From assembly GCA_028284665.1 (NCBI GenBank), contig JANQRG010000046.1, positions 186,001-250,000 of the forward strand: a stretch of DNA of 64,000 nucleotides, given 5' to 3'. The stretch is from Croceivirga sp. GTDB lineage: Bacteria > Bacteroidota > Bacteroidia > Flavobacteriales > Flavobacteriaceae. The first letter of the stretch is position 1. Each line of letters starts with the position of its first letter. Below the pieces are notes generated by a model. The model was not told the DNA's origin and searched no databases. It worked only from the letters and a program-made list of their open reading frames with translations. Below, one piece after another: positions 1 to 64,000 of this stretch. The position numbers were made by a program, and so were the translations under genes.

Positions 1-2055
1 TTCCGTTCCTGCGTAAAGCAATCCCTCTCTGACCTTATCTGAACGTATGGCTCGTGTATAGTGGGTGTTTTTGATCCCTCTGGTGATCACCTTCCAGGTT
101 TTCCCATAGTCTGATGTCTTGTACAAGTAAGGTGTATAATCCCCAAACTTATATGAAGTGGCGGCCACGTAGGCGGTGCCTTTTTGAAACGGGCTGGGGT
201 CAATGCAATTGATCATATTAAGCTCTGGACTCATACCTGACGGAGGGGTAATATTCTCCCAGTTTTGGCCATTGTCCTTTGTTATATGGATTAACCCATC
301 ATCGCTGCCCACCCAAATAACGCCCGGCTCCAAAGGAGATTCGTTGATCGCAAAGAGGTTGGAGTAGAACTCCGCCCCGGTATTATCCTGAGTGATCGGG
401 CCCCCTGACGATTTTATAGTTTCGGGCAAACCACGGGTAAGGTCTGGTGAAATGGTCTTCCAGGTTTGGCCTTCATTAGTGGTAACATGTAAAAAATTGG
501 ATCCGGCGTATAAGGTATTCGGTTCATGTAAACTAAACTTGACAGGAAAGTTCCAGTTGAAACGATATTTCATCACCTCGGCGCCTGAGCCGGCAGGATT
601 ATCTGGCCAGATATTGATAGAACGGGTTTGGTCTACTGAATGGTCCCTACGCATCATATACCCTTTGTAGGTACCCCCGTAAACAATGTCATTATTTTTG
701 GGATCGGGAGCAAGATGTGCACTTTCGCCACCAGCCGTAGCTTCCCAGTCCCTTTCTGTAATACTTGAACCCGCGGTGCGATGGAAGATGCGAACGGTGC
801 TATTGTCTTGTTGCGCCCCATATATTCTATAGGGAAAGGAATTGTCCGTGGTAACCCTATAAAACTGTGCTGTCGGCTGATTGTGATAGGTGGTCCAATT
901 CTCTCCACCATCATTGGATACCTGCCCGCCGCCATCGTCGGCAATCACCATCCTTTGGTTGTTATTGGGATCGATCCAGAGATCATGATGGTCTCCATGG
1001 GGTGCATTTTTAAGCGTGAAGGTCTTTCCGCCGTCTGTAGATACTCCATAACTCACATTCATCACAAAAACCTTATCCTTATTCTGGGTATCCGCATAAA
1101 TCCGACTATAGTACCATGCCCGCTGCCGTAAAGCCCTGTTTTCATTGATCTTTTTCCAGCTTTTACCTGCGTCCTCAGACCTGAAGACACCACCGTCTTC
1201 CGCTTCGATAATAGCCCACACCCTATTGGAATCCACAGGAGAAACCGCTATGCCTACTATACCCCAAACCCCTTTAGGTAAGCCAGTATATTTGGAGATA
1301 TCCGTCCAGGTATCACCACCGTCAGTGCTTTTGAATAGTTTACTATCGGGGCCACCGCTATCCATTCTATATCCGTTTCGCTTCATTTGCCAGGTCGCCG
1401 CATATAGAATCCTTGGATTGTTCGGATCCAGTATTAAATCCCCCGCTCCGGCCTTATCACTTTCATACAATATTTTTTCCCAATTTTGGCCGCCATCCTT
1501 GGAACGATAGACACCACGAGTTTCATTGGGTTTCCAAAGATTACCTATGGCCGCAACATACACCAGGTTAGGATCTGTGGGATGAATTCGGATTCTTGAG
1601 ATATGTTCGGACCCTTCCAATCCTATAAATTCCCAGGTCTCCCCTGCGTCAAGACTTTTCCAGATCCCATGCCCCGAAGACACATTTCCCCTTAGGGTTT
1701 GCTCTCCTTCTCCAACATAGATAACATTGGGGTCCGATTCTGAAACCGCCAAAGCGCCGATTGATCCTCCAAAATAGCCATCGGAAATGCAGCTCCATGT
1801 GCTGCCGGCATCGATAGTTTTCCAGACCCCGCCGCCGGCCGTCCCCATATAATAAAGGTTCGGATTGTTCAGTACTCCTGATACCGTTCCTGCACGGCCT
1901 CCCCTAAATGGGCCTACCAGACGCCATTGAATGGAATTGTACAAGGATTCGGGATAGCTCTCGATTTTGTCGTTGCTTTTTTTTCGTTGCGCTGTCAGAT
2001 CGCCAAAAGGAAATGCAAACAATAATAGAAAAAAGGAAAGGAAAAAAGGTTTCAT
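1..2055 (-). CDS. VPS10/sortilin-like BNR-repeat secreted protein (3' end cut by window)
   Basis: The minus-strand frame is open from an ATG at 2055 to the window edge, giving 685 residues without a stop. It starts with a signal peptide (MKPFFLSFFLLLFAFPFG), then carries many BNR/Asp-box-like turns such as DAGSTW, DAGETW, DGGQNW and DGGDTW, each in a repeat of about 50-60 residues. This is the layout of the Bacteroidetes VPS10-domain or 'glycosyl hydrolase' beta-propeller proteins, which usually run to about 1000 residues, so roughly a third is missing here. The role is unknown; such proteins are exported and probably bind or cleave polymers. The enzymatic label often given to them is not supported by any catalytic residue I can point to. 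Confidence 0.85.
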   Translation of the reverse strand, partial: MKPFFLSFFLLLFAFPFGDLTAQRKKSNDKIESYPESLYNSIQWRLVGPFRGGRAGTVSGVLNNPNLYYMGTAGGGVWKTIDAGSTWSCISDGYFGGSIGALAVSESDPNVIYVGEGEQTLRGNVSSGHGIWKSLDAGETWEFIGLEGSEHISRIRIHPTDPNLVYVAAIGNLWKPNETRGVYRSKDGGQNWEKILYESDKAGAGDLILDPNNPRILYAATWQMKRNGYRMDSGGPDSKLFKSTDGGDTWTDISKYTGLPKGVWGIVGIAVSPVDSNRVWAIIEAEDGGVFRSEDAGKSWKKINENRALRQRAWYYSRIYADTQNKDKVFVMNVSYGVSTDGGKTFTLKNAPHGDHHDLWIDPNNNQRMVIADDGGGQVSNDGGENWTTYHNQPTAQFYRVTTDNSFPYRIYGAQQDNSTVRIFHRTAGSSITERDWEATAGGESAHLAPDPKNNDIVYGGTYKGYMMRRDHSVDQTRSINIWPDNPAGSGAEVMKYRFNWNFPVKFSLHEPNTLYAGSNFLHVTTNEGQTWKTISPDLTRGLPETIKSSGGPITQDNTGAEFYSNLFAINESPLEPGVIWVGSDDGLIHITKDNGQNWENITPPSGMSPELNMINCIDPSPFQKGTAYVAATSYKFGDYTPYLYKTSDYGKTWKVITRGIKNTHYTRAIRSDKVREGLLYAGTE

Positions 2056-2213
2056 ATAGTATGGTCGTTTAGAAGTACTAAAAATAGCAATAATACTTAC
2101 TTATGGTTGTTAAACCACAGGATTATTGGAGGGATACATTGGCAAGTACTAAGCAAATATTCCTCTGTAATTACAGATTTTATTTTAATTCAAAAAATGA
2201 AGTACTGGAATAC

Positions 2214-2221
2214 TACCTTTG
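2214..2221 (+). promoter_or_regulatory. candidate -7 element (TACCTTTG) of the NlpC/P60 gene
   Basis: TACCTTTG matches the Bacteroidetes TAnnTTTG -7 consensus and lies 19 bases before the ATG. No TTG is present at the usual -33 spacing, so this is a weak call. Confidence 0.3.
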
Positions 2222-2240
2222 ATGAACCAAAAAAAGTAGT

Positions 2241-3641
2241 ATGCGCCTCCTTTTAATTATAGCAGTCTCAGGGCTTTTGGGATGCTTTGGCTGTAAAAGT
2301 GTAGACAGGGAAGAAATAACGATTGAAGTAGCGACCTATGACTATGATAATCTGGATTATCCACTCACAGCTATCCAGACCCCTGATTCACTTCAAACTA
2401 ATTTTATTGAAAACTTTTTTGCTCCGTGGAAGATACCCCCCGATAGTTTGTTGAGTTTTTTAGATGCTTTCCCGGGAAAAGAGCCGCCGTATTTAGAAAA
2501 GTATTTGAATGATGACGGGTGGTATGGTGAGAACAAAAAGCAGCACAAAAAGTGGCAAAGAGCAGAAATTGTTACCAATGCAAACACACCAGAGTTTCCC
2601 AATTTCGTGAAAAGGGGAATTGTAATATCCCATACAGATCTACGGCGGGTTCCGACCAATAGACCCGGTTTTGATCGTTATTCCAATGCCGGTGAGGGGT
2701 ATCCCTTCGATTATTTTCAAGAAACGATGGTGTGGGCGAATACGCCCATTTTTATTGCTCATATCTCCAACGATAAACAATGGTGCTATGTCATATGTCC
2801 CTATTATAAAGGTTGGGTATCCATGCATGATGTTGCCATTGTGGATCAAGATTTTATTGCGCAGTGGACTGCGGGAAGTTATTGCTTACCTATTTCCGAT
2901 CAACTCAATTTGCAAAACGATGCGTCCCACTTTTCCCTGAATGCTAAGATGGGAATGGTGCTACCGTATGACGAAACTTCAAATAACACGAACACCTTAA
3001 CCGTGTACTACGCTAATGCAGATGAGCACCAAAATGCGAAGGTGTTAACGGCTGAAGTAGCCAAAAGCGAAGTGGCATTGGATAATTATGAAATTAATGC
3101 GGTTGGTCTCAGGAATTTAGTGGCGAATCTTATCGGTAAACCCTACGGATGGGGAGGACATCTCGAAAATAGGGACTGCTCCTCGATGATTCGGGATTTA
3201 TGGAGTACCTATAAACTGTGGTTGCCCAGGGATTCTAAAGACCAAATAGCAATAGGGCATAAATACGAGTTAACGGGTACTGCTGACGAAAAAATTAAGA
3301 TAATCAAGGACCAAGGAGTTCCGTTTTTAACGGTACTAAGAAAGAAGGGGCACAATATGTTATATGTAGGTGATGCTCCCAATGGTGAACCTTTAATTCT
3401 TCATGCTATTTGGGGGTTAAAAACGACCTATTCTAATGAGGAACTCGCAGATCTTATAAAGGTGTACCCCATAGAAGGGATTCACCAAGAGGAAGACGGA
3501 AGTCTACGAGGGCGACATATTATAGGGGAAGCGGTAATAACTTCCGTAACCATAGGATCCGGGAACAATGAAATTACGACGCCTTTAATCGACGAAATCT
3601 ATGCGATGACCAATATCCTGGAAACCTTGGGACCGAATTAG
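2241..3641 (+). CDS. SH3 and NlpC/P60 (C40) peptidoglycan hydrolase lipoprotein
   Basis: A 466-residue protein likely to cleave peptide stems of peptidoglycan or muropeptides at the outer or inner membrane. A lipoprotein signal peptide ends at LLGC or FGC (residues 12-18). An N-terminal NlpC-stabilising region and an SH3-like region with KGWVSMHDVAI follow. The C-terminal NlpC/P60 fold has the YGWGG turn and the nucleophile Cys313 in the motif RDCSS, with a later His388 in LHAIWG as the expected base. This matches the N_NLPC_P60/SH3b1/NlpC family as I remember it. It is monocistronic; its stop overlaps the stop of the convergent hydrolase gene by three to four bases (TTAG). Start chosen as the only ATG giving a complete lipoprotein signal. 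Confidence 0.85.
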   Translation: MRLLLIIAVSGLLGCFGCKSVDREEITIEVATYDYDNLDYPLTAIQTPDSLQTNFIENFFAPWKIPPDSLLSFLDAFPGKEPPYLEKYLNDDGWYGENKKQHKKWQRAEIVTNANTPEFPNFVKRGIVISHTDLRRVPTNRPGFDRYSNAGEGYPFDYFQETMVWANTPIFIAHISNDKQWCYVICPYYKGWVSMHDVAIVDQDFIAQWTAGSYCLPISDQLNLQNDASHFSLNAKMGMVLPYDETSNNTNTLTVYYANADEHQNAKVLTAEVAKSEVALDNYEINAVGLRNLVANLIGKPYGWGGHLENRDCSSMIRDLWSTYKLWLPRDSKDQIAIGHKYELTGTADEKIKIIKDQGVPFLTVLRKKGHNMLYVGDAPNGEPLILHAIWGLKTTYSNEELADLIKVYPIEGIHQEEDGSLRGRHIIGEAVITSVTIGSGNNEITTPLIDEIYAMTNILETLGPN

Positions 3642-4501
3642 TGGCCCGTAATGAAGGATTCAAGGTTTACATTGAATTGTTCGGGTGCCTCCCAAAAAGC
3701 AGCATGACTGGGGATGGCCAGCACCTTGGCATTTGGGACATGCTGTTTTAACCAATTATCGGATGATGCATACCAGGAATCCTGTACCATAAAAAGCATA
3801 GGGATCTTTCCGTCTAACCCTTTTACCACGGCATTGTAATCGCTGATCATCCCGTCGATGTACAGACTTAAAGCGGCATCGTTTGGCGTCATTAGCATTT
3901 GGTTCACCATCCAATCTGCTTCAGTACTGTCTAAATCCTTAGCTGTCATCCAGTTTGCAGTGCCAAAGGCATAGTCCTTTCGATTCTCAATTAGACCTTT
4001 CAAACTTTCCCGATACCCCTCAAATGTTCCATAGACCCATTCGCTGTTGCGATCCCCGATCCATTTCGGTGGTTCATCAATGAAAACCAGGTGACTAAGG
4101 TTTTCAATTCCAAACGCCTTCACATATTCGTAAATGGTGGCACAACCGCTTGACCATCCTACCAAAATCACATTTTGAAGCTTCTTTTTCCGGATGATAT
4201 CCTCCAACTCAACAGCATGATTTTTATAGGTGTTATGGTTAGCGGTCTTGGTGGATTTTCCATGGCTTCTGGGATCGTAGGAGAGATAGCGGTATTTTTT
4301 GCTGAAATAGTCCTTTTGGGATATAAAAAACTGGGAGGTCATCGTCCAACCCGGTATGAAAAGTATGGGCTTCCCTTCTCCCAGATCCTCCAAATAGATC
4401 GCAATACTATCTTTTCCAACCGCAATAAATTCACCCTGGGTGTACGCAAATCCGCTCCACAACAAGAAAAAAACAAGAAATGAGGGTTTAGCGAAACGCA
4501 T
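3638..4501 (-). CDS. secreted alpha/beta hydrolase
   Basis: A 287-residue alpha/beta-hydrolase-fold enzyme with a signal peptide (MRFAKPSFLVFFLLWSGFAY), so it probably acts in the periplasm. The nucleophile elbow is GWSSG with Ser117, the oxyanion region has FIPGW, and the catalytic base is probably His266 in PSHAAFW. The family includes esterases, enol-lactonases and lipases; the substrate cannot be told. The ATG at 4501 is preferred over the upstream in-frame ATG at 4558, which would add 19 polar residues before the signal peptide and lie deep in the preceding gene. With this start it overlaps the end of the racemase-like gene by 14 bases, so the two are probably cotranscribed and translationally coupled. 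Confidence 0.82.
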   Translation of the reverse strand: MRFAKPSFLVFFLLWSGFAYTQGEFIAVGKDSIAIYLEDLGEGKPILFIPGWTMTSQFFISQKDYFSKKYRYLSYDPRSHGKSTKTANHNTYKNHAVELEDIIRKKKLQNVILVGWSSGCATIYEYVKAFGIENLSHLVFIDEPPKWIGDRNSEWVYGTFEGYRESLKGLIENRKDYAFGTANWMTAKDLDSTEADWMVNQMLMTPNDAALSLYIDGMISDYNAVVKGLDGKIPMLFMVQDSWYASSDNWLKQHVPNAKVLAIPSHAAFWEAPEQFNVNLESFITGH

Positions 4502-5711
4502 CGAAAACAAATTTTGGGAGTGATTCTTTGTAGTTGATTTGCAGGTAGTTGTTGCCATCGATCAGCGTACTAAAGCCCTGGGGTGTAATTTCCGGTGCAT
4601 CCGGTCCGATCAAAGTGGCGATATCTCCTACTGCTACGTCGGGTTCCTGTCCAATAACCAGGTTACAATGACTGGCATTCACATTCACTACAGTATACAA
4701 TTGGTCCTTAATCAGCACTTTGGCGCCGTTTTCAGCAGAACTGTCATAGCCATCTGCCCAACCGATGGGGAGGGTGGCGATCCATTCATCTTGTTTTACT
4801 TCATAAAACCTGGAAAAACCAATGGTTTCTCCTTTTTTAAGCCGTTCCATGCGAATAACCCTTGCCTTTAATCGGAATGTGGGTTGTAAAGGGTATTCTT
4901 TGGATTGCGATTTCACAGCCAAAGGGAAAGATCCATGTAACAAAATGCCAGGGCGTACCATGGTCATATGCGATTCTTGAAGCTGCAACAGAGACAATGA
5001 TGGAGCGATGTGGGTGTTTTTTACGGGAACGCCAATAGCTATTAATCGATCTTTAAACTGCTCAAAACGTCCGAGCTGCTCTTTGGCAAAATCCAGGGAG
5101 GTTGTTAATGTTGAAAATAGCCCGGTAATTGCTATTTGGCTGTTTTCTTTTAGAGGCGTTATCCAGTCCAGTGTCTGGTCATAGGGCATACCCATACGCC
5201 CCAGACCTGTGTCAAGATAGAGTTGCACCTTCACTTTTCGACCTGGATCAACCGCTAAGGATACTATCTTTTTGCAAGATTCTTTGGAAAATGCACTCAA
5301 CGTAATTTCTTCGTTTACCAGCTGAGGACCCAGAGAATTGGAGAAATCCCCCATTAGTAAAATGGGCTTTTTTACCCCGGCATCTCTAAGCGCCAGACAA
5401 CGGTTATCTTTGACAAGCGCAAAGCCGTGAATGTGCGGGCTTTTATCCAAAATTCTGGCTACTTCAACATCTCCCAGGCCATAGGCGTTGTTTTTGAGAA
5501 CAGCTAAAACGGGTTTTCCCCGGGCCATTTTTGAGATCAGTTCAGCGTTATGTAAATAGGCTTTTGCAGATAACTCGATCCAGGGATTGATCAATTCCCT
5601 GGGTACTCCGGGGAAAGATGCAGACTGAGGTTTTACGAGTACAGGAGCAATACCTAACGCGGTGGTTGCCAAGGCGGTTTTTTTAAAGAAGGATCGTCGT
5701 GAGGTTTTCAT
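4488..5711 (-). CDS. Tat-exported alanine racemase homolog with altered active site
   Basis: A 407-residue fold-type III PLP protein. The N-terminus MKTSRRSFFKK has the twin-arginine motif followed by a hydrophobic core and ends near AxA, so export through Tat is likely; cytosolic Alr enzymes lack this. The PLP lysine is kept (Lys73 in LKNNAYG), as are the DTGLGRMG and RPG (Arg253) motifs and the GWADGY segment. However, the catalytic tyrosine of the second domain (VSYG in Alr) reads IGFS, with Phe299, and the conserved Tyr of RPGxxLYG is His259. It may be a racemase with another substrate, an epimerase, or a PLP-binding protein without racemase activity. An ATG at 5729 would add six residues; 5711 begins directly at the Tat signal. 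Confidence 0.8.
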   Translation of the reverse strand: MKTSRRSFFKKTALATTALGIAPVLVKPQSASFPGVPRELINPWIELSAKAYLHNAELISKMARGKPVLAVLKNNAYGLGDVEVARILDKSPHIHGFALVKDNRCLALRDAGVKKPILLMGDFSNSLGPQLVNEEITLSAFSKESCKKIVSLAVDPGRKVKVQLYLDTGLGRMGMPYDQTLDWITPLKENSQIAITGLFSTLTTSLDFAKEQLGRFEQFKDRLIAIGVPVKNTHIAPSLSLLQLQESHMTMVRPGILLHGSFPLAVKSQSKEYPLQPTFRLKARVIRMERLKKGETIGFSRFYEVKQDEWIATLPIGWADGYDSSAENGAKVLIKDQLYTVVNVNASHCNLVIGQEPDVAVGDIATLIGPDAPEITPQGFSTLIDGNNYLQINYKESLPKFVFDAFR

Positions 5712-5808
5712 AATCTTGGTATGCATCATGTTGTTGCTAAAGTACTATCTGATCCCACCATTACCGTTTCAAATATTGCACGGTTTGGGAATAGTATTAG
5801 GTGCTTGA

Positions 5809-5825
5809 CCAAAATGGTATTTTGG
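5809..5825. repeat. small inverted repeat CCAAAAT-GGT-ATTTTGG
   Basis: Perfect 7-bp arms around a 3-base loop lie in the spacer between the DUF5916 gene and the racemase-like gene. There is no T-run on either side, so it is not a typical terminator. Function unknown. Confidence 0.3.
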
Positions 5826-5863
5826 CTTTAGCCCTACAAGATAAAGGGGTGTACCTGTTTTTA

Positions 5864-8077
5864 TCAAAACTGTTTTAAAAAGGTAATCTTACTGATGGTT
5901 TGGGTGCTACGCTGCACGGGATCAAAAAGATCGGTTTGGGTATCATTAAATACAATATAGATGAAGGATAACGGCATATACTCCCAACTGAAACGAATGT
6001 TCCATCGACCTTGTTCATCAAAACTATTGTATTGGTAAAAGGTGGAGAGTTGTACCCTGGGATTCAACGCTAATCGCAATGTTGCCGTATACAAATCGGT
6101 CTCCAAATCTTCTGATAATATTCCCACATTATTGATGTTATTGTGTTCGTAATCTGCGCTAAATGCGATATGGGGAAGCGGGGCATAGCGTAGTCCGGCG
6201 ATGACTGTATTTCTTGCGCCGTTGTAGAAATTTCCAAAGTCATAGCGAATTGAACCCGATAACTTTTTGGATCGGTCGGAATTATAACGTACCAGGTAGC
6301 GCGTGTAACTGTACCTTCCTTCTTCAATTTCAAGGCCTAAAGGGGCAAAATCAAAGTTAATATTCTGCCAGGTAGGTCTAAAAGAGGCTTCTATAAAACT
6401 ATTGTCCTTGAACCAGGTGTAGATGGGGAAAATATACAAATTGGATTGCTGAAAATTTCCAAAGTCCTCAAAATCATGAAAATAGTTAAAGAAAACCCCG
6501 GGGTCCCATCGGCGTACGAATGGCAACCCTTTAGGTCGTACAATGGCGTATCCTCCGGGGCTGTGTGTCACTACATCCTTTTGAAAGACAAACCCCATAC
6601 CCGGATCATAATCGGCACTGACAACATCCGAAATGTACCCCAGGTAGTAGTTGTTCGTTAATGCTATTGCCGAGAATCGTCCTGCATACCCTGTATCCCC
6701 CGTTTCGCTATCCAGGGAAGCGGAAAGCAAATAGGTCAGAGTAATCTCGCTTTTCGGACGAATAAACCCATCAATAGAAAAAGTCGTATTATTTTGACTA
6801 TCAATACCCATGCCCTCCATTGAATCGTCCAGACGATACGTAACCATAGCACCGATATTATTCTCTTCACCATAGTTTTGTGTATATCGTGCCACCCCGA
6901 AGGTACTCCCGGGGCCATCATCCGTTTCTCTTTGCCGCACGGCTAAAGCCGCAATGGTACGGTTCTCATTTCGATCGGTATACCTTACTCCGGCGTCCAG
7001 AGGAGCCGGCCTTGCATTAAAAGCGTTGGAAAGACCAATGGTTCGACTAAAAAAAGGTCTTACCCTAAAGTTGCCCGAACCTGCCCAGATCCCTGAATTT
7101 TCTAAAAAGAACTGTCGCCTTTCCGGAAAAAAGATGTTGAACCGTTCCAGGTTGTTAACCGCCTGGTCTACATCGGCCTGCGCAAAATCCGTGTTAATGG
7201 TTAAATCCAAAACAGCATTCGGACTTATGGCCCATTTTACATCACCACCTATTTTAGGTTCGTTTAACTTGTCTGTCAATACATCCCCTTCCTTGTTTTC
7301 GTCATATTGATACAACGCATAGGGCTCCACTCGAATATTAGCAGAAGGAGGTGGCACTTGCAAACCGGTAAGCTTAGCCGCGTAGGTCATCCTATTTTCT
7401 GAAAACGATTGGGGGATGGCCGGGAAAACTGTTTTTTCATAGTCCTTACGGGCCAAACGGAAAAAAGTAATGCCCCATTCTACGGGAACACCTTCTACGG
7501 GTTTGTCGTAGCGGATGGATTTAAAGGGTATAGCAAATTCCGCAAAGTACCCCTCATCCGTTCGTTGGGAGCGAACCCGCCACAAGGCGTTCCAATCTTC
7601 GTCCCTATTGGCATCGTTAAAATTTTGAACATCCTGTTGATTGCCATACGGGGTGGTTTGAAAGGAAACGGCATATTGTTTGGTGTTTTGGGCATCGATT
7701 TGAATTCCAAAGACATCGTTCTCAAGACCATTGAAATCCCTGCTTAAATCTTGCATCCGAATACCTTTTTTACCCAGGGAATCCTTTGCAAAGACCCCGA
7801 AATAAAGGTTTTTATTGTCATAGAGGATCCGCACCTCGGTAGGATTCTTAATAGCCCCCCCTTGAACCGGTTCAACCCGAAAAAAGTTGGTAACTGGTTC
7901 TGCTAAATCCCAATCTGGTTCCTCCAATCGACCATCCACAATGATCGTGTTTATAGCTCTGGAAGCCCTAATGGTGACCGGTATTTCAGGAGGAGGGAAG
8001 TTATCCGTTTCATCCACCTGGGCGTACAGAGAGACGAGGGATGCACAAAAGAGCAAAGTAAATAGGCTAAAGCGCAT
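5864..8077 (-). CDS. DUF5916 outer-membrane protein with CBM9-like domain
   Basis: A 737-residue exported protein. After the signal peptide (MRFSLFTLLFCASLVSLYAQ) comes a CBM9-like/DUF1083 beta-sandwich (about residues 35-240, with the DGRLEEPDWD start typical of that family). A long beta-rich DUF5916 region then ends in a C-terminal phenylalanine (FLKQF), which suggests an outer-membrane beta-barrel. Proteins of this type are common in flavobacteria and sometimes labelled 'hydrolase'; no activity is established that I can name. The start at 8077 is chosen because it opens the signal peptide; upstream in-frame starts (8119, 8125) would add a basic tail and overlap the preceding gene. It follows the DUF1579-like gene and probably ends the ABC exporter operon. 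Confidence 0.82.
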   Translation of the reverse strand: MRFSLFTLLFCASLVSLYAQVDETDNFPPPEIPVTIRASRAINTIIVDGRLEEPDWDLAEPVTNFFRVEPVQGGAIKNPTEVRILYDNKNLYFGVFAKDSLGKKGIRMQDLSRDFNGLENDVFGIQIDAQNTKQYAVSFQTTPYGNQQDVQNFNDANRDEDWNALWRVRSQRTDEGYFAEFAIPFKSIRYDKPVEGVPVEWGITFFRLARKDYEKTVFPAIPQSFSENRMTYAAKLTGLQVPPPSANIRVEPYALYQYDENKEGDVLTDKLNEPKIGGDVKWAISPNAVLDLTINTDFAQADVDQAVNNLERFNIFFPERRQFFLENSGIWAGSGNFRVRPFFSRTIGLSNAFNARPAPLDAGVRYTDRNENRTIAALAVRQRETDDGPGSTFGVARYTQNYGEENNIGAMVTYRLDDSMEGMGIDSQNNTTFSIDGFIRPKSEITLTYLLSASLDSETGDTGYAGRFSAIALTNNYYLGYISDVVSADYDPGMGFVFQKDVVTHSPGGYAIVRPKGLPFVRRWDPGVFFNYFHDFEDFGNFQQSNLYIFPIYTWFKDNSFIEASFRPTWQNINFDFAPLGLEIEEGRYSYTRYLVRYNSDRSKKLSGSIRYDFGNFYNGARNTVIAGLRYAPLPHIAFSADYEHNNINNVGILSEDLETDLYTATLRLALNPRVQLSTFYQYNSFDEQGRWNIRFSWEYMPLSFIYIVFNDTQTDLFDPVQRSTQTISKITFLKQF

Positions 8078-8108
8078 ACATTTTACGGTTCCCTTGTTTT
8101 TAGATCGT

Positions 8109-8726
8109 TTACTTGCCATTAGCAACTCGTTTGTAATTTACTTGAAGTACAGTTACAAAACCTTTACCATCGCCGTAGTCTTGCTTTTCAATTAAATCAA
8201 AAGCACTGGGGGAATGAATGCTAAAATAGGTCTTCTTGGCAAAAACGCCACTGGGATTGGCATCTTTTCCGCTGAAAACCAGTGTCTTGTCGTCTTCCCA
8301 TTTCCCGTTGGGGTACAGGACTACCAGTCCGTCACTGTCAAAGTACCAGGTTTCAAAAAGTTGGGTATGGGGGTTGTAGGAATGATACCCTTTACCCAAA
8401 TACTGTTCTCCTTGATGTGTTGCTGCAATATCATCCGTTACAAAAGCACCATTTAAAGCCCATGCAGCTTTATACATTCCTTTTTCCGGTTCCTCAGGTC
8501 GTTTTCCATCAACATAAAACCATGTTTCGCTTTCCCATTCACCGATAAGGAATGCCAATTTTTTGGTTCCTTCCAGTTTTTCTTTTTTGGCGGTTTCCCA
8601 ATCTAGTTTCTCGGTTGGATGCGATTGGGAAATCGCTATGATTACCCAAAACAGCGCTAAAAAACATAGACCCATACTTTTAGTAGATCGTGCTATTTTT
8701 GAACGAAAAGTGATGTCACCTAACAT
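8109..8726 (-). CDS. DUF1579-like exported protein
   Basis: A 205-residue protein with a hydrophobic stretch MGLCFLALFWVIIAIS at residues 18-33, which is either an uncleaved anchor or a signal peptide if the true start is Met18. The mature part has the GEWESETWFY and AWALNGAFV segments typical of DUF1579, a small beta-barrel family of unknown function. It begins one base after the stop of the ABC permease gene and ends 31 bases before the DUF5916 start, so it belongs to the same transcription unit. The ATG at 8726 is kept because its spacing fits translational coupling; Met18 (8675) is an equal possibility. Confidence 0.7.
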   Translation of the reverse strand: MLGDITFRSKIARSTKSMGLCFLALFWVIIAISQSHPTEKLDWETAKKEKLEGTKKLAFLIGEWESETWFYVDGKRPEEPEKGMYKAAWALNGAFVTDDIAATHQGEQYLGKGYHSYNPHTQLFETWYFDSDGLVVLYPNGKWEDDKTLVFSGKDANPSGVFAKKTYFSIHSPSAFDLIEKQDYGDGKGFVTVLQVNYKRVANGK

Positions 8727-8727
8727 G

Positions 8728-10158
8728 TCAGGCCTGGTCTAAGATTCCCGCTCCACTCAACTTTTTATATCCAAAGATCCCCGTAGCAAAGAGAACAAGC
8801 GACACTACTAAGAGAATTCCCAGGCCTCCAAACTGTAGCGCTGTTTCCTTTTGATATGTAAATCTGGGAAGCGCATCATAATCTGCCTGTGAAAAATCCT
8901 GATTGTTATACAAAAAGGGCATAAAATGTTCCCTCCAGGTTCCTGAGAAGTTCACTACCTGTTTTCTAAAACCTTCATAATCTTTGGTAGCGGTGCCTGC
9001 AATTTGGTTCAGGGATTCCTGGGCAATAATCGCTGGGGAGATCCATTTGAAACGGCCTATCCAGTCCTGCTGCCTTTGCAATTGTTCTTCATAGCCATTC
9101 ACTACAGGCGATAGTTCCTCTTTGATCAACTTTTGAGAAGCCATATAACGGTGCCAGAAACCTCTTTGTTGGGTAGTATCGTTCAAGGCGAATTCCGGAT
9201 GATCCCGAAGGTAATTGTCCAGTATCTCATCTTGTCTTTCGGTAACCTCGGCTTTCAAGCTCCGCATCTCATTGATCATTAAGGTGCGGGAAGGCATGGG
9301 ATACAAGGTATTGCCGAACTGGTTAAGCACCGAAGGCACCAAAAGTACGAATACCACCCATAGTCCCAGTAAAGCAACAGCATTCTTTGCGGAACTTCCG
9401 ACCCAAAGATTGACCAAAAAAGCCAGAGCAAACCAGAAGAGCATGTAGGTAAGGACTAAACCCAACAAACCAAAATAAACCCTTGCTTGCGTAAAGGGAT
9501 TGATCCCCAAAACCAAAAAAACAAGAGTCAAAGCAATAATGACCAAAACCGCCAGCCAGAAAAAACGTAAGCCCAGTTTTTGCAAGACCCAGTTTTGGAT
9601 GCCGATGGGCTGCGCCGCTAATAATCGGAGTGAACCACTCTCTTTTTCAGACGAAAGTACGTTATAGGAAAAGGCAATAATGAGTAGCGGGAGGAGGAAC
9701 ACAACAACAAAAGCGAGGTCAAAACTTCCAAATAACAGCTGAACAGGACTGGTCATCTCCGTAAAATTCAGAGAAAAATCATCTCCGTAAACTGTAGGTT
9801 TCACATAATGCGTAAAAAGGTCTGCTTGCCCGGTGGCAATAAAGGCCATGGGTTGTGGTTCCATAGCAGCCACTCTGGGATGGTAGTTACCAACGGCCAT
9901 AGGGCTGCTGGGAATGGTCCATCGGGGAACACTCACTTCAAGACCACGTTCTACGGAATCTAACAATTTTAACATCATTGCATCGTTTTCCTTTACTTCC
10001 TCTTGTGCCGCAGCAATGTCCAATTTGCGTTTTTCAACCTTTTGTATTCCATTAAATGCCGAAAATCCAAATAGCACTAATAGTACGACGCTTAGCAATT
10101 GTATCCAACGCGCTCGTAATAGTTGTTTCAGTTCATATTTGAAGTTATACGATAACAT
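8728..10158 (-). CDS. ABC-2 type transporter permease (second subunit)
   Basis: A 476-residue membrane protein with one N-terminal helix, a large extracytoplasmic loop (about residues 40-150), five or so central helices, a second large loop and a final helix. This is the ABC-2/DUF3526 layout shared with NosY-like exporters. The start MLSYNFKYELKQLLRARW at 10158 matches the N-terminus of the paralog next door and falls two bases after its stop; the longer frame to 10212 would overlap it. With 10161-11567 it probably forms a heterodimeric permease driven by the ATPase 11564-12280. Substrate not deducible. Confidence 0.85.
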   Translation of the reverse strand: MLSYNFKYELKQLLRARWIQLLSVVLLVLFGFSAFNGIQKVEKRKLDIAAAQEEVKENDAMMLKLLDSVERGLEVSVPRWTIPSSPMAVGNYHPRVAAMEPQPMAFIATGQADLFTHYVKPTVYGDDFSLNFTEMTSPVQLLFGSFDLAFVVVFLLPLLIIAFSYNVLSSEKESGSLRLLAAQPIGIQNWVLQKLGLRFFWLAVLVIIALTLVFLVLGINPFTQARVYFGLLGLVLTYMLFWFALAFLVNLWVGSSAKNAVALLGLWVVFVLLVPSVLNQFGNTLYPMPSRTLMINEMRSLKAEVTERQDEILDNYLRDHPEFALNDTTQQRGFWHRYMASQKLIKEELSPVVNGYEEQLQRQQDWIGRFKWISPAIIAQESLNQIAGTATKDYEGFRKQVVNFSGTWREHFMPFLYNNQDFSQADYDALPRFTYQKETALQFGGLGILLVVSLVLFATGIFGYKKLSGAGILDQA

Positions 10159-10160
10159 GG

Positions 10161-11567
10161 TCAGATGTTTTTGGTGGTGAATAAGAGTAATCCAAAAGAT
10201 CCTAGAAGCCATACCCCCATTACCATAAGATTCGACCCGTTACTTTTCAAGGTCTCCTTCAATTCCGGAGGATCGTACTCAAAAGCGGGAAGCTCCTTCC
10301 AGAAACTAGCATCGGCCTGATAGGCCCAATCGCCATACTGGGAATTCATCGCAAAATTGTCATTCAGGAACTTTTGAGTTGCAACACGATAGTCCTCTGC
10401 GGCATCGGCAAAGTCCCAATGGGTAGCATAATCCGTATTGGCAATAGCCATACTCAAAAAACGTGTCGGGAGATAAGGAGAAATAGCCGCCAAGCCTCTA
10501 TACACCTTGGCCTGTTGTGTGTATTGGTCTTTAAGATAATTATAATGCTTCAGGTACACCTCGGCTTCGTGTTCCTCTGACTTTTGCATCCGGTAACCGT
10601 CAAAATTAAAGGGCAATTGGTGCAGGCTATCCACTCCGTATTCCTGAAGTACCTTTTGTTCCAATAATTTAGCTTCTTTGCTCCACGGATTATGGCCATC
10701 CAATCCCTGTTTTTTATCTTTTAATATATTAGCAGCGAATTCTTGACGGCTAGGATAAGGATGTTTGTTTTCCGCTATATTACTAGCGGCTTTTGGAGCG
10801 GCAAGACAGGCAATGATCCATACACATAAGGATATTACCAGGGAAATCCCTGATTTTTTGGTTTTTGAAGAAATCAACAAAACAATATTGATAAAGATGA
10901 TATAGTACCCAATGTAAACCAAATACATCATCACCAAAGAACTCCAATTGAACACCCCAAAGTCCTTGAGATTGCCCAGTAACAAACCGGCTATCAAAAA
11001 CAAAGCGGTGGTGATCAGAAAAATTGGTAAGAAAACGGCCGTCCATTTTCCCAATAAAAGCTTCCATGAAGAAATCCCCTGACTTTGTAGTAAGGTGAGG
11101 GTTCCCATTTCCCGTTCTTTGGTAAAACTGTTATAGCCTAAAAGAATAATCAGCAGGGGTAGGATAAACAACAGAATAAAATCCGGTGTCAAATCCCCAA
11201 AACGAGCCAAAGCAGTTTGGTCAGCCGCAGCACTGAATTGGGCCTCATTTCGGTTGTGGGCCTCTAAAAAGATAGAGGTCCCTGCGAACTTATCCACTCC
11301 CTGGTCCAGTAGGGCCAAAGGATATTTAGGTTTAAATGCATAGGTGCCATAGTGGGCAGCAGAGTGGGGGTTCTTTTCGCCCTGGTTGTCCCATATAACG
11401 CGCTCTGCGGTTTTAGCCATGGCGTACTGGGCATTTACATTTTGGTAGTGTCGGGTGCTGATCCAGACCGCTACTCCTAATAACATGAGGACAATGATAA
11501 CCGCAATACGGACACGTCCTTCGCGTAGTAATTCTTTGGTTTCTTTTAAAAAGGTCTTTGCTATCAT
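10161..11567 (-). CDS. ABC-2 type transporter permease (first subunit)
   Basis: A 468-residue paralog of the neighbouring permease with the same plan: N-terminal helix (RIAVIIVLMLLGVAVWIS), large extracytoplasmic loop, a block of helices starting at FILLFILPLLIILLGYNSF, a second loop, and one C-terminal helix. The segment FTKEREMGTLTLLQSQ after the third helix is the cytoplasmic coupling loop seen in ABC-2 permeases and has a counterpart (SSEKESGSLRLLAAQP) in the second permease. Its ATG overlaps the ATPase stop as ATGA, so translation is coupled. Confidence 0.87.
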   Translation of the reverse strand: MIAKTFLKETKELLREGRVRIAVIIVLMLLGVAVWISTRHYQNVNAQYAMAKTAERVIWDNQGEKNPHSAAHYGTYAFKPKYPLALLDQGVDKFAGTSIFLEAHNRNEAQFSAAADQTALARFGDLTPDFILLFILPLLIILLGYNSFTKEREMGTLTLLQSQGISSWKLLLGKWTAVFLPIFLITTALFLIAGLLLGNLKDFGVFNWSSLVMMYLVYIGYYIIFINIVLLISSKTKKSGISLVISLCVWIIACLAAPKAASNIAENKHPYPSRQEFAANILKDKKQGLDGHNPWSKEAKLLEQKVLQEYGVDSLHQLPFNFDGYRMQKSEEHEAEVYLKHYNYLKDQYTQQAKVYRGLAAISPYLPTRFLSMAIANTDYATHWDFADAAEDYRVATQKFLNDNFAMNSQYGDWAYQADASFWKELPAFEYDPPELKETLKSNGSNLMVMGVWLLGSFGLLLFTTKNI

Positions 11568-12280
11568 GATGCCAGCTCTTTATAGTCCATGGTGTTGAGG
11601 TAGGCTTGCTCCAGTTCGGAGAGGGAAATGTCTTCAGCAACAAATTGTTGCTTCAATTGACCATCTTTCATAATACCGATATGTGATCCTACTTCTTTGG
11701 CGCGAAAAAGATCGTGTGTAGCCATTAGGGTCGCTACTCCCTTGGAACGTAGTTGCTGAAGGAGCAGTCCAAATTCGTTACTCGCCTTCGGATCCAAACC
11801 TGAAGTAGGTTCGTCCAGTAATAATACTTTGGCCTCCTTGGCCAATGCAATGGCAATGCCTACTTTCTGTCGCATGCCTTTTGAAAAGGTAGAAATACGG
11901 TTTCCGAAGGCATCGGCTTGCAGGCCGGCTTCTTCCAAAAAAGTCTTTAGTTGATTATTGCCAAATTTCTTACCGGCAATACCCGAAAAGTAATCCAGGT
12001 TTTCCACTGCGGTTAGACCGGGATATAACATCAAGTTTTCAGGGATATAGGCCAAAAAGCGTTTCGTAGCCTTGGCGTCGTCTTTTACGTTAAGTTGGTT
12101 GATGAAGGCACTTCCCGAAGTGGGTTCAATAAAACCTAATAATAAATTAATGGTAGTGGTCTTTCCAGCTCCATTGGCGCCCAAAAGACAATAAATTTCG
12201 CCCGCGTTCACATTGAGATTGAGGTGGTCCAGAGCGGTATGCTCACCGTATTTTTTTGTAAGGTTGTCTGTTATTATCAT
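11564..12280 (-). CDS. ABC transporter ATP-binding protein
   Basis: A 238-residue ATPase with Walker A GANGAGKT (residues 34-41), signature FSKGM (132-136), Walker B LLLDEP (153-158) and the switch histidine in MATHD. It is the CcmA/NosF type that pairs with ABC-2 permeases and powers the two membrane subunits encoded directly downstream. Start at the ATG at 12280 (MIITDNLTKKYG), which aligns with the family; the open frame continues upstream to 12340 but adds residues unlike any ABC N-terminus. Whether the exporter serves the metal-uptake genes upstream is an inference from proximity only. Confidence 0.9.
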   Translation of the reverse strand: MIITDNLTKKYGEHTALDHLNLNVNAGEIYCLLGANGAGKTTTINLLLGFIEPTSGSAFINQLNVKDDAKATKRFLAYIPENLMLYPGLTAVENLDYFSGIAGKKFGNNQLKTFLEEAGLQADAFGNRISTFSKGMRQKVGIAIALAKEAKVLLLDEPTSGLDPKASNEFGLLLQQLRSKGVATLMATHDLFRAKEVGSHIGIMKDGQLKQQFVAEDISLSELEQAYLNTMDYKELAS

Positions 12281-12358
12281 GACATAAAGAATTAAAATGA
12301 TAACCTGGGATACAAACTTTGCCTGGTTATGGAGGAACAAAGTGTAGAAATTCGAATT

Positions 12359-12394
12359 TTAAGCCTTTAGCTTAATAGTATGGATCGCTTAAGC
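12359..12394. repeat. repeated GCTTAA/TTAAGC sites before the ABC operon
   Basis: TTAAGC-CTTTA-GCTTAA at 12359-12375 is followed by the self-complementary GCTTAAGC at 12387-12394. The spacing and symmetry could make an operator ahead of the ABC exporter genes, or an mRNA hairpin after the small membrane protein gene. No T-run follows. Low confidence. Confidence 0.3.
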
Positions 12395-12724
12395 TCATAA
12401 ATAGGGAGGGCCTCTGAGCAAAGAATTTGCCTGAAGTCTTTGCTGATAAATGAGATCATTCTTTAACCCGGGAACGAGGAGGGAGGCTGCAATCCCCAAT
12501 AGTAGAGTCGGGAAAAACCACAGGTATAGTGTTTTCGGTAGTAATTTGGCACAAAGCTCGCAGGTAAAAGAAAAAGGTTCAAGTTGCGTAACCTGAATAT
12601 TCGGGACAGTAGGAGTATCGGAGAAATGGGTGTTAAAGACATGGAGCAATTGATGTGATAACTGTACTAACAACAACAGCGCTATAGCGATCCTTAACCA
12701 TTTATTTCTCCTATGCTTACCCAT
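12395..12724 (-). CDS. small membrane protein with CELC motif
   Basis: A 109-residue protein: basic start MGKHRRNKWLR, a hydrophobic helix (IAIALLLLVQLSHQLLHVF), a short extracytoplasmic part with the pair CELC, then a second helix (TLYLWFFPTLLLGIAASLLV). His residues near the first helix and the CxxC pair recall the His/Cys-rich protein at 15854-16159, which opens the same locus, so a role in metal handling is possible. The start at 12724 is chosen because the alternative ATG at 12751 lies inside a terminator-like hairpin. No family name recognised. Confidence 0.65.
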   Translation of the reverse strand: MGKHRRNKWLRIAIALLLLVQLSHQLLHVFNTHFSDTPTVPNIQVTQLEPFSFTCELCAKLLPKTLYLWFFPTLLLGIAASLLVPGLKNDLIYQQRLQANSLLRGPPYL

Positions 12725-12728
12725 GATG

Positions 12729-12755
12729 AAAAGGGAGTGGAAGTCATCCACTCCC
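12729..12755 (-). terminator. Rho-independent terminator after the lipoprotein gene
   Basis: On the minus strand GGGAGTGG-ATGACTT-CCACTCCC is followed by TTTT. The 8-bp perfect stem is G+C-rich. It lies between the lipoprotein gene (ending 12786) and the small membrane protein start (12724) and would end or attenuate transcription of the TonB-receptor unit. Confidence 0.65.
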
Positions 12756-12785
12756 AGGTTATTTTACTTACAAAGAGGATTATCG

Positions 12786-13379
12786 TTATTCTATGGTCAA
12801 ACTAAACGTCTGTGTAATATCAGTAGATCCTCCTGCACCGTCCAAGGTACCGTCATTCGGTTTTGTGGGCTCATGCCGAAGGGTTATGCCTAAGGTACCG
12901 CTACTGGCATCAGTAGTTGTAAGTGTAAAGGCAATCCCTACCGGATTGGTAGTGGTGAAGTTGGTACCTGTTGCTTCGGAAACATAATCAGATTCATCAT
13001 CGGCATAAGCTGCTGTGGCGTTAAGGCCACCTCCAACAACAAAAATAAACTGATGCTCGTCGGCTTCTCCTTCAATTTCCTCATTTACCAGTTCCGCAGG
13101 GGTTTCTGTTTCGTTAAGCAACACAATCTCACCATCATAGGTAGTACTAGCCGCAAGGTTACCGGAGACTGTGATATCCGGATCATCCGGACCATCACCG
13201 TCCAAATCCCTGGATGCCAAAATAATTTGGGTTCCACCTCCTTGAGGTGTCAAGGTAACGGTCATTGTAGTGATAGTTTCCTCCTCGTTTATCTCCTCCG
13301 GATTGTCATCGTCATCCGAACAGGACACCAAAAAGAGTCCTAAAAAGGCAAACATTGATAAAAATTTAAGGGTCTTCAT
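12786..13379 (-). CDS. TonB-receptor-associated lipoprotein ('type 1 periplasmic binding fold' annotation)
   Basis: A 197-residue lipoprotein: signal MKTLKFLSMFAFLGLFLVSC, lipobox at Cys20, then an acidic run SDDDDN that in flavobacteria favours export to the cell surface. The rest is a beta-rich domain with GDGPDDPD, DEHQF and RHEP motifs. Close relatives that I remember sit beside TonB receptors in flavobacteria and are loosely annotated as type 1 periplasmic-binding-fold proteins, although this size and sequence do not look like a two-lobed binding protein. It is most likely a surface substrate-binding partner of the receptor 20 bases upstream in the operon. The acidic and His residues would suit a metal ligand; this is inference. 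Confidence 0.75.
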   Translation of the reverse strand: MKTLKFLSMFAFLGLFLVSCSDDDDNPEEINEEETITTMTVTLTPQGGGTQIILASRDLDGDGPDDPDITVSGNLAASTTYDGEIVLLNETETPAELVNEEIEGEADEHQFIFVVGGGLNATAAYADDESDYVSEATGTNFTTTNPVGIAFTLTTTDASSGTLGITLRHEPTKPNDGTLDGAGGSTDITQTFSLTIE

Positions 13380-13398
13380 AACAAAAAAAAGATTAAGA

Positions 13399-15801
13399 TT
13401 AATAATTGAGTTTTAATTGTAATAGGATATTTCTACCCAAATCATCAGCAAAAAAACGCTGGCGGTTCAGGTATTCTCTATAGGTTGTATTTAAGATATT
13501 GTTGACTCCCAGGGATGCGGTTAAGGTGGCGGTATCCCCTAGACCAAACGTCATCGTTCCATAAAAATCGAACAAATGATACGCATCCGGAGGTGTATTG
13601 ATTGCTAAAGGCACTTCTTGTTGTTGTTCAGCCGAAAACACTATGATATTGGGTGGCGTTTCGTTTTGTCGGAATACATAATTGCTTCGCAGCGATACTT
13701 CCAAATCGTTCCATTCGGGTTTGCTAAAAATCAATTTGTTCTGAAGATTAGCTGCGGGAATGTTGATCAAGGCGATATCATTGTCCAAATCATTGCCTTT
13801 TACTAAAGCAAACTGGTGTTCTGTACTCCAGTTGTTTGTCCAATTGATATAGGCCGAACTATCGAATCCTAACAACCGTACATCCGTCTGACGATAGCCC
13901 CAAACCGGAAAAGCACCGCGAATGGTAAATTCCACATCTGTAGGTTCCAAGAGTATAAAGTTGGAGACAAAATGGGCGTAAGGCTCCAGGATAAACCCCC
14001 AGTTTTTGAAGTTTTTTTCCTGCGAAAGGGAAAACTTATGGGAAGTCTCACTGTTGATCCGCAAATCCCCTAACTCTATTCTTGCTGCAGAGTGGTGCAG
14101 CCCATCGCTAAATAGTTCAGCAGGGTTAGGTGCTCTTTGGGAAAGGGCATAGTTAAACTTAAAAGTACTGTTGTTATCCTTGGAAAACTGGACTCCTGTA
14201 GTGGCAGAAAAATTATTGTAGTTAAAAACGGGATTGGTGAGTAATTGTGTGCCAACATCTTCAATCACCAAATCTGCAAAATCCTGATCGTATCCTCGTT
14301 CTTCCCATCTTGAAGTTAAATAGAATTTTTTTGCATCAATTTGGGTAAAATCATAACGAAATCCGGCATCCAAGATCCACCGGGCATTGAGACGGTATTC
14401 CCCGATGGCAAAGGCGCCAAAGTCCAATCTTTCATAGTCGGGTATCAGCCTGCGAACTCCGGTAGCAGGATTGGCAAAATTGTCCTGATAGCGTCCTAAA
14501 AGCCCAATATCCAGCCTAAAGTCGTCCTTAGCATCCCATCTGAAATCGGTGGTTACCGTATGCGTGGTTAATTCCAGATCAAGCGCGGCCTGATCATCCC
14601 TATCCCCTCTACGCACATCAAATTCGAACCGGCGATTACTTTGAAAATCATATTGAAAACTCCACTTTCCCAACCCTTCAAAGCGTTTATATGCTTGCAA
14701 TTTTCCCAAATGGTGCCGTACCTGTTGTCTCGGGTTGGCGATGTCATACGTAAAGGGTTCAATGGTTTGAGGTTGACCGCTATTGATGGCCCTTATCAAA
14801 TCGTCGACATTACCAATGTGAGAGGCTCTTAAAATGGCAATTTCCGCATCGTAATACGCATATTTAGCGCCAAACCCCCATTCGAATAATCGTTTGCCAA
14901 ATGCTAATGACGCACCAAATTCTTGAATTCCGGTATTGGAAAGGACATAATCTGGTGCTTCCTGATCTCCTAAACGTTTGTACGATCCCTGTCCTTTGAG
15001 ATACCAACCTTTAGTAAAGACCTTTGTAATTGATGATGAGATATTACCACCCCGACCATTGGAAACTCCATTCAACAGTGTTTTTCCAAAAAGAGTATCC
15101 CGTGTAACAGGGAAAATACCCTGTTCTAACAGGATTACCCCGCCTATTGCATCTCCACCGTATTTTAAGGCCGAAGCACCTTTTACCAGGGAAACTCTCT
15201 CAACAGCGTTAATGTCCACATTAGGTGCGTGCTCATCCCCCCATTCCATATCCTGCATGCGTACACCATCATTTAATATAAGGACGCGGCTACCTGTTAA
15301 CCCATGAATAGTAGGTTTAACAATAGTGGCTCCGGTATTTAACGAAGAAACACCGCCTAATTCTCTTAGGGCTTCTCCCAGACTTGCTGTGCTATATTTT
15401 TCTAATGTCTCTGAGGTAAGTGTTACTTCCTGTGCGGAATTGGTTTTTTTAGGGACGGCATCTCCAATCACCTGTACTTCCTCCAGCTCCTCCAGATGAT
15501 GTTCCAATCGTATTTCAATCGAAGTGTTACCCGCTACGGTAATTGGAATGATCTGGGTTGTACATGAAGGGTGAGAGACCTCCAACTCATAGTTGCCATC
15601 ACATAGACGATTAAAAGTAAAATTACCCTTTTCATCACTGAAAGCTTGTTCTTGCGTTTCAGTGATCAGGATAGTAGCTTTTACTAATGCCGTGCTATTG
15701 TGATAGTCCAATACTCTTCCACTAAGACTGCTAGTACAATCCTGTGCTACTACATTCGCTAAAGAATAGAGAAACAGCATAAAAAATATAGAAATTCTCA
15801 T
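13399..15801 (-). CDS. TonB-dependent outer-membrane receptor
   Basis: An 800-residue receptor: signal peptide (MRISIFFMLFLYSLANVVAQ), a carboxypeptidase-regulatory-like domain (about 25-105), a plug domain (about 120-230, with VLILNDGVRMQDMEWGDEHA and VEVVKG-like VSLVKGASALKYGGDAIGG), and a beta-barrel ending in LLQLKLNY. The plug motif with Asp/His residues, and a His/Cys-rich protein and a lipoprotein as operon partners, resemble the ZnuD-type metal receptors, so zinc or copper uptake is the best guess. The start at 15801 gives a clean signal peptide; the open frame extends to 15951 but adds 50 residues that overlap the upstream gene. No riboswitch is visible upstream. Confidence 0.87.
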   Translation of the reverse strand: MRISIFFMLFLYSLANVVAQDCTSSLSGRVLDYHNSTALVKATILITETQEQAFSDEKGNFTFNRLCDGNYELEVSHPSCTTQIIPITVAGNTSIEIRLEHHLEELEEVQVIGDAVPKKTNSAQEVTLTSETLEKYSTASLGEALRELGGVSSLNTGATIVKPTIHGLTGSRVLILNDGVRMQDMEWGDEHAPNVDINAVERVSLVKGASALKYGGDAIGGVILLEQGIFPVTRDTLFGKTLLNGVSNGRGGNISSSITKVFTKGWYLKGQGSYKRLGDQEAPDYVLSNTGIQEFGASLAFGKRLFEWGFGAKYAYYDAEIAILRASHIGNVDDLIRAINSGQPQTIEPFTYDIANPRQQVRHHLGKLQAYKRFEGLGKWSFQYDFQSNRRFEFDVRRGDRDDQAALDLELTTHTVTTDFRWDAKDDFRLDIGLLGRYQDNFANPATGVRRLIPDYERLDFGAFAIGEYRLNARWILDAGFRYDFTQIDAKKFYLTSRWEERGYDQDFADLVIEDVGTQLLTNPVFNYNNFSATTGVQFSKDNNSTFKFNYALSQRAPNPAELFSDGLHHSAARIELGDLRINSETSHKFSLSQEKNFKNWGFILEPYAHFVSNFILLEPTDVEFTIRGAFPVWGYRQTDVRLLGFDSSAYINWTNNWSTEHQFALVKGNDLDNDIALINIPAANLQNKLIFSKPEWNDLEVSLRSNYVFRQNETPPNIIVFSAEQQQEVPLAINTPPDAYHLFDFYGTMTFGLGDTATLTASLGVNNILNTTYREYLNRQRFFADDLGRNILLQLKLNY

Positions 15802-15853
15802 GTAATCCTTTTGTGTCCCTAAATATGGGCCATTGATCGATCCTCGGAATTGA

Positions 15854-16159
15854 CTAAAGGGCTGGAGGAGGGCGGGTAAAGAAATAGTGTTCAAATGAAT
15901 TGCGTTCCGGCTGGGATTCCATATCATCAGCCAGAAAGCTCTTAACCGCAATTTTTGTTTGGGAAGGTGTCTCTGTATATTCAGGAGTTGAAAACTCTAT
16001 GTTCTGATAGTAGATAGCATGGTCACAGAGGGTACAATCCTCAGTATGTTCTTCCTCGTCGTGTTCGTGATGCAGGTGGATGTGAACGGTAGCGGATGAT
16101 ACCTTAAAGGCTATTAAAGCCAGAAATACTACGGTATAAAGATGCTTTTTCACCGCCAT
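15854..16159 (-). CDS. small exported His/Cys-rich protein
   Basis: A 101-residue protein with a signal peptide (MAVKKHLYTVVFLALIAFKVSS) followed by HIHLHHEHDEEEHTEDCTLCD, a dense metal-ligand cluster of histidines, acidic residues and a CxxC pair, then a low-complexity tail. It is the first gene of the TonB-receptor unit, 52 bases ahead of the receptor. A periplasmic metal binder or sensor is a reasonable inference; no named family is recognised. The ATG at 16159 is used; the frame also has a TTG at 16168. Confidence 0.7.
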   Translation of the reverse strand: MAVKKHLYTVVFLALIAFKVSSATVHIHLHHEHDEEEHTEDCTLCDHAIYYQNIEFSTPEYTETPSQTKIAVKSFLADDMESQPERNSFEHYFFTRPPPAL

Positions 16160-16165
16160 TAGAGG

Positions 16166-16173
16166 CAAAGCTA
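16166..16173 (-). promoter_or_regulatory. candidate -7 element (TAGCTTTG) of the metal-locus operon
   Basis: TAGCTTTG on the minus strand matches TAnnTTTG and ends six bases before the ATG at 16159. No TTG at the -33 position, and the leader would be extremely short, so this is tentative. Confidence 0.35.
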
Positions 16174-16206
16174 AGTTTTTTGAAGAAACCTAATATGTTA
16201 AGGAAC

Positions 16207-16731
16207 TCATAATGTTTCTTTAAAAAGAAACCCCAAACCCATACGTTTCAGCATCTTTTTTTCAAAGCCCCAAAAAAAGGTGAACTGCCCAAATAACCAA
16301 CCAAAGAATATCAATAGTATTTGGTAAATGGGTAAGATAATCAGTATTCGAATGGGCCAGTACACCCACCCGTTGGTGGTGTCTCTTTCCAGTCCAATAA
16401 GATGCGTTAAAGGCTCAGCCAATTTTGCGGAAATGCTACCGGTAATAGCAAAAACAATGAAAATAGCAATCATTTCCCATTTGTGGCTGACCACCCATTT
16501 ATTTTCCAGCTTTTTAAAACACCAAAGGAAGAAGCGTAACAGGGGAAAATACAAGAGGGCGGTGATCCCAAGTGTAAAGGGCCATTCAAATGCTGTATTG
16601 TTTAACGCGAAAAGGTGGAGTAGTCTCCTGGAAATGATATAGGCGGTTCCGGCAAGTGATAAAAAGCCTAGAATTGGGAATACGAGTTGCCAGTTTTTGG
16701 AAATTTCCCAGCGTTGCTTAACACGGTTCAT
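16207..16731 (-). CDS. DUF6787-like integral membrane protein
   Basis: A 174-residue protein with four predicted membrane helices (about 16-36, 49-70, 86-106, 126-150) and a C-terminal amphipathic segment with KKMLKRMG. It looks like the DUF6787 family that is widespread in flavobacteria, from memory; no function is known. It is transcribed alone from a good promoter directly upstream and is followed by the His/Cys-rich protein gene on the same strand. Confidence 0.7.
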   Translation of the reverse strand: MNRVKQRWEISKNWQLVFPILGFLSLAGTAYIISRRLLHLFALNNTAFEWPFTLGITALLYFPLLRFFLWCFKKLENKWVVSHKWEMIAIFIVFAITGSISAKLAEPLTHLIGLERDTTNGWVYWPIRILIILPIYQILLIFFGWLFGQFTFFWGFEKKMLKRMGLGFLFKETL

Positions 16732-16735
16732 TGGT

Positions 16736-16767
16736 CAAAAATAGCCAATAGCGGGTATTTTTTTCAA
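16736..16767 (-). promoter_or_regulatory. promoter of the DUF6787-like gene
   Basis: Minus-strand TTG (16765-16767), a 21-base spacer and TATTTTTG (16736-16743) fit the Bacteroidetes -33/-7 pattern. The -7 element ends four bases before the ATG at 16731, so the transcript would be leaderless or nearly so. Confidence 0.55.
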
Positions 16768-16777
16768 ATCACATATC

Positions 16778-16807
16778 AAAAAAGCCATTTGATATCACAA
16801 ATGGCTT
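16778..16807 (-). terminator. Rho-independent terminator after the DUF937 gene
   Basis: Minus strand: AAGCCATTTG-TGATAT-CAAATGGCTT, a perfect 10-bp stem, runs into a stretch of six T. It lies 24 bases past the DUF937 stop. Confidence 0.75.
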
Positions 16808-16830
16808 CTTCGATCTGATTGCACAGCCTG

Positions 16831-17472
16831 TTATTTTCCAAATAATCCTCCTAAAAGTCCACCCAGGCCTCCTTTTTTCTGACCACCACTGTTTAAAACC
16901 ATTCCGGCCAAATCATCCAGCACGCTGCCGTCTCCACCGGAATCCAGGAACGATTCAATAAGCGATTGCTGTCTGTCTGCTGTGCTTCCGCCACCCATTA
17001 GTCCACCGAGTAGTCCGGAAAGGGCATCTGGGTTACTTACGTTTTGCTGCCGGGACTGTTTTCCTAAGAAACCCAATAAAATAGGAGCGGCTACTCTTAA
17101 TATCTGAGAAATGGAACCTGCGTCTAATCCGGATTTCTGACTTAAGGCGTTCTCTACCTGGGGCTGTTTGCTTCCAAGTATATGGCCTAGAATTCCTGCA
17201 CCATCATCCATTACAGATTGATCAACACCTCCTCCGAATAATCCACCTAAGTTGTCCAAAATGCTTCCATCATGTTTAGAAGAAAGCGCATTAAATAATC
17301 CTTGTGCTCCACCCGGGGTAGCCGTATTTCTTTTCATGGCCCCCATGAGCACAGGTAAGGCCATTCCCAGTACATCGGCGGTTTTACCTTCCGATTGCCC
17401 GGTTTGTCCAGCTACTCCGCTGATCAATTGCTTGCCCATTGGGCTGCTTAATAAGTCCAGTAATCCTGACAT
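16831..17472 (-). CDS. DUF937 domain protein
   Basis: A 213-residue Gly-rich protein built of helical repeats with MGKQLISGVAGQTG, GMALPVLMGAM and GGLLGGLFGK, as expected for DUF937 (YidB-like) proteins. No signal peptide. The function of the family is not settled. The C-terminal Gly/Leu-rich tail (KKGGLGGLLGGLFGK) is common in flavobacterial members. It ends the minus-strand run acyl-CoA reductase, serC, serA, DUF937 and is followed by its own terminator. Confidence 0.8.
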   Translation of the reverse strand: MSGLLDLLSSPMGKQLISGVAGQTGQSEGKTADVLGMALPVLMGAMKRNTATPGGAQGLFNALSSKHDGSILDNLGGLFGGGVDQSVMDDGAGILGHILGSKQPQVENALSQKSGLDAGSISQILRVAAPILLGFLGKQSRQQNVSNPDALSGLLGGLMGGGSTADRQQSLIESFLDSGGDGSVLDDLAGMVLNSGGQKKGGLGGLLGGLFGK

Positions 17473-17539
17473 TGTATTAGTGTTTAGAATGAAAAAACAA
17501 TGTACAAAAAGTCCTGCTCAAAATCACCTGAAATTCCAA

Positions 17540-18499
17540 TTATTGAAAATAATCAATGATCTGTTCTGCCAGTTCTTCACTGATCCTGTTTTGGGCCTCA
17601 TTGGTAGAGCCACCAACATGAGGGGAGAGGGAGATTTTGGGGTGCATTAATATCCGAATTTCGGGAGTGGGTTCGGATTCGAACACGTCAAGGCCCGCAA
17701 AGGCTACCTTTCCGTTATCCAGTGCCTTTACCAGGGCTGCTTCATCTAAAGTTCCACCACGTGCCGCATTGACTATACCTACGCCTTCTTTCATTTTTGC
17801 AATTTCCTTTTCACCTAGTATGTAGTCCTTTTGTGCCGGGACATTAATGGTAATAAAATCCGACTGTTGCAGTACTTCATTTAAGGTACTCCCGGCTATC
17901 GTAAAATGTACCTCCTGTCCATCGAAAAAGGGAACTGTAATTCTCCTTTCTTCGGGATGATAATCGTAGAACATGATTTTCATCCCCAGCGCAAGGGCCA
18001 ACTGGGCCACCGCTTGACCAATTTGGCCAAAACCAATAATTCCGAGGGTTTTTCCTCGTAGCTCTGTAGCTCCTGAATAGGATTTCTTTAGCTGCCCGAA
18101 CTTATGGTCTCCTTCCAAGGGCATATTTCTATTGGAATCATGTAAAAAACGTATCCCGGTCAGCAAATGGGCCACCACCAATTCCGCAACTGCGGGAGCA
18201 GAAGAAGTGGGTGTATTAATTACGGGAATTCCTTTGTTCCTGGCATACTGCAAGGCGATATTATCCATACCAACGCCCCCCCGACCGACAAGCCGCAGTG
18301 TAGGGCAAGCATCCAGAACATCTTGTCCTACTTTTGTAGCGCTGCGCACCAGTAGCACTTCAATGTTTTTATCATTAATAAAACTGATAAGTTGTTCTTG
18401 TGCCACTCTTGTGGTGATTACTTCAAAACCTTTCTCTTCAAGGAGTTCTTTTCCTGTGGCGCCGATCCCGTCATTGGCGAGAACCTTAATTGTACTCAT
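17540..18499 (-). CDS. serA: D-3-phosphoglycerate dehydrogenase (short form)
   Basis: A 319-residue NAD-dependent 2-hydroxyacid dehydrogenase that oxidises 3-phosphoglycerate to 3-phosphohydroxypyruvate, the first step of serine synthesis. Visible motifs: GRGGVGMDNI, the Rossmann loop GFGQIGQAVAQ, the catalytic Arg in NAARGG and the catalytic His in SPHVGG. It lacks the C-terminal ACT regulatory domain, so feedback inhibition by serine through that domain is not expected. The adjacent serC supports the assignment over other hydroxyacid dehydrogenases. Confidence 0.9.
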   Translation of the reverse strand: MSTIKVLANDGIGATGKELLEEKGFEVITTRVAQEQLISFINDKNIEVLLVRSATKVGQDVLDACPTLRLVGRGGVGMDNIALQYARNKGIPVINTPTSSAPAVAELVVAHLLTGIRFLHDSNRNMPLEGDHKFGQLKKSYSGATELRGKTLGIIGFGQIGQAVAQLALALGMKIMFYDYHPEERRITVPFFDGQEVHFTIAGSTLNEVLQQSDFITINVPAQKDYILGEKEIAKMKEGVGIVNAARGGTLDEAALVKALDNGKVAFAGLDVFESEPTPEIRILMHPKISLSPHVGGSTNEAQNRISEELAEQIIDYFQ

Positions 18500-18532
18500 T
18501 GCTTAATATATAAATTGTAAAGCGGTGATTGA

Positions 18533-19597
18533 TTACCCTTTGCGTTCCAACTCACTCATGATATCTACCAGGACACCGACGCTTTCCAGCGGCAAAGCAT
18601 TATACATAGATGCCCTGTACCCTCCAACAGAGCGGTGACCGTTAATCCCATTAATTCCGGCTTCTTTACACATTTCATCAAAAATCTCCTTTAAGGTATC
18701 ATCCGTGATATTAAACGTGGCATTCATAAAGGAACGGTCCTCTTTTTTGGCAAAACCGGAGAAAACCGGATTAAGATCAATTTCAGAGTAGATCAATTTG
18801 GCCTTTTTCTCATTGATCTCTTCAATGGCGGCGATGCCTCCTAAATCCTTAAGCCACTGCAGCGTAAGCATGGAAGTATATACGGCAAATACCGGGGGGG
18901 TATTAAACATACTGTCTTTGCTGATATGCGTCTGGTAGTCCAGCATTGAGGGAATTTTACGCGATACTTTTCCCAAAACAGCATCTTTAACCACTATCAA
19001 CGTTGTTCCGGCAGGGCCCATATTCTTCTGCGCACCCGCATAGATCAGATCAAATTTTGAAAAATCCAACTGCCTTGAAAAAATGTCTGAACTCATATCG
19101 CAAACCAGGGGAACATCGGTTTCCGGAAAATCCTTTATTTGCGTACCAAAAATCGTATTGTTCGAAGTAAGATGAAGGTAGTCCAGATCATCGGGAATTA
19201 AATATCCTTTTGGGATGTAATTAAAATTATCTTCCTGGGAAGATGCAATCTCCACTACCTCTCCAAACAACCGTGCTTCTTTAATAGCTTTCAAACTCCA
19301 GGTACCTGTATTTACATATCCCGCTCTTTTTTCTAACAAATTGTAAGCAACATTTAAGAATTGCGAGCTGGCTCCCCCTTGTAAAAACAACGCAGAATAC
19401 CCTTTGCCCTCCAATCCGAGTAGCTCCAGTGCTAAAGCCCTGGCTTTTTCCATTATTGCTACAAATGCTTTGCTGCGGTGGGAGATTTCGATGAGAGAGA
19501 GTCCACTGCCGTCCAGTTCTACAACGGCTTTGGCCGCTTGTTTCATGACAACTTCCGGAAGTATACAGGGTCCAGCACTAAAGTTGTGTTTTTTCAT
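18533..19597 (-). CDS. serC: phosphoserine aminotransferase
   Basis: A 354-residue PLP aminotransferase that converts 3-phosphohydroxypyruvate and glutamate to phosphoserine. The N-terminal KHNFSAGPCILP, LFLQGGASSQF and PLP-lysine region YAGAQKNMGPAG are diagnostic of SerC. It precedes serA by 33 bases on the same strand, so steps one and two of serine synthesis are cotranscribed. No serB is visible in the window. Confidence 0.95.
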   Translation of the reverse strand: MKKHNFSAGPCILPEVVMKQAAKAVVELDGSGLSLIEISHRSKAFVAIMEKARALALELLGLEGKGYSALFLQGGASSQFLNVAYNLLEKRAGYVNTGTWSLKAIKEARLFGEVVEIASSQEDNFNYIPKGYLIPDDLDYLHLTSNNTIFGTQIKDFPETDVPLVCDMSSDIFSRQLDFSKFDLIYAGAQKNMGPAGTTLIVVKDAVLGKVSRKIPSMLDYQTHISKDSMFNTPPVFAVYTSMLTLQWLKDLGGIAAIEEINEKKAKLIYSEIDLNPVFSGFAKKEDRSFMNATFNITDDTLKEIFDEMCKEAGINGINGHRSVGGYRASMYNALPLESVGVLVDIMSELERKG

Positions 19598-19681
19598 GTA
19601 TATAGTGTTTTAATGGCGTATGGTAGTCTGTTTAAGCGTCGCCAAAGTTCTTAAAATTTTATGGATTGTATCCATACCCTT

Positions 19682-20731
19682 TTAATCAAGTTGCAATAAA
19701 AAAGCCATGGTGTCTACCCCATCGGCATAATCATTGAGTGCGGGCAGTTGGGTTTGTCCCGGGGGTACCTCATTAGGCAAGAGATCATGGGTAACCACGC
19801 ATTGAATAGCATTGGAAGAGGTTTTGATCCACTCTTTTACCTCCTCCGGATCAGTGTAGTATTCAAAAAAAACCGTACCCACCGGAGAGGCAATACCTTG
19901 ATCCTCTTTTAAAATTAAAAATCCGTTATCCAGAATCTTGAATTCGGACATCAGATACACCGCCTTATTGTAATCGTAATTGTTAGCATACTTATGATTC
20001 TGAAGTATGCTTTCCCACGGTTGGATAGCCTCAAAAAACGCAGCGAAATCATATCCTTCAGGAACATAGAGTTTGGATACGCTACGGCACCCCAGGCCAT
20101 AATATCTGAAAATGTCTTCTCCCAGCGATGCCAGGGTTTCTTTATTTTCTCTTCCGGAGATGACCGCCAGAGCGTTCCTATTCTTACGAATAATACTGGG
20201 GTACTTATTGAAGTAATACTCGAAATAACGTCCGGTGTTGTTGCTGCCTGTTGCAATAACGGCATCAAAACCCTGTAGTTGCTCTTCTGTGAAAAGGATA
20301 CGTTCCTTAATACCAGGATCCATTGTAATAAGGTATTCCACTAGAAAGGGAAGTAGTACCTTATCGTTTGAAGATAGCTTGGCAAGCACGGTATTTCCCG
20401 AAAACAAAACACATAAAACGTCATGAAAACCTACCAGGGGAATATTTCCTGCCATGATAATCGCGATTCGTCTTGGATTGTTACGCTCGGACAGTGTATA
20501 TGCCCCGAGCCATTGTGTGATATTTTCCCTGGAAAGTTGGTTGCCCCAATACCCCAAAGCATATTTTATGTTTTCAGCAGTAAACCAACTGTTTTGTGTA
20601 CTGGCCTTTTCAATAGCCACTTCAAGTTTATTTTCCCACGGATTCGTAGCTGCTTTTCGGTTTTCACAAAAATTGTTAAGGAATGCTCCCAGTTTCACAA
20701 AACTGCTAAAATACGGGATGTTATGCGCCAT
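19682..20731 (-). CDS. acyl-CoA reductase (LuxC-like)
   Basis: A 349-residue aldehyde-dehydrogenase-fold protein of the LuxC/acyl-CoA reductase family, which reduces acyl-CoA or acyl esters to aldehydes. The Gly-rich stretch IIMAGNIPLVGFHD, ATGSNNTGRYF and the presumed nucleophile Cys in GLGCRSVSKLYVP are visible. It sits head-to-head with a ferredoxin gene (66-base spacer) and upstream of serC; this grouping recurs in flavobacteria as I recall. The natural substrate is unknown. Confidence 0.82.
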   Translation of the reverse strand: MAHNIPYFSSFVKLGAFLNNFCENRKAATNPWENKLEVAIEKASTQNSWFTAENIKYALGYWGNQLSRENITQWLGAYTLSERNNPRRIAIIMAGNIPLVGFHDVLCVLFSGNTVLAKLSSNDKVLLPFLVEYLITMDPGIKERILFTEEQLQGFDAVIATGSNNTGRYFEYYFNKYPSIIRKNRNALAVISGRENKETLASLGEDIFRYYGLGCRSVSKLYVPEGYDFAAFFEAIQPWESILQNHKYANNYDYNKAVYLMSEFKILDNGFLILKEDQGIASPVGTVFFEYYTDPEEVKEWIKTSSNAIQCVVTHDLLPNEVPPGQTQLPALNDYADGVDTMAFLLQLD

Positions 20732-20736
20732 TTTAT

Positions 20737-20767
20737 TTGTAGAAAATTTCGCCAGGATTTATTTTTG
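20737..20767 (+). promoter_or_regulatory. promoter of the ferredoxin gene
   Basis: TTG (20737-20739), a 20-base spacer and TATTTTTG (20760-20767) match the Bacteroidetes -33/-7 consensus exactly, 30 bases before the ATG. It lies in the divergent spacer shared with the acyl-CoA reductase gene. Confidence 0.65.
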
Positions 20768-20797
20768 TGTAAAAGTACGCATTGAAAAAGGAATGTT

Positions 20798-21151
20798 ATG
20801 GCTATCATTATAACCGATGAATGTATCAACTGTGGGGCTTGCGAGCCAGAGTGCCCCAATACTGCTATCTACGAAGGTGCGGATGAATGGCGCTACAGTG
20901 ATGGGACCTCGCTTAAGGGAAATGTAGTATTACCTAACGGTAAAGAAGTTAATGCGGATGAAGTACAGGAACCGATAAGCGATGAAATCTATTATATTTC
21001 CCCGGACAAATGTACGGAGTGTATGGGCTTCCATGAAGAACCACAGTGTGCAGCTGTTTGTCCTGTAGATTGTTGTGTTCCCGATGAGGATATAGTAGAA
21101 ACGGAAGAAGAGCTACTCGGAAAGCAGCAATTCATGCACCCGGAGGAGTAA
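20798..21151 (+). CDS. 2[4Fe-4S] dicluster ferredoxin
   Basis: A 117-residue ferredoxin with [12 protein letters not shown] near the N-terminus and CTECMG-x(7)[10 protein letters not shown] near residue 80, eight ligands for two [4Fe-4S] clusters, separated by an insertion of about 45 residues. The long second-cluster loop and the acidic C-terminus resemble the YfhL/Chromatium-type ferredoxins. It donates low-potential electrons in the cytoplasm; the neighbouring acyl-CoA reductase is a possible partner, by location only. It is monocistronic, with its own promoter and terminator. Confidence 0.92.
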
Positions 21152-21174
21152 TTAAGGAAGATTAACTATTTTCA

Positions 21175-21201
21175 CCCGAATCATAATGATTCGGGTTTTT
21201 T
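21175..21201 (+). terminator. Rho-independent terminator after ferredoxin
   Basis: CCCGAATCA-TAA-TGATTCGGG followed by TTTTTT: a perfect 9-bp stem, tri-nucleotide loop and T-run, 23 bases after the stop. Confidence 0.9.
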
Positions 21202-21327
21202 ATGGAGAAGGAGAAAACATATACCGGAATTTGGATGAAAATTGGATGTTTTTTGTCCGCTCTGGCCATTTTAGGGATTATCACAATAATAGGTATTTTC
21301 CTCTTTAATATTTGGCGTGGATTTTAG
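21202..21327 (+). CDS. possible 41-residue single-helix membrane protein
   Basis: An ATG immediately after the terminator T-run opens a 41-codon frame: a polar start MEKEKTYTGIWMK, one hydrophobic helix (CFLSALAILGIITIIGIFLF) and NIWRGF. A second in-frame ATG at 21235 has GGAGAAGGAG-like purines upstream and would give 30 residues. It would need transcription through the terminator or from an unseen promoter. Amino-acid pattern is that of a genuine small membrane protein, but the length is too short to be sure. It fills part of the 320-base gap between the ferredoxin and ychF genes. Confidence 0.35.
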   Translation: MEKEKTYTGIWMKIGCFLSALAILGIITIIGIFLFNIWRGF

Positions 21328-21353
21328 CCACTACGCTATTAAAACTTCACCCT

Positions 21354-21361
21354 ATATTTGC
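21354..21361 (+). promoter_or_regulatory. candidate -7 element (TATATTTG) for ychF
   Basis: TATATTTG followed by CACCC, a common flavobacterial start-site context, 111 bases before the ychF ATG. No clear -33 TTG. It would give ychF a leader of about 105 bases, in which I see no recognised structure. Confidence 0.4.
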
Positions 21362-21472
21362 ACCCTTGAAAACGGGACTTAAATGGTTCAAGATAAATCG
21401 TATTGGTAAGTTCACAACTGATGCAAACGCTATTGTCTCAAGTCTTTGGTCTAATATCTATTGTCTTAATTT

Positions 21473-22567
21473 ATGAAAGCCGGAATCGTAGGATTGCCCA
21501 ACGTTGGAAAATCAACCTTGTTTAATTGCCTCTCCAATGCAAAAGCGCAAAGCGCGAACTTTCCTTTCTGCACGATAGAACCCAATATCGGTGTGGTTAA
21601 CGTTCCGGACCATCGCCTGGAAAAATTAGAAGGGTTGGTAAATCCGCAACAAGTGGTTCCCGCTACTGTAGAAATAGTAGATATCGCCGGGTTGGTCAAA
21701 GGTGCGAGCAAAGGCGAAGGACTGGGGAACCAGTTCCTGGGAAACATTCGTGAAACCGATGCCATACTCCATGTATTGCGGTGTTTTGATAATGACAATG
21801 TCGTGCATGTTGATGGTTCCGTAGACCCTATCCGGGATAAGGAAACTATTGATATTGAACTACAACTCAAAGATCTCGAGAGTATCGAAAAACGTCTGGA
21901 TAAAGCCTCCCGTGCTGCTAAAACCGGAAATAAAGAGGCTCAAAAAGAGGTTGCCGTACTGAGCTCTGTGAAAGTCGGCTTGGAATCCGGAAAATCCGTT
22001 CGCGCCATAGCGGTAAACGATGAGGACCGCTTGGAATTTGTAAAGCCTTTACAACTCATTACCGATAAACCGGTGATGTACGTCTGCAACGTGGATGAGC
22101 GTGCCGCTGTTGAGGGCAACGCTTATGTACAAGAAGTAAGGGAAGCGGTTAAAGACGAGCAGGCCGAAGTAATTTATTTGGCGGTAGGCACCGAAGCGGA
22201 TATTGCCGAATTAGAGACCTATGAAGAACGGCAATTGTTTTTGGAAGACTTAGGACTGACTGAGCCTGGATCTGCAAAATTGATCCGGGGAGCTTACAAA
22301 TTATTGGATTTGGAAACCTACTTTACTGCCGGAGAAAAGGAAGTTCGGGCATGGACCATTAATAAAGGGGCGACCGCACCCCAGGCCGCAGGAGTTATCC
22401 ATACCGATTTTGAAAAAGGCTTTATTCGTGCAGAAGTGATCGCTTTTGACGATTATGTAAGCTTCGGCAGTGAAGCCAAGGTTAAGGAAGCAGGTAAAAT
22501 TCGTGTGGAAGGAAAGGACTATGTAGTAAAGGATGGAGACGTGATGCACTTTCGGTTTAACGTCTGA
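21473..22567 (+). CDS. ychF: ribosome-associated ATPase YchF/OLA1
   Basis: A 364-residue Obg-family P-loop protein, unusual in preferring ATP. Motifs: P-loop GLPNVGKST (7-15), switch I ANFPFCTIEPN, DIAGLVKGASKGEGLGNQFL (G3), and NVDE in place of the GTP-specific NKxD. The C-terminal TGS-like domain ends with KDGDVMHFRFNV, the YchF signature. It binds ribosomes and takes part in stress and antioxidant responses in other bacteria. It is preceded by its own promoter and followed by a hairpin. Confidence 0.95.
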   Translation: MKAGIVGLPNVGKSTLFNCLSNAKAQSANFPFCTIEPNIGVVNVPDHRLEKLEGLVNPQQVVPATVEIVDIAGLVKGASKGEGLGNQFLGNIRETDAILHVLRCFDNDNVVHVDGSVDPIRDKETIDIELQLKDLESIEKRLDKASRAAKTGNKEAQKEVAVLSSVKVGLESGKSVRAIAVNDEDRLEFVKPLQLITDKPVMYVCNVDERAAVEGNAYVQEVREAVKDEQAEVIYLAVGTEADIAELETYEERQLFLEDLGLTEPGSAKLIRGAYKLLDLETYFTAGEKEVRAWTINKGATAPQAAGVIHTDFEKGFIRAEVIAFDDYVSFGSEAKVKEAGKIRVEGKDYVVKDGDVMHFRFNV

Positions 22568-22574
22568 TAGGGCT

Positions 22575-22604
22575 ATCAACAATCCCGCCTTTTTTATTGT
22601 TGAT
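22575..22604 (+). terminator. possible terminator hairpin after ychF
   Basis: ATCAACAAT and ATTGTTGAT form a 9-bp stem; a T-run lies in the 12-base loop instead of after the stem, so it may be an imperfect terminator or just an inverted repeat. Confidence 0.35.
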
Positions 22605-22673
22605 TACTTTCCGGGGACTACATTTTGATTTTTGCCCCATAATTTTATATTAGTCAGGATAATCGCACCGCTA

Positions 22674-24530
22674 ATGGCACAAACCCAATATACGGAAGAG
22701 AATATTCGTTCCCTGGACTGGAAAGAGCATATCCGGATGCGTCCTGGGATGTATATCGGAAAATTGGGGGATGGTTCTTCTGCGGATGACGGTATTTATA
22801 TTCTTTTAAAAGAAGTCATTGACAATTGTATTGACGAATTTGTCATGGGTGCCGGAAAAACCATTGATATTTCCATTAAAGAGAATGTGGTTAAAGTGCG
22901 GGATTACGGTCGTGGTATCCCCCTGGGAAAAGTGGTGGATGTGGTATCTAAAATGAATACCGGAGGGAAATACGATACCAGGGCCTTCAAGAAATCGGTG
23001 GGCCTAAATGGAGTAGGGACCAAAGCGGTGAACGCTTTGTCTACTTTTTTCAAAGTAGAATCTACGCGGGACGGACAATCAAAATCAGCGGAGTTTGAAA
23101 CCGGCAACCTGTTGCATGAGGTTTTAGAAGAGAGTTCCAAACGCCGGGGCACCCTGGTTAGTTTTACCCCGGATCAGAGCATATTCAAAAATTTCAAATA
23201 CCGGAACGAGTATGTAGAGCGGATGCTCAAGAACTACGTGTATCTCAACCCCGGCTTGACCATAGTGTTCAACGGGGAAAAATACCATTCTCAAAACGGG
23301 CTAAAAGATCTGTTGGAAGACACCAACAATCAGGACGATTTTTTGTACCCGGTAATCCACTTAAAAGGAGACGACATCGAAGTCGCAATTACGCACAGCA
23401 AAACGCAATATAGCGAGGAGTATCATTCTTTTGTAAATGGACAACACACCACCCAGGGAGGTACGCATCAAGCAGCGTTTCGGGAAGCTATTGTAAAAAC
23501 CTTGCGGGACTTTTACGGAAAAAACTACGATGCTTCAGATATCAGGAAATCAATTATTTCTGCGGTATCCATAAAAGTAATGGAACCCGTTTTTGAAAGC
23601 CAGACGAAAACAAAGTTAGGTTCCACGGATATGGGTGGCGGACTGCCTACGGTACGCACCTATGTAAATGATTTTGTCGGGAAATACCTGGACAACTATT
23701 TGCATAAGAATCCGGGAACTGCTGAGGTGTTGCAACGCAAGATTATCCAGGCGGAGAAAGAACGTAAGGAACTGTCCGGTATTCGGAAGTTAGCCCGGGA
23801 GCGCGCCAAAAAAGCAAGTTTGCACAACAAGAAGCTCCGCGACTGCCGGATTCATCTGGGGGATATGAAAAACGAACGGCGCCTGGATACCACACTGTTC
23901 ATCACCGAGGGGGATTCCGCTTCCGGGTCCATTACAAAATCCCGGGATGTAAATACCCAGGCCGTCTTTAGTCTTAGGGGGAAACCCTTGAATTCCTACG
24001 GGATGAGCAAAAAAATTGTGTATGAGAATGAGGAATTTAACCTCTTACAAGCGGCGTTGAATATCGAAGAATCGTTGGAGAGCCTGAGATACAACAATAT
24101 CGTTATTGCTACGGATGCTGATGTGGACGGTATGCATATCCGATTACTCTTAATTACCTTCTTTTTGCAGTTTTTTCCTGAGCTCATTAAAGAAAACCAT
24201 TTATACATCCTGCAGACCCCTTTGTTTCGGGTACGAAATAAGAAAGAAACCATTTACTGCTATTCGGAAGAAGAAAAACAAAACGCTATTCAAAAGCTGT
24301 CGGGGAAGCCGGAAATCACCCGATTTAAGGGATTGGGGGAGATTTCTCCGGATGAGTTCAAACACTTCATTGGCGAGGACATTCGTTTGGAACCTGTAAT
24401 GTTGGATAAGGCCATGTCCATTGATCAACTGTTACAATTTTATATGGGAAAAAATACGCCTGACCGACAGAAATTCATCATTAAAAATTTGAAAGTAGAA
24501 CTTGATTTGGTAGAAGAAAAAGAATTGTAA
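22674..24530 (+). CDS. parE: DNA topoisomerase IV subunit B
   Basis: A 618-residue type IIA topoisomerase ATPase subunit. GHKL ATPase motifs are at the N-terminus (Glu47 and Asn51 in [32 protein letters not shown]), followed by the transducer domain and the TOPRIM motifs TEGDSASGS and DADVDG. It lacks the long insert of proteobacterial GyrB and is cotranscribed with the A subunit, 26 bases downstream, which favours ParE over GyrB. The ATG at 22674 is used; the upstream in-frame TTG at 22632 adds residues not seen in the family. Confidence 0.92.
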
Positions 24531-24555
24531 ATCAAAGAGATATGTTGTTTGTATA

Positions 24556-27183
24556 ATGGAAGAAAACGGGGAATTGCTGGAGAATAATTCAAATGAGACC
24601 CACGACACTGGTGAAACACTTACCCGGGTAACGGGAATGTACAAAGACTGGTTCTTAGACTACGCTTCTTATGTAATTTTAGAACGTGCTGTTCCGGCCC
24701 TGGAGGATGGCTTTAAACCAGTACAACGCCGAATTATGCATGCTCTTAAGGAACTGGACGATGGGCGCTACAACAAAGTGGCCAATGTGGTAGGACACAC
24801 CATGCAATATCACCCTCATGGAGATGCCAGTATTGGAGATGCCATGGTGCAAATTGGTCAAAAGGAGTTGCTGATAGATACACAGGGTAACTGGGGTAAT
24901 ATCCTTACCGGAGATAGCGCTGCTGCCTCGCGATATATAGAAGCACGGCTGTCGAAGTTTGCTCTGGAAGTTGTTTTCAGCCCTAAGATCACGGAATGGC
25001 AGCTTTCCTATGACGGAAGAAAAAAGGAGCCTGTAAATCTTCCCGTGAAATTCCCCTTATTACTGGCCCAGGGGGCTGAAGGGATCGCTGTGGGACTATC
25101 TACCAAGATACTACCGCATAACTTTAACGAACTGATTGATGCTTCTATCAAGCATTTAAGAGGACAACGGTTTACATTATTTCCCGATTTCCCAACTGCA
25201 GGCATTATTGATGTCACCAATTATAACGACGGGCTTAGAGGCGGGAAGATCCGGATTCGGGCTAGGATTGAGAGCAAAGACAAGAATACACTGATTATAA
25301 AGGAGATACCGTATGCTACCAATACGTCTTCTTTAATAGATTCTATCCTAAAGGCAAATGATAAAGGGAAGATCAAGATCAAAAAAATTGAGGACAATAC
25401 CGCTGCAGAAGTAGAAATTCTGGTACATATTCCCAGTGGTATTTCCCCTGATAAAACGATAGATGCTCTGTACGCCTTTACAGCTTGTGAGTCATCCATA
25501 TCCCCGCTTGGATGTGTTATTGAAGACAATAGCCCGGTCTTTATGGGCGTAAGTGAAATTCTTAAGCGTTCTACGGACAACACCGTCGACTTGCTGAAGC
25601 AGGAGCTTGAAATCAAGTTGAAGGAGCTGGAAGAACAATGGCATTTTGCCTCCCTGGAACGCATCTTTATCGAAAATCGGATCTATCGTGATATTGAAGA
25701 GCAAGAAACCTGGGAAGGCGTTATTGCAGCGATAGATAAAGGATTGCAACCCTACACCCAGCACTTAAGGAGAGCAGTAACGGAAGAGGATATTGTTCGG
25801 CTTACAGAGATCCGGATCAAGCGAATTTCGAAATTTGACCTGGACAAGGCAAAACAACATATTGAAAGCCTGGAGGAGGGTATCCAGGAAACGAAGCATC
25901 ACCTGGAAAACCTGATCAGCTTTGCTATAGACTACTTTAAAACGCTGAAGAAGAAATATGGTAAAGATTGGAACCGGAAGTCAGAGATCCGGGTTTTTGA
26001 TGATATTGAGGCAACCAAAGTAGTTATTCGGAATACGAAACTCTATGTGAATCGGGAAGAGGGATTCATTGGTACTTCGTTGCGCAGGGATGAATACGTA
26101 ACAGACTGTAGCGATATTGACGATATCATTGTCTTTACCAAAAAAGGACAAATGATGGTCACCAAGGTAGATGCCAAGACGTTTGTCGATAAAAACATCA
26201 TTCATGTGGCTGTTTTTAAAAAGAAGGATAAGCGAACCACCTATAATATGATCTATAAAGACGGCAAGGGAGGGTCCGGTTATATAAAAAGATTTAATGT
26301 TACGGCAATTACCCGCGATAAGATGTATGATCTTACCAGTGGCAAACCGTATACCGATGTGCTGTATTTCAGTGCCAATCCCAATGGAGAAGCCGAGGTG
26401 GTTACCGTGCATCTGAGACAATCCGGGAGCATTAAAAAATTAAAGTGGGATTTAGACTTTGCAGATGTCCTTATAAAAGGAAGAGCTTCCAAAGGGAATA
26501 TTGTTACAAAATATCCTGTAAAACGAATTGAACTAAAGGAAAAAGGGTTGTCTACCTTAAAGCCCCGTAAAATTTGGTTTGATGAAGTCGTACAGCGTTT
26601 GAATGTAGATGAGCGAGGGGAGCTACTTGGAGAGTTTCGGGCGGAAGATATGCTTTTGGTGGCTAACCAAAGGGGGTATGTAAAAACCATCCTGCCAGAT
26701 CTGAATACCCGTTTTGATGATGATATGATCGTCCTCGAAAAGTGGAAGCCTAACAAACCAATTTCCGTAATTTACTATGAGGGGGAAAAAGAGCGGGTGT
26801 ATGTGAAGCGTTTTCTCATAGAAAACTCGAATAAAGAAGAATTGGTGATCTCAGAACATCCGAAATCCCAACTGGAGTTAATTGCCACCGACTGGCGCCC
26901 TGTGGTGGAAATTGAATTTGCAAAACCCCGGGGAAAAGAGGCAAAACCCAATGAGCAAATTAGTTTGGAAGAATTTATCGCGATTAAAGGGATAAAGGCA
27001 CTCGGAAATCAATTGACCTCCTTAAAAGTAAAACAGATTAGCAGCTTACAACCACTCCCTTTTAACGAGCCAAAAGAGCAAGCAGCAAGCGATATTGAGG
27101 TGATAGATGAGGAAGCGATAGCTGGAGAAAACAAGGAAACAGAGGAAAAAAACACTGATTATGATCAAACCACCTTGTTTTGA
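24556..27183 (+). CDS. parC: DNA topoisomerase IV subunit A
   Basis: An 875-residue DNA-cleaving subunit. The active-site Tyr127 follows Arg126 in AASRYIEAR; the winged-helix segment GFKPVQRRIMHAL and YHPHGDASIG (quinolone-determining region) are intact. A long C-terminal region from about residue 480 has degenerate beta-pinwheel blades but no canonical GyrA-box (QRRGGKG), which supports ParC rather than GyrA. A Lys/Glu-rich tail ends in DYDQTTLF. Forms the A2B2 enzyme with ParE to decatenate chromosomes. Confidence 0.92.
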   Translation: MEENGELLENNSNETHDTGETLTRVTGMYKDWFLDYASYVILERAVPALEDGFKPVQRRIMHALKELDDGRYNKVANVVGHTMQYHPHGDASIGDAMVQIGQKELLIDTQGNWGNILTGDSAAASRYIEARLSKFALEVVFSPKITEWQLSYDGRKKEPVNLPVKFPLLLAQGAEGIAVGLSTKILPHNFNELIDASIKHLRGQRFTLFPDFPTAGIIDVTNYNDGLRGGKIRIRARIESKDKNTLIIKEIPYATNTSSLIDSILKANDKGKIKIKKIEDNTAAEVEILVHIPSGISPDKTIDALYAFTACESSISPLGCVIEDNSPVFMGVSEILKRSTDNTVDLLKQELEIKLKELEEQWHFASLERIFIENRIYRDIEEQETWEGVIAAIDKGLQPYTQHLRRAVTEEDIVRLTEIRIKRISKFDLDKAKQHIESLEEGIQETKHHLENLISFAIDYFKTLKKKYGKDWNRKSEIRVFDDIEATKVVIRNTKLYVNREEGFIGTSLRRDEYVTDCSDIDDIIVFTKKGQMMVTKVDAKTFVDKNIIHVAVFKKKDKRTTYNMIYKDGKGGSGYIKRFNVTAITRDKMYDLTSGKPYTDVLYFSANPNGEAEVVTVHLRQSGSIKKLKWDLDFADVLIKGRASKGNIVTKYPVKRIELKEKGLSTLKPRKIWFDEVVQRLNVDERGELLGEFRAEDMLLVANQRGYVKTILPDLNTRFDDDMIVLEKWKPNKPISVIYYEGEKERVYVKRFLIENSNKEELVISEHPKSQLELIATDWRPVVEIEFAKPRGKEAKPNEQISLEEFIAIKGIKALGNQLTSLKVKQISSLQPLPFNEPKEQAASDIEVIDEEAIAGENKETEEKNTDYDQTTLF

Positions 27184-27244
27184 TGGATAATTCCTGTATC
27201 TTCCGGCCTTTTAGTTTCCCTAATTCCTATAAACATTAAAACCT

Positions 27245-28201
27245 ATGGATTTTACGAACCCGCTGGTATATGGGGTACCGGTCTTTATTGCTTTTATCTT
27301 GGTAGAACTGACCTACAGCAAAGCACATGGAGATGACCACATATATCACTGGAAGGACTTGTTTGCCAGTGGCTTCATGGGCATAGGTTCTGCAATTTTG
27401 GGACCGCTCATAAAGGTAGCGTTTGCCATAGCCCTTTTTGAAGGGGTCTATGAACTATGCAATCCTTACGTTGACGGGGTCAGGAAAAATATATTGGGAT
27501 ATACTTCCTTCAGTTATGCCTGGTACGTTTGGCTTCTTTGTCAGTTGGCGGACGATTTCACCTATTATTGGTTTCATCGGGCGAATCATGAGATTCGGTT
27601 TTTGTGGGCTGCGCATATCGTACACCATTCCTCGGATAATTATAATTTAGGGACTGCAGTTCGAAATGGATGGTTTACCATACTCTATAAACCCCTGTTT
27701 TACATGTGGATGCCGGCGATAGGGTTTCCACCTGAAATGGTTTTAGTCTGTTTAGGTATCGAAGCACTATGGCAATTTCAGTTACACTCGCAATATGTGC
27801 CAAAACTAGGATGGTTGGAAAAAATACTGAATTCCCATACGATGCACCAAGTCCATCACGCTCAAAATGTGGAGTACCTGGACAAAAACCATGGAGGATT
27901 TTTAAACATTTTTGATAAACTATTCGGTACCTGGAAGGAATTTGATGAGAACATAGCGGTAAAGTATGGTGTGATTCACGCTCCAAATTCCTATAACCCT
28001 GCCGTAATTCTCACCCATGAGTACAAGGACATTTGGAAGGACGTGAAAAAGTCGGATAAGCTATACCATAAGTTGATGTATATCTTTGGGCCTCCGGGAT
28101 GGAGCCATGACGGCAGTACACTCACGGTTAAGCAGCAACAAGCCCTTCAGAAACAACAACAACGTACGGAGCCGGGAATAGTCTATCAACGGCCCAACTA
28201 A
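27245..28201 (+). CDS. sterol desaturase / fatty acid hydroxylase family membrane protein
   Basis: A 318-residue membrane di-iron protein. The His clusters of the family are present: HRANHE, HIVHHSS and HQVHHAQN with a nearby His in HTM. Four or so helices surround them. Family members hydroxylate or desaturate sterols, carotenoids or fatty acids; bacterial ones often act on ornithine lipids or alkylglycerols. The C-terminus is Gln-rich (KQQQALQKQQQ). It ends two bases from the convergent terC stop. Confidence 0.85.
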   Translation: MDFTNPLVYGVPVFIAFILVELTYSKAHGDDHIYHWKDLFASGFMGIGSAILGPLIKVAFAIALFEGVYELCNPYVDGVRKNILGYTSFSYAWYVWLLCQLADDFTYYWFHRANHEIRFLWAAHIVHHSSDNYNLGTAVRNGWFTILYKPLFYMWMPAIGFPPEMVLVCLGIEALWQFQLHSQYVPKLGWLEKILNSHTMHQVHHAQNVEYLDKNHGGFLNIFDKLFGTWKEFDENIAVKYGVIHAPNSYNPAVILTHEYKDIWKDVKKSDKLYHKLMYIFGPPGWSHDGSTLTVKQQQALQKQQQRTEPGIVYQRPN

Positions 28202-28203
28202 AC

Positions 28204-29025
28204 TTATTCTTCGAGGACCTCTTCTGTGGCCGCTCTTCTTTTTCGATTCCGCATCATGCGCATATCGAAAAACTCTACCATCAAAGAGAAGGCAATTGCA
28301 AAATATAAATACCCTTTTGGGATAGATCCCACCTCATTATCAAAGACCACTAAATGCGACAGATGCGCTGCTTCTGCGATCAGCATAAACCCAATTAGGA
28401 TTAAGAAGGAAAGCCCTAGCACCTGGATAGAGGGATGGCGATTCACAAATTCCCCCACAGGGTTGGCGAAAAGCAACATTATGATTACCGAAGCCACCAC
28501 CGCAATGATCATAAGGATCAGGGCATCATTGGGATTAGACGAAATGCCGTTGGTCATCCCTATGGCGGTAAGAATAGAATCAAAGGAAAAAACAATATTG
28601 ATTACGGTGATTTGCACAATAGCATTGGTTAATGAAGTAGATCGGGCCTTTTTTACTTCGCGTTCATCATGCCCGCGATCTTCAATTTTCTCGTGAATTT
28701 CTTTGGTGCTTTTATACAAAAGGAATAATCCGCCTAAAAACAGGATCAATGCCTGCCAACTAATTCCACCATGGATCCAGGACTCGCTAAGTACCAGGAA
28801 GGGTTTTTTAAGCGATGTGAGCCACGTAATTCCAAAAAGCAAGAGGATGCGCATACCCATAGCCAGCACCAAACCGATATTGGTTGCTTTTCTTCGATCT
28901 TTCGGTTCCAGCTTGCCCGCTGCAATGGTGATGAAAATAATGTTGTCTATACCGAGAATGATCTCCAGAAAGGTCAGGGTAAGCAATGCCATCCAGGCAT
29001 CCGGGCTGGTAAAGATTTCAAACAT
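28204..29025 (-). CDS. TerC family membrane protein
   Basis: A 273-residue protein with about seven helices and the TerC signatures LTFLEIILGIDNIIFI near the N-terminus and VFSFDSILTAIGM in the middle, both with membrane-embedded acidic residues that may bind divalent metals. TerC-family proteins have been linked to manganese export and to metalation of secreted proteins, and historically to tellurite resistance. It begins two bases before the stop of the upstream lipoprotein gene, so those two may be cotranscribed. Confidence 0.9.
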   Translation of the reverse strand: MFEIFTSPDAWMALLTLTFLEIILGIDNIIFITIAAGKLEPKDRRKATNIGLVLAMGMRILLLFGITWLTSLKKPFLVLSESWIHGGISWQALILFLGGLFLLYKSTKEIHEKIEDRGHDEREVKKARSTSLTNAIVQITVINIVFSFDSILTAIGMTNGISSNPNDALILMIIAVVASVIIMLLFANPVGEFVNRHPSIQVLGLSFLILIGFMLIAEAAHLSHLVVFDNEVGSIPKGYLYFAIAFSLMVEFFDMRMMRNRKRRAATEEVLEE

Positions 29026-29027
29026 GG

Positions 29028-29414
29028 TTAGTGTTGTTTATAAGCGGTTGCTTGTAGTTTTTTTGCCGAACCAACGGCGTTGAATTCAAATGTATAAGAA
29101 CTATCCGTAGTGGTCAAAATTTTTATGTGTATCGATTTCTCCTCCGCCCGATTTTTGGGATGAAGTTTTTTCAAAATATACTCACAATCATTTATCCAAC
29201 GCACTGTAGAAGTGTCTTGAGCACCTCGAAAAGATTCAATTTCAAGGGAGTCGCTTCGTACAAAAGTGGTTTCAAGACTATCTCCATCTAAAACCGTGTA
29301 AGAGACGAATGTTCCGGTTGTATAGTCTTTACAGTTGCGTTCGGGAATGCTAAGGCAAGAAGCGATGGTGAGCACCATCATCAGTAGTGCCAATCGGGCT
29401 AAGATAGTATTCAT
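29028..29414 (-). CDS. small lipoprotein (family often mislabelled 'DNA topoisomerase IV')
   Basis: A 128-residue lipoprotein: signal MNTILARLALLMMVLTIASC with lipobox IASC at Cys20, then a small beta-rich domain with NCKDYTTGTF and WINDCEY, whose two Cys may form a disulfide. As I remember, orthologs in flavobacteria carry the label 'DNA topoisomerase IV', probably by propagation from a neighbouring parC; nothing here resembles a topoisomerase. Function unknown. It has a TATTTTTG element directly before its ATG and lies between terC and an XRE regulator. Confidence 0.72.
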   Translation of the reverse strand: MNTILARLALLMMVLTIASCLSIPERNCKDYTTGTFVSYTVLDGDSLETTFVRSDSLEIESFRGAQDTSTVRWINDCEYILKKLHPKNRAEEKSIHIKILTTTDSSYTFEFNAVGSAKKLQATAYKQH

Positions 29415-29418
29415 AGCG

Positions 29419-29426
29419 CAAAAATA
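29419..29426 (-). promoter_or_regulatory. candidate -7 element (TATTTTTG) of the small lipoprotein
   Basis: Minus-strand TATTTTTG ends four bases before the ATG at 29414, implying a leaderless or nearly leaderless transcript. No -33 TTG at 19-21 bases. Confidence 0.35.
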
Positions 29427-29429
29427 ATC

Positions 29430-29816
29430 CTATTTTTCGGGGTCGTAGGATTGAAAAGTACCGTCCTTATAAAACAGCACCACCTTTACCACCTCTTTTC
29501 CCTGATCTGGTTTTGGTTCCTTTACATTTTTTGAGGGCGAGGGCTTTTCTATTCTCTCCTGTGCGTCAAAAAGCGGTGTTACGGAAGAGGGTAGGGTTGT
29601 AGCAGGATCAGCAGGAAACGTTCCTTCACCATGTAGCAGCCAATAGAGATTCACTTCAGGGTATTTCCGAACCAACTTCATTACAAAATCCAAACTCGGT
29701 TTGTTTCTTCCCGAGAGCAAATGGGAAATGCTGGAACGGGGAACACCAAGGTTATCTGCAAAGCCAGAAGGGCTCAGCTGATAATGGTTGAGGATGATTT
29801 TTATTCGTTCAAGCAT
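29430..29816 (-). CDS. XRE-family HTH regulator
   Basis: A 128-residue regulator: an N-terminal lambda-repressor-type HTH (about 8-55, with GFADNLGVPRSSISHLLSGRN) followed by VNLYWLLHGEGTF, then a charged linker and a short C-terminal beta segment (VVLFYKDGTFQSY). The NLYWLLxGEG turn is shared with the regulator at 39389-39772, so both belong to one flavobacterial repressor type. It probably autoregulates: a perfect 8+2+8 palindrome sits between its -7 element and the ATG. Targets unknown. Confidence 0.82.
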   Translation of the reverse strand: MLERIKIILNHYQLSPSGFADNLGVPRSSISHLLSGRNKPSLDFVMKLVRKYPEVNLYWLLHGEGTFPADPATTLPSSVTPLFDAQERIEKPSPSKNVKEPKPDQGKEVVKVVLFYKDGTFQSYDPEK

Positions 29817-29819
29817 ACG

Positions 29820-29837
29820 AATTTACATGTGTAAATT
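29820..29837. promoter_or_regulatory. probable autoregulatory operator palindrome
   Basis: AATTTACA-TG-TGTAAATT is a perfect inverted repeat lying directly between the -7 element (29839-29846) and the ATG (29816) of the XRE gene, where a bound repressor would cover the start site. Confidence 0.55.
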
Positions 29838-29838
29838 A

Positions 29839-29869
29839 CAAAAGTAAAATTATGAAAAATATACATCAA
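29839..29869 (-). promoter_or_regulatory. promoter of the XRE regulator
   Basis: Minus strand: TTG (29867-29869), 20-base spacer, TACTTTTG (29839-29846). Spacing and both boxes match the Bacteroidetes consensus. The operator palindrome follows immediately. Confidence 0.6.
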
Positions 29870-30185
29870 ATGACAGGAGTACAGTTCAAGAAATATAAAA
29901 TTTATTATTTAGGTAAGATACGTTAATTAACTGATAATAAAGTAATAAATCATATAATAAAGAGAATATTAGAATTCAAACAAATACTGTTTGGGTTTGT
30001 GAATCATCCCGGTAAAATATCCAAATGGAGTGTTCACAAATATGAATTTACTTTTGTAAATAAATTGATTTCCCTGTACGCTATATGATTACATTGCATT
30101 CTTTTCTTGAAGTATTTTTAAAAAAATGTCCAAATAATTACATTTTATTTCTTAATTCCTTAATTTTACTGCTAAATTTATTGGT
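29870..30185 (+). other. A+T-rich divergent intergenic region upstream of the Lrp gene
   Basis: No ORF of note. The spacer holds TTTACTTTTGTAAA at 30047-30060, which combines a TAnnTTTG -7 element (30049-30056) with an inverted repeat TTTAC/GTAAA and echoes the core of the XRE promoter. It may be the start of a 125-base leader for the Lrp gene or a second operator. No perfect -7 element is found closer to the Lrp ATG. Confidence 0.4.
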
Positions 30186-30665
30186 ATGAGCAAAGTGAAA
30201 CTGGATGAAATTGACCATCAGATACTTGATATGCTAATTGACAATACCCGAACCCCTTTCACGGATATTGCGAAAAAGCTTTTAATTTCTGCGGGGACCG
30301 TTCATGTACGTGTCAAAAAAATGGAAGAAGCTGGTATTATTAAAGGGTCTTCTTTAACCTTGGATTATGTTAAACTGGGGTATTCCTTTATTGCCTATGT
30401 GGGTATATTTTTGGAAAAGACCCACCAGACCAAATTTGTGTTAGAGCGGCTTACTCAGATTCCTTATGTTACCGTAGCTCATATTACCACCGGGAAATTC
30501 AATATTTTCTGTAAGATTCGCGCAAGGGATACTACACATGCGAAGAACATCATTTTTAAAATTGATGATATAGACGGTATTAGCAGGACCGAAACCATGA
30601 TTTCCCTTGAAGAAAGCATCAATGACAAAAAGCGACTGATGCACACCATCTTCAATGAATTGTAG
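30186..30665 (+). CDS. Lrp/AsnC family transcriptional regulator
   Basis: A 159-residue regulator with the N-terminal winged HTH (IDHQILDMLIDNTRTPFTDI, then SAGTVHVRVKKMEEAGII) and the C-terminal RAM/AsnC ligand-binding domain (about 65-145). Such proteins form octamers that sense amino acids. The gene is followed 11 bases later by a DinB-like gene. The ligand and targets cannot be read from sequence. Confidence 0.92.
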   Translation: MSKVKLDEIDHQILDMLIDNTRTPFTDIAKKLLISAGTVHVRVKKMEEAGIIKGSSLTLDYVKLGYSFIAYVGIFLEKTHQTKFVLERLTQIPYVTVAHITTGKFNIFCKIRARDTTHAKNIIFKIDDIDGISRTETMISLEESINDKKRLMHTIFNEL

Positions 30666-30676
30666 AAATTCGTATT

Positions 30677-31195
30677 ATGAAACTATCCGTCCTGGACAGT
30701 TCAGAATACCATGAATATTACGCTCCTTACCTCAAAGTTTTAGGGGAGGCTGATCTTTTACCGGCCCTGGAAAAAGGACGGGAAGAGCTGTTATTCGTAC
30801 TTCAAGCTGTCCCCGAGAACAAACTAACGTATTCCTATGCTAAAGGAAAGTGGACAGTTGCCGAATTGATCATGCACCTCATGGATGCTGAAAGAGTGTT
30901 TCAGTACCGGGCATTGCGGTTTGCAAGGGGAGATACTACCGAGCTTCCGGGCTTTGATCAGGACAGTTATGTACCGCAGTCAGGAGCTTCCGGTCGGACC
31001 AGGGAACAATTGATGACGGAATTCGAAGCAATTCGCGGGTCAACGATCAGCTTATTCCGCTCGTTTAATGAAGAATTGCTTTTGCGGGTAGGGGTGGCCA
31101 GTAGAGCCAAAATGAGTGTACGTGCGCTGGGTTTTGTGATCAGCGGCCACCAGGCACATCATTTGAAAATACTTCAGGAAAGGTATTTGTCGTAA
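30677..31195 (+). CDS. DinB-like four-helix protein
   Basis: A 172-residue DinB/YfiT-type four-helix protein. The metal-binding His set is visible: His67 in LIMHLMDAER and the SGHQAHH cluster near the C-terminus. Family members are metal-dependent thiol transferases or hydrolases of uncertain substrate. It is probably cotranscribed with the Lrp regulator. Another DinB-like protein is at 61409-61927 but belongs to a different subgroup. Confidence 0.85.
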   Translation: MKLSVLDSSEYHEYYAPYLKVLGEADLLPALEKGREELLFVLQAVPENKLTYSYAKGKWTVAELIMHLMDAERVFQYRALRFARGDTTELPGFDQDSYVPQSGASGRTREQLMTEFEAIRGSTISLFRSFNEELLLRVGVASRAKMSVRALGFVISGHQAHHLKILQERYLS

Positions 31196-31200
31196 TGGCC

Positions 31201-31533
31201 TTAAGAAAAATCTTCACTTTCGGAATCTAACTCGGCGTCTCCTTCAAAATCGGCATTGAGCACCTCGTTATTGTGGGTTTCATTTTCCTGAGGGCTTTGT
31301 AATTCCCGTTCGATGGTTTCATCAAAGTTGGCGATGAAATTCGAGAGGCTCTTACTAATCTTTACCAGATACACGGTATCCTCAGTTTTAACTTCTACGG
31401 CTTCAACCACTTCTCCGTTAGGCTTTTTTAGTACTATGACATCGTCGTCGCCATATCCATGCGGATAGAGGTCAATTAATAAAGCTGCAACATGATGGTC
31501 AAGTTTCTTGTAATCGATAATAATTCGTCTCAT
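31201..31533 (-). CDS. hypothetical acidic-tailed protein
   Basis: A 110-residue protein with no signal or helix. Residues 1-70 look folded (MRRIIIDYKKLDHHVAALLI, then PHGYGDDDVIVLK), followed by an acidic low-complexity tail (EGDAELDSESEDFS). I recall similar conserved proteins in flavobacteria, with no assigned function. It is convergent with the DinB gene (5 bases) and lies downstream of aroB. Confidence 0.65.
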   Translation of the reverse strand: MRRIIIDYKKLDHHVAALLIDLYPHGYGDDDVIVLKKPNGEVVEAVEVKTEDTVYLVKISKSLSNFIANFDETIERELQSPQENETHNNEVLNADFEGDAELDSESEDFS

Positions 31534-31628
31534 AGCAGGTCTGTCAGGTTTGTTGTACCTAAACTATGAAAAAATGCCGCGATTGATCCCAAAGAGTTGT
31601 CAATCCGTTTTTTTAGTATATGTAACGC

Positions 31629-32684
31629 TTATTCCTTGTAGTATTTGAAGGCTTCGTGAAATAATTGAGGGGGTACTTGTATATCGGTAGCAGCGTTCCC
31701 TATGGTGTTAAGAAGCACAAAGTTAATATTGCCATGCGTATTTTTTTTGTCGTGCTTTAACAGGTCAACAATAATCTCCTCATCTTGTGCGGAGATTGAC
31801 GTTTTACTGAAATGCGTTAAAAACACCCGCTTTATCTCGTCCAGTTCCACTTTGGAAAGTCCGGTAAGTTGATGGGACAGATAGCCTTCAAGTACCATTC
31901 CAATGGCGATCGCTTCCCCATGTAACAATGCCGAGCGTTTCGGGGCTTTTAGAAAGTAAGATTCAATAGCATGCCCTAGCGTATGACCAAAATTCAAAGT
32001 CTTTCGGATACCCGTTTCAAAGGGGTCCTGGCTTACCACCTCACTTTTCAGCTGGATAGACCTTTTAATATGGGCAGCAGTAGTGAAGTCAGTGCCTCCG
32101 GCCAGGCGGTTCCAATAGGAATGATCCCGAATTAAACCATGCTTCAGCATTTCCGCAAAACCACTTATGACCTGGCGTTGGTCTAAGGTTTCCAGAAATT
32201 TAGGAAAGGCCAAGATCATCTTCGGTTGTACAATTACTCCGACCTGGTTTTTAAGGGCCCCCAGATCCACTCCGGTTTTCCCGCCAATCGCAGCGTCCAC
32301 CATAGCTAATAGCGTAGTGGGGATATTAATAAAATCAATACCTCTTTTGAAGGTGCTCGCCGCAAAGCCCCCCAGATCCGTAACCACACCACCTCCCAAA
32401 TTAAGAAGCAGGCTTTTACGATCGCACCCCAATTCCGATAAGGTTTGCCAAACAGGTACACAAGCTGATATCGTCTTAAATTGCTCCCCCGCTTTTATGG
32501 TTATTACCCCATCGGGTTGCATCGGCACCAATTGCGTAAACACCGGTAAACAGTGGGTTTTTGTATTTTCATCAACCAAAAGCACCACCTTGGAGTAACG
32601 GTGTTGTGCTAGTGTTTGCTGTAATGCCGCACTGGCCACGTCATCAAAATGTACTTCATTTTCCGTTGTAACTACAGATTCCAT
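31629..32684 (-). CDS. aroB: 3-dehydroquinate synthase
   Basis: A 351-residue NAD- and zinc-dependent enzyme that turns DAHP into 3-dehydroquinate, step two of the shikimate pathway. Motifs: GGGVVTDLGGFAAS, IPTTLLAMVDAAIGGKTGVD, and the zinc ligands in HTLGHAIE and HGEAIAIGM. The ATG at 32684 (MESVVTTENE) fits the family length; an in-frame start at 32813 would run into the divergent proline dehydrogenase gene. Confidence 0.93.
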   Translation of the reverse strand: MESVVTTENEVHFDDVASAALQQTLAQHRYSKVVLLVDENTKTHCLPVFTQLVPMQPDGVITIKAGEQFKTISACVPVWQTLSELGCDRKSLLLNLGGGVVTDLGGFAASTFKRGIDFINIPTTLLAMVDAAIGGKTGVDLGALKNQVGVIVQPKMILAFPKFLETLDQRQVISGFAEMLKHGLIRDHSYWNRLAGGTDFTTAAHIKRSIQLKSEVVSQDPFETGIRKTLNFGHTLGHAIESYFLKAPKRSALLHGEAIAIGMVLEGYLSHQLTGLSKVELDEIKRVFLTHFSKTSISAQDEEIIVDLLKHDKKNTHGNINFVLLNTIGNAATDIQVPPQLFHEAFKYYKE

Positions 32685-32744
32685 AGCGATAAATCTCAGC
32701 CAAAGAAAACTATATTTTGAAAAAAAGAATATTTTAGGAGCACT

Positions 32745-32752
32745 TATCTTTG
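32745..32752 (+). promoter_or_regulatory. candidate -7 element (TATCTTTG) of proline dehydrogenase
   Basis: A perfect TAnnTTTG, 22 bases before the ATG at 32775. The nearest TTG (32717-32719) is 25 bases upstream, slightly far. Confidence 0.4.
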
Positions 32753-32774
32753 TTTCGTTGAAAATTTGACAAAT

Positions 32775-33941
32775 ATGAATCGAATTTTTGAGGATACGGC
32801 AACAGCCTTTCAATTAAAGAGCGACTCCGAGTTGGAAAGAGCTTATTTTTTGTTTCGGTTAATTGCCAACGAACCTCTAGTGCGTATTGGGACCGCAGTA
32901 ACCAATTTTGCTATTAACGCACATTTACCTGTGGAAGGACTTATCCGGGCAACCGTCTTTGATCATTTCTGTGGCGGGGTCAATGAATCGGATTGCCTAC
33001 CGATGATTGATAAAATGTATGAAAAAGCTGTATGCTCCATTTTAGACTATTCGGTTGAAGGCAAAGAAGAAGAGCAACAATTTGATTTTGCTGTGGAAAA
33101 GGTGCTGCATGTGTTGGATTTTGTGAAAGAGAAGGCTGCGATTCCTTTTGCCGTATTCAAGCCCACGGCCTTTGGTCGAATAGCGCTTTACGAAAAAGTA
33201 GGGAGGGGAGAAGAACTGGACAAGGAGAAGGAAATGGAATGGGAGAAGGTAATTGCCCGTTACCATAAGGTGTGTCAAAAAGCACATGAATTGAATGTAG
33301 CCTTGCTGATCGATGCCGAAGAAAGCTGGATGCAGGATGCCGCAGATGCCCTGGCCTGGCAAATGATGAAAACCTATAACAAAGACAGGGCCATCGTTTT
33401 TAATACCGCACAAATGTATCGGTGGGATCGCCTGACGTATCTGGAAGGGCTACATATTAAGGCGCTAGAAGCAGGAGTGAAAGTTGGGATCAAAGTCGTC
33501 CGCGGGGCCTATATGGAAAAGGAAAATGATCGTGCAGAATCCAAAGGGTATAAAAGCCCTATTTGTGTATCCAAAAAGGATACGGACACCAACTTTAATG
33601 CTGCGGTTGCTTTTATGGTGGAAAATTTAACCGTCTTTGAAATTTTTTCAGGTACACATAACGAGGAGAGTTCGTATAAGCTTGTAGAACTCATGGCCCA
33701 AAATGGTATCCCTTCCGATGATACCCGGATTTGGTTTGGTCAGCTCTATGGGATGAGTGATCACATTAGTTACAACCTCGCAGCCAGAAAGTATAATGTA
33801 GCAAAATATGTGCCTTATGGGCCCGTACGCGATGTGATGCCCTATCTCATACGGCGGGCTGAGGAAAACACCTCGGTGACCGGGCAGACCTCACGGGAAC
33901 TGGAGCTTTTGAAAAAAGAAAGGGTGAGAAGGAAGCTATAA
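32775..33941 (+). CDS. proline dehydrogenase
   Basis: A 388-residue monofunctional FAD-dependent proline dehydrogenase (PutA N-terminal-type TIM barrel) that oxidises proline to pyrroline-5-carboxylate. Motifs include LLIDAEESWMQDA, VKVVRGAYMEKE, GTHNEESS and the C-terminal YGPVRDVMPYLIRRAEEN that contacts flavin and substrate. The P5C dehydrogenase is not in this window. The ATG at 32775 is used, not the TTG at 32766. Confidence 0.92.
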   Translation: MNRIFEDTATAFQLKSDSELERAYFLFRLIANEPLVRIGTAVTNFAINAHLPVEGLIRATVFDHFCGGVNESDCLPMIDKMYEKAVCSILDYSVEGKEEEQQFDFAVEKVLHVLDFVKEKAAIPFAVFKPTAFGRIALYEKVGRGEELDKEKEMEWEKVIARYHKVCQKAHELNVALLIDAEESWMQDAADALAWQMMKTYNKDRAIVFNTAQMYRWDRLTYLEGLHIKALEAGVKVGIKVVRGAYMEKENDRAESKGYKSPICVSKKDTDTNFNAAVAFMVENLTVFEIFSGTHNEESSYKLVELMAQNGIPSDDTRIWFGQLYGMSDHISYNLAARKYNVAKYVPYGPVRDVMPYLIRRAEENTSVTGQTSRELELLKKERVRRKL

Positions 33942-33949
33942 GCTAAGGT

Positions 33950-34315
33950 CTACTCCAACGATTTTACCAGGACCGTGGATTCGCAATTATCCAGGGTAAT
34001 TACCCTTCCCTGGTCATTGCGGACAGTATAGGTAGGACAGGGTTTTGCTTTAGTATCGCTTTGACCAAAATCCACGTCACCTCCGGTAAAAAAGGAATGC
34101 CAAAGTACGGAGTCCCGGGCAAAACGGTTTTCCAGACCTTCGGCATAAGTGATCGGTTTGGCCCTAAGGTCTTTCAACACCCGGCAGTTCGGGAAGTAGC
34201 AGAATTCAACGCCTTTTTCTCCTGCTTTTTTTTGCACAAAGAAGACCAAAAACACGATGCCGATAGACAGCCCGACCAGGTACCATCCCAATCGCCGTAA
34301 AAAACCGGTTCCCAT
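33950..34315 (-). CDS. hypothetical single-helix protein (DUF4258-like)
   Basis: A 121-residue protein with one N-terminal helix (LGWYLVGLSIGIVFLVFFV), then a soluble part with CYFPNCRVLKDLRAK, VDFGQSDTKAKPCPTY and a final NCES. I remember homologs annotated DUF4258 next to alanine dehydrogenase in flavobacteria. Three Cys in the exported part may form disulfides. Its ATG overlaps the ald stop (TAATG), so it is translationally coupled to ald. Confidence 0.68.
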   Translation of the reverse strand: MGTGFLRRLGWYLVGLSIGIVFLVFFVQKKAGEKGVEFCYFPNCRVLKDLRAKPITYAEGLENRFARDSVLWHSFFTGGDVDFGQSDTKAKPCPTYTVRNDQGRVITLDNCESTVLVKSLE

Positions 34316-35514
34316 TAAAAGATCAAGAAATTAATATCGTTATAGGACAGGCCAAACCAGTCACCCACGGACTTGTTGGTCAGTATACCGTGATACATAT
34401 ACAATCCGTTACGTAAGCCTTTGTCAAACCGCAGTGCGTTTTCCAATCCGCCATCCTCGCCAATTTTTAATAAATAGGGGGTAAAGATATTACTAATGGA
34501 AATGGAAGAAGTCCTCGGATACCGGGAAGGGATGTTGGGCACTCCATAATGAATGACCCCATATTTTTCCACGGTAGGGTTTTCGTGATCCGTGACTTCC
34601 GAGCTCTCAAAACACCCGCCCATATCGATACTGACATCGATGATCACAGCGCCTTTTTTCATGTTTTCCACCATGCTGGTAGACACTACAACGGGGGAAC
34701 GATCCTTTCCACGCGTAGCGCCAATAGCAACATCACAGCGCTTCAACGCTTTTAGGAGGTTTTTGGGTTGAATGGTGGAAGTATATACCGTCTGATTCAG
34801 GTTGGTTTGGATATTCCGGAGTTTGGTGATGGAATTATCAAAGATCTTGATGTTCGCCCCCAGGCCTAAAGCAGAACGCGCGGCAAATTGGCCTACGGTA
34901 CCTGCCCCGATGATGACCACTTCCACGGGTGGTACCCCGCTGATATTGCCGAACATCAAACCGTTGCCCTGCTTAACGGAGGCCATCAGTTCCGCAGCCA
35001 CCAGGATAGAAGAGATCCCGGCAATCTCACTCAGGGACCGAACAGCCGGATACTTTCCATCCTCATCCCGGATATACTCAAAGGCAATAGCGGTAATGCG
35101 TTTTTTGGCGAGCTGCTCAAAATATTTTTTGGATTGGGTTTTGATCTGCAAGGCGGAGATCACAATCGCCTGCGGATTCATCAGCTCGATTTCCGAAAGG
35201 GTAGGGGGTTCCACTTTTAGGAGTAGGGGACAGGAAAAGACCTTTTTGGTGTCTTTGGTAATTTCGGCCCCGGCGTTCGTATAGTCCAGGTCGGTATAGC
35301 TTGCCGCTTCCCCGGCACCCGATTCGATAAGGACGCGATGCCCATGGGCCGTGATCGCATTCACGGCATCCGGGGTAAGGCAAATCCGTTTTTCCTGGTA
35401 TTGGTTTTCTTTCGGCAGGCCGATAAACAATTCCCCTTTTTGTTTCAGAACTTCCAGGGTCTCTTCCTGGGGTAGTAATTGTTGCCGGCTAAAGGGCGAG
35501 GCGGGTTGCTCCAT
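34315..35514 (-). CDS. ald: alanine dehydrogenase
   Basis: A 399-residue NAD-dependent enzyme that interconverts alanine with pyruvate and ammonia, related to the transhydrogenase alpha subunit. The substrate-binding N-terminus has GLPKENQYQEKRICLTP and AGEAASY, and the Rossmann loop is IIGAGTVGQFAARSA; VDVSIDMGGCFESS near residue 290 is typical. No membrane helices, so it is not PntA. It lies downstream of the membrane protein gene at 35542. Confidence 0.85.
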   Translation of the reverse strand: MEQPASPFSRQQLLPQEETLEVLKQKGELFIGLPKENQYQEKRICLTPDAVNAITAHGHRVLIESGAGEAASYTDLDYTNAGAEITKDTKKVFSCPLLLKVEPPTLSEIELMNPQAIVISALQIKTQSKKYFEQLAKKRITAIAFEYIRDEDGKYPAVRSLSEIAGISSILVAAELMASVKQGNGLMFGNISGVPPVEVVIIGAGTVGQFAARSALGLGANIKIFDNSITKLRNIQTNLNQTVYTSTIQPKNLLKALKRCDVAIGATRGKDRSPVVVSTSMVENMKKGAVIIDVSIDMGGCFESSEVTDHENPTVEKYGVIHYGVPNIPSRYPRTSSISISNIFTPYLLKIGEDGGLENALRFDKGLRNGLYMYHGILTNKSVGDWFGLSYNDINFLIF

Positions 35515-35541
35515 ACAGGTAAAGCTGACGATTCGTCAAAT

Positions 35542-36102
35542 TTACAGATTTTTTGCAAGGGTCTCTTTGCGCTGCTCCAGCTTTTCCCGCTCCTTACGCA
35601 GCTCTTCCTTTTCTTTTAAGACCTGTAGTTCGGTATCCATGGCTTCCAGATCAATCCCATGTACATGTTTGTCATAGAGTTTTAGACGGATAAAGTAGAC
35701 AAAAGGAATAACGACAACACAAATAGGTAATAACCACAAAAGATTGTCGCTATCTACAACGTCATCATTAGAAACGTATAATTCAAAAACCTGGAAAGCA
35801 TACATCAACACCGGGATCAAAATGATATGGTACCACCAATGCTTGCAGGTAAAAAACCAAATTAACATCAGGTATAAAGGGACGAATTTGCTTACAAAGA
35901 ACCAAGCATGAATATCGATTGAAACGAAACCGTTTTTCCCGATTTCAAACCACAGAAATTTTAGCGTCTCAACCGATTCGTCGTTAGGAAGGTATTCGTG
36001 ACTTTTAAAGATAAAGGGGGAAAGCAATATCATAAATGCCACAAAAGACTCAATAAAAATCCTTTTCCTTGCTGATTTATTTATCTGTATTTTTTTCCTC
36101 AC
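35542..36102 (-). CDS. four-helix membrane protein, single-unit relative of the island proteins
   Basis: A 186-residue membrane protein from a GTG start. About four helices (roughly 13-33, 60-82, 86-105, 118-138) are followed by a charged coiled-coil tail (DTELQVLKEKEELRKEREK). The motif CKHWWYHIILIPVLMYAFQV matches KWWRYALLVPILMAVFQI in the two larger proteins at 37241 and 38370, as do the following acidic loop and the DKHVHGID/RKTYDHVE-like segment. It thus corresponds to the C-terminal half of those proteins. No known family recognised. It is separated from the upstream small peptide gene by a terminator. Confidence 0.72.
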   Translation of the reverse strand: MRKKIQINKSARKRIFIESFVAFMILLSPFIFKSHEYLPNDESVETLKFLWFEIGKNGFVSIDIHAWFFVSKFVPLYLMLIWFFTCKHWWYHIILIPVLMYAFQVFELYVSNDDVVDSDNLLWLLPICVVVIPFVYFIRLKLYDKHVHGIDLEAMDTELQVLKEKEELRKEREKLEQRKETLAKNL

Positions 36103-36128
36103 CAGGAATCTACTTTCAAACAGAACGA

Positions 36129-36158
36129 AAAAAGGGCAATAATAGTATCGCCCTTTTT
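36129..36158 (-). terminator. Rho-independent terminator after the small peptide gene
   Basis: Arms AAAAAGGGC (36129-36137) and GCCCTTTTT (36150-36158) with a 12-base loop give T-runs on both strands. On the minus strand it ends the transcript of 36189-36317 before the next gene starts. Confidence 0.75.
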
Positions 36159-36188
36159 AAATTGTGGTGTAAGTATTAATCTTAAAAT

Positions 36189-36317
36189 TTACCTTTTTTG
36201 GGTTATTTTAGATTTTCTTACTCCAGTTTCCTGGCTGTCGACAATATAAGTTGACGCTGAAGCTGCTACGAGCATGATTACAGCCAACAAACCAAAAATT
36301 AGTTTTCTAGTGTTCAT
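36189..36317 (-). CDS. 42-residue secreted peptide gene
   Basis: Too short for usual gene finders. The frame encodes MNTRKLIFGLLAVIMLVAAS (a good signal sequence or single helix), then ASTYIVDSQ, and a basic tail ETGVRKSKITQKR. It has its own -7 element (TACATTTG, 36360-36367) and its own terminator (36129-36158), so it is an independent transcription unit of about 200 bases. I have an impression of similar short flavobacterial peptides but cannot name a family. It could be a processed signalling peptide, a toxin-like peptide or a small membrane protein. Confidence 0.6.
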   Translation of the reverse strand: MNTRKLIFGLLAVIMLVAASASTYIVDSQETGVRKSKITQKR

Positions 36318-36359
36318 CGTACTAATTTTTTTGGTTATTAAAATGAATTCATTCAACAA

Positions 36360-36367
36360 CAAATGTA
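36360..36367 (-). promoter_or_regulatory. -7 element (TACATTTG) of the small peptide gene
   Basis: Minus-strand TACATTTG matches TAnnTTTG, 42 bases before the ATG at 36317. No -33 TTG seen. The 36318-36489 region holds nothing else that I can identify. Confidence 0.45.
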
Positions 36368-36489
36368 GGAAAATTTCTTGGTTTAACTACCGTTAATCGG
36401 TATTTTTTGCATTTCAACCAAAAAAACAGCCCTTTTGTCGAGGGAACAAATTGTTCTCTGAAGATAACAAAAGCGGTGTAAGAATCAGG

Positions 36490-36903
36490 CTATCCTTCGG
36501 AATACTCGATACGACGGGTGGTTTCGTCGATAAACTGCAAATGGACGGCCAGATGATCTTCGGGAATCAGATTGGGGATCTTTTCCGGCCATTCGATAAA
36601 AAGATACACCCCGCTGGAAAAATACTCTTCCAGGCCCAGGTCCAGCGCTTCCTCCTCCGAAGTGATCCTATAAAAATCAAAATGATACCCAATGACCTCT
36701 CCGCTTGAATTAACGTATTCGTTGACCAGATTAAAGGTCGGGCTATGGCCAGCATCCTGCCCTCCCAATTCCTGGATCATTGCTTTGACCAAAGTGGTTT
36801 TGCCGGTTCCCATAACACCATAAAAACAAAAGAAGCGGTGTTGAGTGTTCAGCAGGCCCCCTGCAATACCAGGAATATCAGCAATTGTATATAAAATAGT
36901 CAT
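36490..36903 (-). CDS. tsaE: tRNA threonylcarbamoyladenosine biosynthesis ATPase
   Basis: A 137-residue P-loop ATPase that works with TsaB and TsaD to make t6A in ANN-decoding tRNAs. Walker A YGVMGTGKTTLVKAM, then SPTFNLVNEYVN, the HFDFYRI motif and LFIEWPEKI are all diagnostic of TsaE. In many flavobacteria it is a close neighbour of porX, as I recall; here 5.9 kb of accessory DNA separates them. Confidence 0.93.
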   Translation of the reverse strand: MTILYTIADIPGIAGGLLNTQHRFFCFYGVMGTGKTTLVKAMIQELGGQDAGHSPTFNLVNEYVNSSGEVIGYHFDFYRITSEEEALDLGLEEYFSSGVYLFIEWPEKIPNLIPEDHLAVHLQFIDETTRRIEYSEG

Positions 36904-37240
36904 TTTAAATTTAAGGTATTGGATTTTTAAGACAAACGAATAGTCACTTTCAATATGAGAAATTTGTAAAACTTACCTGGCAACGGGAGTTTTCTTGGCT
37001 CATTCGTATTCAATTTCGGATTAATAGATTTTCAATGCTTTTAACCAATTCCTAAAACTAGTAAAAACATATAGTCGGGTTGAAAGTTACAAGATGTTTC
37101 GTATTCTTTTTTTTTAGAATAGCAATTATTAGACTTTTGACCCTGTGCACCTTTTTAAATCTGATAGCATTATGTTTGTAGAAAATATTCTTTTCTTAAT
37201 CTTGAATTTCTTATATTTCATATTCAATCGAGTTTAAGGG
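36904..37240 (+). other. A+T-rich left boundary region of the accessory island
   Basis: A 337-base spacer between the divergent tsaE and 37241 genes. It has no ORF beyond a few codons, a T9 run near 37110-37125, and the promoter/motif site at 37171-37191. No tRNA, no integrase remnant and no clear direct repeat matching the right side was found by eye. Confidence 0.4.
37171..37191 (+). promoter_or_regulatory. -7 element with island motif copy 1 (TAGAAAATATTCT)
   Basis: TATGTTTG (37171-37178, perfect TAnnTTTG) is followed directly by TAGAAAATATTCT (37179-37191), which has the inverted repeat AGAA-AATA-TTCT. The motif would overlap the start site of the gene at 37241, so a bound protein should repress it. 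Confidence 0.55.
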
Positions 37241-38269
37241 GTGATAGTAGAGAATCGAAGAAGCACATTTTCTAAGGAAATACTGACTGCACTTTTGATT
37301 CTGACTACATGTTTAATGCTACACTTGCACCTGTTAGTCGATGAAAAACCTTCAACATTTTACCTTTTAGGAAGGGAATTTCATCACGGTTATGTGAGTA
37401 ACCAGGCATATGTTTGGTATTCCCTCTATTATTTGCAAGTTCTTGTGTATACAACCCTTTGTTTTTACTTCTGTAAAAGAAGATTTAAATACGCTTTATT
37501 GGCTTTAATCTATTGGATGATTTATGGTATGATAGCGGATCTATATCCCAAATCGTATGGAACTAATAAGCTCGTACTACAAAGTTTCGGCATGTTCATA
37601 ACGGTTGTTTTTATAGGGGGTATTATAATAACAAAAATCAATCGGCAAAAGAGCTATGACTATATCTTCAAATTCAATAAATACAAGTATGATGTGGTCA
37701 TAACAGTACTACTTGTTTTTCTACCTTTTTTGGAGAGAGTAATTTATCGTATGCCCGATAACCTCCAGGAAATAGATTTATCTGTTGTGAGCGTTACTAG
37801 CAATGGATTTCCGAACTTATCAACGTTTTTTTTCTATTTACTGCTAAAACTCTTTGTAATTGCTCCTACATCTTTGCTTTTCTTTGGAATAAGAAAATGG
37901 TGGCGTTATGCCCTACTTGTTCCGATTCTAATGGCTGTATTTCAGATCAAAACAGCCTTTAATTCAGATTCAGAAGATATAGATACGTACGAAATTTTTG
38001 AAGCCGCTCCCTTACTAATCATAGTATTGGCGCTATTACTCTTTCTCTCCAATACGGCCTACTACCAAGCTAAAATGCAGGAGTTATACAGGAAAACCTA
38101 CGATCATGTAGAGCAGGCTATTCAAATAAGGTTTGGGGGAAGAGAGTGTTTTTTATCTCAGACCAAAACAAAGTGGCAAGAAATGAAGAAGTCCGATGAT
38201 CTAAACGAGGACGAGCTATATCAGCTCAAACAACGCCTGGAACAAGAGCTTCAAAAACATGGAAGCTAA
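37241..38269 (+). CDS. internally duplicated membrane protein, tandem copy 1
   Basis: A 342-residue membrane protein with about eight helices, from a GTG start (MIVENRRSTFSKE aligns with MIAVNRKNSFKKE in copy 2). The two halves repeat one plan: hydrophobic helix, loop, FYFCKRRFKYALLALIYWMIYG in half one and FFGIRKWWRYALLVPILMAVFQ in half two. A charged coiled-coil tail (RKTYDHVEQAI to the end) follows. The last 130 residues are nearly identical in pattern to copy 2. No known family recognised; helix count and coiled coil would suit a sensor or membrane partner of a transporter. Visibly A+T-rich compared with tsaE and porX. Confidence 0.72.
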   Translation: MIVENRRSTFSKEILTALLILTTCLMLHLHLLVDEKPSTFYLLGREFHHGYVSNQAYVWYSLYYLQVLVYTTLCFYFCKRRFKYALLALIYWMIYGMIADLYPKSYGTNKLVLQSFGMFITVVFIGGIIITKINRQKSYDYIFKFNKYKYDVVITVLLVFLPFLERVIYRMPDNLQEIDLSVVSVTSNGFPNLSTFFFYLLLKLFVIAPTSLLFFGIRKWWRYALLVPILMAVFQIKTAFNSDSEDIDTYEIFEAAPLLIIVLALLLFLSNTAYYQAKMQELYRKTYDHVEQAIQIRFGGRECFLSQTKTKWQEMKKSDDLNEDELYQLKQRLEQELQKHGS

Positions 38270-38306
38270 GTGCTATTGACAAACTCTTTTTTATGCCCCT
38301 ATATTA

Positions 38307-38319
38307 TAGAAAATATACT
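38307..38319 (+). promoter_or_regulatory. island motif copy 2 (TAGAAAATATACT)
   Basis: Twelve of thirteen bases match copy 1. It lies 50 bases before the ATG of tandem copy 2, with TATCTTTC (one mismatch to TAnnTTTG) at 38340-38347 between them. Confidence 0.45.
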
Positions 38320-38369
38320 TTAAGATACTATAAATTCAGTATCTTTCTGTTTCATGCAAGTTGTTTTTG

Positions 38370-39395
38370 ATGATAGCAGTTAATCGTAAAAATTCATTTA
38401 AAAAAGAAGTGTTGCTAGCCCTTTTAATTTTGGGTAATTGCTTTATTCCTTCATTGCACTTACTAGCTAGCCTTGAGTTCAATTCATTGGAAATTCTTGG
38501 GTATGAGTTGGTGCATTACTATCCAAGCAATCAGTCCTTTTTTTGGACCGTGCTTACCAATTTTCAAATACTGAATTATACCTTGATCTTTTTTTATCTC
38601 TGTACAAGAAGATACAAATATGCCTTACTTGCCCTTGCCTATTGGATGTTTTATGGAATAGTATGGGATATTTTACCTTGGGCAGATGAAAAATCAAAAG
38701 TGATTATTCAAATCACAAGTATGTTTTTGATTTTTGGGATGGCAATTTTCTTAGAACTTCTAAGATTTCGCAAACAGGAAAGTTGTTTTAATAGCTTAAA
38801 ACTCAAAACGCATAGATCAGATAAAATAATCACTTTCATGCTATTGCTTTTGCCCTTTTTATCCCGTGCGATAAGGTTCTCAGAAGAGTTGCAAGAATTG
38901 AATTTTCTTGGCTTTACTATTACCACCTTTGGATTCCCCAATATTCATAGCTTTTTAGGATATCTATTAGACAAAATCTTTTTGTTAGTTCCCGTGCTTA
39001 TGTTGTTTTTTAGCTCCAAAAAGTGGTGGCGCTATGCGCTGTTGTTTCCCATACTTTTGGCGGTTTTTCAAATCAAAAATGCTCTTGATCCTAATTTAGA
39101 AGATGTGGATGCCTATGAATTTGTAGAGGCAGCCCCTTTTTTGCTTTTAGTGCTAGTACTATTACTCTTCCTTTCCAATACGGCCTACTACCAATCCAAA
39201 ATGAAGGAATTATATAGAAAAACCTACGATCATGTAGAGGAGGCTATTCAAGGAAGGTTTAAGGGAAGAGAGTATTTTTTATCGCAAACTAAAGCAAAGT
39301 GGCAAAAAATGAAGAAGTCCAATGAGATAAACGAAAATGAGCTGCATCAACTAAAACAGCACCTGGAGCAGGAGCTCCGGAAATCCAACTATTGA
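38370..39395 (+). CDS. internally duplicated membrane protein, tandem copy 2
   Basis: A 341-residue paralog of the preceding gene with the same eight-helix double-unit plan (FYLCTRRYKYALLALAYWMFYG and FFSSKKWWRYALLFPILLAVFQ) and the same tail (RKTYDHVEEAIQGRF ... KAKWQKMKKSNE). The C-terminal third is far more conserved between the copies than the N-terminal part, so the tandem duplication has either diverged under different selection or been partly homogenised by gene conversion. Start at the ATG at 38370; a TTG at 38361 is in frame. Its end overlaps the convergent XRE gene by seven bases. Confidence 0.72.
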   Translation: MIAVNRKNSFKKEVLLALLILGNCFIPSLHLLASLEFNSLEILGYELVHYYPSNQSFFWTVLTNFQILNYTLIFFYLCTRRYKYALLALAYWMFYGIVWDILPWADEKSKVIIQITSMFLIFGMAIFLELLRFRKQESCFNSLKLKTHRSDKIITFMLLLLPFLSRAIRFSEELQELNFLGFTITTFGFPNIHSFLGYLLDKIFLLVPVLMLFFSSKKWWRYALLFPILLAVFQIKNALDPNLEDVDAYEFVEAAPFLLLVLVLLLFLSNTAYYQSKMKELYRKTYDHVEEAIQGRFKGREYFLSQTKAKWQKMKKSNEINENELHQLKQHLEQELRKSNY

Positions 39396-39772
39396 TCTCC
39401 TTTCCCTTTGCGCCTTTCAATCTCAGCGGTGACTTCTTCTAATAAAGTCCGCAATTCTTTTTCCTGACGCGCCCGGATCTTCGCTTCAATGATCTGTTCT
39501 AATTGTTTTTGTTCGCTTAGCGGCAGCTTTCCCGTCTTTAAAATAGCTTTATCCGGATTGAGCATTTGCCCTTCGCCGGTCATCAGCCAGATCAGGTTGA
39601 GGTGTGGATAGGTACGGATAATGGTCTCAATAACATCACTCCCCACAGAGGCATGGTTTTTCTTCATACGAAGGGTATATCCATTGCTGGCACCTATGGA
39701 AAGGTCAAATTGCCGCGCACTCATTCCGGAGTATTCGATAAACTGCATTAGCCTATCAATAGTCTTGATCAT
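39389..39772 (-). CDS. XRE-like repressor of the island
   Basis: A 127-residue regulator with an N-terminal HTH (about 6-60, SARQFDLSIGASNGYTLRMKK), the NLIWLMTGEGQML turn shared with 29430-29816, and a charged coiled-coil C-terminus (LEQIIEAKIRARQEKELRTLLEEV). It is divergent from the HlyD gene and convergent with the tandem membrane genes. Copies of one 13-bp palindromic motif lie at its own promoter, at the HlyD promoter and before both membrane genes, so it is the obvious candidate to bind them. That link is inference. Confidence 0.8.
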   Translation of the reverse strand: MIKTIDRLMQFIEYSGMSARQFDLSIGASNGYTLRMKKNHASVGSDVIETIIRTYPHLNLIWLMTGEGQMLNPDKAILKTGKLPLSEQKQLEQIIEAKIRARQEKELRTLLEEVTAEIERRKGKGDQ

Positions 39773-39798
39773 ACTGTTCAGGTTCTAATCGATTGTAC

Positions 39799-39816
39799 CA
39801 AAAATACTATTTTCTA
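39799..39816 (-). promoter_or_regulatory. promoter of the island repressor with motif copy 4
   Basis: Minus-strand TATTTTTG (39799-39806) is overlapped by TAGAAAATAGTAT (39804-39816), which matches the island motif at 11 of 13 positions. A protein bound here would block its own gene. Confidence 0.5.
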
Positions 39817-39883
39817 TGTGCTTTCCCAATTTAAACTGGGGTTTTCCTTGTTAAAGGCCAAAATCATAGATTAATTTCTTTTT

Positions 39884-39906
39884 ATATAGAAAATATTCTA
39901 TATTTG
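39884..39906 (+). promoter_or_regulatory. HlyD promoter with palindromic motif copy 3
   Basis: ATATAGAA-AATA-TTCTATAT (39884-39903) is a perfect 8+4+8 palindrome containing the full 13-bp island motif. It overlaps the -7 element TATATTTG (39899-39906). The ATG is only seven bases further, so the transcript is leaderless or almost so. Confidence 0.6.
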
Positions 39907-39913
39907 ATTTGTT

Positions 39914-41068
39914 ATGAGAAAACTCTTTCCAAAAGAAATTATTGAGAATACAGTTCAGGGTTATCTACCACAGCATTCTGATAGTAGTAAAGCCATTAAC
40001 GGCATTCTATTAACGCTTTTGGTTACAGCCTTGTCCGCTCTTCCCTTGATAAAGATACAGCTATATTCCACAGTGAGGGGAGTGGTAAAGCCTGGAAGTG
40101 AACGGACCGTGCTTACCAGCCTGCATTCCGGAACAGTCCTGTGCTCTCAATTGTCAGCAAATACGTCGGCGATCAAAGGGGATACGTTGCTGATCTTACG
40201 AAGTGTCCAGCTTAGCGAACAGCTAGCACAAGAACAGTATATCCGGGAACGGTTTCAGAAGCAAATCCGTGATTTACAACTATTGGTGAAAGGAAACCAT
40301 ATTTCCTGGGAGGGACTGGTGTCCAGCACCTATAAAAAAGCCTACCTGGAGTATCAGGAGCAGCTTCGGGAGCACCGTACCCGGATTACAAAGCTAAAAG
40401 CTGATTTTGATCGGAACACCAAACTGTTTTCGCGCGGTGTGATCGCCCAGGTAACGTATGAGGATCAGAAACTGGAATATGATTTGGCCCGGAATGCCAT
40501 GCATCAGTTTAAAAAAGGGCAATTGCATCGTTGGCAGACTACTTTGGTTGAACTGGAAGACAAACTGCAAAGAACGAGACATGAGATTAATCGCCTGAAC
40601 GAAAGCAAGAAAGAATATGTGATCACAGCTCCGGTGTCAGGAACGCTGATAAATGTTAAAAACAATGTGGCCCCTGGAAGTATGCTTACCGCAGGGGTAG
40701 TATTGGCTGAGGTTTCCCCCGATTTGGAGGTATTGGCGGAATGCTATGTAACCCCTGGGGAAATAGGTCTCATTGATCCTTTCAAACCCGTCAAATTTCA
40801 AATCGATGCTTATAATCATAATCAATGGGGATTCGCCACTGGTAGTGTCCTGGACGTAGGAAAGGATATTGAACTTGTTGAGAATACCTCGGTATACAAA
40901 ATTCGCTGCAACAACATAGATCAAGACTATTTGCAACTCAAGAACGGCGCTAAGGGAAGCTTACGTAAAGGAACGTCCTTGACAGCACGATTTGAATTGG
41001 CCGAACGCAGCTTATTTCAACTCCTGCATGATAAAGTAAATGATTGGATTCACCCCGGAACTGACTAG
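39914..41068 (+). CDS. HlyD-family membrane fusion protein
   Basis: A 384-residue adaptor of the type that joins peptidase-containing ABC exporters to an outer-membrane channel. One membrane helix at about 28-50 (INGILLTLLVTALSALPLI), a periplasmic half-lipoyl domain, a long coiled-coil hairpin (about 100-225), the second half-lipoyl VITAPVSGTLINVKNNVAPG, and a beta-barrel. It appears intact, although the ABC exporter downstream is a remnant. It is followed by a short HTH gene after 20 bases. Confidence 0.87.
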   Translation: MRKLFPKEIIENTVQGYLPQHSDSSKAINGILLTLLVTALSALPLIKIQLYSTVRGVVKPGSERTVLTSLHSGTVLCSQLSANTSAIKGDTLLILRSVQLSEQLAQEQYIRERFQKQIRDLQLLVKGNHISWEGLVSSTYKKAYLEYQEQLREHRTRITKLKADFDRNTKLFSRGVIAQVTYEDQKLEYDLARNAMHQFKKGQLHRWQTTLVELEDKLQRTRHEINRLNESKKEYVITAPVSGTLINVKNNVAPGSMLTAGVVLAEVSPDLEVLAECYVTPGEIGLIDPFKPVKFQIDAYNHNQWGFATGSVLDVGKDIELVENTSVYKIRCNNIDQDYLQLKNGAKGSLRKGTSLTARFELAERSLFQLLHDKVNDWIHPGTD

Positions 41069-41088
41069 TTCAATACACTTTTAAAAAA

Positions 41089-41409
41089 ATGAGCACCCAC
41101 TTAACCAGGAAATTAGAAAACATGTTGCTATTGCACAATCAGATCAAAGTTAGGGAAACGGGATCAGCGGCGGTAATTGCCCGCGCACTGGAAATTCCTG
41201 AAACAGAGGTTTATTACCTGGTACAACAGCTGATGGAATTGAACCCATCCCTCCGGTATCATCCGGAAAAAAAGACCTACTACTATGGTGACGGGTTTCC
41301 AGATCACATAGCGATCTCTGTGGCTGTAGTTCGAGGGAGCGATGCTATTCAGAAACTCCTTAACGTCACTACCCACGAACCGATTACCTATAACTTCCTC
41401 TTTACTTAA
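41089..41409 (+). CDS. short HTH protein A
   Basis: A 106-residue protein with a DeoR/HTH_11-like N-terminal domain (RKLENMLLLHNQIKVRETGS, then IARALEIPETEVYYLVQQL) and YHPEKKTYYYGDGF. The same plan is seen in the 79-residue protein at 42194-42433 (LRATGRPKQLAQRLEVSEATVFRIIDAM, then YYDPARQSYVYSE). Short HTH proteins of this kind often accompany C39-type exporters in flavobacteria, in my memory, but their role is not established. The C-terminal 40 residues are unlike the shorter copy. Confidence 0.68.
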   Translation: MSTHLTRKLENMLLLHNQIKVRETGSAAVIARALEIPETEVYYLVQQLMELNPSLRYHPEKKTYYYGDGFPDHIAISVAVVRGSDAIQKLLNVTTHEPITYNFLFT

Positions 41410-41421
41410 ATCTGATTGACC

Positions 41422-42150
41422 ATGGCCAGGATCACCATTAAACAACACGATATTACCGATTGCGGGGCAGCTTGCCTTGCTTCCGTGGCGGCACATCATG
41501 GGTTGCAATTGCCCATTTCCCGAATACGACAGTATGCCGGAACCGATAAAAAGGGAACCAACGTTTTTGGGTTGATCAAAGCAGCCGAAAAAATGGGATT
41601 TGAAGCCAAGGGGGTACGGGGAGACTTTGAAAGCATTTTTCAAATCCCAAAACCCGCCATCGCCCATAGTATCATTAAGGGACAGTTACATCACTATGTG
41701 GTCCTCTACCGAATTACAAAGAAACATGTGTTCATCATGGACCCCGGTACCGGAAAATTGGAAAAATGCGCTCACGAGCGTTTCAAAAAAGAATGGACCG
41801 GGGTTTTAGTCTTGCTCTTACCCAACCAGGATTTTAGGAAAGGAAACAACAAGGTATCCATTTATAGCCGATTTTGGTATCTATTGCAGCCGCATCGCAC
41901 TGTGGATGAGATGCGAATAGAGATGCTTAAAAACATAAGTTTAATCCTAAGAAATTGGGGGATCACCGCTTTTGTTGGCAACAGTGGTTATGGGAAATCC
42001 ACTTTGGTTTCTTTGTTAGAGTGTATTTACCCTGTCAATAGTGGGAATATCGTCATTAGGACCACGACTTTGAAGTATATCAAAAATGAAAGTTTATGAC
42101 TGTGGGTGGCTATAATGCCACAACAGTTACCGTGCTTTACAGTAAACTAA
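41422..42150 (+). pseudogene. remnant of a C39-peptidase ABC exporter (internal deletion and stop)
   Basis: The first 140 residues are a complete-looking C39 peptidase: Cys at DCGAACLAS, His and Asp at HHYVVLYRI and IMDPGTG. The transmembrane domain should follow for about 300 residues but breaks off after YSRFWYLLQPHRT. The frame then jumps to NISLILRNWGITAFVGNSGYGKSTL, the start of the nucleotide-binding domain with Walker A (GNSGYGKST). A TGA at 42097 ends the frame, but in-frame after it VAIMPQQLPCF, the Q-loop region of such exporters, is still readable up to a TAA at 42150. The rest of the ATPase is missing. The peptide may still be made as a 225-residue peptidase plus fragment. Confidence 0.8.
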
Positions 42151-42193
42151 AATCTGCCAGTTAAAGAATATTGAATCACACAAAATCAAAGCA

Positions 42194-42433
42194 ATGAAAC
42201 AGTTGACCAAGCAAATTGCTCTTTTAGAACGCGTGGACCAATTGATACGTTTGCGCGCCACTGGCAGACCGAAACAATTGGCACAACGACTTGAAGTCTC
42301 CGAGGCCACCGTATTTCGGATCATTGACGCTATGAAAGCTTTAGATGCACCAATTTATTATGATCCGGCAAGACAAAGCTACGTTTATTCCGAACCCACA
42401 GAATTTAAATATGGCTTTTATCTGGAAGAATAA
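42194..42433 (+). CDS. short HTH protein B
   Basis: A 79-residue protein (MKQLTKQIALLERVDQLIRL) with a DeoR/HTH_11-like domain and a C-terminus ending FKYGFYLEE. Very similar 70-80 residue proteins are frequent in flavobacteria near bacteriocin-type exporters, as I recall. It is a divergent relative of the 106-residue protein at 41089. Whether it binds DNA is not shown. Confidence 0.72.
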   Translation: MKQLTKQIALLERVDQLIRLRATGRPKQLAQRLEVSEATVFRIIDAMKALDAPIYYDPARQSYVYSEPTEFKYGFYLEE

Positions 42434-42790
42434 AGCCATGATTCGGAAAGACTTTTATTGGGATCTACCAATGAAAATCTAAACCCCCTCTTTAAAGTTT
42501 TCCTGATCTACTTTTTCAACTATCATAGGTTGCGGGTGTTATTAAAGATTGTTGAGTTGTAATCAAAAATTGTGTGAAGCTTTCTTTATTCACGCTAATT
42601 ACTTTTGCATTTCGGTCCTAAAAAAAGAGAAATTTCCAAAAAGAATAGGTTTTCATTACAATTTGGTATCAACCCAAAGAACTTCAAGGCGGCAAGAGGA
42701 TTTGTTATTAATCTAGAAGAACCTATGAATCGGAATCCTAAAAGCTCTTCTTTTATCCAAAAAGTCTTCGACTAACGATATACAACCAAA
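42434..42790 (+). other. right boundary region of the accessory island
   Basis: No convincing gene. A TACTTTTG -7-like element at 42600-42607 has no -33 box. A 56-codon frame runs 42605-42775 from a TTG, but its start lies inside that element and it matches nothing I know. No double-glycine leader peptide could be found on either strand. Confidence 0.4.
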
Positions 42791-44335
42791 TCACTTCCCT
42801 TCCAACACAACAAAAGGCACAATCATCTCCTCTAAGGAAATCCCGCCATGCTGATAGGTATTCCGGTAATAGCTTACATAGTGGTTATAGTTATTAGGAT
42901 AGGCAAAAAAGAGGTCGTTCTTGGCAAAGATATAGGAGCTGCTCACATTGATCCGGGGCAAGTGGATGTTTTCCGGTTGCCGTGCGGCTAGGACTTCTTT
43001 TTCATTGTAGGTCAGACTTTTACCCGTTTTATACCGCAGATTCAAACTGGTATCCCGATCCCCGATCACTTTAGAAGGTTGTTTTACATTGATGGTGCCG
43101 TGGTCCGTGGTGATGATCAGTTTCATTCCCAGGGCCTGGGCCTGTTGGATGATTTCCAACAAGGGGGAATTCTTAAACCAACTTAGGGTCAACGAACGAT
43201 AGGCCTTGTCGTTCCCGGCTAGTTCCTTAATCACTTCCATCTCCGTTTTGGCATGGGAGAGCATATCCACAAAATTGTAGACCACCACGGTAAGATCGTT
43301 ATCTCTTTGGGTTTTAAAATTCTGTACCAACTGTTTCCCCTGTTTTAGGCTGCTGATCTTGTGGTATTCCCATTTCAGGTCCAGGCGTAACCGCTTAAGT
43401 TGCGCGCCCAAAAACTCGGCTTCAAAAAGGTTTTTGCCGCCTTCATCCGTATCGTTCTTCCACCAATCAGGGTGACGTTTTTCCATCTCCAGGGGAGTAA
43501 GCCCTGAAAAAAGGGCATTCCGAGCGTATTGGGTAGCAGTAGGAAGAATACTGTAATAAGGGATCTCTTTCTGCTTTCGGTAAAAATTGGTCACTACATC
43601 TTCTATGGCCCACCATTGATCGTATCGAAGGTTGTCAATAACCACCAAAAGGGTAGGGGTATCTCCCAATTCAGGCCGCACCAGCTTTTTAAATAGGGTA
43701 TGCGATACTATCGGGCCTTCTTCTTCCTCAAACCAATCCCTGTAATTTTTTTCCACATACTTGCTGAACTGGTTGTTGGCTTCCAGTTTTTGCGACTCCA
43801 GGATCTCGAACATGCTGTTGTCCTCAATAGCTTCCAACTGCAATTCCCAATAGATCAATTTCTTGTAGAGCTCCGCCCACGCTTCATGGGAATTCACCAT
43901 AGAAAGGTCCATAGCAATCTTGCGAAATTCTTGTTGGTAATTGGCTGTAGTACGCTCTGAGACCAGCCGGGAATTCTCCAGGTTCTTTTTTAAAGAGAGC
44001 AGGATTTGGTTCGGATTAACAGGTTTTATCAGGTAATCGGCTATTTTACTGCCAATAGCCTCATCCATAATATACTCTTCCTCGCTTTTGGTGATCATCA
44101 CCACAGGAAGAAGGGGATCTTTCTGTTTTAGTTCGGACAAGGTTTCCAAACCGGACAGTCCGGGCATGTTCTCATCCAGGAAAACCACATCAAAGGTATG
44201 TTCAGTAACTTCTTCAAGGGCTTCCTGTCCGCTTTGTGCAGTAGTCAATGTATATCCCTTGCCTTCGAGAAATAAGATATGGGGTTTGAGAAGTTCTATT
44301 TCATCATCCACCCATAGAATGGAAATCTTTTTCAT
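42791..44335 (-). CDS. porX: type IX secretion regulator PorX (receiver and PglZ domains)
   Basis: A 514-residue orphan response regulator. The receiver domain (about 1-120) has the acidic pocket VDDE, the phospho-acceptor Asp in VVFLDENMPG and the Lys in LIKPVN. A helical linker leads to a PglZ/alkaline-phosphatase-like domain (about 210-510) with VVIDNLRYDQWW and TTDHGTINV metal ligands. In Porphyromonas and Flavobacterium, PorX with PorY and a sigma factor controls type IX secretion genes, and the PglZ domain has phosphodiesterase activity. Its presence points to gliding or secreted enzymes. Confidence 0.93.
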   Translation of the reverse strand: MKKISILWVDDEIELLKPHILFLEGKGYTLTTAQSGQEALEEVTEHTFDVVFLDENMPGLSGLETLSELKQKDPLLPVVMITKSEEEYIMDEAIGSKIADYLIKPVNPNQILLSLKKNLENSRLVSERTTANYQQEFRKIAMDLSMVNSHEAWAELYKKLIYWELQLEAIEDNSMFEILESQKLEANNQFSKYVEKNYRDWFEEEEGPIVSHTLFKKLVRPELGDTPTLLVVIDNLRYDQWWAIEDVVTNFYRKQKEIPYYSILPTATQYARNALFSGLTPLEMEKRHPDWWKNDTDEGGKNLFEAEFLGAQLKRLRLDLKWEYHKISSLKQGKQLVQNFKTQRDNDLTVVVYNFVDMLSHAKTEMEVIKELAGNDKAYRSLTLSWFKNSPLLEIIQQAQALGMKLIITTDHGTINVKQPSKVIGDRDTSLNLRYKTGKSLTYNEKEVLAARQPENIHLPRINVSSSYIFAKNDLFFAYPNNYNHYVSYYRNTYQHGGISLEEMIVPFVVLEGK

Positions 44336-44370
44336 ACAGTGTTTATCTTTACAGCTTTAAAAATAATGGA

Positions 44371-45597
44371 TTGGCGAAGACCAACAAGCTTAAAATATTT
44401 AACGATCCGATTTATGGTTTTATTGGCACCCCCAATGAATTCATTTTCAATTTAATTGCGCACCCCTATTTTCAACGACTTCGTCGCATCTCCCAAATGG
44501 GGCTTTCCTATCTCGTCTACCCTGGGGCGCACCATACCCGTTTCCATCACGCCCTTGGGTGTATGCACCTGATGCGGAAGGCCATCGATATTTTACGATA
44601 TAAGGGAGTTCAGATCACTGAAGCGGAGGAAAATGGGCTATTGTGTGCCATTTTGCTGCATGACATCGGGCACGGTCCTTTTTCACATGCGCTGGAACAT
44701 ACCCTTGTGCCGAATTACGATCATGAACAGCTTTCCCAGATCTTTATGGAGCAACTCAATCAGGAGTTTCAGGGGCAACTGGATATGGCGTTGGCTATCT
44801 TTAATAAACAGCATCCCAGGACCTTTTTAAATCAACTGGTTTCCGGTCAATTGGACATGGATAGACTGGATTACTTAAAACGAGATAGTTTTTATACCGG
44901 CGTTACCGAAGGAAACATCAGTGCCGAGCGATTGATAAGCATGCTCAATGTGCACAAAGGGGAATTGGTAGTTGAAGAAAAGGGATTGTATTCCGTGGAA
45001 AAGTTCCTGATGGCCCGGCGATTTATGTATTGGCAGGTGTATCTGCACAAAACCAGCCTGGTAGCAGAACAACTGCTGATTAAATTGGTAAAGCGGGCCA
45101 AGGATCTGTTGGGGCAGGGAAAAGAGGTGCCGGGTTCACCCACTTTTCTGTACTTCTTAAGGGCCAATTCTGAGATGCCATTTGATGAAGAGAACCTTCG
45201 GCAGTTTTCGCTTTTAGATGATGTGGATATTTTGGCGGCTATAAAATTATGGCAGCATCATGAGGATTTCATTTTGTCCAAATTGTCCAAAATGTTATTG
45301 TACCGCAAACTCCTAAAGATAAAAGTCAAAAACAAACCTTTTGAAGGCGCTAAACTGGAAAGCAAAAAAGAATGGGTTAAGCAGCGTTATCCCATCTCAG
45401 CGCAAGAGGTGGATTATTTTGTATTTGATGGCAAGATCAGTAACCAGGCCTATAATGCGGCGCAGCAAAATATCAACATCCTGTCCAAGGGGGGTGAGGT
45501 AATGGATGTCGCAGAAGCATCCGACCATCTTAATTTGGTCGCCCTCTCAAACGAAGTGATAAAATACTATGCCTGCTATCCCAAGAAAAGCGTTTGA
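44371..45597 (+). CDS. HD-domain phosphohydrolase (dGTPase-like)
   Basis: A 408-residue HD superfamily protein. The metal site is visible as HTRFHHALG and LLHDIGHGPFSHALEH, followed by the late Asp in GQLDMDRLDYL, as in dGTP triphosphohydrolase/YdhJ-like enzymes. The substrate is presumably a nucleotide. The only start giving the conserved KLKIFNDPIYGF N-terminus is a TTG at 44371 (MAKTNK); the nearest ATG is about 40 codons in. TATCTTTA at 44344-44351 is a near-match -7 element in the spacer with porX. Confidence 0.85.
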   Translation: MAKTNKLKIFNDPIYGFIGTPNEFIFNLIAHPYFQRLRRISQMGLSYLVYPGAHHTRFHHALGCMHLMRKAIDILRYKGVQITEAEENGLLCAILLHDIGHGPFSHALEHTLVPNYDHEQLSQIFMEQLNQEFQGQLDMALAIFNKQHPRTFLNQLVSGQLDMDRLDYLKRDSFYTGVTEGNISAERLISMLNVHKGELVVEEKGLYSVEKFLMARRFMYWQVYLHKTSLVAEQLLIKLVKRAKDLLGQGKEVPGSPTFLYFLRANSEMPFDEENLRQFSLLDDVDILAAIKLWQHHEDFILSKLSKMLLYRKLLKIKVKNKPFEGAKLESKKEWVKQRYPISAQEVDYFVFDGKISNQAYNAAQQNINILSKGGEVMDVAEASDHLNLVALSNEVIKYYACYPKKSV

Positions 45598-45607
45598 CAA
45601 AATTTCT

Positions 45608-45615
45608 TACTTTTG
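45608..45615 (+). promoter_or_regulatory. candidate -7 element (TACTTTTG) of the lpxD operon
   Basis: A perfect TAnnTTTG five bases before the lpxD ATG. TTTGAC lies only 11 bases upstream, too close for a -33 box. If used, the mRNA is leaderless. Confidence 0.35.
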
Positions 45616-45620
45616 CCGCA

Positions 45621-46658
45621 ATGAAATTCACAGCCACCCAAATCGCAGGAATTTTAGGGGGAGAGATTGAGGGTAATCCTCAAATTTCGGTAGATAAGCT
45701 TTCTAAAATAGAGGAGGGCGAAAAAGGTTCTTTAACCTTCTTGGCAAATCCAAAATACACCTCTTTTATATATACAACCAAAGCATCGATCACTATTGTC
45801 AATAAAGATTTTATTCCTGAGCAGGAGATCTCTACTACCCTGATCAAAGTTGATGATGCGTATAAATCGTTTTCCCGATTGTTGGAATACTACAATCAGG
45901 TTAAAAACAACAAGGTGGGGATTGAAAGCCCCTCTTTTGTAACGGCATCTGCAAAGTACGGCGAAGGCTTTTATCTGGGTGCTTTTTCTTATTTAGGAGA
46001 AAACGTACAGATCGGAAATAATGTAAAGGTGTATCCCAATGTATATATTGGTGACAATGTGGTTATAGGCAATGATTGCATTATTTTTGCTGGCGCAAAA
46101 ATTTACTCGGAAAGTATCATCGGAAATTATTGCGTGATCCATAGCGGGGTTATTATCGGTGCTGACGGTTTTGGTTTTACTCCTAACGAAAATGGAGAAT
46201 ACAGTAAAGTACCTCAAACAGGAAACGTGATAATTGAAGACAATGTTGATGTAGGAGCGGGAACGACTATTGATCGGGCAACGCTGGGCTCCACCATTTT
46301 ACGCAAAGGAGTAAAGTTAGACAACCAGATTCAGATCGCGCATAATGTGGAAATAGGGGAGCATACGGCAATCGCAGCGCAGACCGGTATTGCAGGTTCC
46401 ACAAAAATTGGCAAAAATTGCCTGATTGGGGGGCAAGTAGGGATAGTAGGTCATATTACCATTGGAGATAGGGTGAGGATACAGGCACAATCCGGGATCG
46501 GTAGAAATGTTAAGGACGAGGAAGTGCTGCAGGGTTCACCTGCATTAAATTATGGCGATTACAACAAGTCCTACGTACACTTTAAGAACTTTCCAAAGAT
46601 CATCAATCAAATTTCGGAACTGGAAAAGAAACTGGACCATGAAAACCAAAAGCACTAA
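45621..46658 (+). CDS. lpxD: UDP-3-O-acyl-glucosamine N-acyltransferase
   Basis: A 345-residue left-handed beta-helix enzyme of the Raetz pathway that adds the N-linked acyl chain to lipid A precursors. An N-terminal uridine-binding domain (about 1-100) is followed by many hexapeptide repeats (IGNNVKVYPNVYIGDNVVIG and others), with the catalytic His in QIAHNVEIG. It starts at the ATG at 45621. Its end overlaps lpxC by 20 bases, so the genes are coupled. Confidence 0.92.
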   Translation: MKFTATQIAGILGGEIEGNPQISVDKLSKIEEGEKGSLTFLANPKYTSFIYTTKASITIVNKDFIPEQEISTTLIKVDDAYKSFSRLLEYYNQVKNNKVGIESPSFVTASAKYGEGFYLGAFSYLGENVQIGNNVKVYPNVYIGDNVVIGNDCIIFAGAKIYSESIIGNYCVIHSGVIIGADGFGFTPNENGEYSKVPQTGNVIIEDNVDVGAGTTIDRATLGSTILRKGVKLDNQIQIAHNVEIGEHTAIAAQTGIAGSTKIGKNCLIGGQVGIVGHITIGDRVRIQAQSGIGRNVKDEEVLQGSPALNYGDYNKSYVHFKNFPKIINQISELEKKLDHENQKH

Positions 46659-48045
46659 GCAAACTACGATTGCTAATCCGGTCACACTTACCGGTGTTGG
46701 GCTTCATACGGGAGAAAATGTGACCATGAAGTTTTTGGCTGCCAAGGAAAATCACGGTTTTGCTTTTAAGCGGGTAGATTTGGAAGGGGAGCCGGTTATT
46801 GAGGCGGATGCCAACTACGTGGTCAATACTCAAAGAGGGACCAACCTTGAGAAAAACGGGGTAAAAATTCAAACTTCGGAGCACGTTCTGGCTGCGTTGG
46901 TCGGCATGGACGTCGATAATGTGTTGATCGAGTTAGATGCTCCCGAACCACCAATTATGGATGGCTCTTCCAAATTCTTTGTCGAAGCTATAGAGCAGGT
47001 GGGGATAATAGAGCAAGATGCCGAAAGGGATGAATACATTGTTAAGGATGTGATCTCCTACAAAGATGAAACTTCGGGAAGTGAAATTACGGTAATCCCG
47101 GCAGACTCCTATCAGGTAACGACCATGGTAGATTTTGGGACCAAGGTATTGGGTACCCAGAATGCTACTTTGGAGCATTTAGACGATTTCAAAAATGAGA
47201 TTGCCAGTGCCAGGACCTTTAGTTTTCTTCATGAACTGGAGATGCTGTTGGAAAACGGTTTGATCAAAGGCGGTGATCTGAATAATGCCATAGTTTATGT
47301 AGACAAAGAAATTTCGGAGTCCACGATGAAAAAACTGGAAAAGGCGTTTAACAAAGCCAAGTTGTCAGTAAAGCCGAATGGTATTTTGGATAATTTGACT
47401 TTGCATCATCCTAACGAAGCGGCCCGACATAAACTACTGGATGTTGTGGGTGATTTGGCGCTTGCAGGAACCCGAATTCGCGGTAAAGTGATTGCCAATA
47501 AACCGGGACACTTTGTGAATACCCAGTTCGCCAAGAAACTTCAGAAAATCATTAAGCAGGAAAGAAGGCATTATGTTCCGGACGTCGATTTACACGCTAA
47601 ACCGGTAAAGGATATCAACCAGATAATGGAAATGCTGCCGCATAGGCCTCCGTTTTTACTGGTAGACAAAATTATGGAGTTAACGGAGGAGCATGTCATC
47701 GGGATCAAAAATGTAACGATGAACGAGCCCTTCTTCGTGGGGCATTTCCCTGGGGCACCTGTCATGCCCGGGGTACTACAGATAGAAGCAATGGCACAGA
47801 CCGGCGGTATTTTAGTATTGAGTACCGTGCCAGATCCTGAGAACTATTTGACCTATCTTTTGAAGATTGATAATGTGCGATACAAGCATCAGGTAGTTCC
47901 GGGTGACACCTTAATCTTTAAGTTAGACTTACTTACGCCAATTCGTCGCGGGATCTGCCAGATGCAAGCCAGGGCGTATGCGAACGGAAGATTGGTGTCT
48001 GAAGCAGAAATAATGGCACAGATCACAAAAGTAAAAGGAAACTAG
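46639..48045 (+). CDS. lpxC/fabZ: bifunctional UDP-3-O-acyl-GlcNAc deacetylase / 3-hydroxyacyl-ACP dehydratase
   Basis: A 468-residue fusion typical of Bacteroidetes. The N-terminal LpxC part (about 1-310) has the zinc ligands in SEHVLAAL and HHPNEAARHKLLDVVGD; it removes the N-acetyl group, the committed step of lipid A synthesis. The C-terminal FabZ part (about 320-468) has the hot-dog-fold signature HRPPFLLVD and HFPGAPVMPGVLQIEAMAQ and dehydrates hydroxyacyl-ACP. The fusion couples fatty-acid and lipid A flux. The start at 46639 (MKTKSTKQTT) is the first Met aligning with LpxC. Confidence 0.95.
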   Translation: MKTKSTKQTTIANPVTLTGVGLHTGENVTMKFLAAKENHGFAFKRVDLEGEPVIEADANYVVNTQRGTNLEKNGVKIQTSEHVLAALVGMDVDNVLIELDAPEPPIMDGSSKFFVEAIEQVGIIEQDAERDEYIVKDVISYKDETSGSEITVIPADSYQVTTMVDFGTKVLGTQNATLEHLDDFKNEIASARTFSFLHELEMLLENGLIKGGDLNNAIVYVDKEISESTMKKLEKAFNKAKLSVKPNGILDNLTLHHPNEAARHKLLDVVGDLALAGTRIRGKVIANKPGHFVNTQFAKKLQKIIKQERRHYVPDVDLHAKPVKDINQIMEMLPHRPPFLLVDKIMELTEEHVIGIKNVTMNEPFFVGHFPGAPVMPGVLQIEAMAQTGGILVLSTVPDPENYLTYLLKIDNVRYKHQVVPGDTLIFKLDLLTPIRRGICQMQARAYANGRLVSEAEIMAQITKVKGN

Positions 48046-48046
48046 A

Positions 48047-48832
48047 ATGAACCAACCACTTGCCTACGTCCATCCCGGAGCGAAAATTGCTAAAAACGTA
48101 GTGATCGAGCCATTCACCACCATTCATAACAATGTTACTATTGGAGAAGGTACCTGGATTGGATCCAACGTCACTATTATGGAGGGTGCACGAATTGGAA
48201 AAAATTGCAACATTTACCCGGGTTCGGTGATCTCTGCCATACCTCAGGACCTAAAATACAAAGGAGAGGAGACCACGGTACATATTGGAAACAATACTAC
48301 CATACGCGAATGCGCTACCATAAATAAAGGTACAGAAGATAGAATGAAAACCATTATTGGCAACAATTGTCTCATTATGGCCTACAGCCATATTGCCCAT
48401 GATTGTTTTGTGGGAGATGGTTGTATCTTCAGTAATAATTCTACCCTGGCAGGCCATGTAACTGTTGGGGATAATGTGGTCCTAGCGGGCATGGTTGCCG
48501 TACACCAATTTGTTTCTGTCGGGAGACATGCTTTCGTTACAGGAGGTTCCCTTGTTCGTAAAGATGTCCCTCCATTTGTGAAGGCTGCCCGTGAACCCTT
48601 GTCCTATGTTGGTATTAATTCGGTAGGGCTGCGTAGACGAGGGTTTGAAGCGGAAAAAATCCGGGAAATACAGAACATTTACCGCATTTTGTACCAGAAT
48701 AACTATAACAACTCTCAAGCCGTCGAAATTCTTGAAGCTGAAATGGAAGCAACCCCGGAGCGGGATGAGATACTGCAGTTTATCAGGGACTCGCAACGAG
48801 GAATAATGAAAGGATATTTTAGCAATAACTAA
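48047..48832 (+). CDS. lpxA: acyl-ACP:UDP-GlcNAc O-acyltransferase
   Basis: A 261-residue left-handed beta-helix enzyme catalysing the first step of lipid A synthesis. Hexapeptide repeats fill residues 5-185, the catalytic His lies in MAYSHIAHDC, and the C-terminal helical domain (EAEKIREIQNIYRILYQ) is typical. It begins one base after the lpxC/fabZ stop. Confidence 0.95.
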   Translation: MNQPLAYVHPGAKIAKNVVIEPFTTIHNNVTIGEGTWIGSNVTIMEGARIGKNCNIYPGSVISAIPQDLKYKGEETTVHIGNNTTIRECATINKGTEDRMKTIIGNNCLIMAYSHIAHDCFVGDGCIFSNNSTLAGHVTVGDNVVLAGMVAVHQFVSVGRHAFVTGGSLVRKDVPPFVKAAREPLSYVGINSVGLRRRGFEAEKIREIQNIYRILYQNNYNNSQAVEILEAEMEATPERDEILQFIRDSQRGIMKGYFSNN

Positions 48833-48840
48833 ACCCGCAA

Positions 48841-49407
48841 ATGGCAAATACGTCTGACATTCGAAAAGGATTGTGTATCAAATACAACAACGATATCTAT
48901 AAAATTGTGGAGTTCCTCCACGTTAAACCGGGAAAAGGACCTGCTTTTGTCCGAACAAAACTGAAGAGTGTGACTACCGGGAAAGTGGTCGACAATACCT
49001 TTTCCGCCGGTCATAAAATTGAGGACGTTCGCGTTGAGACGCGATCGTATCAATACCTCTATCCTGAAGGCGACACCTTTCACTTCATGAATACCGATGA
49101 TTACAACCAGATTGCCTTACAAAAATCTTCTTTAGATGCTCCTGATTTGCTAAAAGAAGGGGAGGTGGTAACGATCATTTTCAACGCAGAAGATAATATG
49201 CCACTTTCGGTAGAAATGCCGGCAAGTGTTATTTTGGAGGTTACACATACCGAACCGGGTGTAAAAGGGAATACCGCAACCAATGCGACAAAACCGGCGA
49301 CTGTAGAAACAGGAGCACGGATCAATGTGCCTTTATTTATTAATGAGGGGGATCGCATTAAAGTGGACACTGAAAAGGGGGCGTACATGGAAAGGGCAAA
49401 AGAATAA
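48841..49407 (+). CDS. efp: translation elongation factor P
   Basis: A 188-residue factor that relieves stalls at polyproline stretches. The KOW-like domain I has FLHVKPGKGPAFVRTKLK, where the Lys at the PGKG tip is the residue that binds near the peptidyl-transferase centre; no efp-modifying enzymes are in the window. Domain III ends with GARINVPLFINEGDRIKVDT. It sits among the lipid A genes, an arrangement common in flavobacteria. Confidence 0.96.
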   Translation: MANTSDIRKGLCIKYNNDIYKIVEFLHVKPGKGPAFVRTKLKSVTTGKVVDNTFSAGHKIEDVRVETRSYQYLYPEGDTFHFMNTDDYNQIALQKSSLDAPDLLKEGEVVTIIFNAEDNMPLSVEMPASVILEVTHTEPGVKGNTATNATKPATVETGARINVPLFINEGDRIKVDTEKGAYMERAKE

Positions 49408-50343
49408 ATGAAATTCCCGAGGACCTACGCATTAAAGGAAATTGCAGCGCTAATAGATGCCGAATATATCGGTGATCCTGATTTTCCGGTGTTGGGTATG
49501 AATGAGATCCATGTGGTTGAAAATGGGGATATCGTTTTTGTCGATCACCCTAAATACTACCAAAAAGCCCTGGATTCTGCCGCAACAATTGTACTCATCA
49601 ATACCAAAGTAGATCGTCCGGAGAACAAAGCCTTGTTAATTTCTGACGACCCTTTTCGAGACTTTAATAAATTAACACAACAATTCAGCCCATTCCAAAA
49701 AGCTACTGCTACTATTTCTAGCACGGCTAAAATTGGTGCTAATACGATCCTTCAACCCAATGTGTTTATCGGCAATAATGTCACCATAGGGGAGAACTGT
49801 CGTATTCATGCGAATGTTGCCATTTATGACAATTGCCATATCGGGAATAATGTGATCATACATGCCGGGACGATACTTGGAGCGGATGCTTTTTATTATA
49901 AGAAAAGAGCTGAAGGCTATGATCGGTTGCTTTCCGGAGGCCGAGTGGTCATTGAGGATAACGTGGATATCGGTGCGGCGTGTACAATTGATCGGGGTGT
50001 AACCGGAGATACGTTAATTAAGGAAGGCAGTAAACTGGACAATCAAATTCAGGTGGGGCATGATACGGTTATAGGTCAGAAATGCTTGATTGCTTCGCAA
50101 TGTGGAATCGCAGGTTGTGTTATCATAGAAGATGAAGTAACCCTTTGGGGACAGGTTGGGGTAACCAGCGGAATAACTATAGGGGCAAAAGCGGTCGTAT
50201 TAGCCCAAACGGGAATATCCAAGCCACTGACAGGTGGAAAGACCTATTTTGGAAGCCCTGTGGAAGAAGCGCGCGAAAAATTAAAGCAACTGGCCCATGT
50301 AAAGCAGATCCCGGACATGCTTCAAAAACTAAAAAACATTTGA
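49408..50343 (+). CDS. second LpxD-like N-acyltransferase
   Basis: A 311-residue paralog of LpxD with the N-terminal uridine-binding-like domain, hexapeptide repeats (IGNNVTIGENCRIHANVAIY) and a His in QVGHDTVIG. It is shorter than the 345-residue LpxD and starts directly after the efp stop. It may acylate a different sugar-nucleotide or work under other conditions. The pair of LpxD paralogs flanking lpxC-lpxA-efp is recurrent in flavobacteria as I recall. Confidence 0.85.
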   Translation: MKFPRTYALKEIAALIDAEYIGDPDFPVLGMNEIHVVENGDIVFVDHPKYYQKALDSAATIVLINTKVDRPENKALLISDDPFRDFNKLTQQFSPFQKATATISSTAKIGANTILQPNVFIGNNVTIGENCRIHANVAIYDNCHIGNNVIIHAGTILGADAFYYKKRAEGYDRLLSGGRVVIEDNVDIGAACTIDRGVTGDTLIKEGSKLDNQIQVGHDTVIGQKCLIASQCGIAGCVIIEDEVTLWGQVGVTSGITIGAKAVVLAQTGISKPLTGGKTYFGSPVEEAREKLKQLAHVKQIPDMLQKLKNI

Positions 50344-50375
50344 AACCGTCGCTTTATTTTTCATGAACGATATCC

Positions 50376-50383
50376 TATTTTTG
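50376..50383 (+). promoter_or_regulatory. candidate -7 element (TATTTTTG) of sucD
   Basis: A perfect TAnnTTTG, 20 bases before the ATG; no TTG at -33. Confidence 0.4.
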
Positions 50384-50403
50384 TCCAACTTAAAAAAACA
50401 AAG

Positions 50404-51276
50404 ATGAGCGTACTGGTCAATAAAGACTCCAAAATAATTGTACAAGGCTTTACAGGGAGTGAAGGAACCTTTCATTCCGAACAAATGATTGCGTATGGCA
50501 CTAATGTCGTAGGCGGTGTAACTCCTGGCAAAGGAGGGAATGAACATTTGGGAAAGCCGGTATTTAACACCGTTGAAGAAGCAGTAGAAAAAGTAGGAGC
50601 GGATACCTCAATCATTTTTGTTCCCCCCGCGTTTGCAGCCGACGCCATTATGGAAGCCGCAAATGCAGGAATTAAGGTGATCATTACCATTACGGAGGGA
50701 ATACCTGTTGCGGATATGGTAAAGGTATATGATTATATCAGCGACCTGGATTGTACTTTGATAGGGCCGAATTGCCCGGGAGTTATCACCCCGGGAGAGG
50801 CTAAGGTGGGTATTATGCCAGGCTTTGTTTTTGAAAAAGGCACTATTGGCATTGTATCTAAATCCGGAACACTCACTTACGAGGCAGCGGATCAGGTAGT
50901 ACGCCAGGGCTTAGGGATTACTACGGCTATTGGTATTGGCGGGGATCCGATAATTGGAACCACAACCAGGGAAGCCCTTGAGTTGCTAATTAATGATCCT
51001 GAAACTGAGTGCGTGGTAATGATAGGGGAAATTGGCGGACAATTGGAAACAGAGGCAGCGCGATGGTATAAAGAAAGTGGCAGTGCTAAACCGGTGATCG
51101 GTTTTATTGCCGGGGAAACAGCACCTGCCGGACGAACCATGGGGCATGCCGGAGCAATAGTAGGCGGAAGTGATGACACTGCTCAGGCCAAGAAACGGAT
51201 TATGCGGGAATGCGGCATTCATGTCGTAGAGTCACCTGCCAAAATAGGCGCAACGGTAAAACAAACCATTGCCTAA
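50404..51276 (+). CDS. sucD: succinyl-CoA synthetase alpha subunit
   Basis: A 290-residue subunit that binds CoA and carries the phosphohistidine in the TCA cycle enzyme. CoA-binding [13 protein letters not shown] (residues 16-28), [22 protein letters not shown], and the active-site His in [10 protein letters not shown] are intact. The beta subunit (sucC) is not in the window, which is common in Bacteroidetes. It is monocistronic with its own terminator. Confidence 0.95.
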
Positions 51277-51297
51277 GGATTCCGTTAAAAGCATCCT

Positions 51298-51323
51298 AAA
51301 TCCCGATACACTCGGGATTTTTT
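51298..51323 (+). terminator. Rho-independent terminator after sucD
   Basis: AAATCCCGA-TACAC-TCGGGATTT followed by TTT: 9-bp stem, 5-base loop. Confidence 0.85.
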
Positions 51324-51383
51324 ATATCTGCAAATCCTCCACTTATCCTATCTTTGAAGCTTACCAACCGAACAATTTAACGT

Positions 51384-52130
51384 ATGCAACTATTACAAGA
51401 TAAAAACGTACTCATTACCGGAGCAAGCCGGGGAATAGGAAAAGGTATAGCCCAGCTATTTGCGCAACACGGTGCTAACGTGGCATTTACCTATAGCTCC
51501 AGCGAAGGTCCGGCCCTGGAACTTGAAAAAGAATTATCAGCCTTAGGGGTGAAGTCCAAAGCCTATAAAAGTAATGCGGCCAGTTTTAAAGAGGCTGAAG
51601 AATTGGTAAGTGCCGTGCTTGAGGATTTTGGCGGTCTGGAGGTATTGATCAATAATGCAGGTATCACCAAAGATAATCTGCTGATGCGGATGGGAGAGGA
51701 AGATTTTGACCGGGTGATTGATGTAAATCTGAAGTCCGTTTTTAATATGACCAAAGCTGTCCAACGTACCTTCCTAAAGCAACGTAAAGGATCTATTATC
51801 AATATGAGTAGCGTTGTTGGGGTCAAAGGAAATGCAGGACAAGCCAACTACGCTGCATCCAAGGCAGGTATTATCGGATTCACTAAATCCGTTGCTTTGG
51901 AGCTGGGATCCCGAAACATTCGTTGCAATGCTATTGCCCCGGGATTCATTGAAACCGAAATGACCGAAAAACTAGATGAAAAGACCGTCCAGGGATGGCG
52001 GGATGCAATTCCCCTAAAGAGAGGAGGGACCCCCGAAGATGTTGCCAACGCCTGTCTATTCCTGGCTGGAGATCTTTCGGCTTATATTACCGGTCAGGTA
52101 CTGCATGTAGATGGCGGTATGTTGACCTAA
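51384..52130 (+). CDS. fabG: 3-oxoacyl-ACP reductase
   Basis: A 248-residue short-chain dehydrogenase. NADPH loop GASRGIGKGIA, NNAG, catalytic Ser in NMSSVVG and the YxxxK pair in YAASKAG, with the FabG C-terminal HVDGGM. It reduces beta-ketoacyl-ACP in fatty acid elongation. It precedes the VWA-domain gene by 15 bases and may share a transcript. Confidence 0.93.
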   Translation: MQLLQDKNVLITGASRGIGKGIAQLFAQHGANVAFTYSSSEGPALELEKELSALGVKSKAYKSNAASFKEAEELVSAVLEDFGGLEVLINNAGITKDNLLMRMGEEDFDRVIDVNLKSVFNMTKAVQRTFLKQRKGSIINMSSVVGVKGNAGQANYAASKAGIIGFTKSVALELGSRNIRCNAIAPGFIETEMTEKLDEKTVQGWRDAIPLKRGGTPEDVANACLFLAGDLSAYITGQVLHVDGGMLT

Positions 52131-52145
52131 AGACGAAATTGATAT

Positions 52146-54173
52146 ATGCAGGTCCAGATAGTACTCCTACTACTTTTAGCGTTCGTTATTGCTTTGGGCC
52201 TGGTACTTTTTCAGTATTTCTACCGTAGCAAACGAACAAAGCTGTCAGGGCTCTTGGCCTTTCTTCGATTCGTGACCTTGTTTTGCGGCATAGTGTTGCT
52301 GATCAATCTTAAGTTTTCCAGGAAGGAGTACGAGCTGGAAAGTGCTAACCTGATTGTTCTTGCGGATAACTCTTCATCAATTCAAAAACTAAATGGCCAT
52401 GATCAAGTACGAAATATAGCTACTGACATTGCTGCCAACCCTGGATTGAACGAGAAATTTTCGCTGAAGCAGTTTCGTTTTGGAGCCTCCCTGGAAGTTT
52501 TGGATAGCCTTTCCTTCACTGCCAAACGGACGAATATCTCCAAAAGCCTGGAAACCTTAGACGAAACCTTTGCCAATACACAAAATGTCATTGTACTGCT
52601 TACCGATGGCAATCAGACCGTTGGAGAGGATTTTGAATTTCAACGTTTTGGCAATAACACCGCCGTTTTTCCGGTTGTAGTCGGGGATACTACTTCCTAT
52701 AGCGATATGGCCATCGGCCAGGTAAATGTGAATCGCTACGCTTTTGTAGGGAATACCTTCCCGATAGAAGCTGAGGTCCTCTACTCCGGGGAAGTACCTG
52801 TAACTGCTACCATTCAGCTTTTTTTAGAGGGAAATCCGGTATACCGTGAAACGCTGGAATTCGCACGAAACGAACGGGTAAAAACAATTAACACTTTATT
52901 GGAGGCGAAATCAACAGGAATAAAAACCTTAGAATTCAGGGTGAGTCCACTTGATAATGAAAAGAATACAGTTAATAACAGGCAACAACGTTTTCTGGAG
53001 GTTATTGATGAGAAAACAACAATAGGGATTGTCTCCTCCATTAAACACCCTGATATCGGAGCGCTTAAAGAAGCTATTGAAACCAATAAACAAAGATCCG
53101 TACGGCTTTTAGCGCCCAACGCCACTTCGGAGGAACTGGACGATGTAGATGTCTTTCTACTTTACCAGCCGAACCGCTCATTTTCATCGGTTTACGATGT
53201 AATTGAACGTAAAGGAGGGGGGGTATTCACCATTACAGGACCTGAAACAGATTGGTATTTCCTTCAGAGCCAGTCCAAATCGATCAGCAAAGAGGTAGTT
53301 GGCCAGGAAGAGGTAATATTTCCGGTTAAAAACGAAGCTTTTGATCTTTTTGATACTTCTGATTTCACCATGCTGGAATATCCGCCGTTGTCAGGGGAAC
53401 TGGGAGACATCGAAGTATTTACTTCAGCAAAAGTGATCGCATATCAGAAAATAAGAGGAGTTGCCCTGCAGGCCCCGCTTTTCTTTATTTTAGAAGAAGA
53501 TCGGAAACAGGCATTTCTGCTGGGAGCGGATATCTGGAAGTGGCGCGCACAGTCCTTTAGGAACTTGGGAAGTTTTGAAGCTTTTGACACCTTTTTCGGC
53601 AAGCTATTGCTCTATTTATCAGATTCGGAACAAAAAGAGCGTTTGCGGTTGAACTACGAAAATCGTTATGACAATTCCACCACGGCCAGGATAGCGGCCA
53701 GTTTTTTTGACAATACCTATGTTTTTGACCCGGACGCCGCATTGAAGCTGAAAATTATTGGGGCAAATACAAATTTTGAAAGAGAAGAACCCATGCTGTT
53801 ACGCGAAAATCAGTTTGTATCAGACCTGGGTGATCTGGAGCCTGGGGAGTATACATTTACGGTAAAGGAGACCAAAGAGAATATTTCCAAGTCCGGAAGC
53901 TTTTCTATCTTGGATTTTGACCTGGAAGATCAGTTTTTAGCGGCCAATGATGATAAACTGGAAAGACTTGCTGAAGCCAATGGGGGCCAGCACTATTATC
54001 CAACACAGACGGATAAATTACTAACAGATTTAATAGCAGATGAACGTTTTACACCCATTCAAAAAAGCAATAAAAATGTGGTATCTTTAATAGATTTTCG
54101 ATGGCTCTTGGCCCTTATGGTCGTAGCCTTAGCTTCTGAATGGACGATAAGAAAATACAACGGATTATTATAA
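52146..54173 (+). CDS. VWA-domain membrane protein
   Basis: A 675-residue protein with two N-terminal helices (residues 3-24 and 38-57), a von Willebrand A-like domain with the MIDAS motif ADNSSS and LLTDGNQT, a large beta-rich extracytoplasmic part (about 230-640), and one C-terminal helix (DFRWLLALMVVALASEW). This topology resembles BatA/BatB-like and glutamine-amidotransferase-like VWA proteins of Bacteroidetes, which act in envelope stress or respiratory-complex maturation; no specific role is shown. It is followed 13 bases later by the SPFH gene. Confidence 0.8.
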   Translation: MQVQIVLLLLLAFVIALGLVLFQYFYRSKRTKLSGLLAFLRFVTLFCGIVLLINLKFSRKEYELESANLIVLADNSSSIQKLNGHDQVRNIATDIAANPGLNEKFSLKQFRFGASLEVLDSLSFTAKRTNISKSLETLDETFANTQNVIVLLTDGNQTVGEDFEFQRFGNNTAVFPVVVGDTTSYSDMAIGQVNVNRYAFVGNTFPIEAEVLYSGEVPVTATIQLFLEGNPVYRETLEFARNERVKTINTLLEAKSTGIKTLEFRVSPLDNEKNTVNNRQQRFLEVIDEKTTIGIVSSIKHPDIGALKEAIETNKQRSVRLLAPNATSEELDDVDVFLLYQPNRSFSSVYDVIERKGGGVFTITGPETDWYFLQSQSKSISKEVVGQEEVIFPVKNEAFDLFDTSDFTMLEYPPLSGELGDIEVFTSAKVIAYQKIRGVALQAPLFFILEEDRKQAFLLGADIWKWRAQSFRNLGSFEAFDTFFGKLLLYLSDSEQKERLRLNYENRYDNSTTARIAASFFDNTYVFDPDAALKLKIIGANTNFEREEPMLLRENQFVSDLGDLEPGEYTFTVKETKENISKSGSFSILDFDLEDQFLAANDDKLERLAEANGGQHYYPTQTDKLLTDLIADERFTPIQKSNKNVVSLIDFRWLLALMVVALASEWTIRKYNGLL

Positions 54174-54186
54174 AAGCGAGATAACT

Positions 54187-55002
54187 ATGGATCGATTACC
54201 TAAGATTGCGTTACCTACGGTATTTGCAATCATTTTACTAATTATTTTAATTTCTAAATCAGCGGTAAATATCAGTGCCGGAGAGGCAGGCGTACTTTGG
54301 AAGCGCTTCAGTGGTGGTGTGGTTACCGATAGACCTCCGTTAGGAGAAGGTTTTCATCTGGTAGCACCCTGGAACAAGGTGTATGTATACGAAGTGCGAC
54401 GACAAGAGATCTTTGAAAAAATGAAAGTATTATCCTCTAATGGTTTGGATATTCAACTCGACGCTTCCGCCTGGTATAAACCGGATTTTTCACAACTGGG
54501 AAAATTGCATCAGGAGATTGGAGAGAACTATTTAAACAGGATTATTTTACCTACAATTCGTTCTGCAGCCCGAAGTGTGGTAGGACGATATACGCCTGAA
54601 CAGTTATATTCCAGTAAGCGGGATGCTATTCAGCAGGAGATTTTTGAGGAGACGCAGAAAATTGTTGGGGAGCAATACATTGTGCTCGACGAAGTATTGG
54701 TACGAGATGTTACCTTACCGCCAACCATCAAAGATGCTATTGAACGCAAACTAAGGCAGGAACAAGAATCTTTGGAATACGAATTCCGACTTGAAAAAGC
54801 AGAGAAGGAAGCGCAACGTCAGCGGATTGAAGCCCAGGGAAAAGCGGATGCCAATAGAATCCTCAGCGCTTCCCTAACAGACAAAATTCTCCAGGACAAA
54901 GGCATTGAGGCAACACTACAGCTTTCACAATCGCCCAATGCGAAGGTGGTAGTTGTGGGATCCGGGGACAAAGGGCTTCCTTTGATTTTGGGAAATAACT
55001 AG
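54187..55002 (+). CDS. prohibitin/SPFH-domain membrane protein
   Basis: A 271-residue protein with one N-terminal helix (IALPTVFAIILLIILI) and a band-7/SPFH domain (about 30-200; GEAGVLWKRFSGGVV, LGEGFHLVAPWNKV), followed by a charged coiled coil (EYEFRLEKAEKEAQRQRIEAQGK broken by A/K). Prohibitins form large rings that scaffold membrane proteins and proteases such as FtsH. Cotranscription with the VWA gene suggests a joint envelope function. Confidence 0.9.
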   Translation: MDRLPKIALPTVFAIILLIILISKSAVNISAGEAGVLWKRFSGGVVTDRPPLGEGFHLVAPWNKVYVYEVRRQEIFEKMKVLSSNGLDIQLDASAWYKPDFSQLGKLHQEIGENYLNRIILPTIRSAARSVVGRYTPEQLYSSKRDAIQQEIFEETQKIVGEQYIVLDEVLVRDVTLPPTIKDAIERKLRQEQESLEYEFRLEKAEKEAQRQRIEAQGKADANRILSASLTDKILQDKGIEATLQLSQSPNAKVVVVGSGDKGLPLILGNN

Positions 55003-55010
55003 AATTTGCT

Positions 55011-55040
55011 TTTTTGTATTAAAATTTAGTTTTACCTTCG
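55011..55040 (+). promoter_or_regulatory. candidate promoter of the his operon leader
   Basis: TTTTTG (55011-55016), a 16-base spacer and TACCTTCG (55033-55040, one mismatch to TAnnTTTG) lie just before the leader peptide ATG at 55049. Spacing is a little short, but location is as expected. Confidence 0.45.
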
Positions 55041-55048
55041 ACCTCATA

Positions 55049-55102
55049 ATGAAAGTAAGAATTTCACATCATCATATCGACAGCATCGCTCAAGCGAGGT
55101 GA
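55049..55102 (+). CDS. hisL: his operon leader peptide (three consecutive His codons)
   Basis: A 17-codon frame MKVRISHHHIDSIAQAR with CAT CAT CAT at 55067-55075. It stands between the prohibitin gene and hisG and directly before mutually exclusive RNA hairpins. Low charged histidyl-tRNA should stall ribosomes on the His codons. The symbol hisL is used by analogy with the enterobacterial leader; the peptide is not homologous in sequence. Confidence 0.85.
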   Translation: MKVRISHHHIDSIAQAR

Positions 55103-55165
55103 CGATATTTTGTATGTATCAAAATAACCTGACCCGTTTGAGTAATCAAACGGGTTTGTTTTTTA
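55089..55165 (+). terminator. his attenuator (antiterminator and terminator)
   Basis: Terminator: ACCCGTTTGA (55133-55142), GNRA-type loop GTAA, TCAAACGGGT (55147-55156), then TTGTTTTTT. Antiterminator: CTCAAGCG (55089-55096) can pair with CGTTTGAG (55136-55143) through eight pairs including one G-U, extended by AGGT (55097-55100) with ACCT (55128-55131). The two share the left terminator arm. The 5' antiterminator arm covers the leader stop codon (55100-55102), so a ribosome finishing the peptide would mask it and allow termination. Confidence 0.85.
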
Positions 55166-55241
55166 ACGGGTGTTCCTAATGGACAATGTGATTTAAAAAT
55201 AATAGGGATGCCAAATAGGAATGTCAATAGCAAGAAAGACG

Positions 55242-56099
55242 ATGACTAAAATTAGGATTGCCATCCAAAAAAGCGGGAGATTAAATGAGGACTCCCTAAA
55301 AATTTTAAAAGACTGTGGAATCTCCATTGATAACGGTAAAGACCAATTAAAGGCCAATGCCAGAAACTTCCCCCTCGAAGTGTTTTATTTGCGCAACGGA
55401 GACATTCCCCAGTATTTAAAAGATGGAGTAGTGGACCTCGCGATTATTGGAGAGAATATTTTGGTAGAAAAAGGGGAGGGGATTGCGGTAGCCGAAAAAC
55501 TGAACTTTTCCAAATGTAAGGTGTCTTTAGCAGTTCCAAAGTCCAGGGAATATAGCACTTTAAAGGATTTTCAAGGAAAACGAATAGCCACTTCCTATCC
55601 GAATACGGTATTGAAGTTTTTAAAAGAAAAAGGGGTGGAAGCCGATTTACATATCATCAATGGCTCGGTTGAGATTGCCCCTAACATAGGGCTTGCGGAC
55701 GCTATTTGTGATATTGTTTCCAGCGGCAGTACTTTGTTTAAGAATAACCTCAAGGAAGTAGAGGTCTTACTACACAGTGAGGCGGTCCTGGCGGTTTCTC
55801 CGAAAATTAGCGACGAACGGAAAGTCATTTTAGAACGACTCCAATTTCGGATTCAATCAGTGTTACAAGCCCGAAAGAATAGATATGTACTCATGAATGT
55901 GCCGGATGATAAACTCGAAGAGATTATTGCCATCTTACCGGGAATGCGTAGCCCCACCGTTGTACCACTTGCTGAAAAAGGCTGGAGCTCGGTACATACC
56001 GTGATCAATAAGGATAAATTCTGGGAAGTGATTGATGAACTGAAGGCTGCTGGTGCCGAAGGGATCCTTGTATGCCCAATTGAAAAAATGGTGCTGTAA
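55242..56099 (+). CDS. hisG: ATP phosphoribosyltransferase (long form)
   Basis: A 285-residue enzyme for the first step of histidine synthesis (ATP and PRPP to PR-ATP). N-terminal MTKIRIAIQKSGRLNEDS, GDIPQYLKDGVVDLAIIGEN, and the PRPP-binding stretch DIVSSGSTLFKNNL. The C-terminal 80 residues form the regulatory domain of the long HisG type, which works without HisZ and is feedback inhibited by histidine. An ATG at 55221 would add seven residues; 55242 is preferred by comparison with the family and the purine-rich AAGAAAGACG ahead of it. Confidence 0.94.
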   Translation: MTKIRIAIQKSGRLNEDSLKILKDCGISIDNGKDQLKANARNFPLEVFYLRNGDIPQYLKDGVVDLAIIGENILVEKGEGIAVAEKLNFSKCKVSLAVPKSREYSTLKDFQGKRIATSYPNTVLKFLKEKGVEADLHIINGSVEIAPNIGLADAICDIVSSGSTLFKNNLKEVEVLLHSEAVLAVSPKISDERKVILERLQFRIQSVLQARKNRYVLMNVPDDKLEEIIAILPGMRSPTVVPLAEKGWSSVHTVINKDKFWEVIDELKAAGAEGILVCPIEKMVL

Positions 56100-57385
56100 T
56101 GAAGAGATATGTTAATCCAAAACCCTCCGAATGGGCCAAAATTCTTTCAAGGCCAACGCAGTCATTTGAGGCTATTGAACCTGTGGTGCGTGAAGTATTT
56201 GGAAAAGTCGAAAGTGAAGGGGATACTGCTTTAAAAGCGTATACACAAAAATTTGATGGGGTTAACCCTACTGATTTCCGCGTATCGGAAAAAGAAATAG
56301 CGGAAGCAACCGGAAGGGTTTCGGAAGGACTGAAAAGTGCAATTAAAACGGCTCGGGATAATATTACCAAATTCCATGAGGCGCAAAGAACGAACAAAGT
56401 AATCCTTGAAACGATGCCGGGAGTCCAGTGTTGGCAGGAGAAGCGGCCTATACAAAAAGTGGGCCTATACATCCCCGGGGGATCCGCACCTTTGTTTTCT
56501 ACGATATTGATGCTGGCTATTCCTGCCAAACTAGCGGGATGCAAGGAAATTATCTTATGTAGTCCACCGGATGAAGAGGGCAAGCTCAACCCGGTGATCT
56601 TGTACACGGCACAATTGTGTGGTGTAACAAAGATCTTCAAAATAGGGGGAATTCAGGCTATTGCCGGGATGACGTTAGGCACTGAAACCATCCCCAAGGT
56701 GTTCAAGATATTTGGGCCCGGCAATCAATATGTTACCGTCGCTAAACAATGGGCGACTAAAATGGGGATAGCTATTGACATGCCGGCAGGCCCCAGCGAA
56801 CTGTTGGTAGTGGCTGATGATACCGCCAATCCTGCCTTCGTAGCATCTGATCTGCTGAGTCAGGCAGAACATGGGGCAGATAGTCAGGTGGTGTTGATTT
56901 CAACATCGGGAGCCTTGCTGGATAAGGTTGAAAAGGAGTTAGAAAATCAGTTAGCAGCATTACCAAGACAAGAAATTGCTCGACAAGCGATTGCCCATAG
57001 CCGAATGATATTGGTTGACAACGATAATACAGCTTTGGAGATCATTAATGAGTACGGTCCGGAACACTATATTGTTTGTGTTGAAAATGAGGACTTTTAC
57101 ATTCAAAACACGGCTAACGCAGGTTCAGTTTTCATTGGAAATTATACCCCGGAAAGTGTAGGGGACTACGCATCGGGCACCAATCATACCTTACCCACTA
57201 ATGGTTATGCAAAGCAATATAGCGGGGTTAATCTGGATAGCTTTATGAAAAGTATGACCTTCCAAAAATTGAGCAAAAAAGGGATTCAAAACATTGGTAA
57301 GAGTGTGGAACTAATGGCTGCGGCGGAAGGCTTACAAGCGCATAAAAATGCAGTGACACTTCGTCTGAATGAATTAAAAGGTTAA
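56099..57385 (+). CDS. hisD: histidinol dehydrogenase
   Basis: A 428-residue zinc enzyme for the last two steps, histidinol to histidine. GLYIPGGSAPLFSTILMLAIP, GPGNQYVTVAKQW, the LLSQAEHGADSQ zinc-ligand region and GTNHTLPTNG are diagnostic. Its ATG overlaps the hisG stop (TAATG). Confidence 0.96.
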   Translation: MKRYVNPKPSEWAKILSRPTQSFEAIEPVVREVFGKVESEGDTALKAYTQKFDGVNPTDFRVSEKEIAEATGRVSEGLKSAIKTARDNITKFHEAQRTNKVILETMPGVQCWQEKRPIQKVGLYIPGGSAPLFSTILMLAIPAKLAGCKEIILCSPPDEEGKLNPVILYTAQLCGVTKIFKIGGIQAIAGMTLGTETIPKVFKIFGPGNQYVTVAKQWATKMGIAIDMPAGPSELLVVADDTANPAFVASDLLSQAEHGADSQVVLISTSGALLDKVEKELENQLAALPRQEIARQAIAHSRMILVDNDNTALEIINEYGPEHYIVCVENEDFYIQNTANAGSVFIGNYTPESVGDYASGTNHTLPTNGYAKQYSGVNLDSFMKSMTFQKLSKKGIQNIGKSVELMAAAEGLQAHKNAVTLRLNELKG

Positions 57386-57460
57386 GATGTCATTTCCAGC
57401 CTGCCTTGTCTACCTACGGCAGATAAATCGGCAGACAGGTGCAGTCGAAAAATCTTGAAA
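57386..57460. repeat. dispersed palindromic repeat between hisD and hisC
   Basis: The spacer starts GTCATTTCC and ends GCAGTCGAAAAATCTT, the two ends of a dispersed intergenic repeat that I recall from many flavobacteria (GTCATTTCGAGC...GCAGTCGAGAAATCTT). The middle has imperfectly inverted CCTGCCTTGTCTACC and GGCAGACAGG. It is transcribed inside the his operon. Confidence 0.5.
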
Positions 57461-58507
57461 ATGAAAAAGTTTAACATGGATAACATAGTAAGGGAAAATG
57501 TAAAGACCCTTACACCCTATTCTTCAGCTCGCGATGAGTTCAAGGATTTTGATACCGATATGGTGTTTTTGGATGCCAATGAGAGTCCTTATGAGAACGG
57601 AACAAATCGCTATCCCGATCCCCATCAGAACAATCTAAAGACCCGGATTGCCAAGCAAAAAGGGATCAAGGAGGAACACATCCTTTTGGGAAATGGAAGC
57701 GATGAGGTGTTGGACCTAATTTTCCGGGTGTTTTGCGAACCTAATCACGATAACATCATTACGTTACCGCCCACCTATGGCATGTACAAAGTGCTTGCCG
57801 GGGTTAATGCTGTTGAGAACAGGGAAGTTTGGCTAACTACAGATTTTCAACCGGATATCAATGCAATACTGGAGCAAATAGATGCTAATACCAAACTGTT
57901 ATTTATTTGTTCTCCGAACAATCCTACAGGTAATGCGATGCATGACGAAATTGTGGAATCCTTATTAAATCAATTCCATGGGATGGTAGTGATTGATGAA
58001 GCCTATGTAGATTTCACGGGGACTTCTTCCTGGATAAATGCATTGGATCGATTTCCCAATCTCATTGTGACCCAAACCTTGTCCAAAGCCTATGGCATGG
58101 CGGGTATACGTTTGGGCATGTGTTTCGCTTCTAAGGAAATTGTTCATATTCTCAAAAAGGTAAAGCCACCGTATAATGTGAATCAGCTAACCCAGGACCA
58201 GGCATTTCTGGGTATTACCAATCAGGATGAAGTCTCGGCTAATGTCCGGGAAATCCTCTCGGAAAGAGCGAGACTTTTCAATGCATTGGGGAAATTAAAC
58301 TTTGTGAAACGGTGTTTTCCCTCAGACGCGAACTTTATTCTGGTTCGGGTAGATGATGCCAACTTGCGCTATCAACAACTGTTGTCAAAGGGAATTGTTG
58401 TACGCAATCGGAGTACCCAACCGCTGTGCGAAAACACCCTGCGCTTTACGGTGGGGATACCTGAAGAAAACAATACACTAATTCAAGTACTAAAAACACT
58501 GGAATAA
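57461..58507 (+). CDS. hisC: histidinol-phosphate aminotransferase
   Basis: A 348-residue class II PLP aminotransferase. [46 protein letters not shown] and the PLP lysine in [10 protein letters not shown] are conserved. The start may instead be the ATG at 57476 ([10 protein letters not shown]), which aligns best with other flavobacterial HisC. It follows the repeat and ends overlapping hisB (TAATG). Confidence 0.93.
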
Positions 58508-59643
58508 TGGCAGAACGACTTCTTTTTATAGACCGGGATGGGACATTGATCAAGGAAACCCATGATGAGCAAATAGATGCCTATAACAAAATGGTATTTT
58601 ACCCGAAAGTCTTTTCCTATTTGAGTAGGATTGCCAAAGAATTGGACTTTAAATTGATCATGGTGACGAATCAGGATGGATTAGGTTCGGATAGTTTTCC
58701 TGAAAATACCTTTTGGCCGGTTCATGACTTCATTTTACGATCCTTTGAAAGTGAAGGAATACATTTCGATGCAGTACACATTGACAAAACATTTCCCGAG
58801 GAGAACGCTACCACTCGTAAGCCTGGAATTGGGATGCTTACCGAATATTTTTCTGAGCAGTATGACCTTGAAAATTCCTTTGTCATAGGAGATCGTCTTA
58901 CCGATATGGAACTGGCAAAAAATCTTGGGGCTAAAGGAATTTTCATTAATGATGAAACCCGTTTAGGAACTGGGGAGATCTCAATTTCTGAAAAGGAACT
59001 TCAGCAACATATTGCCTTGGAAACCAATGATTGGCAAAAGATATACGAGTTTTTAAAACTGGAAGACCGTGAAACGGCGATCCATCGCAAAACCAAGGAA
59101 ACCGATATCCGGATTCGGCTCAATCTTGACGGTACCGGAGAAGCAAACATCGACACCGGGCTTAAATTCTTTGATCATATGTTGGATCAACTGGCACGAC
59201 ACGGGCAACTGGATTTGGCGATTAAGGTCAAAGGCGACCTTGAGGTAGACGAACATCATACCATTGAAGATACGGCGATCGCCTTAGGAGAAGCATTTCA
59301 CCAGGCCTTAGGAGATAAGCTGGGCATTGAGCGCTACGGCTTTGCCCTACCTATGGACGATTGTTTGGCTCAGGTAGCTTTGGACTTTGGAGGGAGGAAC
59401 TGGTTGGTTTGGGAAGCCGATTTTAAACGCGAGAAAGTCGGGGATATGCCTACCGAGATGTTCCTGCATTTTTTTAAATCCTTTTCGGACAGTGCAAAAG
59501 CAAATCTGAATATCAAAGCCAAAGGGACCAATGAGCATCACAAAATAGAAGCGATTTTTAAGGCTTTTGCAAAGGCGATCAAAATGGCGGTAAACCGAGA
59601 TGTAGAAAAAATGGTATTACCATCAACCAAAGGAATGCTATGA
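58507..59643 (+). CDS. hisB: bifunctional histidinol-phosphatase / imidazoleglycerol-phosphate dehydratase
   Basis: A 378-residue fusion. The HAD phosphatase domain (about 1-165) has the nucleophile Asp9 and Asp11 in IDRDGTL and [10 protein letters not shown]. The dehydratase domain (about 185-378) has the manganese motifs DEHHTIEDT and NEHHKIEA. The fusion is as in enterobacteria and is usual in Bacteroidetes. Its stop overlaps the hisH start (ATGA). Confidence 0.95.
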
Positions 59644-60218
59644 AATTAGTTATCGTTAATTATGGTGCAGGAAACATTCAAAGCATCAAGTTTGCGTTTC
59701 AGCGTCTGGGCATTGAAGCAGTGCTCTCCAACGATCCCGAAAGCATTCAGAGTGCTGACAGGGTAATCTTTCCCGGAGTGGGAGAAGCCAGTAGTGCTAT
59801 GAACAAGCTTTGGGAGAGTGGTTTACACGATCTAATACCTACGCTAAAACAACCTGTTTTGGGGATTTGTTTAGGCATGCAGTTGATGTGCAATTCTTCG
59901 GAGGAAGGCGACACCAAAGGACTTGGTATTTTTGATACTGAAGTGTTGAAGTTCAATTCAGGACTCAAGGTGCCTCAAATCGGTTGGAATAAAATTGAAG
60001 ATTTAAAATCGCCGCTGTTTAGGGGAATGGACGAAGATTTTATCTATTTGGTGCACAGTTTCTATGCTCCCAAAGCAGCCGAAACCATTGCCACCAGCAC
60101 TTATGGCTTAGATTATAGCGCTGCGTTGCATAAAGACAATTTTTACGGCGTACAGTTTCACCCGGAAAAGTCCGGAGTATATGGGGCTAAAATCCTGGAG
60201 AATTTTATTGACCTATGA
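59640..60218 (+). CDS. hisH: imidazole glycerol phosphate synthase, glutaminase subunit
   Basis: A 192-residue class I amidotransferase that feeds ammonia to HisF. Nucleophile Cys77 in GICLGMQLM and the His/Glu pair in FHPEKSG are present. It starts with an ATGA overlap on hisB and ends with ATGA on the acetyltransferase gene. Confidence 0.95.
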
Positions 60219-60640
60219 GTTCAGGAGAAATACATATTACTACGGATCGTGAAAAACTAGATACTGCCTTTGTACATCGCTATTTATCCAAGGAGGCGTA
60301 TTGGTCAAAAGGAAGAAGTCTGGAAGATGTAAAACGATCGATCGCAAATTCCCTCTGTTTTGGGGTTTTTGAAAAGGGCTCAGGAAAACAGATCGGTTTT
60401 GCCAGAGTAGCGACCGACTATGTCGTATTCGCGTGGATAATGGATCTTTTTATAGATAAGAACTACCGCGGGTTAGGGTATTCGAAGAAGCTTGTTTCGG
60501 CTATTATCAACCACAACAAACTAAAAAATGTCAATGGATTTGGACTGCGAACCGAAGATGCACAAGGCCTTTATAGTCAATTTGGATTTGGTCAAATTCC
60601 CAACCCTGACACCTGGATGTTTAAAAAGAACAGCGCATGA
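60215..60640 (+). CDS. GNAT acetyltransferase in the his operon
   Basis: A 141-residue GCN5-type N-acetyltransferase: beta-strand [19 protein letters not shown], then the acetyl-CoA loop [12 protein letters not shown] (RGxGxxxxL) and a C-terminal [11 protein letters not shown]. It overlaps hisH by four bases and hisA by four bases (ATGA), so it is fully coupled to histidine synthesis. The substrate is unknown and it is not a standard histidine gene. Confidence 0.85.
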
Positions 60641-61422
60641 GGATCATACCGGCAATCGATATTATTGATGGAAAATGCGTACGCCTTTCCAAAGGGGACT
60701 ACGATACCAAAAAGGTATATAACGAACACCCTTTGGAAGTCGCCAAACAATTCGAGGATCACGGAATTCAATACCTGCATTTGGTGGATCTGGATGGTGC
60801 TAAATCCAGGCATATTGTAAATCATAAGGTATTGGAGCAGATTGCTTCAAAGACCGGTCTGAAGATTGACTTTGGTGGCGGTTTGAAAACAGATGAGGAT
60901 TTACATATTGCCTTTGAGAGCGGTGCAGACCAAATCACCGGGGGAAGCATAGCGGTAAAAAATCCGTCCACCTTTTTCAATTGGTTAAAGACCTACGGGC
61001 GGCAGAAGATCATTCTGGGGGCTGATGTTAAGAACGAAAAGATTGCCGTTTCCGGATGGCAGGAAGCCTCAGAAGTTTCGTTGATTCCTTTTGTCAAGCA
61101 ATTTCAAAAGAAGCGCGGTAGCTACGTTATCTGTACCGATATCGCCAAAGATGGTATGCTGGAAGGTCCGGCATTTGAGTTGTATCAAAAGCTGTTAAAT
61201 GAAACCAAAATCCATCGAACGGATATCGGACCCAGTGGGGTGGAAGATTTTGAGGAGATAGGCATTCGACTAATTGCCAGTGGCGGAATTTCGACCTATG
61301 AAGAACTTCCGAAGCTACAACAAATCGGTTGTGAAGGGGCCATTATCGGAAAAGCGATCTATGAAAACCGGATCAGTTTAAAACAATTGGAACAACATAT
61401 TTTGGACCATGGAACAGCTTAG
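60637..61422 (+). CDS. hisA: ProFAR isomerase
   Basis: A 261-residue TIM-barrel isomerase of histidine synthesis. Catalytic Asp8 ([14 protein letters not shown]) and Asp130 (ILGADV) are kept, with phosphate loops FGGGLKT and ASGGIST. At about residues 189-209 there is an additional stretch ([20 protein letters not shown]) between helix 6 and strand 7 compared with the usual 240-residue length. The gene overlaps the DinB-like gene downstream by 14 bases. Confidence 0.93.
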
Positions 61423-61927
61423 TAAATTTCAGGAAGAGTTTATCGAAAACTCTTGTTTTCGTATGGAGGAAAGCTTACGGATGATCCGTATTTCCCTGGA
61501 TAAAATTTCAGAAGAACAGCTTTGGCAAAAACCGAACCCGGCGCTGAACAGTATTGGTAATTTGATCCTGCATCTTTGTGGGAATATGACCCAATATGGG
61601 ATTGCTTCCTTAAAAGGCATTGACGACGAGCGAAATCGGGATTTAGAGTTTTCCACAGAAGGGGGTATTGCTAAGGAAGCCTTATTGGCCAAGTTAAACG
61701 AAACGGTGAACGAAGTAAAAACAACGTTCCGGGAGATTACTGTTGCGCGTCTTCTTGCAAAAAAGAAAGTACAGGGATTTGAGTTTTCCGGAATCGGTAA
61801 CATCGTGCACGTGGTAGAACACTTTTCTTATCATACCGGTCAAATTGCGTTTTGGGTAAAATTGTTGCAGAATGAACAGCTCGGGTTTTATGATGGACAT
61901 GATTTGAATCGGTTGAATGAAGAATGA
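61409..61927 (+). CDS. DinB/DUF1572-like protein in the his operon
   Basis: A 172-residue DinB-superfamily four-helix protein, closest by eye to DUF1572 ([42 protein letters not shown]). The His residues of these motifs form the metal site. It overlaps hisA by 14 bases and is therefore coupled to it. Function unknown; not required for histidine synthesis elsewhere. Confidence 0.82.
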
Positions 61928-62003
61928 AGAATGACGAAGTACGAATGACGAATGACGAATGATGGAATTAAGGATTTCCACATGTGGTTTAATTTAATGA
62001 GTG
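61928..62003. repeat. left flank of the four-helix-bundle element
   Basis: The spacer carries tandem GACGAAT units and ACGAAGTACGAAT (61934-61946), which is the inverted partner (12 of 13 bases) of ATTCGTATTTCGT at 62358-62370 on the other side of the four-helix-bundle gene. Confidence 0.55.
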
Positions 62004-62351
62004 ATGAATGACCTAAAAATGAGAACACAGAATTTTGCATTTAACTGTTGGGTACTTTGTAAAGAATTCCCAAAATCCAGGGAATTTGATGCATGGGTAA
62101 GGCAGTTAATTCGAAGTTCGAGTTCTGTTGGGGCAAATTATCGGGCTGCTTGCAGGGCGAAATCTAGAAAGGATTTCATTAATAAGCTCAAGATAGTTGA
62201 AGAAGAGATTGATGAAAGTATGTATTGGTTAGAACTGTTCTCCAAAGCACAGGACAATCATAAGGAACGACTTGATTTGCTTTGGAAAGAGGCCAATGAA
62301 CTTATTGCGATCGTTGTCAGTTCAATAAAGACAACTAGAAATAATTCATAA
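62004..62351 (+). CDS. four-helix-bundle protein (23S rRNA intervening-sequence type)
   Basis: A 115-residue protein of the S23/IVP family: [56 protein letters not shown] are the family's typical segments. Such genes were first seen in 23S rRNA intervening sequences, where flanking inverted repeats form a stem; they also occur scattered through Bacteroidetes chromosomes. Here it lies within the his operon between the DinB-like gene and hisF, framed by inverted repeats. GTG at 62001 and ATG at 62019 are other possible starts. Confidence 0.85.
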
Positions 62352-62357
62352 TTCTAA

Positions 62358-62370
62358 ATTCGTATTTCGT
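62358..62370. repeat. right flank of the four-helix-bundle element
   Basis: ATTCGTATTTCGT is the reverse complement, with one mismatch, of 61934-61946. Together they can form a long-range stem enclosing the gene. Confidence 0.55.
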
Positions 62371-62379
62371 ACCTATAAA

Positions 62380-63135
62380 ATGCTTACAAAAAGAATCATA
62401 CCCTGCCTGGACATCAAAGACGGAAGGACCGTAAAAGGTGTCAATTTTGTGGAACTGCGAGACGCAGGAGATCCTGTGGAACTGGCACAACGCTATGCTG
62501 ACGAAGGCGCTGACGAATTAGTGTTTCTGGATATTTCAGCAACGGAACAAAAGCGAAAAACCCTGGCCGACCTCGTATATCGGGTGGCCGAAAAACTGAA
62601 TATCCCATTTACCGTCGGTGGTGGCATTAGTTCAGTAGAAGATGTGGATATCTTATTACAAAACGGGGCGGACAAGGTCTCCATTAATTCATCTGCTGTG
62701 AAGCGTCCACAATTGATCAATGAGTTGGTCGCTAAATTCGGTTCGCAGTGTATCGTTGTGGCTATTGATGCTAAACAAATTGGAGGGGAGTGGAAAGTAC
62801 ATTTGGTAGGGGGTAAGGTACCTACCGATGTGGATTTATTTGAATGGGCAAAAGAAGTGGAACAACGAGGGGCTGGTGAGATTTTGTTCACCAGTATGAA
62901 CCATGATGGTACAAAAAACGGATTTGCAAACGAGGCACTGGCAAAGCTCTCCAACCTAGTGAACATTCCGATCATTGCTTCCGGAGGGGCAGGGAAAATT
63001 CATCATTTTTCGGATACTTTTGTCGCGGGGAAGGCAGATGCTGCATTGGCGGCCAGCGTGTTTCATTTCAATGAAATTCCGATCAAAGATTTGAAAAAAG
63101 AATTACAGGCGGAAGGAATTCCGGTTAGAATATGA
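62380..63135 (+). CDS. hisF: imidazole glycerol phosphate synthase, cyclase subunit
   Basis: A 251-residue TIM barrel. Catalytic Asp11 ([11 protein letters not shown]) and Asp130 (VVAIDAK) are conserved, as are the phosphate loops VGGGISS and ASGGAGK. It receives ammonia from HisH, encoded 2.7 kb upstream in the same operon. Confidence 0.96.
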
Positions 63136-63153
63136 TGATGTAAATCGTTGTAC

Positions 63154-63196
63154 GTTGCTCGTTGTTTGTGAATTTGCAGTGCGGACAACGGGCAAC
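63154..63196. repeat. palindromic repeat between hisF and hisIE
   Basis: GTTGCTCGTTGT (63154-63165) and ACAACGGGCAAC (63185-63196) pair over 12 positions with one T-G, enclosing 19 bases; flanking TTGT/ACAA bases continue the theme. No T-run follows, so it is not a standard terminator. Confidence 0.5.
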
Positions 63197-63216
63197 AGAC
63201 AACAAACCACCAAAAC

Positions 63217-63819
63217 ATGAAAGTAGATTTCAACAAAAGCCCAGATGGTTTGGTTCCGGCAATTGTACAAGATGCCACCACCAAAAATGTGCTTATGCTA
63301 GGGTATATGAATCCCGATGCCCTTCAAAAGACACAGGAAACCCAAAAAGTAACCTTTTTTAGCCGTAGTAAGCAACGCCTTTGGACAAAAGGGGAGGAGA
63401 GCGGTAATTTTTTGGAAGTAGTGGATATAAAAGTGGACTGCGATAACGATACGCTTTTAGTTACGGCAAATCCCCTGGGGCCCACGTGCCATAAAGGAAC
63501 GGGCACGTGTTGGGGTGAAGAGAATACCAATACCTATGGATTCTTATCGCAATTGGAGGAGATCATCGCTTCCAGAAAGGAAAATCAACATGACGAGAAG
63601 AGCTATGTAGCCGCCCTATTCCGGAAAGGGATCAACAAAATTGCACAAAAAGTGGGGGAGGAAGCGGTTGAAACGGTAATCGAGGCCAAAGACAACAATG
63701 ACGAACTATTTCTGAATGAAAGTGCGGATTTGCTTTTTCATTTGCTGATCTTGCTTAAAGCAAAGGGTTTTGGACTTAATGACGTAGTAAATATTTTAGA
63801 AGGAAGGCACAAATCATAA
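63217..63819 (+). CDS. hisIE: bifunctional phosphoribosyl-AMP cyclohydrolase / phosphoribosyl-ATP pyrophosphatase
   Basis: A 200-residue fusion for steps two and three. HisI part (about 1-105): MLGYMNPDAL, FFSRSKQRLWTKGEESGN, DCDNDTLL and the zinc Cys in GPTCHKGTGTCW. HisE part (about 110-200): EEAVETVIEAKDNN, DLLFHLLILLKAKG. It is the last gene of the operon. Confidence 0.95.
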   Translation: MKVDFNKSPDGLVPAIVQDATTKNVLMLGYMNPDALQKTQETQKVTFFSRSKQRLWTKGEESGNFLEVVDIKVDCDNDTLLVTANPLGPTCHKGTGTCWGEENTNTYGFLSQLEEIIASRKENQHDEKSYVAALFRKGINKIAQKVGEEAVETVIEAKDNNDELFLNESADLLFHLLILLKAKGFGLNDVVNILEGRHKS

Positions 63820-63842
63820 AGTGCTTTTCCAATTCATCAACC

Positions 63843-63858
63843 TGCCTGCCGCCAGGCA
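63843..63858. repeat. short palindrome after the his operon
   Basis: TGCCTG-CCGC-CAGGCA gives a 6-bp G+C-rich stem 24 bases past hisIE. An A-rich stretch, not a T-run, follows on the plus strand, so it may be a dispersed repeat rather than the operon terminator. Confidence 0.4.
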
Positions 63859-63876
63859 AGCCAAAAAACAATACAT

Positions 63877-64000
63877 ATGATTCACGGAAAGTTGATCATT
63901 ACCCTGGCAACGTGTTGCTTTTTTATGTTTAGCGGGGCTCAACAGACGGCAATAACCTATGCCTTAAATGGCCGGGATACCGCAGCCAGTAACAACCCCT
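63877..64000 (+). CDS. start of an exported protein (cut by window)
   Basis: An ATG opens 41 codons to the window edge: MIHGKLIITLATCCFFMFSG with a plausible signal-peptidase site at AQQ, then TAITYALNGRDTAASNNP. Too little is visible for a family. It is on the same strand as the his operon but separated by the palindrome. Confidence 0.6.
   Translation, partial: MIHGKLIITLATCCFFMFSGAQQTAITYALNGRDTAASNNP

Follow-up and report, generated by a model that had tools for sequence, protein, structure and literature searches.

A predicted palindromic operator of an XRE-like protein, a probable regulator of natural-transformation genes in Flavobacteriaceae

ComK, Sxy/TfoX with CRP, and ComE/ComX are single factors that coordinate the genes of DNA uptake and recombination (comEC, dprA, comM and radC, for example), and ComAB is the peptide exporter of streptococcal competence. 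Natural transformation was reported in two Riemerella species (PMC7965970, PMC8459023); Flavobacterium johnsoniae possessed homologues but was not transformed under the same conditions, and the authors left the trigger open. A screen in one member of the family found that transformation requires ComEC, DprA and an outer-membrane carboxypeptidase-regulatory-like protein and is reduced in YifB/ComM mutants (PMC8459023). No competence regulator for Bacteroidota appeared among the open-access papers listed in literature searches. The LexA-like SOS repressors of Bacteroidetes (PMC8565304) share a cI-like HTH, a palindromic operator, self-regulation and RadC as a target with the protein considered here. 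In Flavobacteriaceae they carry an S24 domain and use GGA-N5-TCC or CTAA-N5-TTAG, whereas in the present protein no S24 domain was found, the predicted operator is TATAGAAWATWTTCTATA and the predicted targets include comEC, dprA and comM.

From comparison of sequences, we consider it quite probable that a palindrome in the window (the whole stretch of 64,000 nucleotides analysed here) is the operator of a 127-aa XRE-like protein, and that this protein controls the transcription of natural-transformation genes in Flavobacteriaceae, most likely as a repressor. Like ComK, Sxy/TfoX with CRP, and ComE/ComX, it would be one coordinating factor, but it matched no named family and is probably a repressor. 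Matches to it were obtained in 36 of 149 genomes at E ≤ 1e-5, its own included, 20 of them with at least 45% identity. Searches of Pfam and NCBIfam gave no family at 0.1 and no named regulator family, and PDB sequences gave no match at 0.01; PHROG gave a match to a transcriptional regulator (E 4.2e-5). The AlphaFold model (mean pLDDT 83.4) exhibited helices at residues 4-15, 19-26, 32-38, 45-54 and 60-65, a predicted multi-helix HTH fold, followed by a long C-terminal helix (85-125). Foldseek matched the model to P22 c2 and 434 Cro at probabilities of 0.99-1.00, the best E of the search being 0.05, and DdrO was among the weak fold matches. The predicted HTH fold is common to these XRE/cI regulators, but there was no significant PDB sequence match and the protein has a single long C-terminal helix. 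With this length, this helix and no Pfam match, no S24 peptidase domain was found, and we read the regulator as distinct from the known SOS repressors of Bacteroidota.

Table 1. Positions of genes and sites at the regulator locus (window coordinates)
Feature	Position	Strand	Score	Remark
186-aa core membrane protein	35542..36102	-		distant relative of TM1/TM2
tsaE (name assumed)	36490..36903	-		conserved flank; synteny
Predicted operator before TM1	37177..37194	+	15.6 bits	
13-mer copy	37179-37191	+	0 mismatches	
TM1, first tandem membrane protein, 342 aa	37241..38269	+		operator upstream
Predicted operator before TM2	38305..38322	+	17.7 bits	
13-mer copy	38307-38319	+	1 mismatch	
TM2, second tandem membrane protein, 344 aa	38361..39395	+		operator upstream
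Regulator, 127 aa, XRE/cI-like, predicted HTH	39389..39772	-		profile and structure searches; matches in 36 of 149 genomes
Half-operator joined to the -7-like box of the regulator gene, TAGAAAATAGTATTTTTG	39799..39816	-	2.8 bits	
13-mer copy	39804-39816	-	2 mismatches	
Main predicted operator (core 39885-39902)	39884..39903		25.3 bits	perfect copy of family consensus
13-mer copy	39887-39899	+	0 mismatches	within exact 8+4+8 palindrome 39884-39903
Predicted -7 element of hlyD, TATATTTG	39899..39906	+		overlapped by right arm of main operator
HlyD-family adaptor	39914..41068	+		first gene on other side of main operator
Small winged-HTH-like protein, 106 aa	41089..41409	+		weak HMM matches
C39 peptidase-ABC exporter remnant	41416..42099	+		alignment to 725-aa protein of a relative
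HTH protein, 79 aa	42194..42433	+		
PorX-like response regulator (name assumed)	42791..44335	-		conserved flank; synteny

The locus was described in the earlier note as an accessory island. Across Flavobacteriaceae, the order porX, regulator, membrane genes, tsaE, ald was found to be syntenic (the window's flanking genes are presumably tsaE and a PorX-like gene), which argues for a conserved core carrying an accessory exporter insert; only the export module fits that description. TM1 and TM2 were 52% identical, and the C-terminal half of TM1 was related to the family of the 186-aa membrane protein. The gene of the latter had no site of its own at ≥10 bits in the weight matrix scan, and its predicted structure (pLDDT 69) gave no PDB match at E ≤ 0.001.

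De novo motif discovery in the sequences preceding the regulator orthologues of Flavobacteriaceae (n = 80; L175, with its upstream region cut off, was left out) returned the palindrome TATAGAAWATWTTCTATA with a log-likelihood gain of 482; three shuffled sets gave 29-33. The regulator loci, 618.5 kb in all, contained 103 sites of at least 14 bits, against 2.3 in simulated sequence. Comparison of relatives demonstrated that the dyad was kept upstream of the regulator and of the neighbouring membrane-protein genes. Sites with at most one mismatch were clustered in four of the 149 genomes (9, 5, 7 and 7 sites, with 1, 0, 1 and 0 for the reversed controls).

For the window itself, all coordinates, strands and mismatch counts claimed for four copies of the 13-mer were correct, and three of the four indeed touched or overlapped a TAnnTTTG box (37171-37178, 39899-39906 and, on the minus strand, 39799-39806); the core of the TM1 operator directly followed the first of these, TATGTTTG. 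The copies were said to precede TM1, TM2, hlyD and the regulator. By the weight matrix, which was trained solely on regulator upstream regions, that of the window included, the first three scored well and were the only sites ≥10 bits in the window, but the fourth, at the regulator's own promoter, was a half-site. This half-site was kept in close relatives, TAGAAAATAGTAT being present in 9 of the 80 upstream regions, that of the window among them. With up to 2 mismatches allowed, the 13-mer gave 10 matches in the window, with 4.2 expected (sd 2.2; 2 of 100 shuffles reached 10), an excess that is weak taken alone. In the window's own genome, no enrichment was found for the 14-mer at ≤2 mismatches (36+32 versus 47+41 for the reversed control) or for the 18-mer, which occurred at 19 places with ≤3 mismatches versus 23 in the control. 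The loose motif was at background in the whole genome. The significance of the palindrome comes from the relatives rather than from own-genome counts. The proposal of one HTH regulator with a palindromic operator stood in that the site lies between the regulator and the HlyD gene and before the membrane genes, and is kept in relatives; binding by the regulator is a prediction.

The regulon had been proposed to be small and local, which found no support: in various genomes and clades, the dyad was also found upstream of comM, comEC, dprA, radC, recJ and nuclease genes. A tally of 64 site loci in 12 genomes (eight from a longer listing, with 7 of 9 sites for G165, plus G015, G018, G055 and G072), with gene names from HMM searches of one or two members per class, gave M23 peptidase 9, ComM 8, PolB-like exonuclease 6, ComEC 5, RecJ, DprA, GIY-YIG and DUF2851 3 each, RadC 2, six further, and 16 unclassified. 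Three regulator-locus sites (two in G018, one in G015) were omitted, so that the regulator and membrane gene are under-counted. To our knowledge, no role in competence has been described for the M23, DUF2851, lipoprotein and penicillin-amidase genes. Sites at tsaE starts, which made up most of a set of 16 (e.g. TGCAGAAAATAATCTATA), overlap the first codons and may reflect coding conservation; they were not counted as operators. Because radC, recJ and the nucleases are repair genes, the protein might instead run a DNA-damage (SOS-like) response in which comM is also present as a repair gene, and DdrO among the fold matches, as well as RadC, Ssb and an exonuclease in the Bacteroidetes SOS analysis (PMC8565304), would agree with this. 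But comEC and dprA serve transformation, recA, dinB and uvr genes were not noticed at the sites (reference classes only, with 16 of the 64 loci unclassified), and the protein differs in domain and operator from the family's SOS repressors as given above. We consider an SOS-like role very unlikely.

A transformation regulon was further suggested by a co-loss in one genus, which we infer to be Psychroserpens. In this group, sites occurred in 18 of the 19 regulator-bearing genomes and in none of the four that lack the regulator. Operators preceded comEC in 18/19 versus 0/4, dprA in 18/19 versus 0/4, and comM in 16/17 versus 0/4 genomes, the last count leaving out G160 (match cut at contig start) and G166 (no match). 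All three genes persisted in the four regulator-less genomes, with the sites gone. That the operator tracks the regulator argues that the regulon is not just local. A purely local regulator of the membrane proteins and peptide exporter, with distant sites due to chance or another protein, would agree with the strongest own-genome site being local and with no genome-wide excess there, but it is largely contradicted by these one-genus counts (0/12 gene tests without the regulator), and we regard it as extremely unlikely. On the DprA tree, the four regulator-less genomes all fell within a single region; on this weakly resolved tree, the losses perhaps represent two changes, maybe one, and the P values of the co-loss take no account of this. 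G164 carried the regulator and no site, and G072 had 7 sites and no regulator match at 1e-5, its genome being only 84% complete. In six further genomes with a single site each, outside the 64 loci (L269-L272, L274, L275), no competence gene was among the site neighbours.

In the window's genome, operators preceded radC and one member of a divergent gene pair, a nuclease gene facing away from an outer-membrane gene; a weak one preceded comM, and none was found at comEC or dprA. The predicted regulon there would comprise hlyD/regulator, TM1, TM2, radC, the nuclease/outer-membrane pair and, weakly, comM. Two other own-genome sites, C16:12661 (18.6 bits) and C18:43424 (18.5 bits), had no clear target. 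Within the genus, comM sites were observed in 4 of 11 genomes; sites of comM and the nuclease gene occurred in G000, G001, G005 and G008, centred 30-40 bp before the start. No site was found at comEC, dprA, recJ or the PolB-like exonuclease in the 11 genomes (highest score 9.0), and five of nine regulator-bearing genomes had none at comM or the nuclease gene.

Regarding the mechanism, a dimer of the regulator, formed via the predicted C-terminal helix, would bind the dyad and block RNA polymerase, until a signal, perhaps sensed by the membrane proteins encoded beside it, lifts repression. We infer both the sign of regulation and the signal. The polymerase block is suggested by 37 of 231 sites at which the end of the operator doubles as the first half of a TAnnTTTG box, and by site centres 8-40 bp before start codons. 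The same regulon could be under an activator: the comM and radC sites of the own genus have their centres about 38 bp ahead of the start codon, which may be upstream of the promoter, and the regulator gene has a strong dyad some 80 bp upstream of its -7-like box. But the box was overlapped at one offset in those 37 sites and in 0-7 at any other, and many sites of the Psychroserpens group lie directly next to the start codon, with centres at -8 to -17. Since the overlap concerns only 37 sites (190 of the 231 lack a strict TAnnTTTG at offsets 12-18), repression is considered quite probable and activation rather unlikely. If true, the regulator and operator would be the first handle on the control of natural transformation in marine flavobacteria; since the operator of the predicted repressor is defined, competence control can be tested directly, and the operator list nominates new uptake proteins.

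A peptide-export module under the regulator had also been proposed. A predicted operator does lie between the regulator and the HlyD gene, but the module is accessory and its C39-ABC gene is truncated here. In some Croceivirga/Croceitalea relatives, as with ComAB, a C39 peptidase-ABC exporter and an HlyD-like partner are found together, here next to the regulator; no convincing GG-leader peptide was found near the exporter (11 stretches, one pattern). It is conceivable, though rather unlikely, that a full and previously undescribed Bacteroidota competence circuit exists. In it, the cI-like repressor would share its locus with membrane sensors of the 186-aa/TM family and, in some genera, with a ComAB-like exporter, and would control both. 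It would keep uptake and recombination genes off until it received a signal, which might be a peptide pheromone, and the proteins of the M23 peptidase, PolB-like exonuclease, DUF2851 and GIY-YIG classes would be unrecognised uptake parts. A complete C39-TM-ABC protein with the HlyD partner is absent from the window, whereas the exporter is 721-727 aa long in relatives whose gene lies complete within the stretch examined. Residues 3-163 and 167-227 of the remnant matched 1-161 and 489-549 of a relative's 725-aa protein, an alignment indicating that the middle part is missing and the end lost. PADLOC gave weak matches to KwaA and a CARF-TM model, and PHROG matches of unknown function were also returned.

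Re-scanning of the window confirmed the positions of all four palindrome copies, which the earlier note had taken as a small local regulon of the XRE/cI-like regulator. At ≤2 mismatches, 10 matches were found in the window vs 4.2 expected, and the window by itself made a weak case for the motif. Nor did the motif stand out in a scan of the window's whole genome (G000): the loose pattern showed no excess (68 strand-hits vs 88 for the reversed pattern), and the 18-mer operator at ≤3 mismatches occurred at 19 places vs 23 in the control, again without excess. Seven of these 19 places scored ≥15.5 bits on the weight matrix, followed by a drop to 11.8. They comprised three local sites, radC (22.6; the sole genome tested for radC), a nuclease/outer-membrane gene pair (15.5), and two sites without a clear target (18.6 and 18.5). 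The fourth window copy was a left half-site fused to the –7-like box of the regulator, and TAGAAAATAGTAT was found in 9/80 regulator upstream regions (window counted), the carriers being close relatives or named Croceitalea-group genomes. A 66-aa ORF, probably secreted and cysteine-containing, lies ∼50 bp downstream of the 18.6-bit operator and is a possible signal peptide candidate; a HIT-like ORF (judged by eye) lies ∼170 bp from the 18.5-bit operator.

Coordinates and weight-matrix scores of the features at the regulator locus and elsewhere in the same genome
Feature	Sequence	Position	Score (bits)
Regulator gene (127 aa)	window	39389-39772 (-)	
TM1, membrane-protein gene	window	37241-38269 (+)	
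TM2, membrane-protein gene	window	38361-39395 (+)	
hlyD/regulator operator	window	39884-39903	25.3
TM2 operator	window		17.7
TM1 operator	window		15.6
Fourth copy	window		2.8
hlyD, predicted -7 box and ATG	window	39899-39914	
C39-ABC gene	window	41416-42099	
Second XRE-like gene	window	29430-29816 (-)	
66-aa ORF	L006	1256-1456	
Operator without clear target	L002	1499-1516	18.5
Nuclease-adjacent gene	L404	10728-11327	

Regulator matches were found in 36/149 genomes at E ≤1e-5 (own genome counted), with ≥45% identity in 20 of the 36 and distant XRE-like proteins in the others. The second XRE-like protein of the window was only distantly related (22% identity, E 1.9e-4). Scanning of named genomes gave 101 regulator relatives, and we retained the best 80 loci, from Croceivirga, Croceitalea, Maribacter, Eudoraea, Robiginitalea, Galbibacter and Psychroserpens, among others. 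When palindromic motifs were sought without supervision in ≤220 bp of upstream sequence from 80 orthologues (the window plus all retained loci except L175, 79 in number), the search returned TATAGAAWATWTTCTATA, with an information of 22.8 bits and an estimated occupancy of 0.91 over the 80 regions, which are not 80 independent events because the sequences are related. Its log-likelihood gain was 482 vs 29–33 in three shuffled sets, and 56/80 regions reached ≥14 bits on the matrix built from those same regions. In 618.5 kb of regulator loci, 103 sites of ≥14 bits were observed vs 2.3 in simulated sequence, 69 of them close to the start of a regulator gene and 29 close to that of a membrane-protein gene. 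Among the latter, 14 overlap the tsaE start and two more resemble those, so these 16 are doubtful; the 13 left by count from the site list (one 266 bp away) came chiefly from the Psychroserpens group. It is the evidence from relatives that renders the motif convincing.

Matches to the 18-mer at ≤1 mismatch occurred in 21/149 genomes, mostly one or two each, and four genomes carried 9, 5, 7 and 7 sites (reversed controls 1, 0, 1 and 0). G072, a genome 84% complete, had seven near-exact operators and no regulator match at 1e-5; either the regulator is missing from the assembly or this is an orphan regulon. We collected 64 site loci from 12 genomes by site alone, leaving out three sites at already collected regulator loci, and clustered the downstream genes. 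The commonest were M23 peptidase (9), ComM/YifB (8), PolB-like exonuclease (6) and ComEC (5), followed by RecJ, DprA, GIY-YIG and DUF2851 (3 each), RadC and penicillin amidase (2 each), and a recombinase-like, a DUF559, a regulator and a membrane gene (1 each); the other 16 were not of these classes. HMM scans of representatives backed ComM (TIGR00368), ComEC (PF03772), DprA (TIGR00732), RecJ (TIGR00644), RadC (NF000642), PolB-like exonuclease (PF10108), M23 (PF01551), GIY-YIG (PF01541) and DUF2851 (PF11013). The operator was seen at DUF2851 genes in two genera (L308, L323, L328, L109), and DUF2851 is a candidate new DNA-uptake gene.

The genus surrounding one of the four multi-site genomes (g46, taken as Psychroserpens) had 3–9 sites in 16/23 species. 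The regulator was present in 19/23 of its genomes, G166 being counted only from a 30-residue fragment where a contig ends, and was not found in four. Sites at ≤1 mismatch were found in 18/19 genomes with the regulator vs 0/4 without (Fisher 5.6e-4, relatedness ignored). With a matrix trained only on regulator upstream regions (score ≥12, –130 to +30 of the start), sites were found at comEC in 18/19 vs 0/4, at dprA in 18/19 vs 0/4, and at comM in 16/17 vs 0/4, all three genes being retained in the four regulator-less genomes. On the DprA tree these four fell in one region and two changes were needed, a single one instead being conceivable. The exception was G164, which has the regulator and no operator at comM, comEC or dprA, and may be losing the regulon.

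Among 11 genomes of the window's own genus, comM sites scored 11.7, 18.7, 12.4 and 15.3, and nuclease-gene sites 15.5, 20.5, 21.1 and 22.6, in G000, G001, G005 and G008, respectively, centred 30–40 bp before the start. A DUF2851 site (16.9) was the only site in G006, which has the regulator, and was confined to it. No site was found at comEC, dprA, recJ or the exonuclease gene in the 11 genomes (highest 9.0), nor at any gene tested in G003 and G009 (no regulator match at 1e-5) or in G002, G004, G007 and G010, yet the last four have the regulator. The nuclease gene (PF19580) is divergent in G001 from that of a 913-aa carboxypeptidase-regulatory-domain protein, which by domain description fits RA0C_RS04915, given as essential for transformation in R. 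anatipestifer (PMC8459023). In the own genome the nuclease-adjacent gene encodes 199 aa vs 913 aa in G001, and adjoins resolvase-like and other mobile-element-like genes (judged by eye).

The Bacteroidetes SOS repressors (PMC8565304) differ from the regulator in domain make-up, and their operator motifs differ from TATAGAAWATWTTCTATA. In searches of the open-access literature, no competence regulator for Bacteroidota came up. Because of these two observations, we filed the system as a putative competence regulon controlled by a new family of regulators.

In the AlphaFold model of the regulator, the five helices of the HTH are followed by a long one at the terminus (residues 85–125), an arrangement that would fit a dimer on the dyad. 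TAnnTTTG is the Bacteroidetes –7 box. It was found at offset +14, sharing the last four bases of the operator, in 37/231 unique sites of ≥17 bits vs 0–7 at any other offset; part of this overlap is built in because the operator ends in TATA, about three being estimated by chance, and the remaining sites had no strict box at that position. The overlap with the promoter box and the short distance of the sites from start codons speak moderately for repression by the regulator. The sign of regulation, like the signal and the part played by the membrane proteins, is inferred. At hlyD, the predicted –7 box ends ∼8 bp before the ATG, which points to a transcript with little or no leader.

The earlier note had placed these genes in an accessory island. 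A recurrent order of porX, regulator, membrane gene(s), tsaE, 186-aa membrane gene and alanine dehydrogenase (porX, tsaE and alanine dehydrogenase being presumed identities) was found family-wide, with exceptions; in the Psychroserpens group, tsaE and the 186-aa gene precede the regulator. The locus is therefore core, since its gene order recurs across the family, and it is the exporter module (HlyD, small HTH, C39-ABC, small HTH) that is the accessory insert. The HlyD gene occurred in 15/149 genomes (own counted), sometimes away from the regulator, and other genera have a divergent small HTH gene in place of the module. The C39-ABC gene of the window was truncated, encoding 227 aa vs 725 aa in a relative, and lacks the end and a stretch between residues 161 and 489 of the relative's protein. 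This missing stretch is the membrane domain, which is present in relatives.
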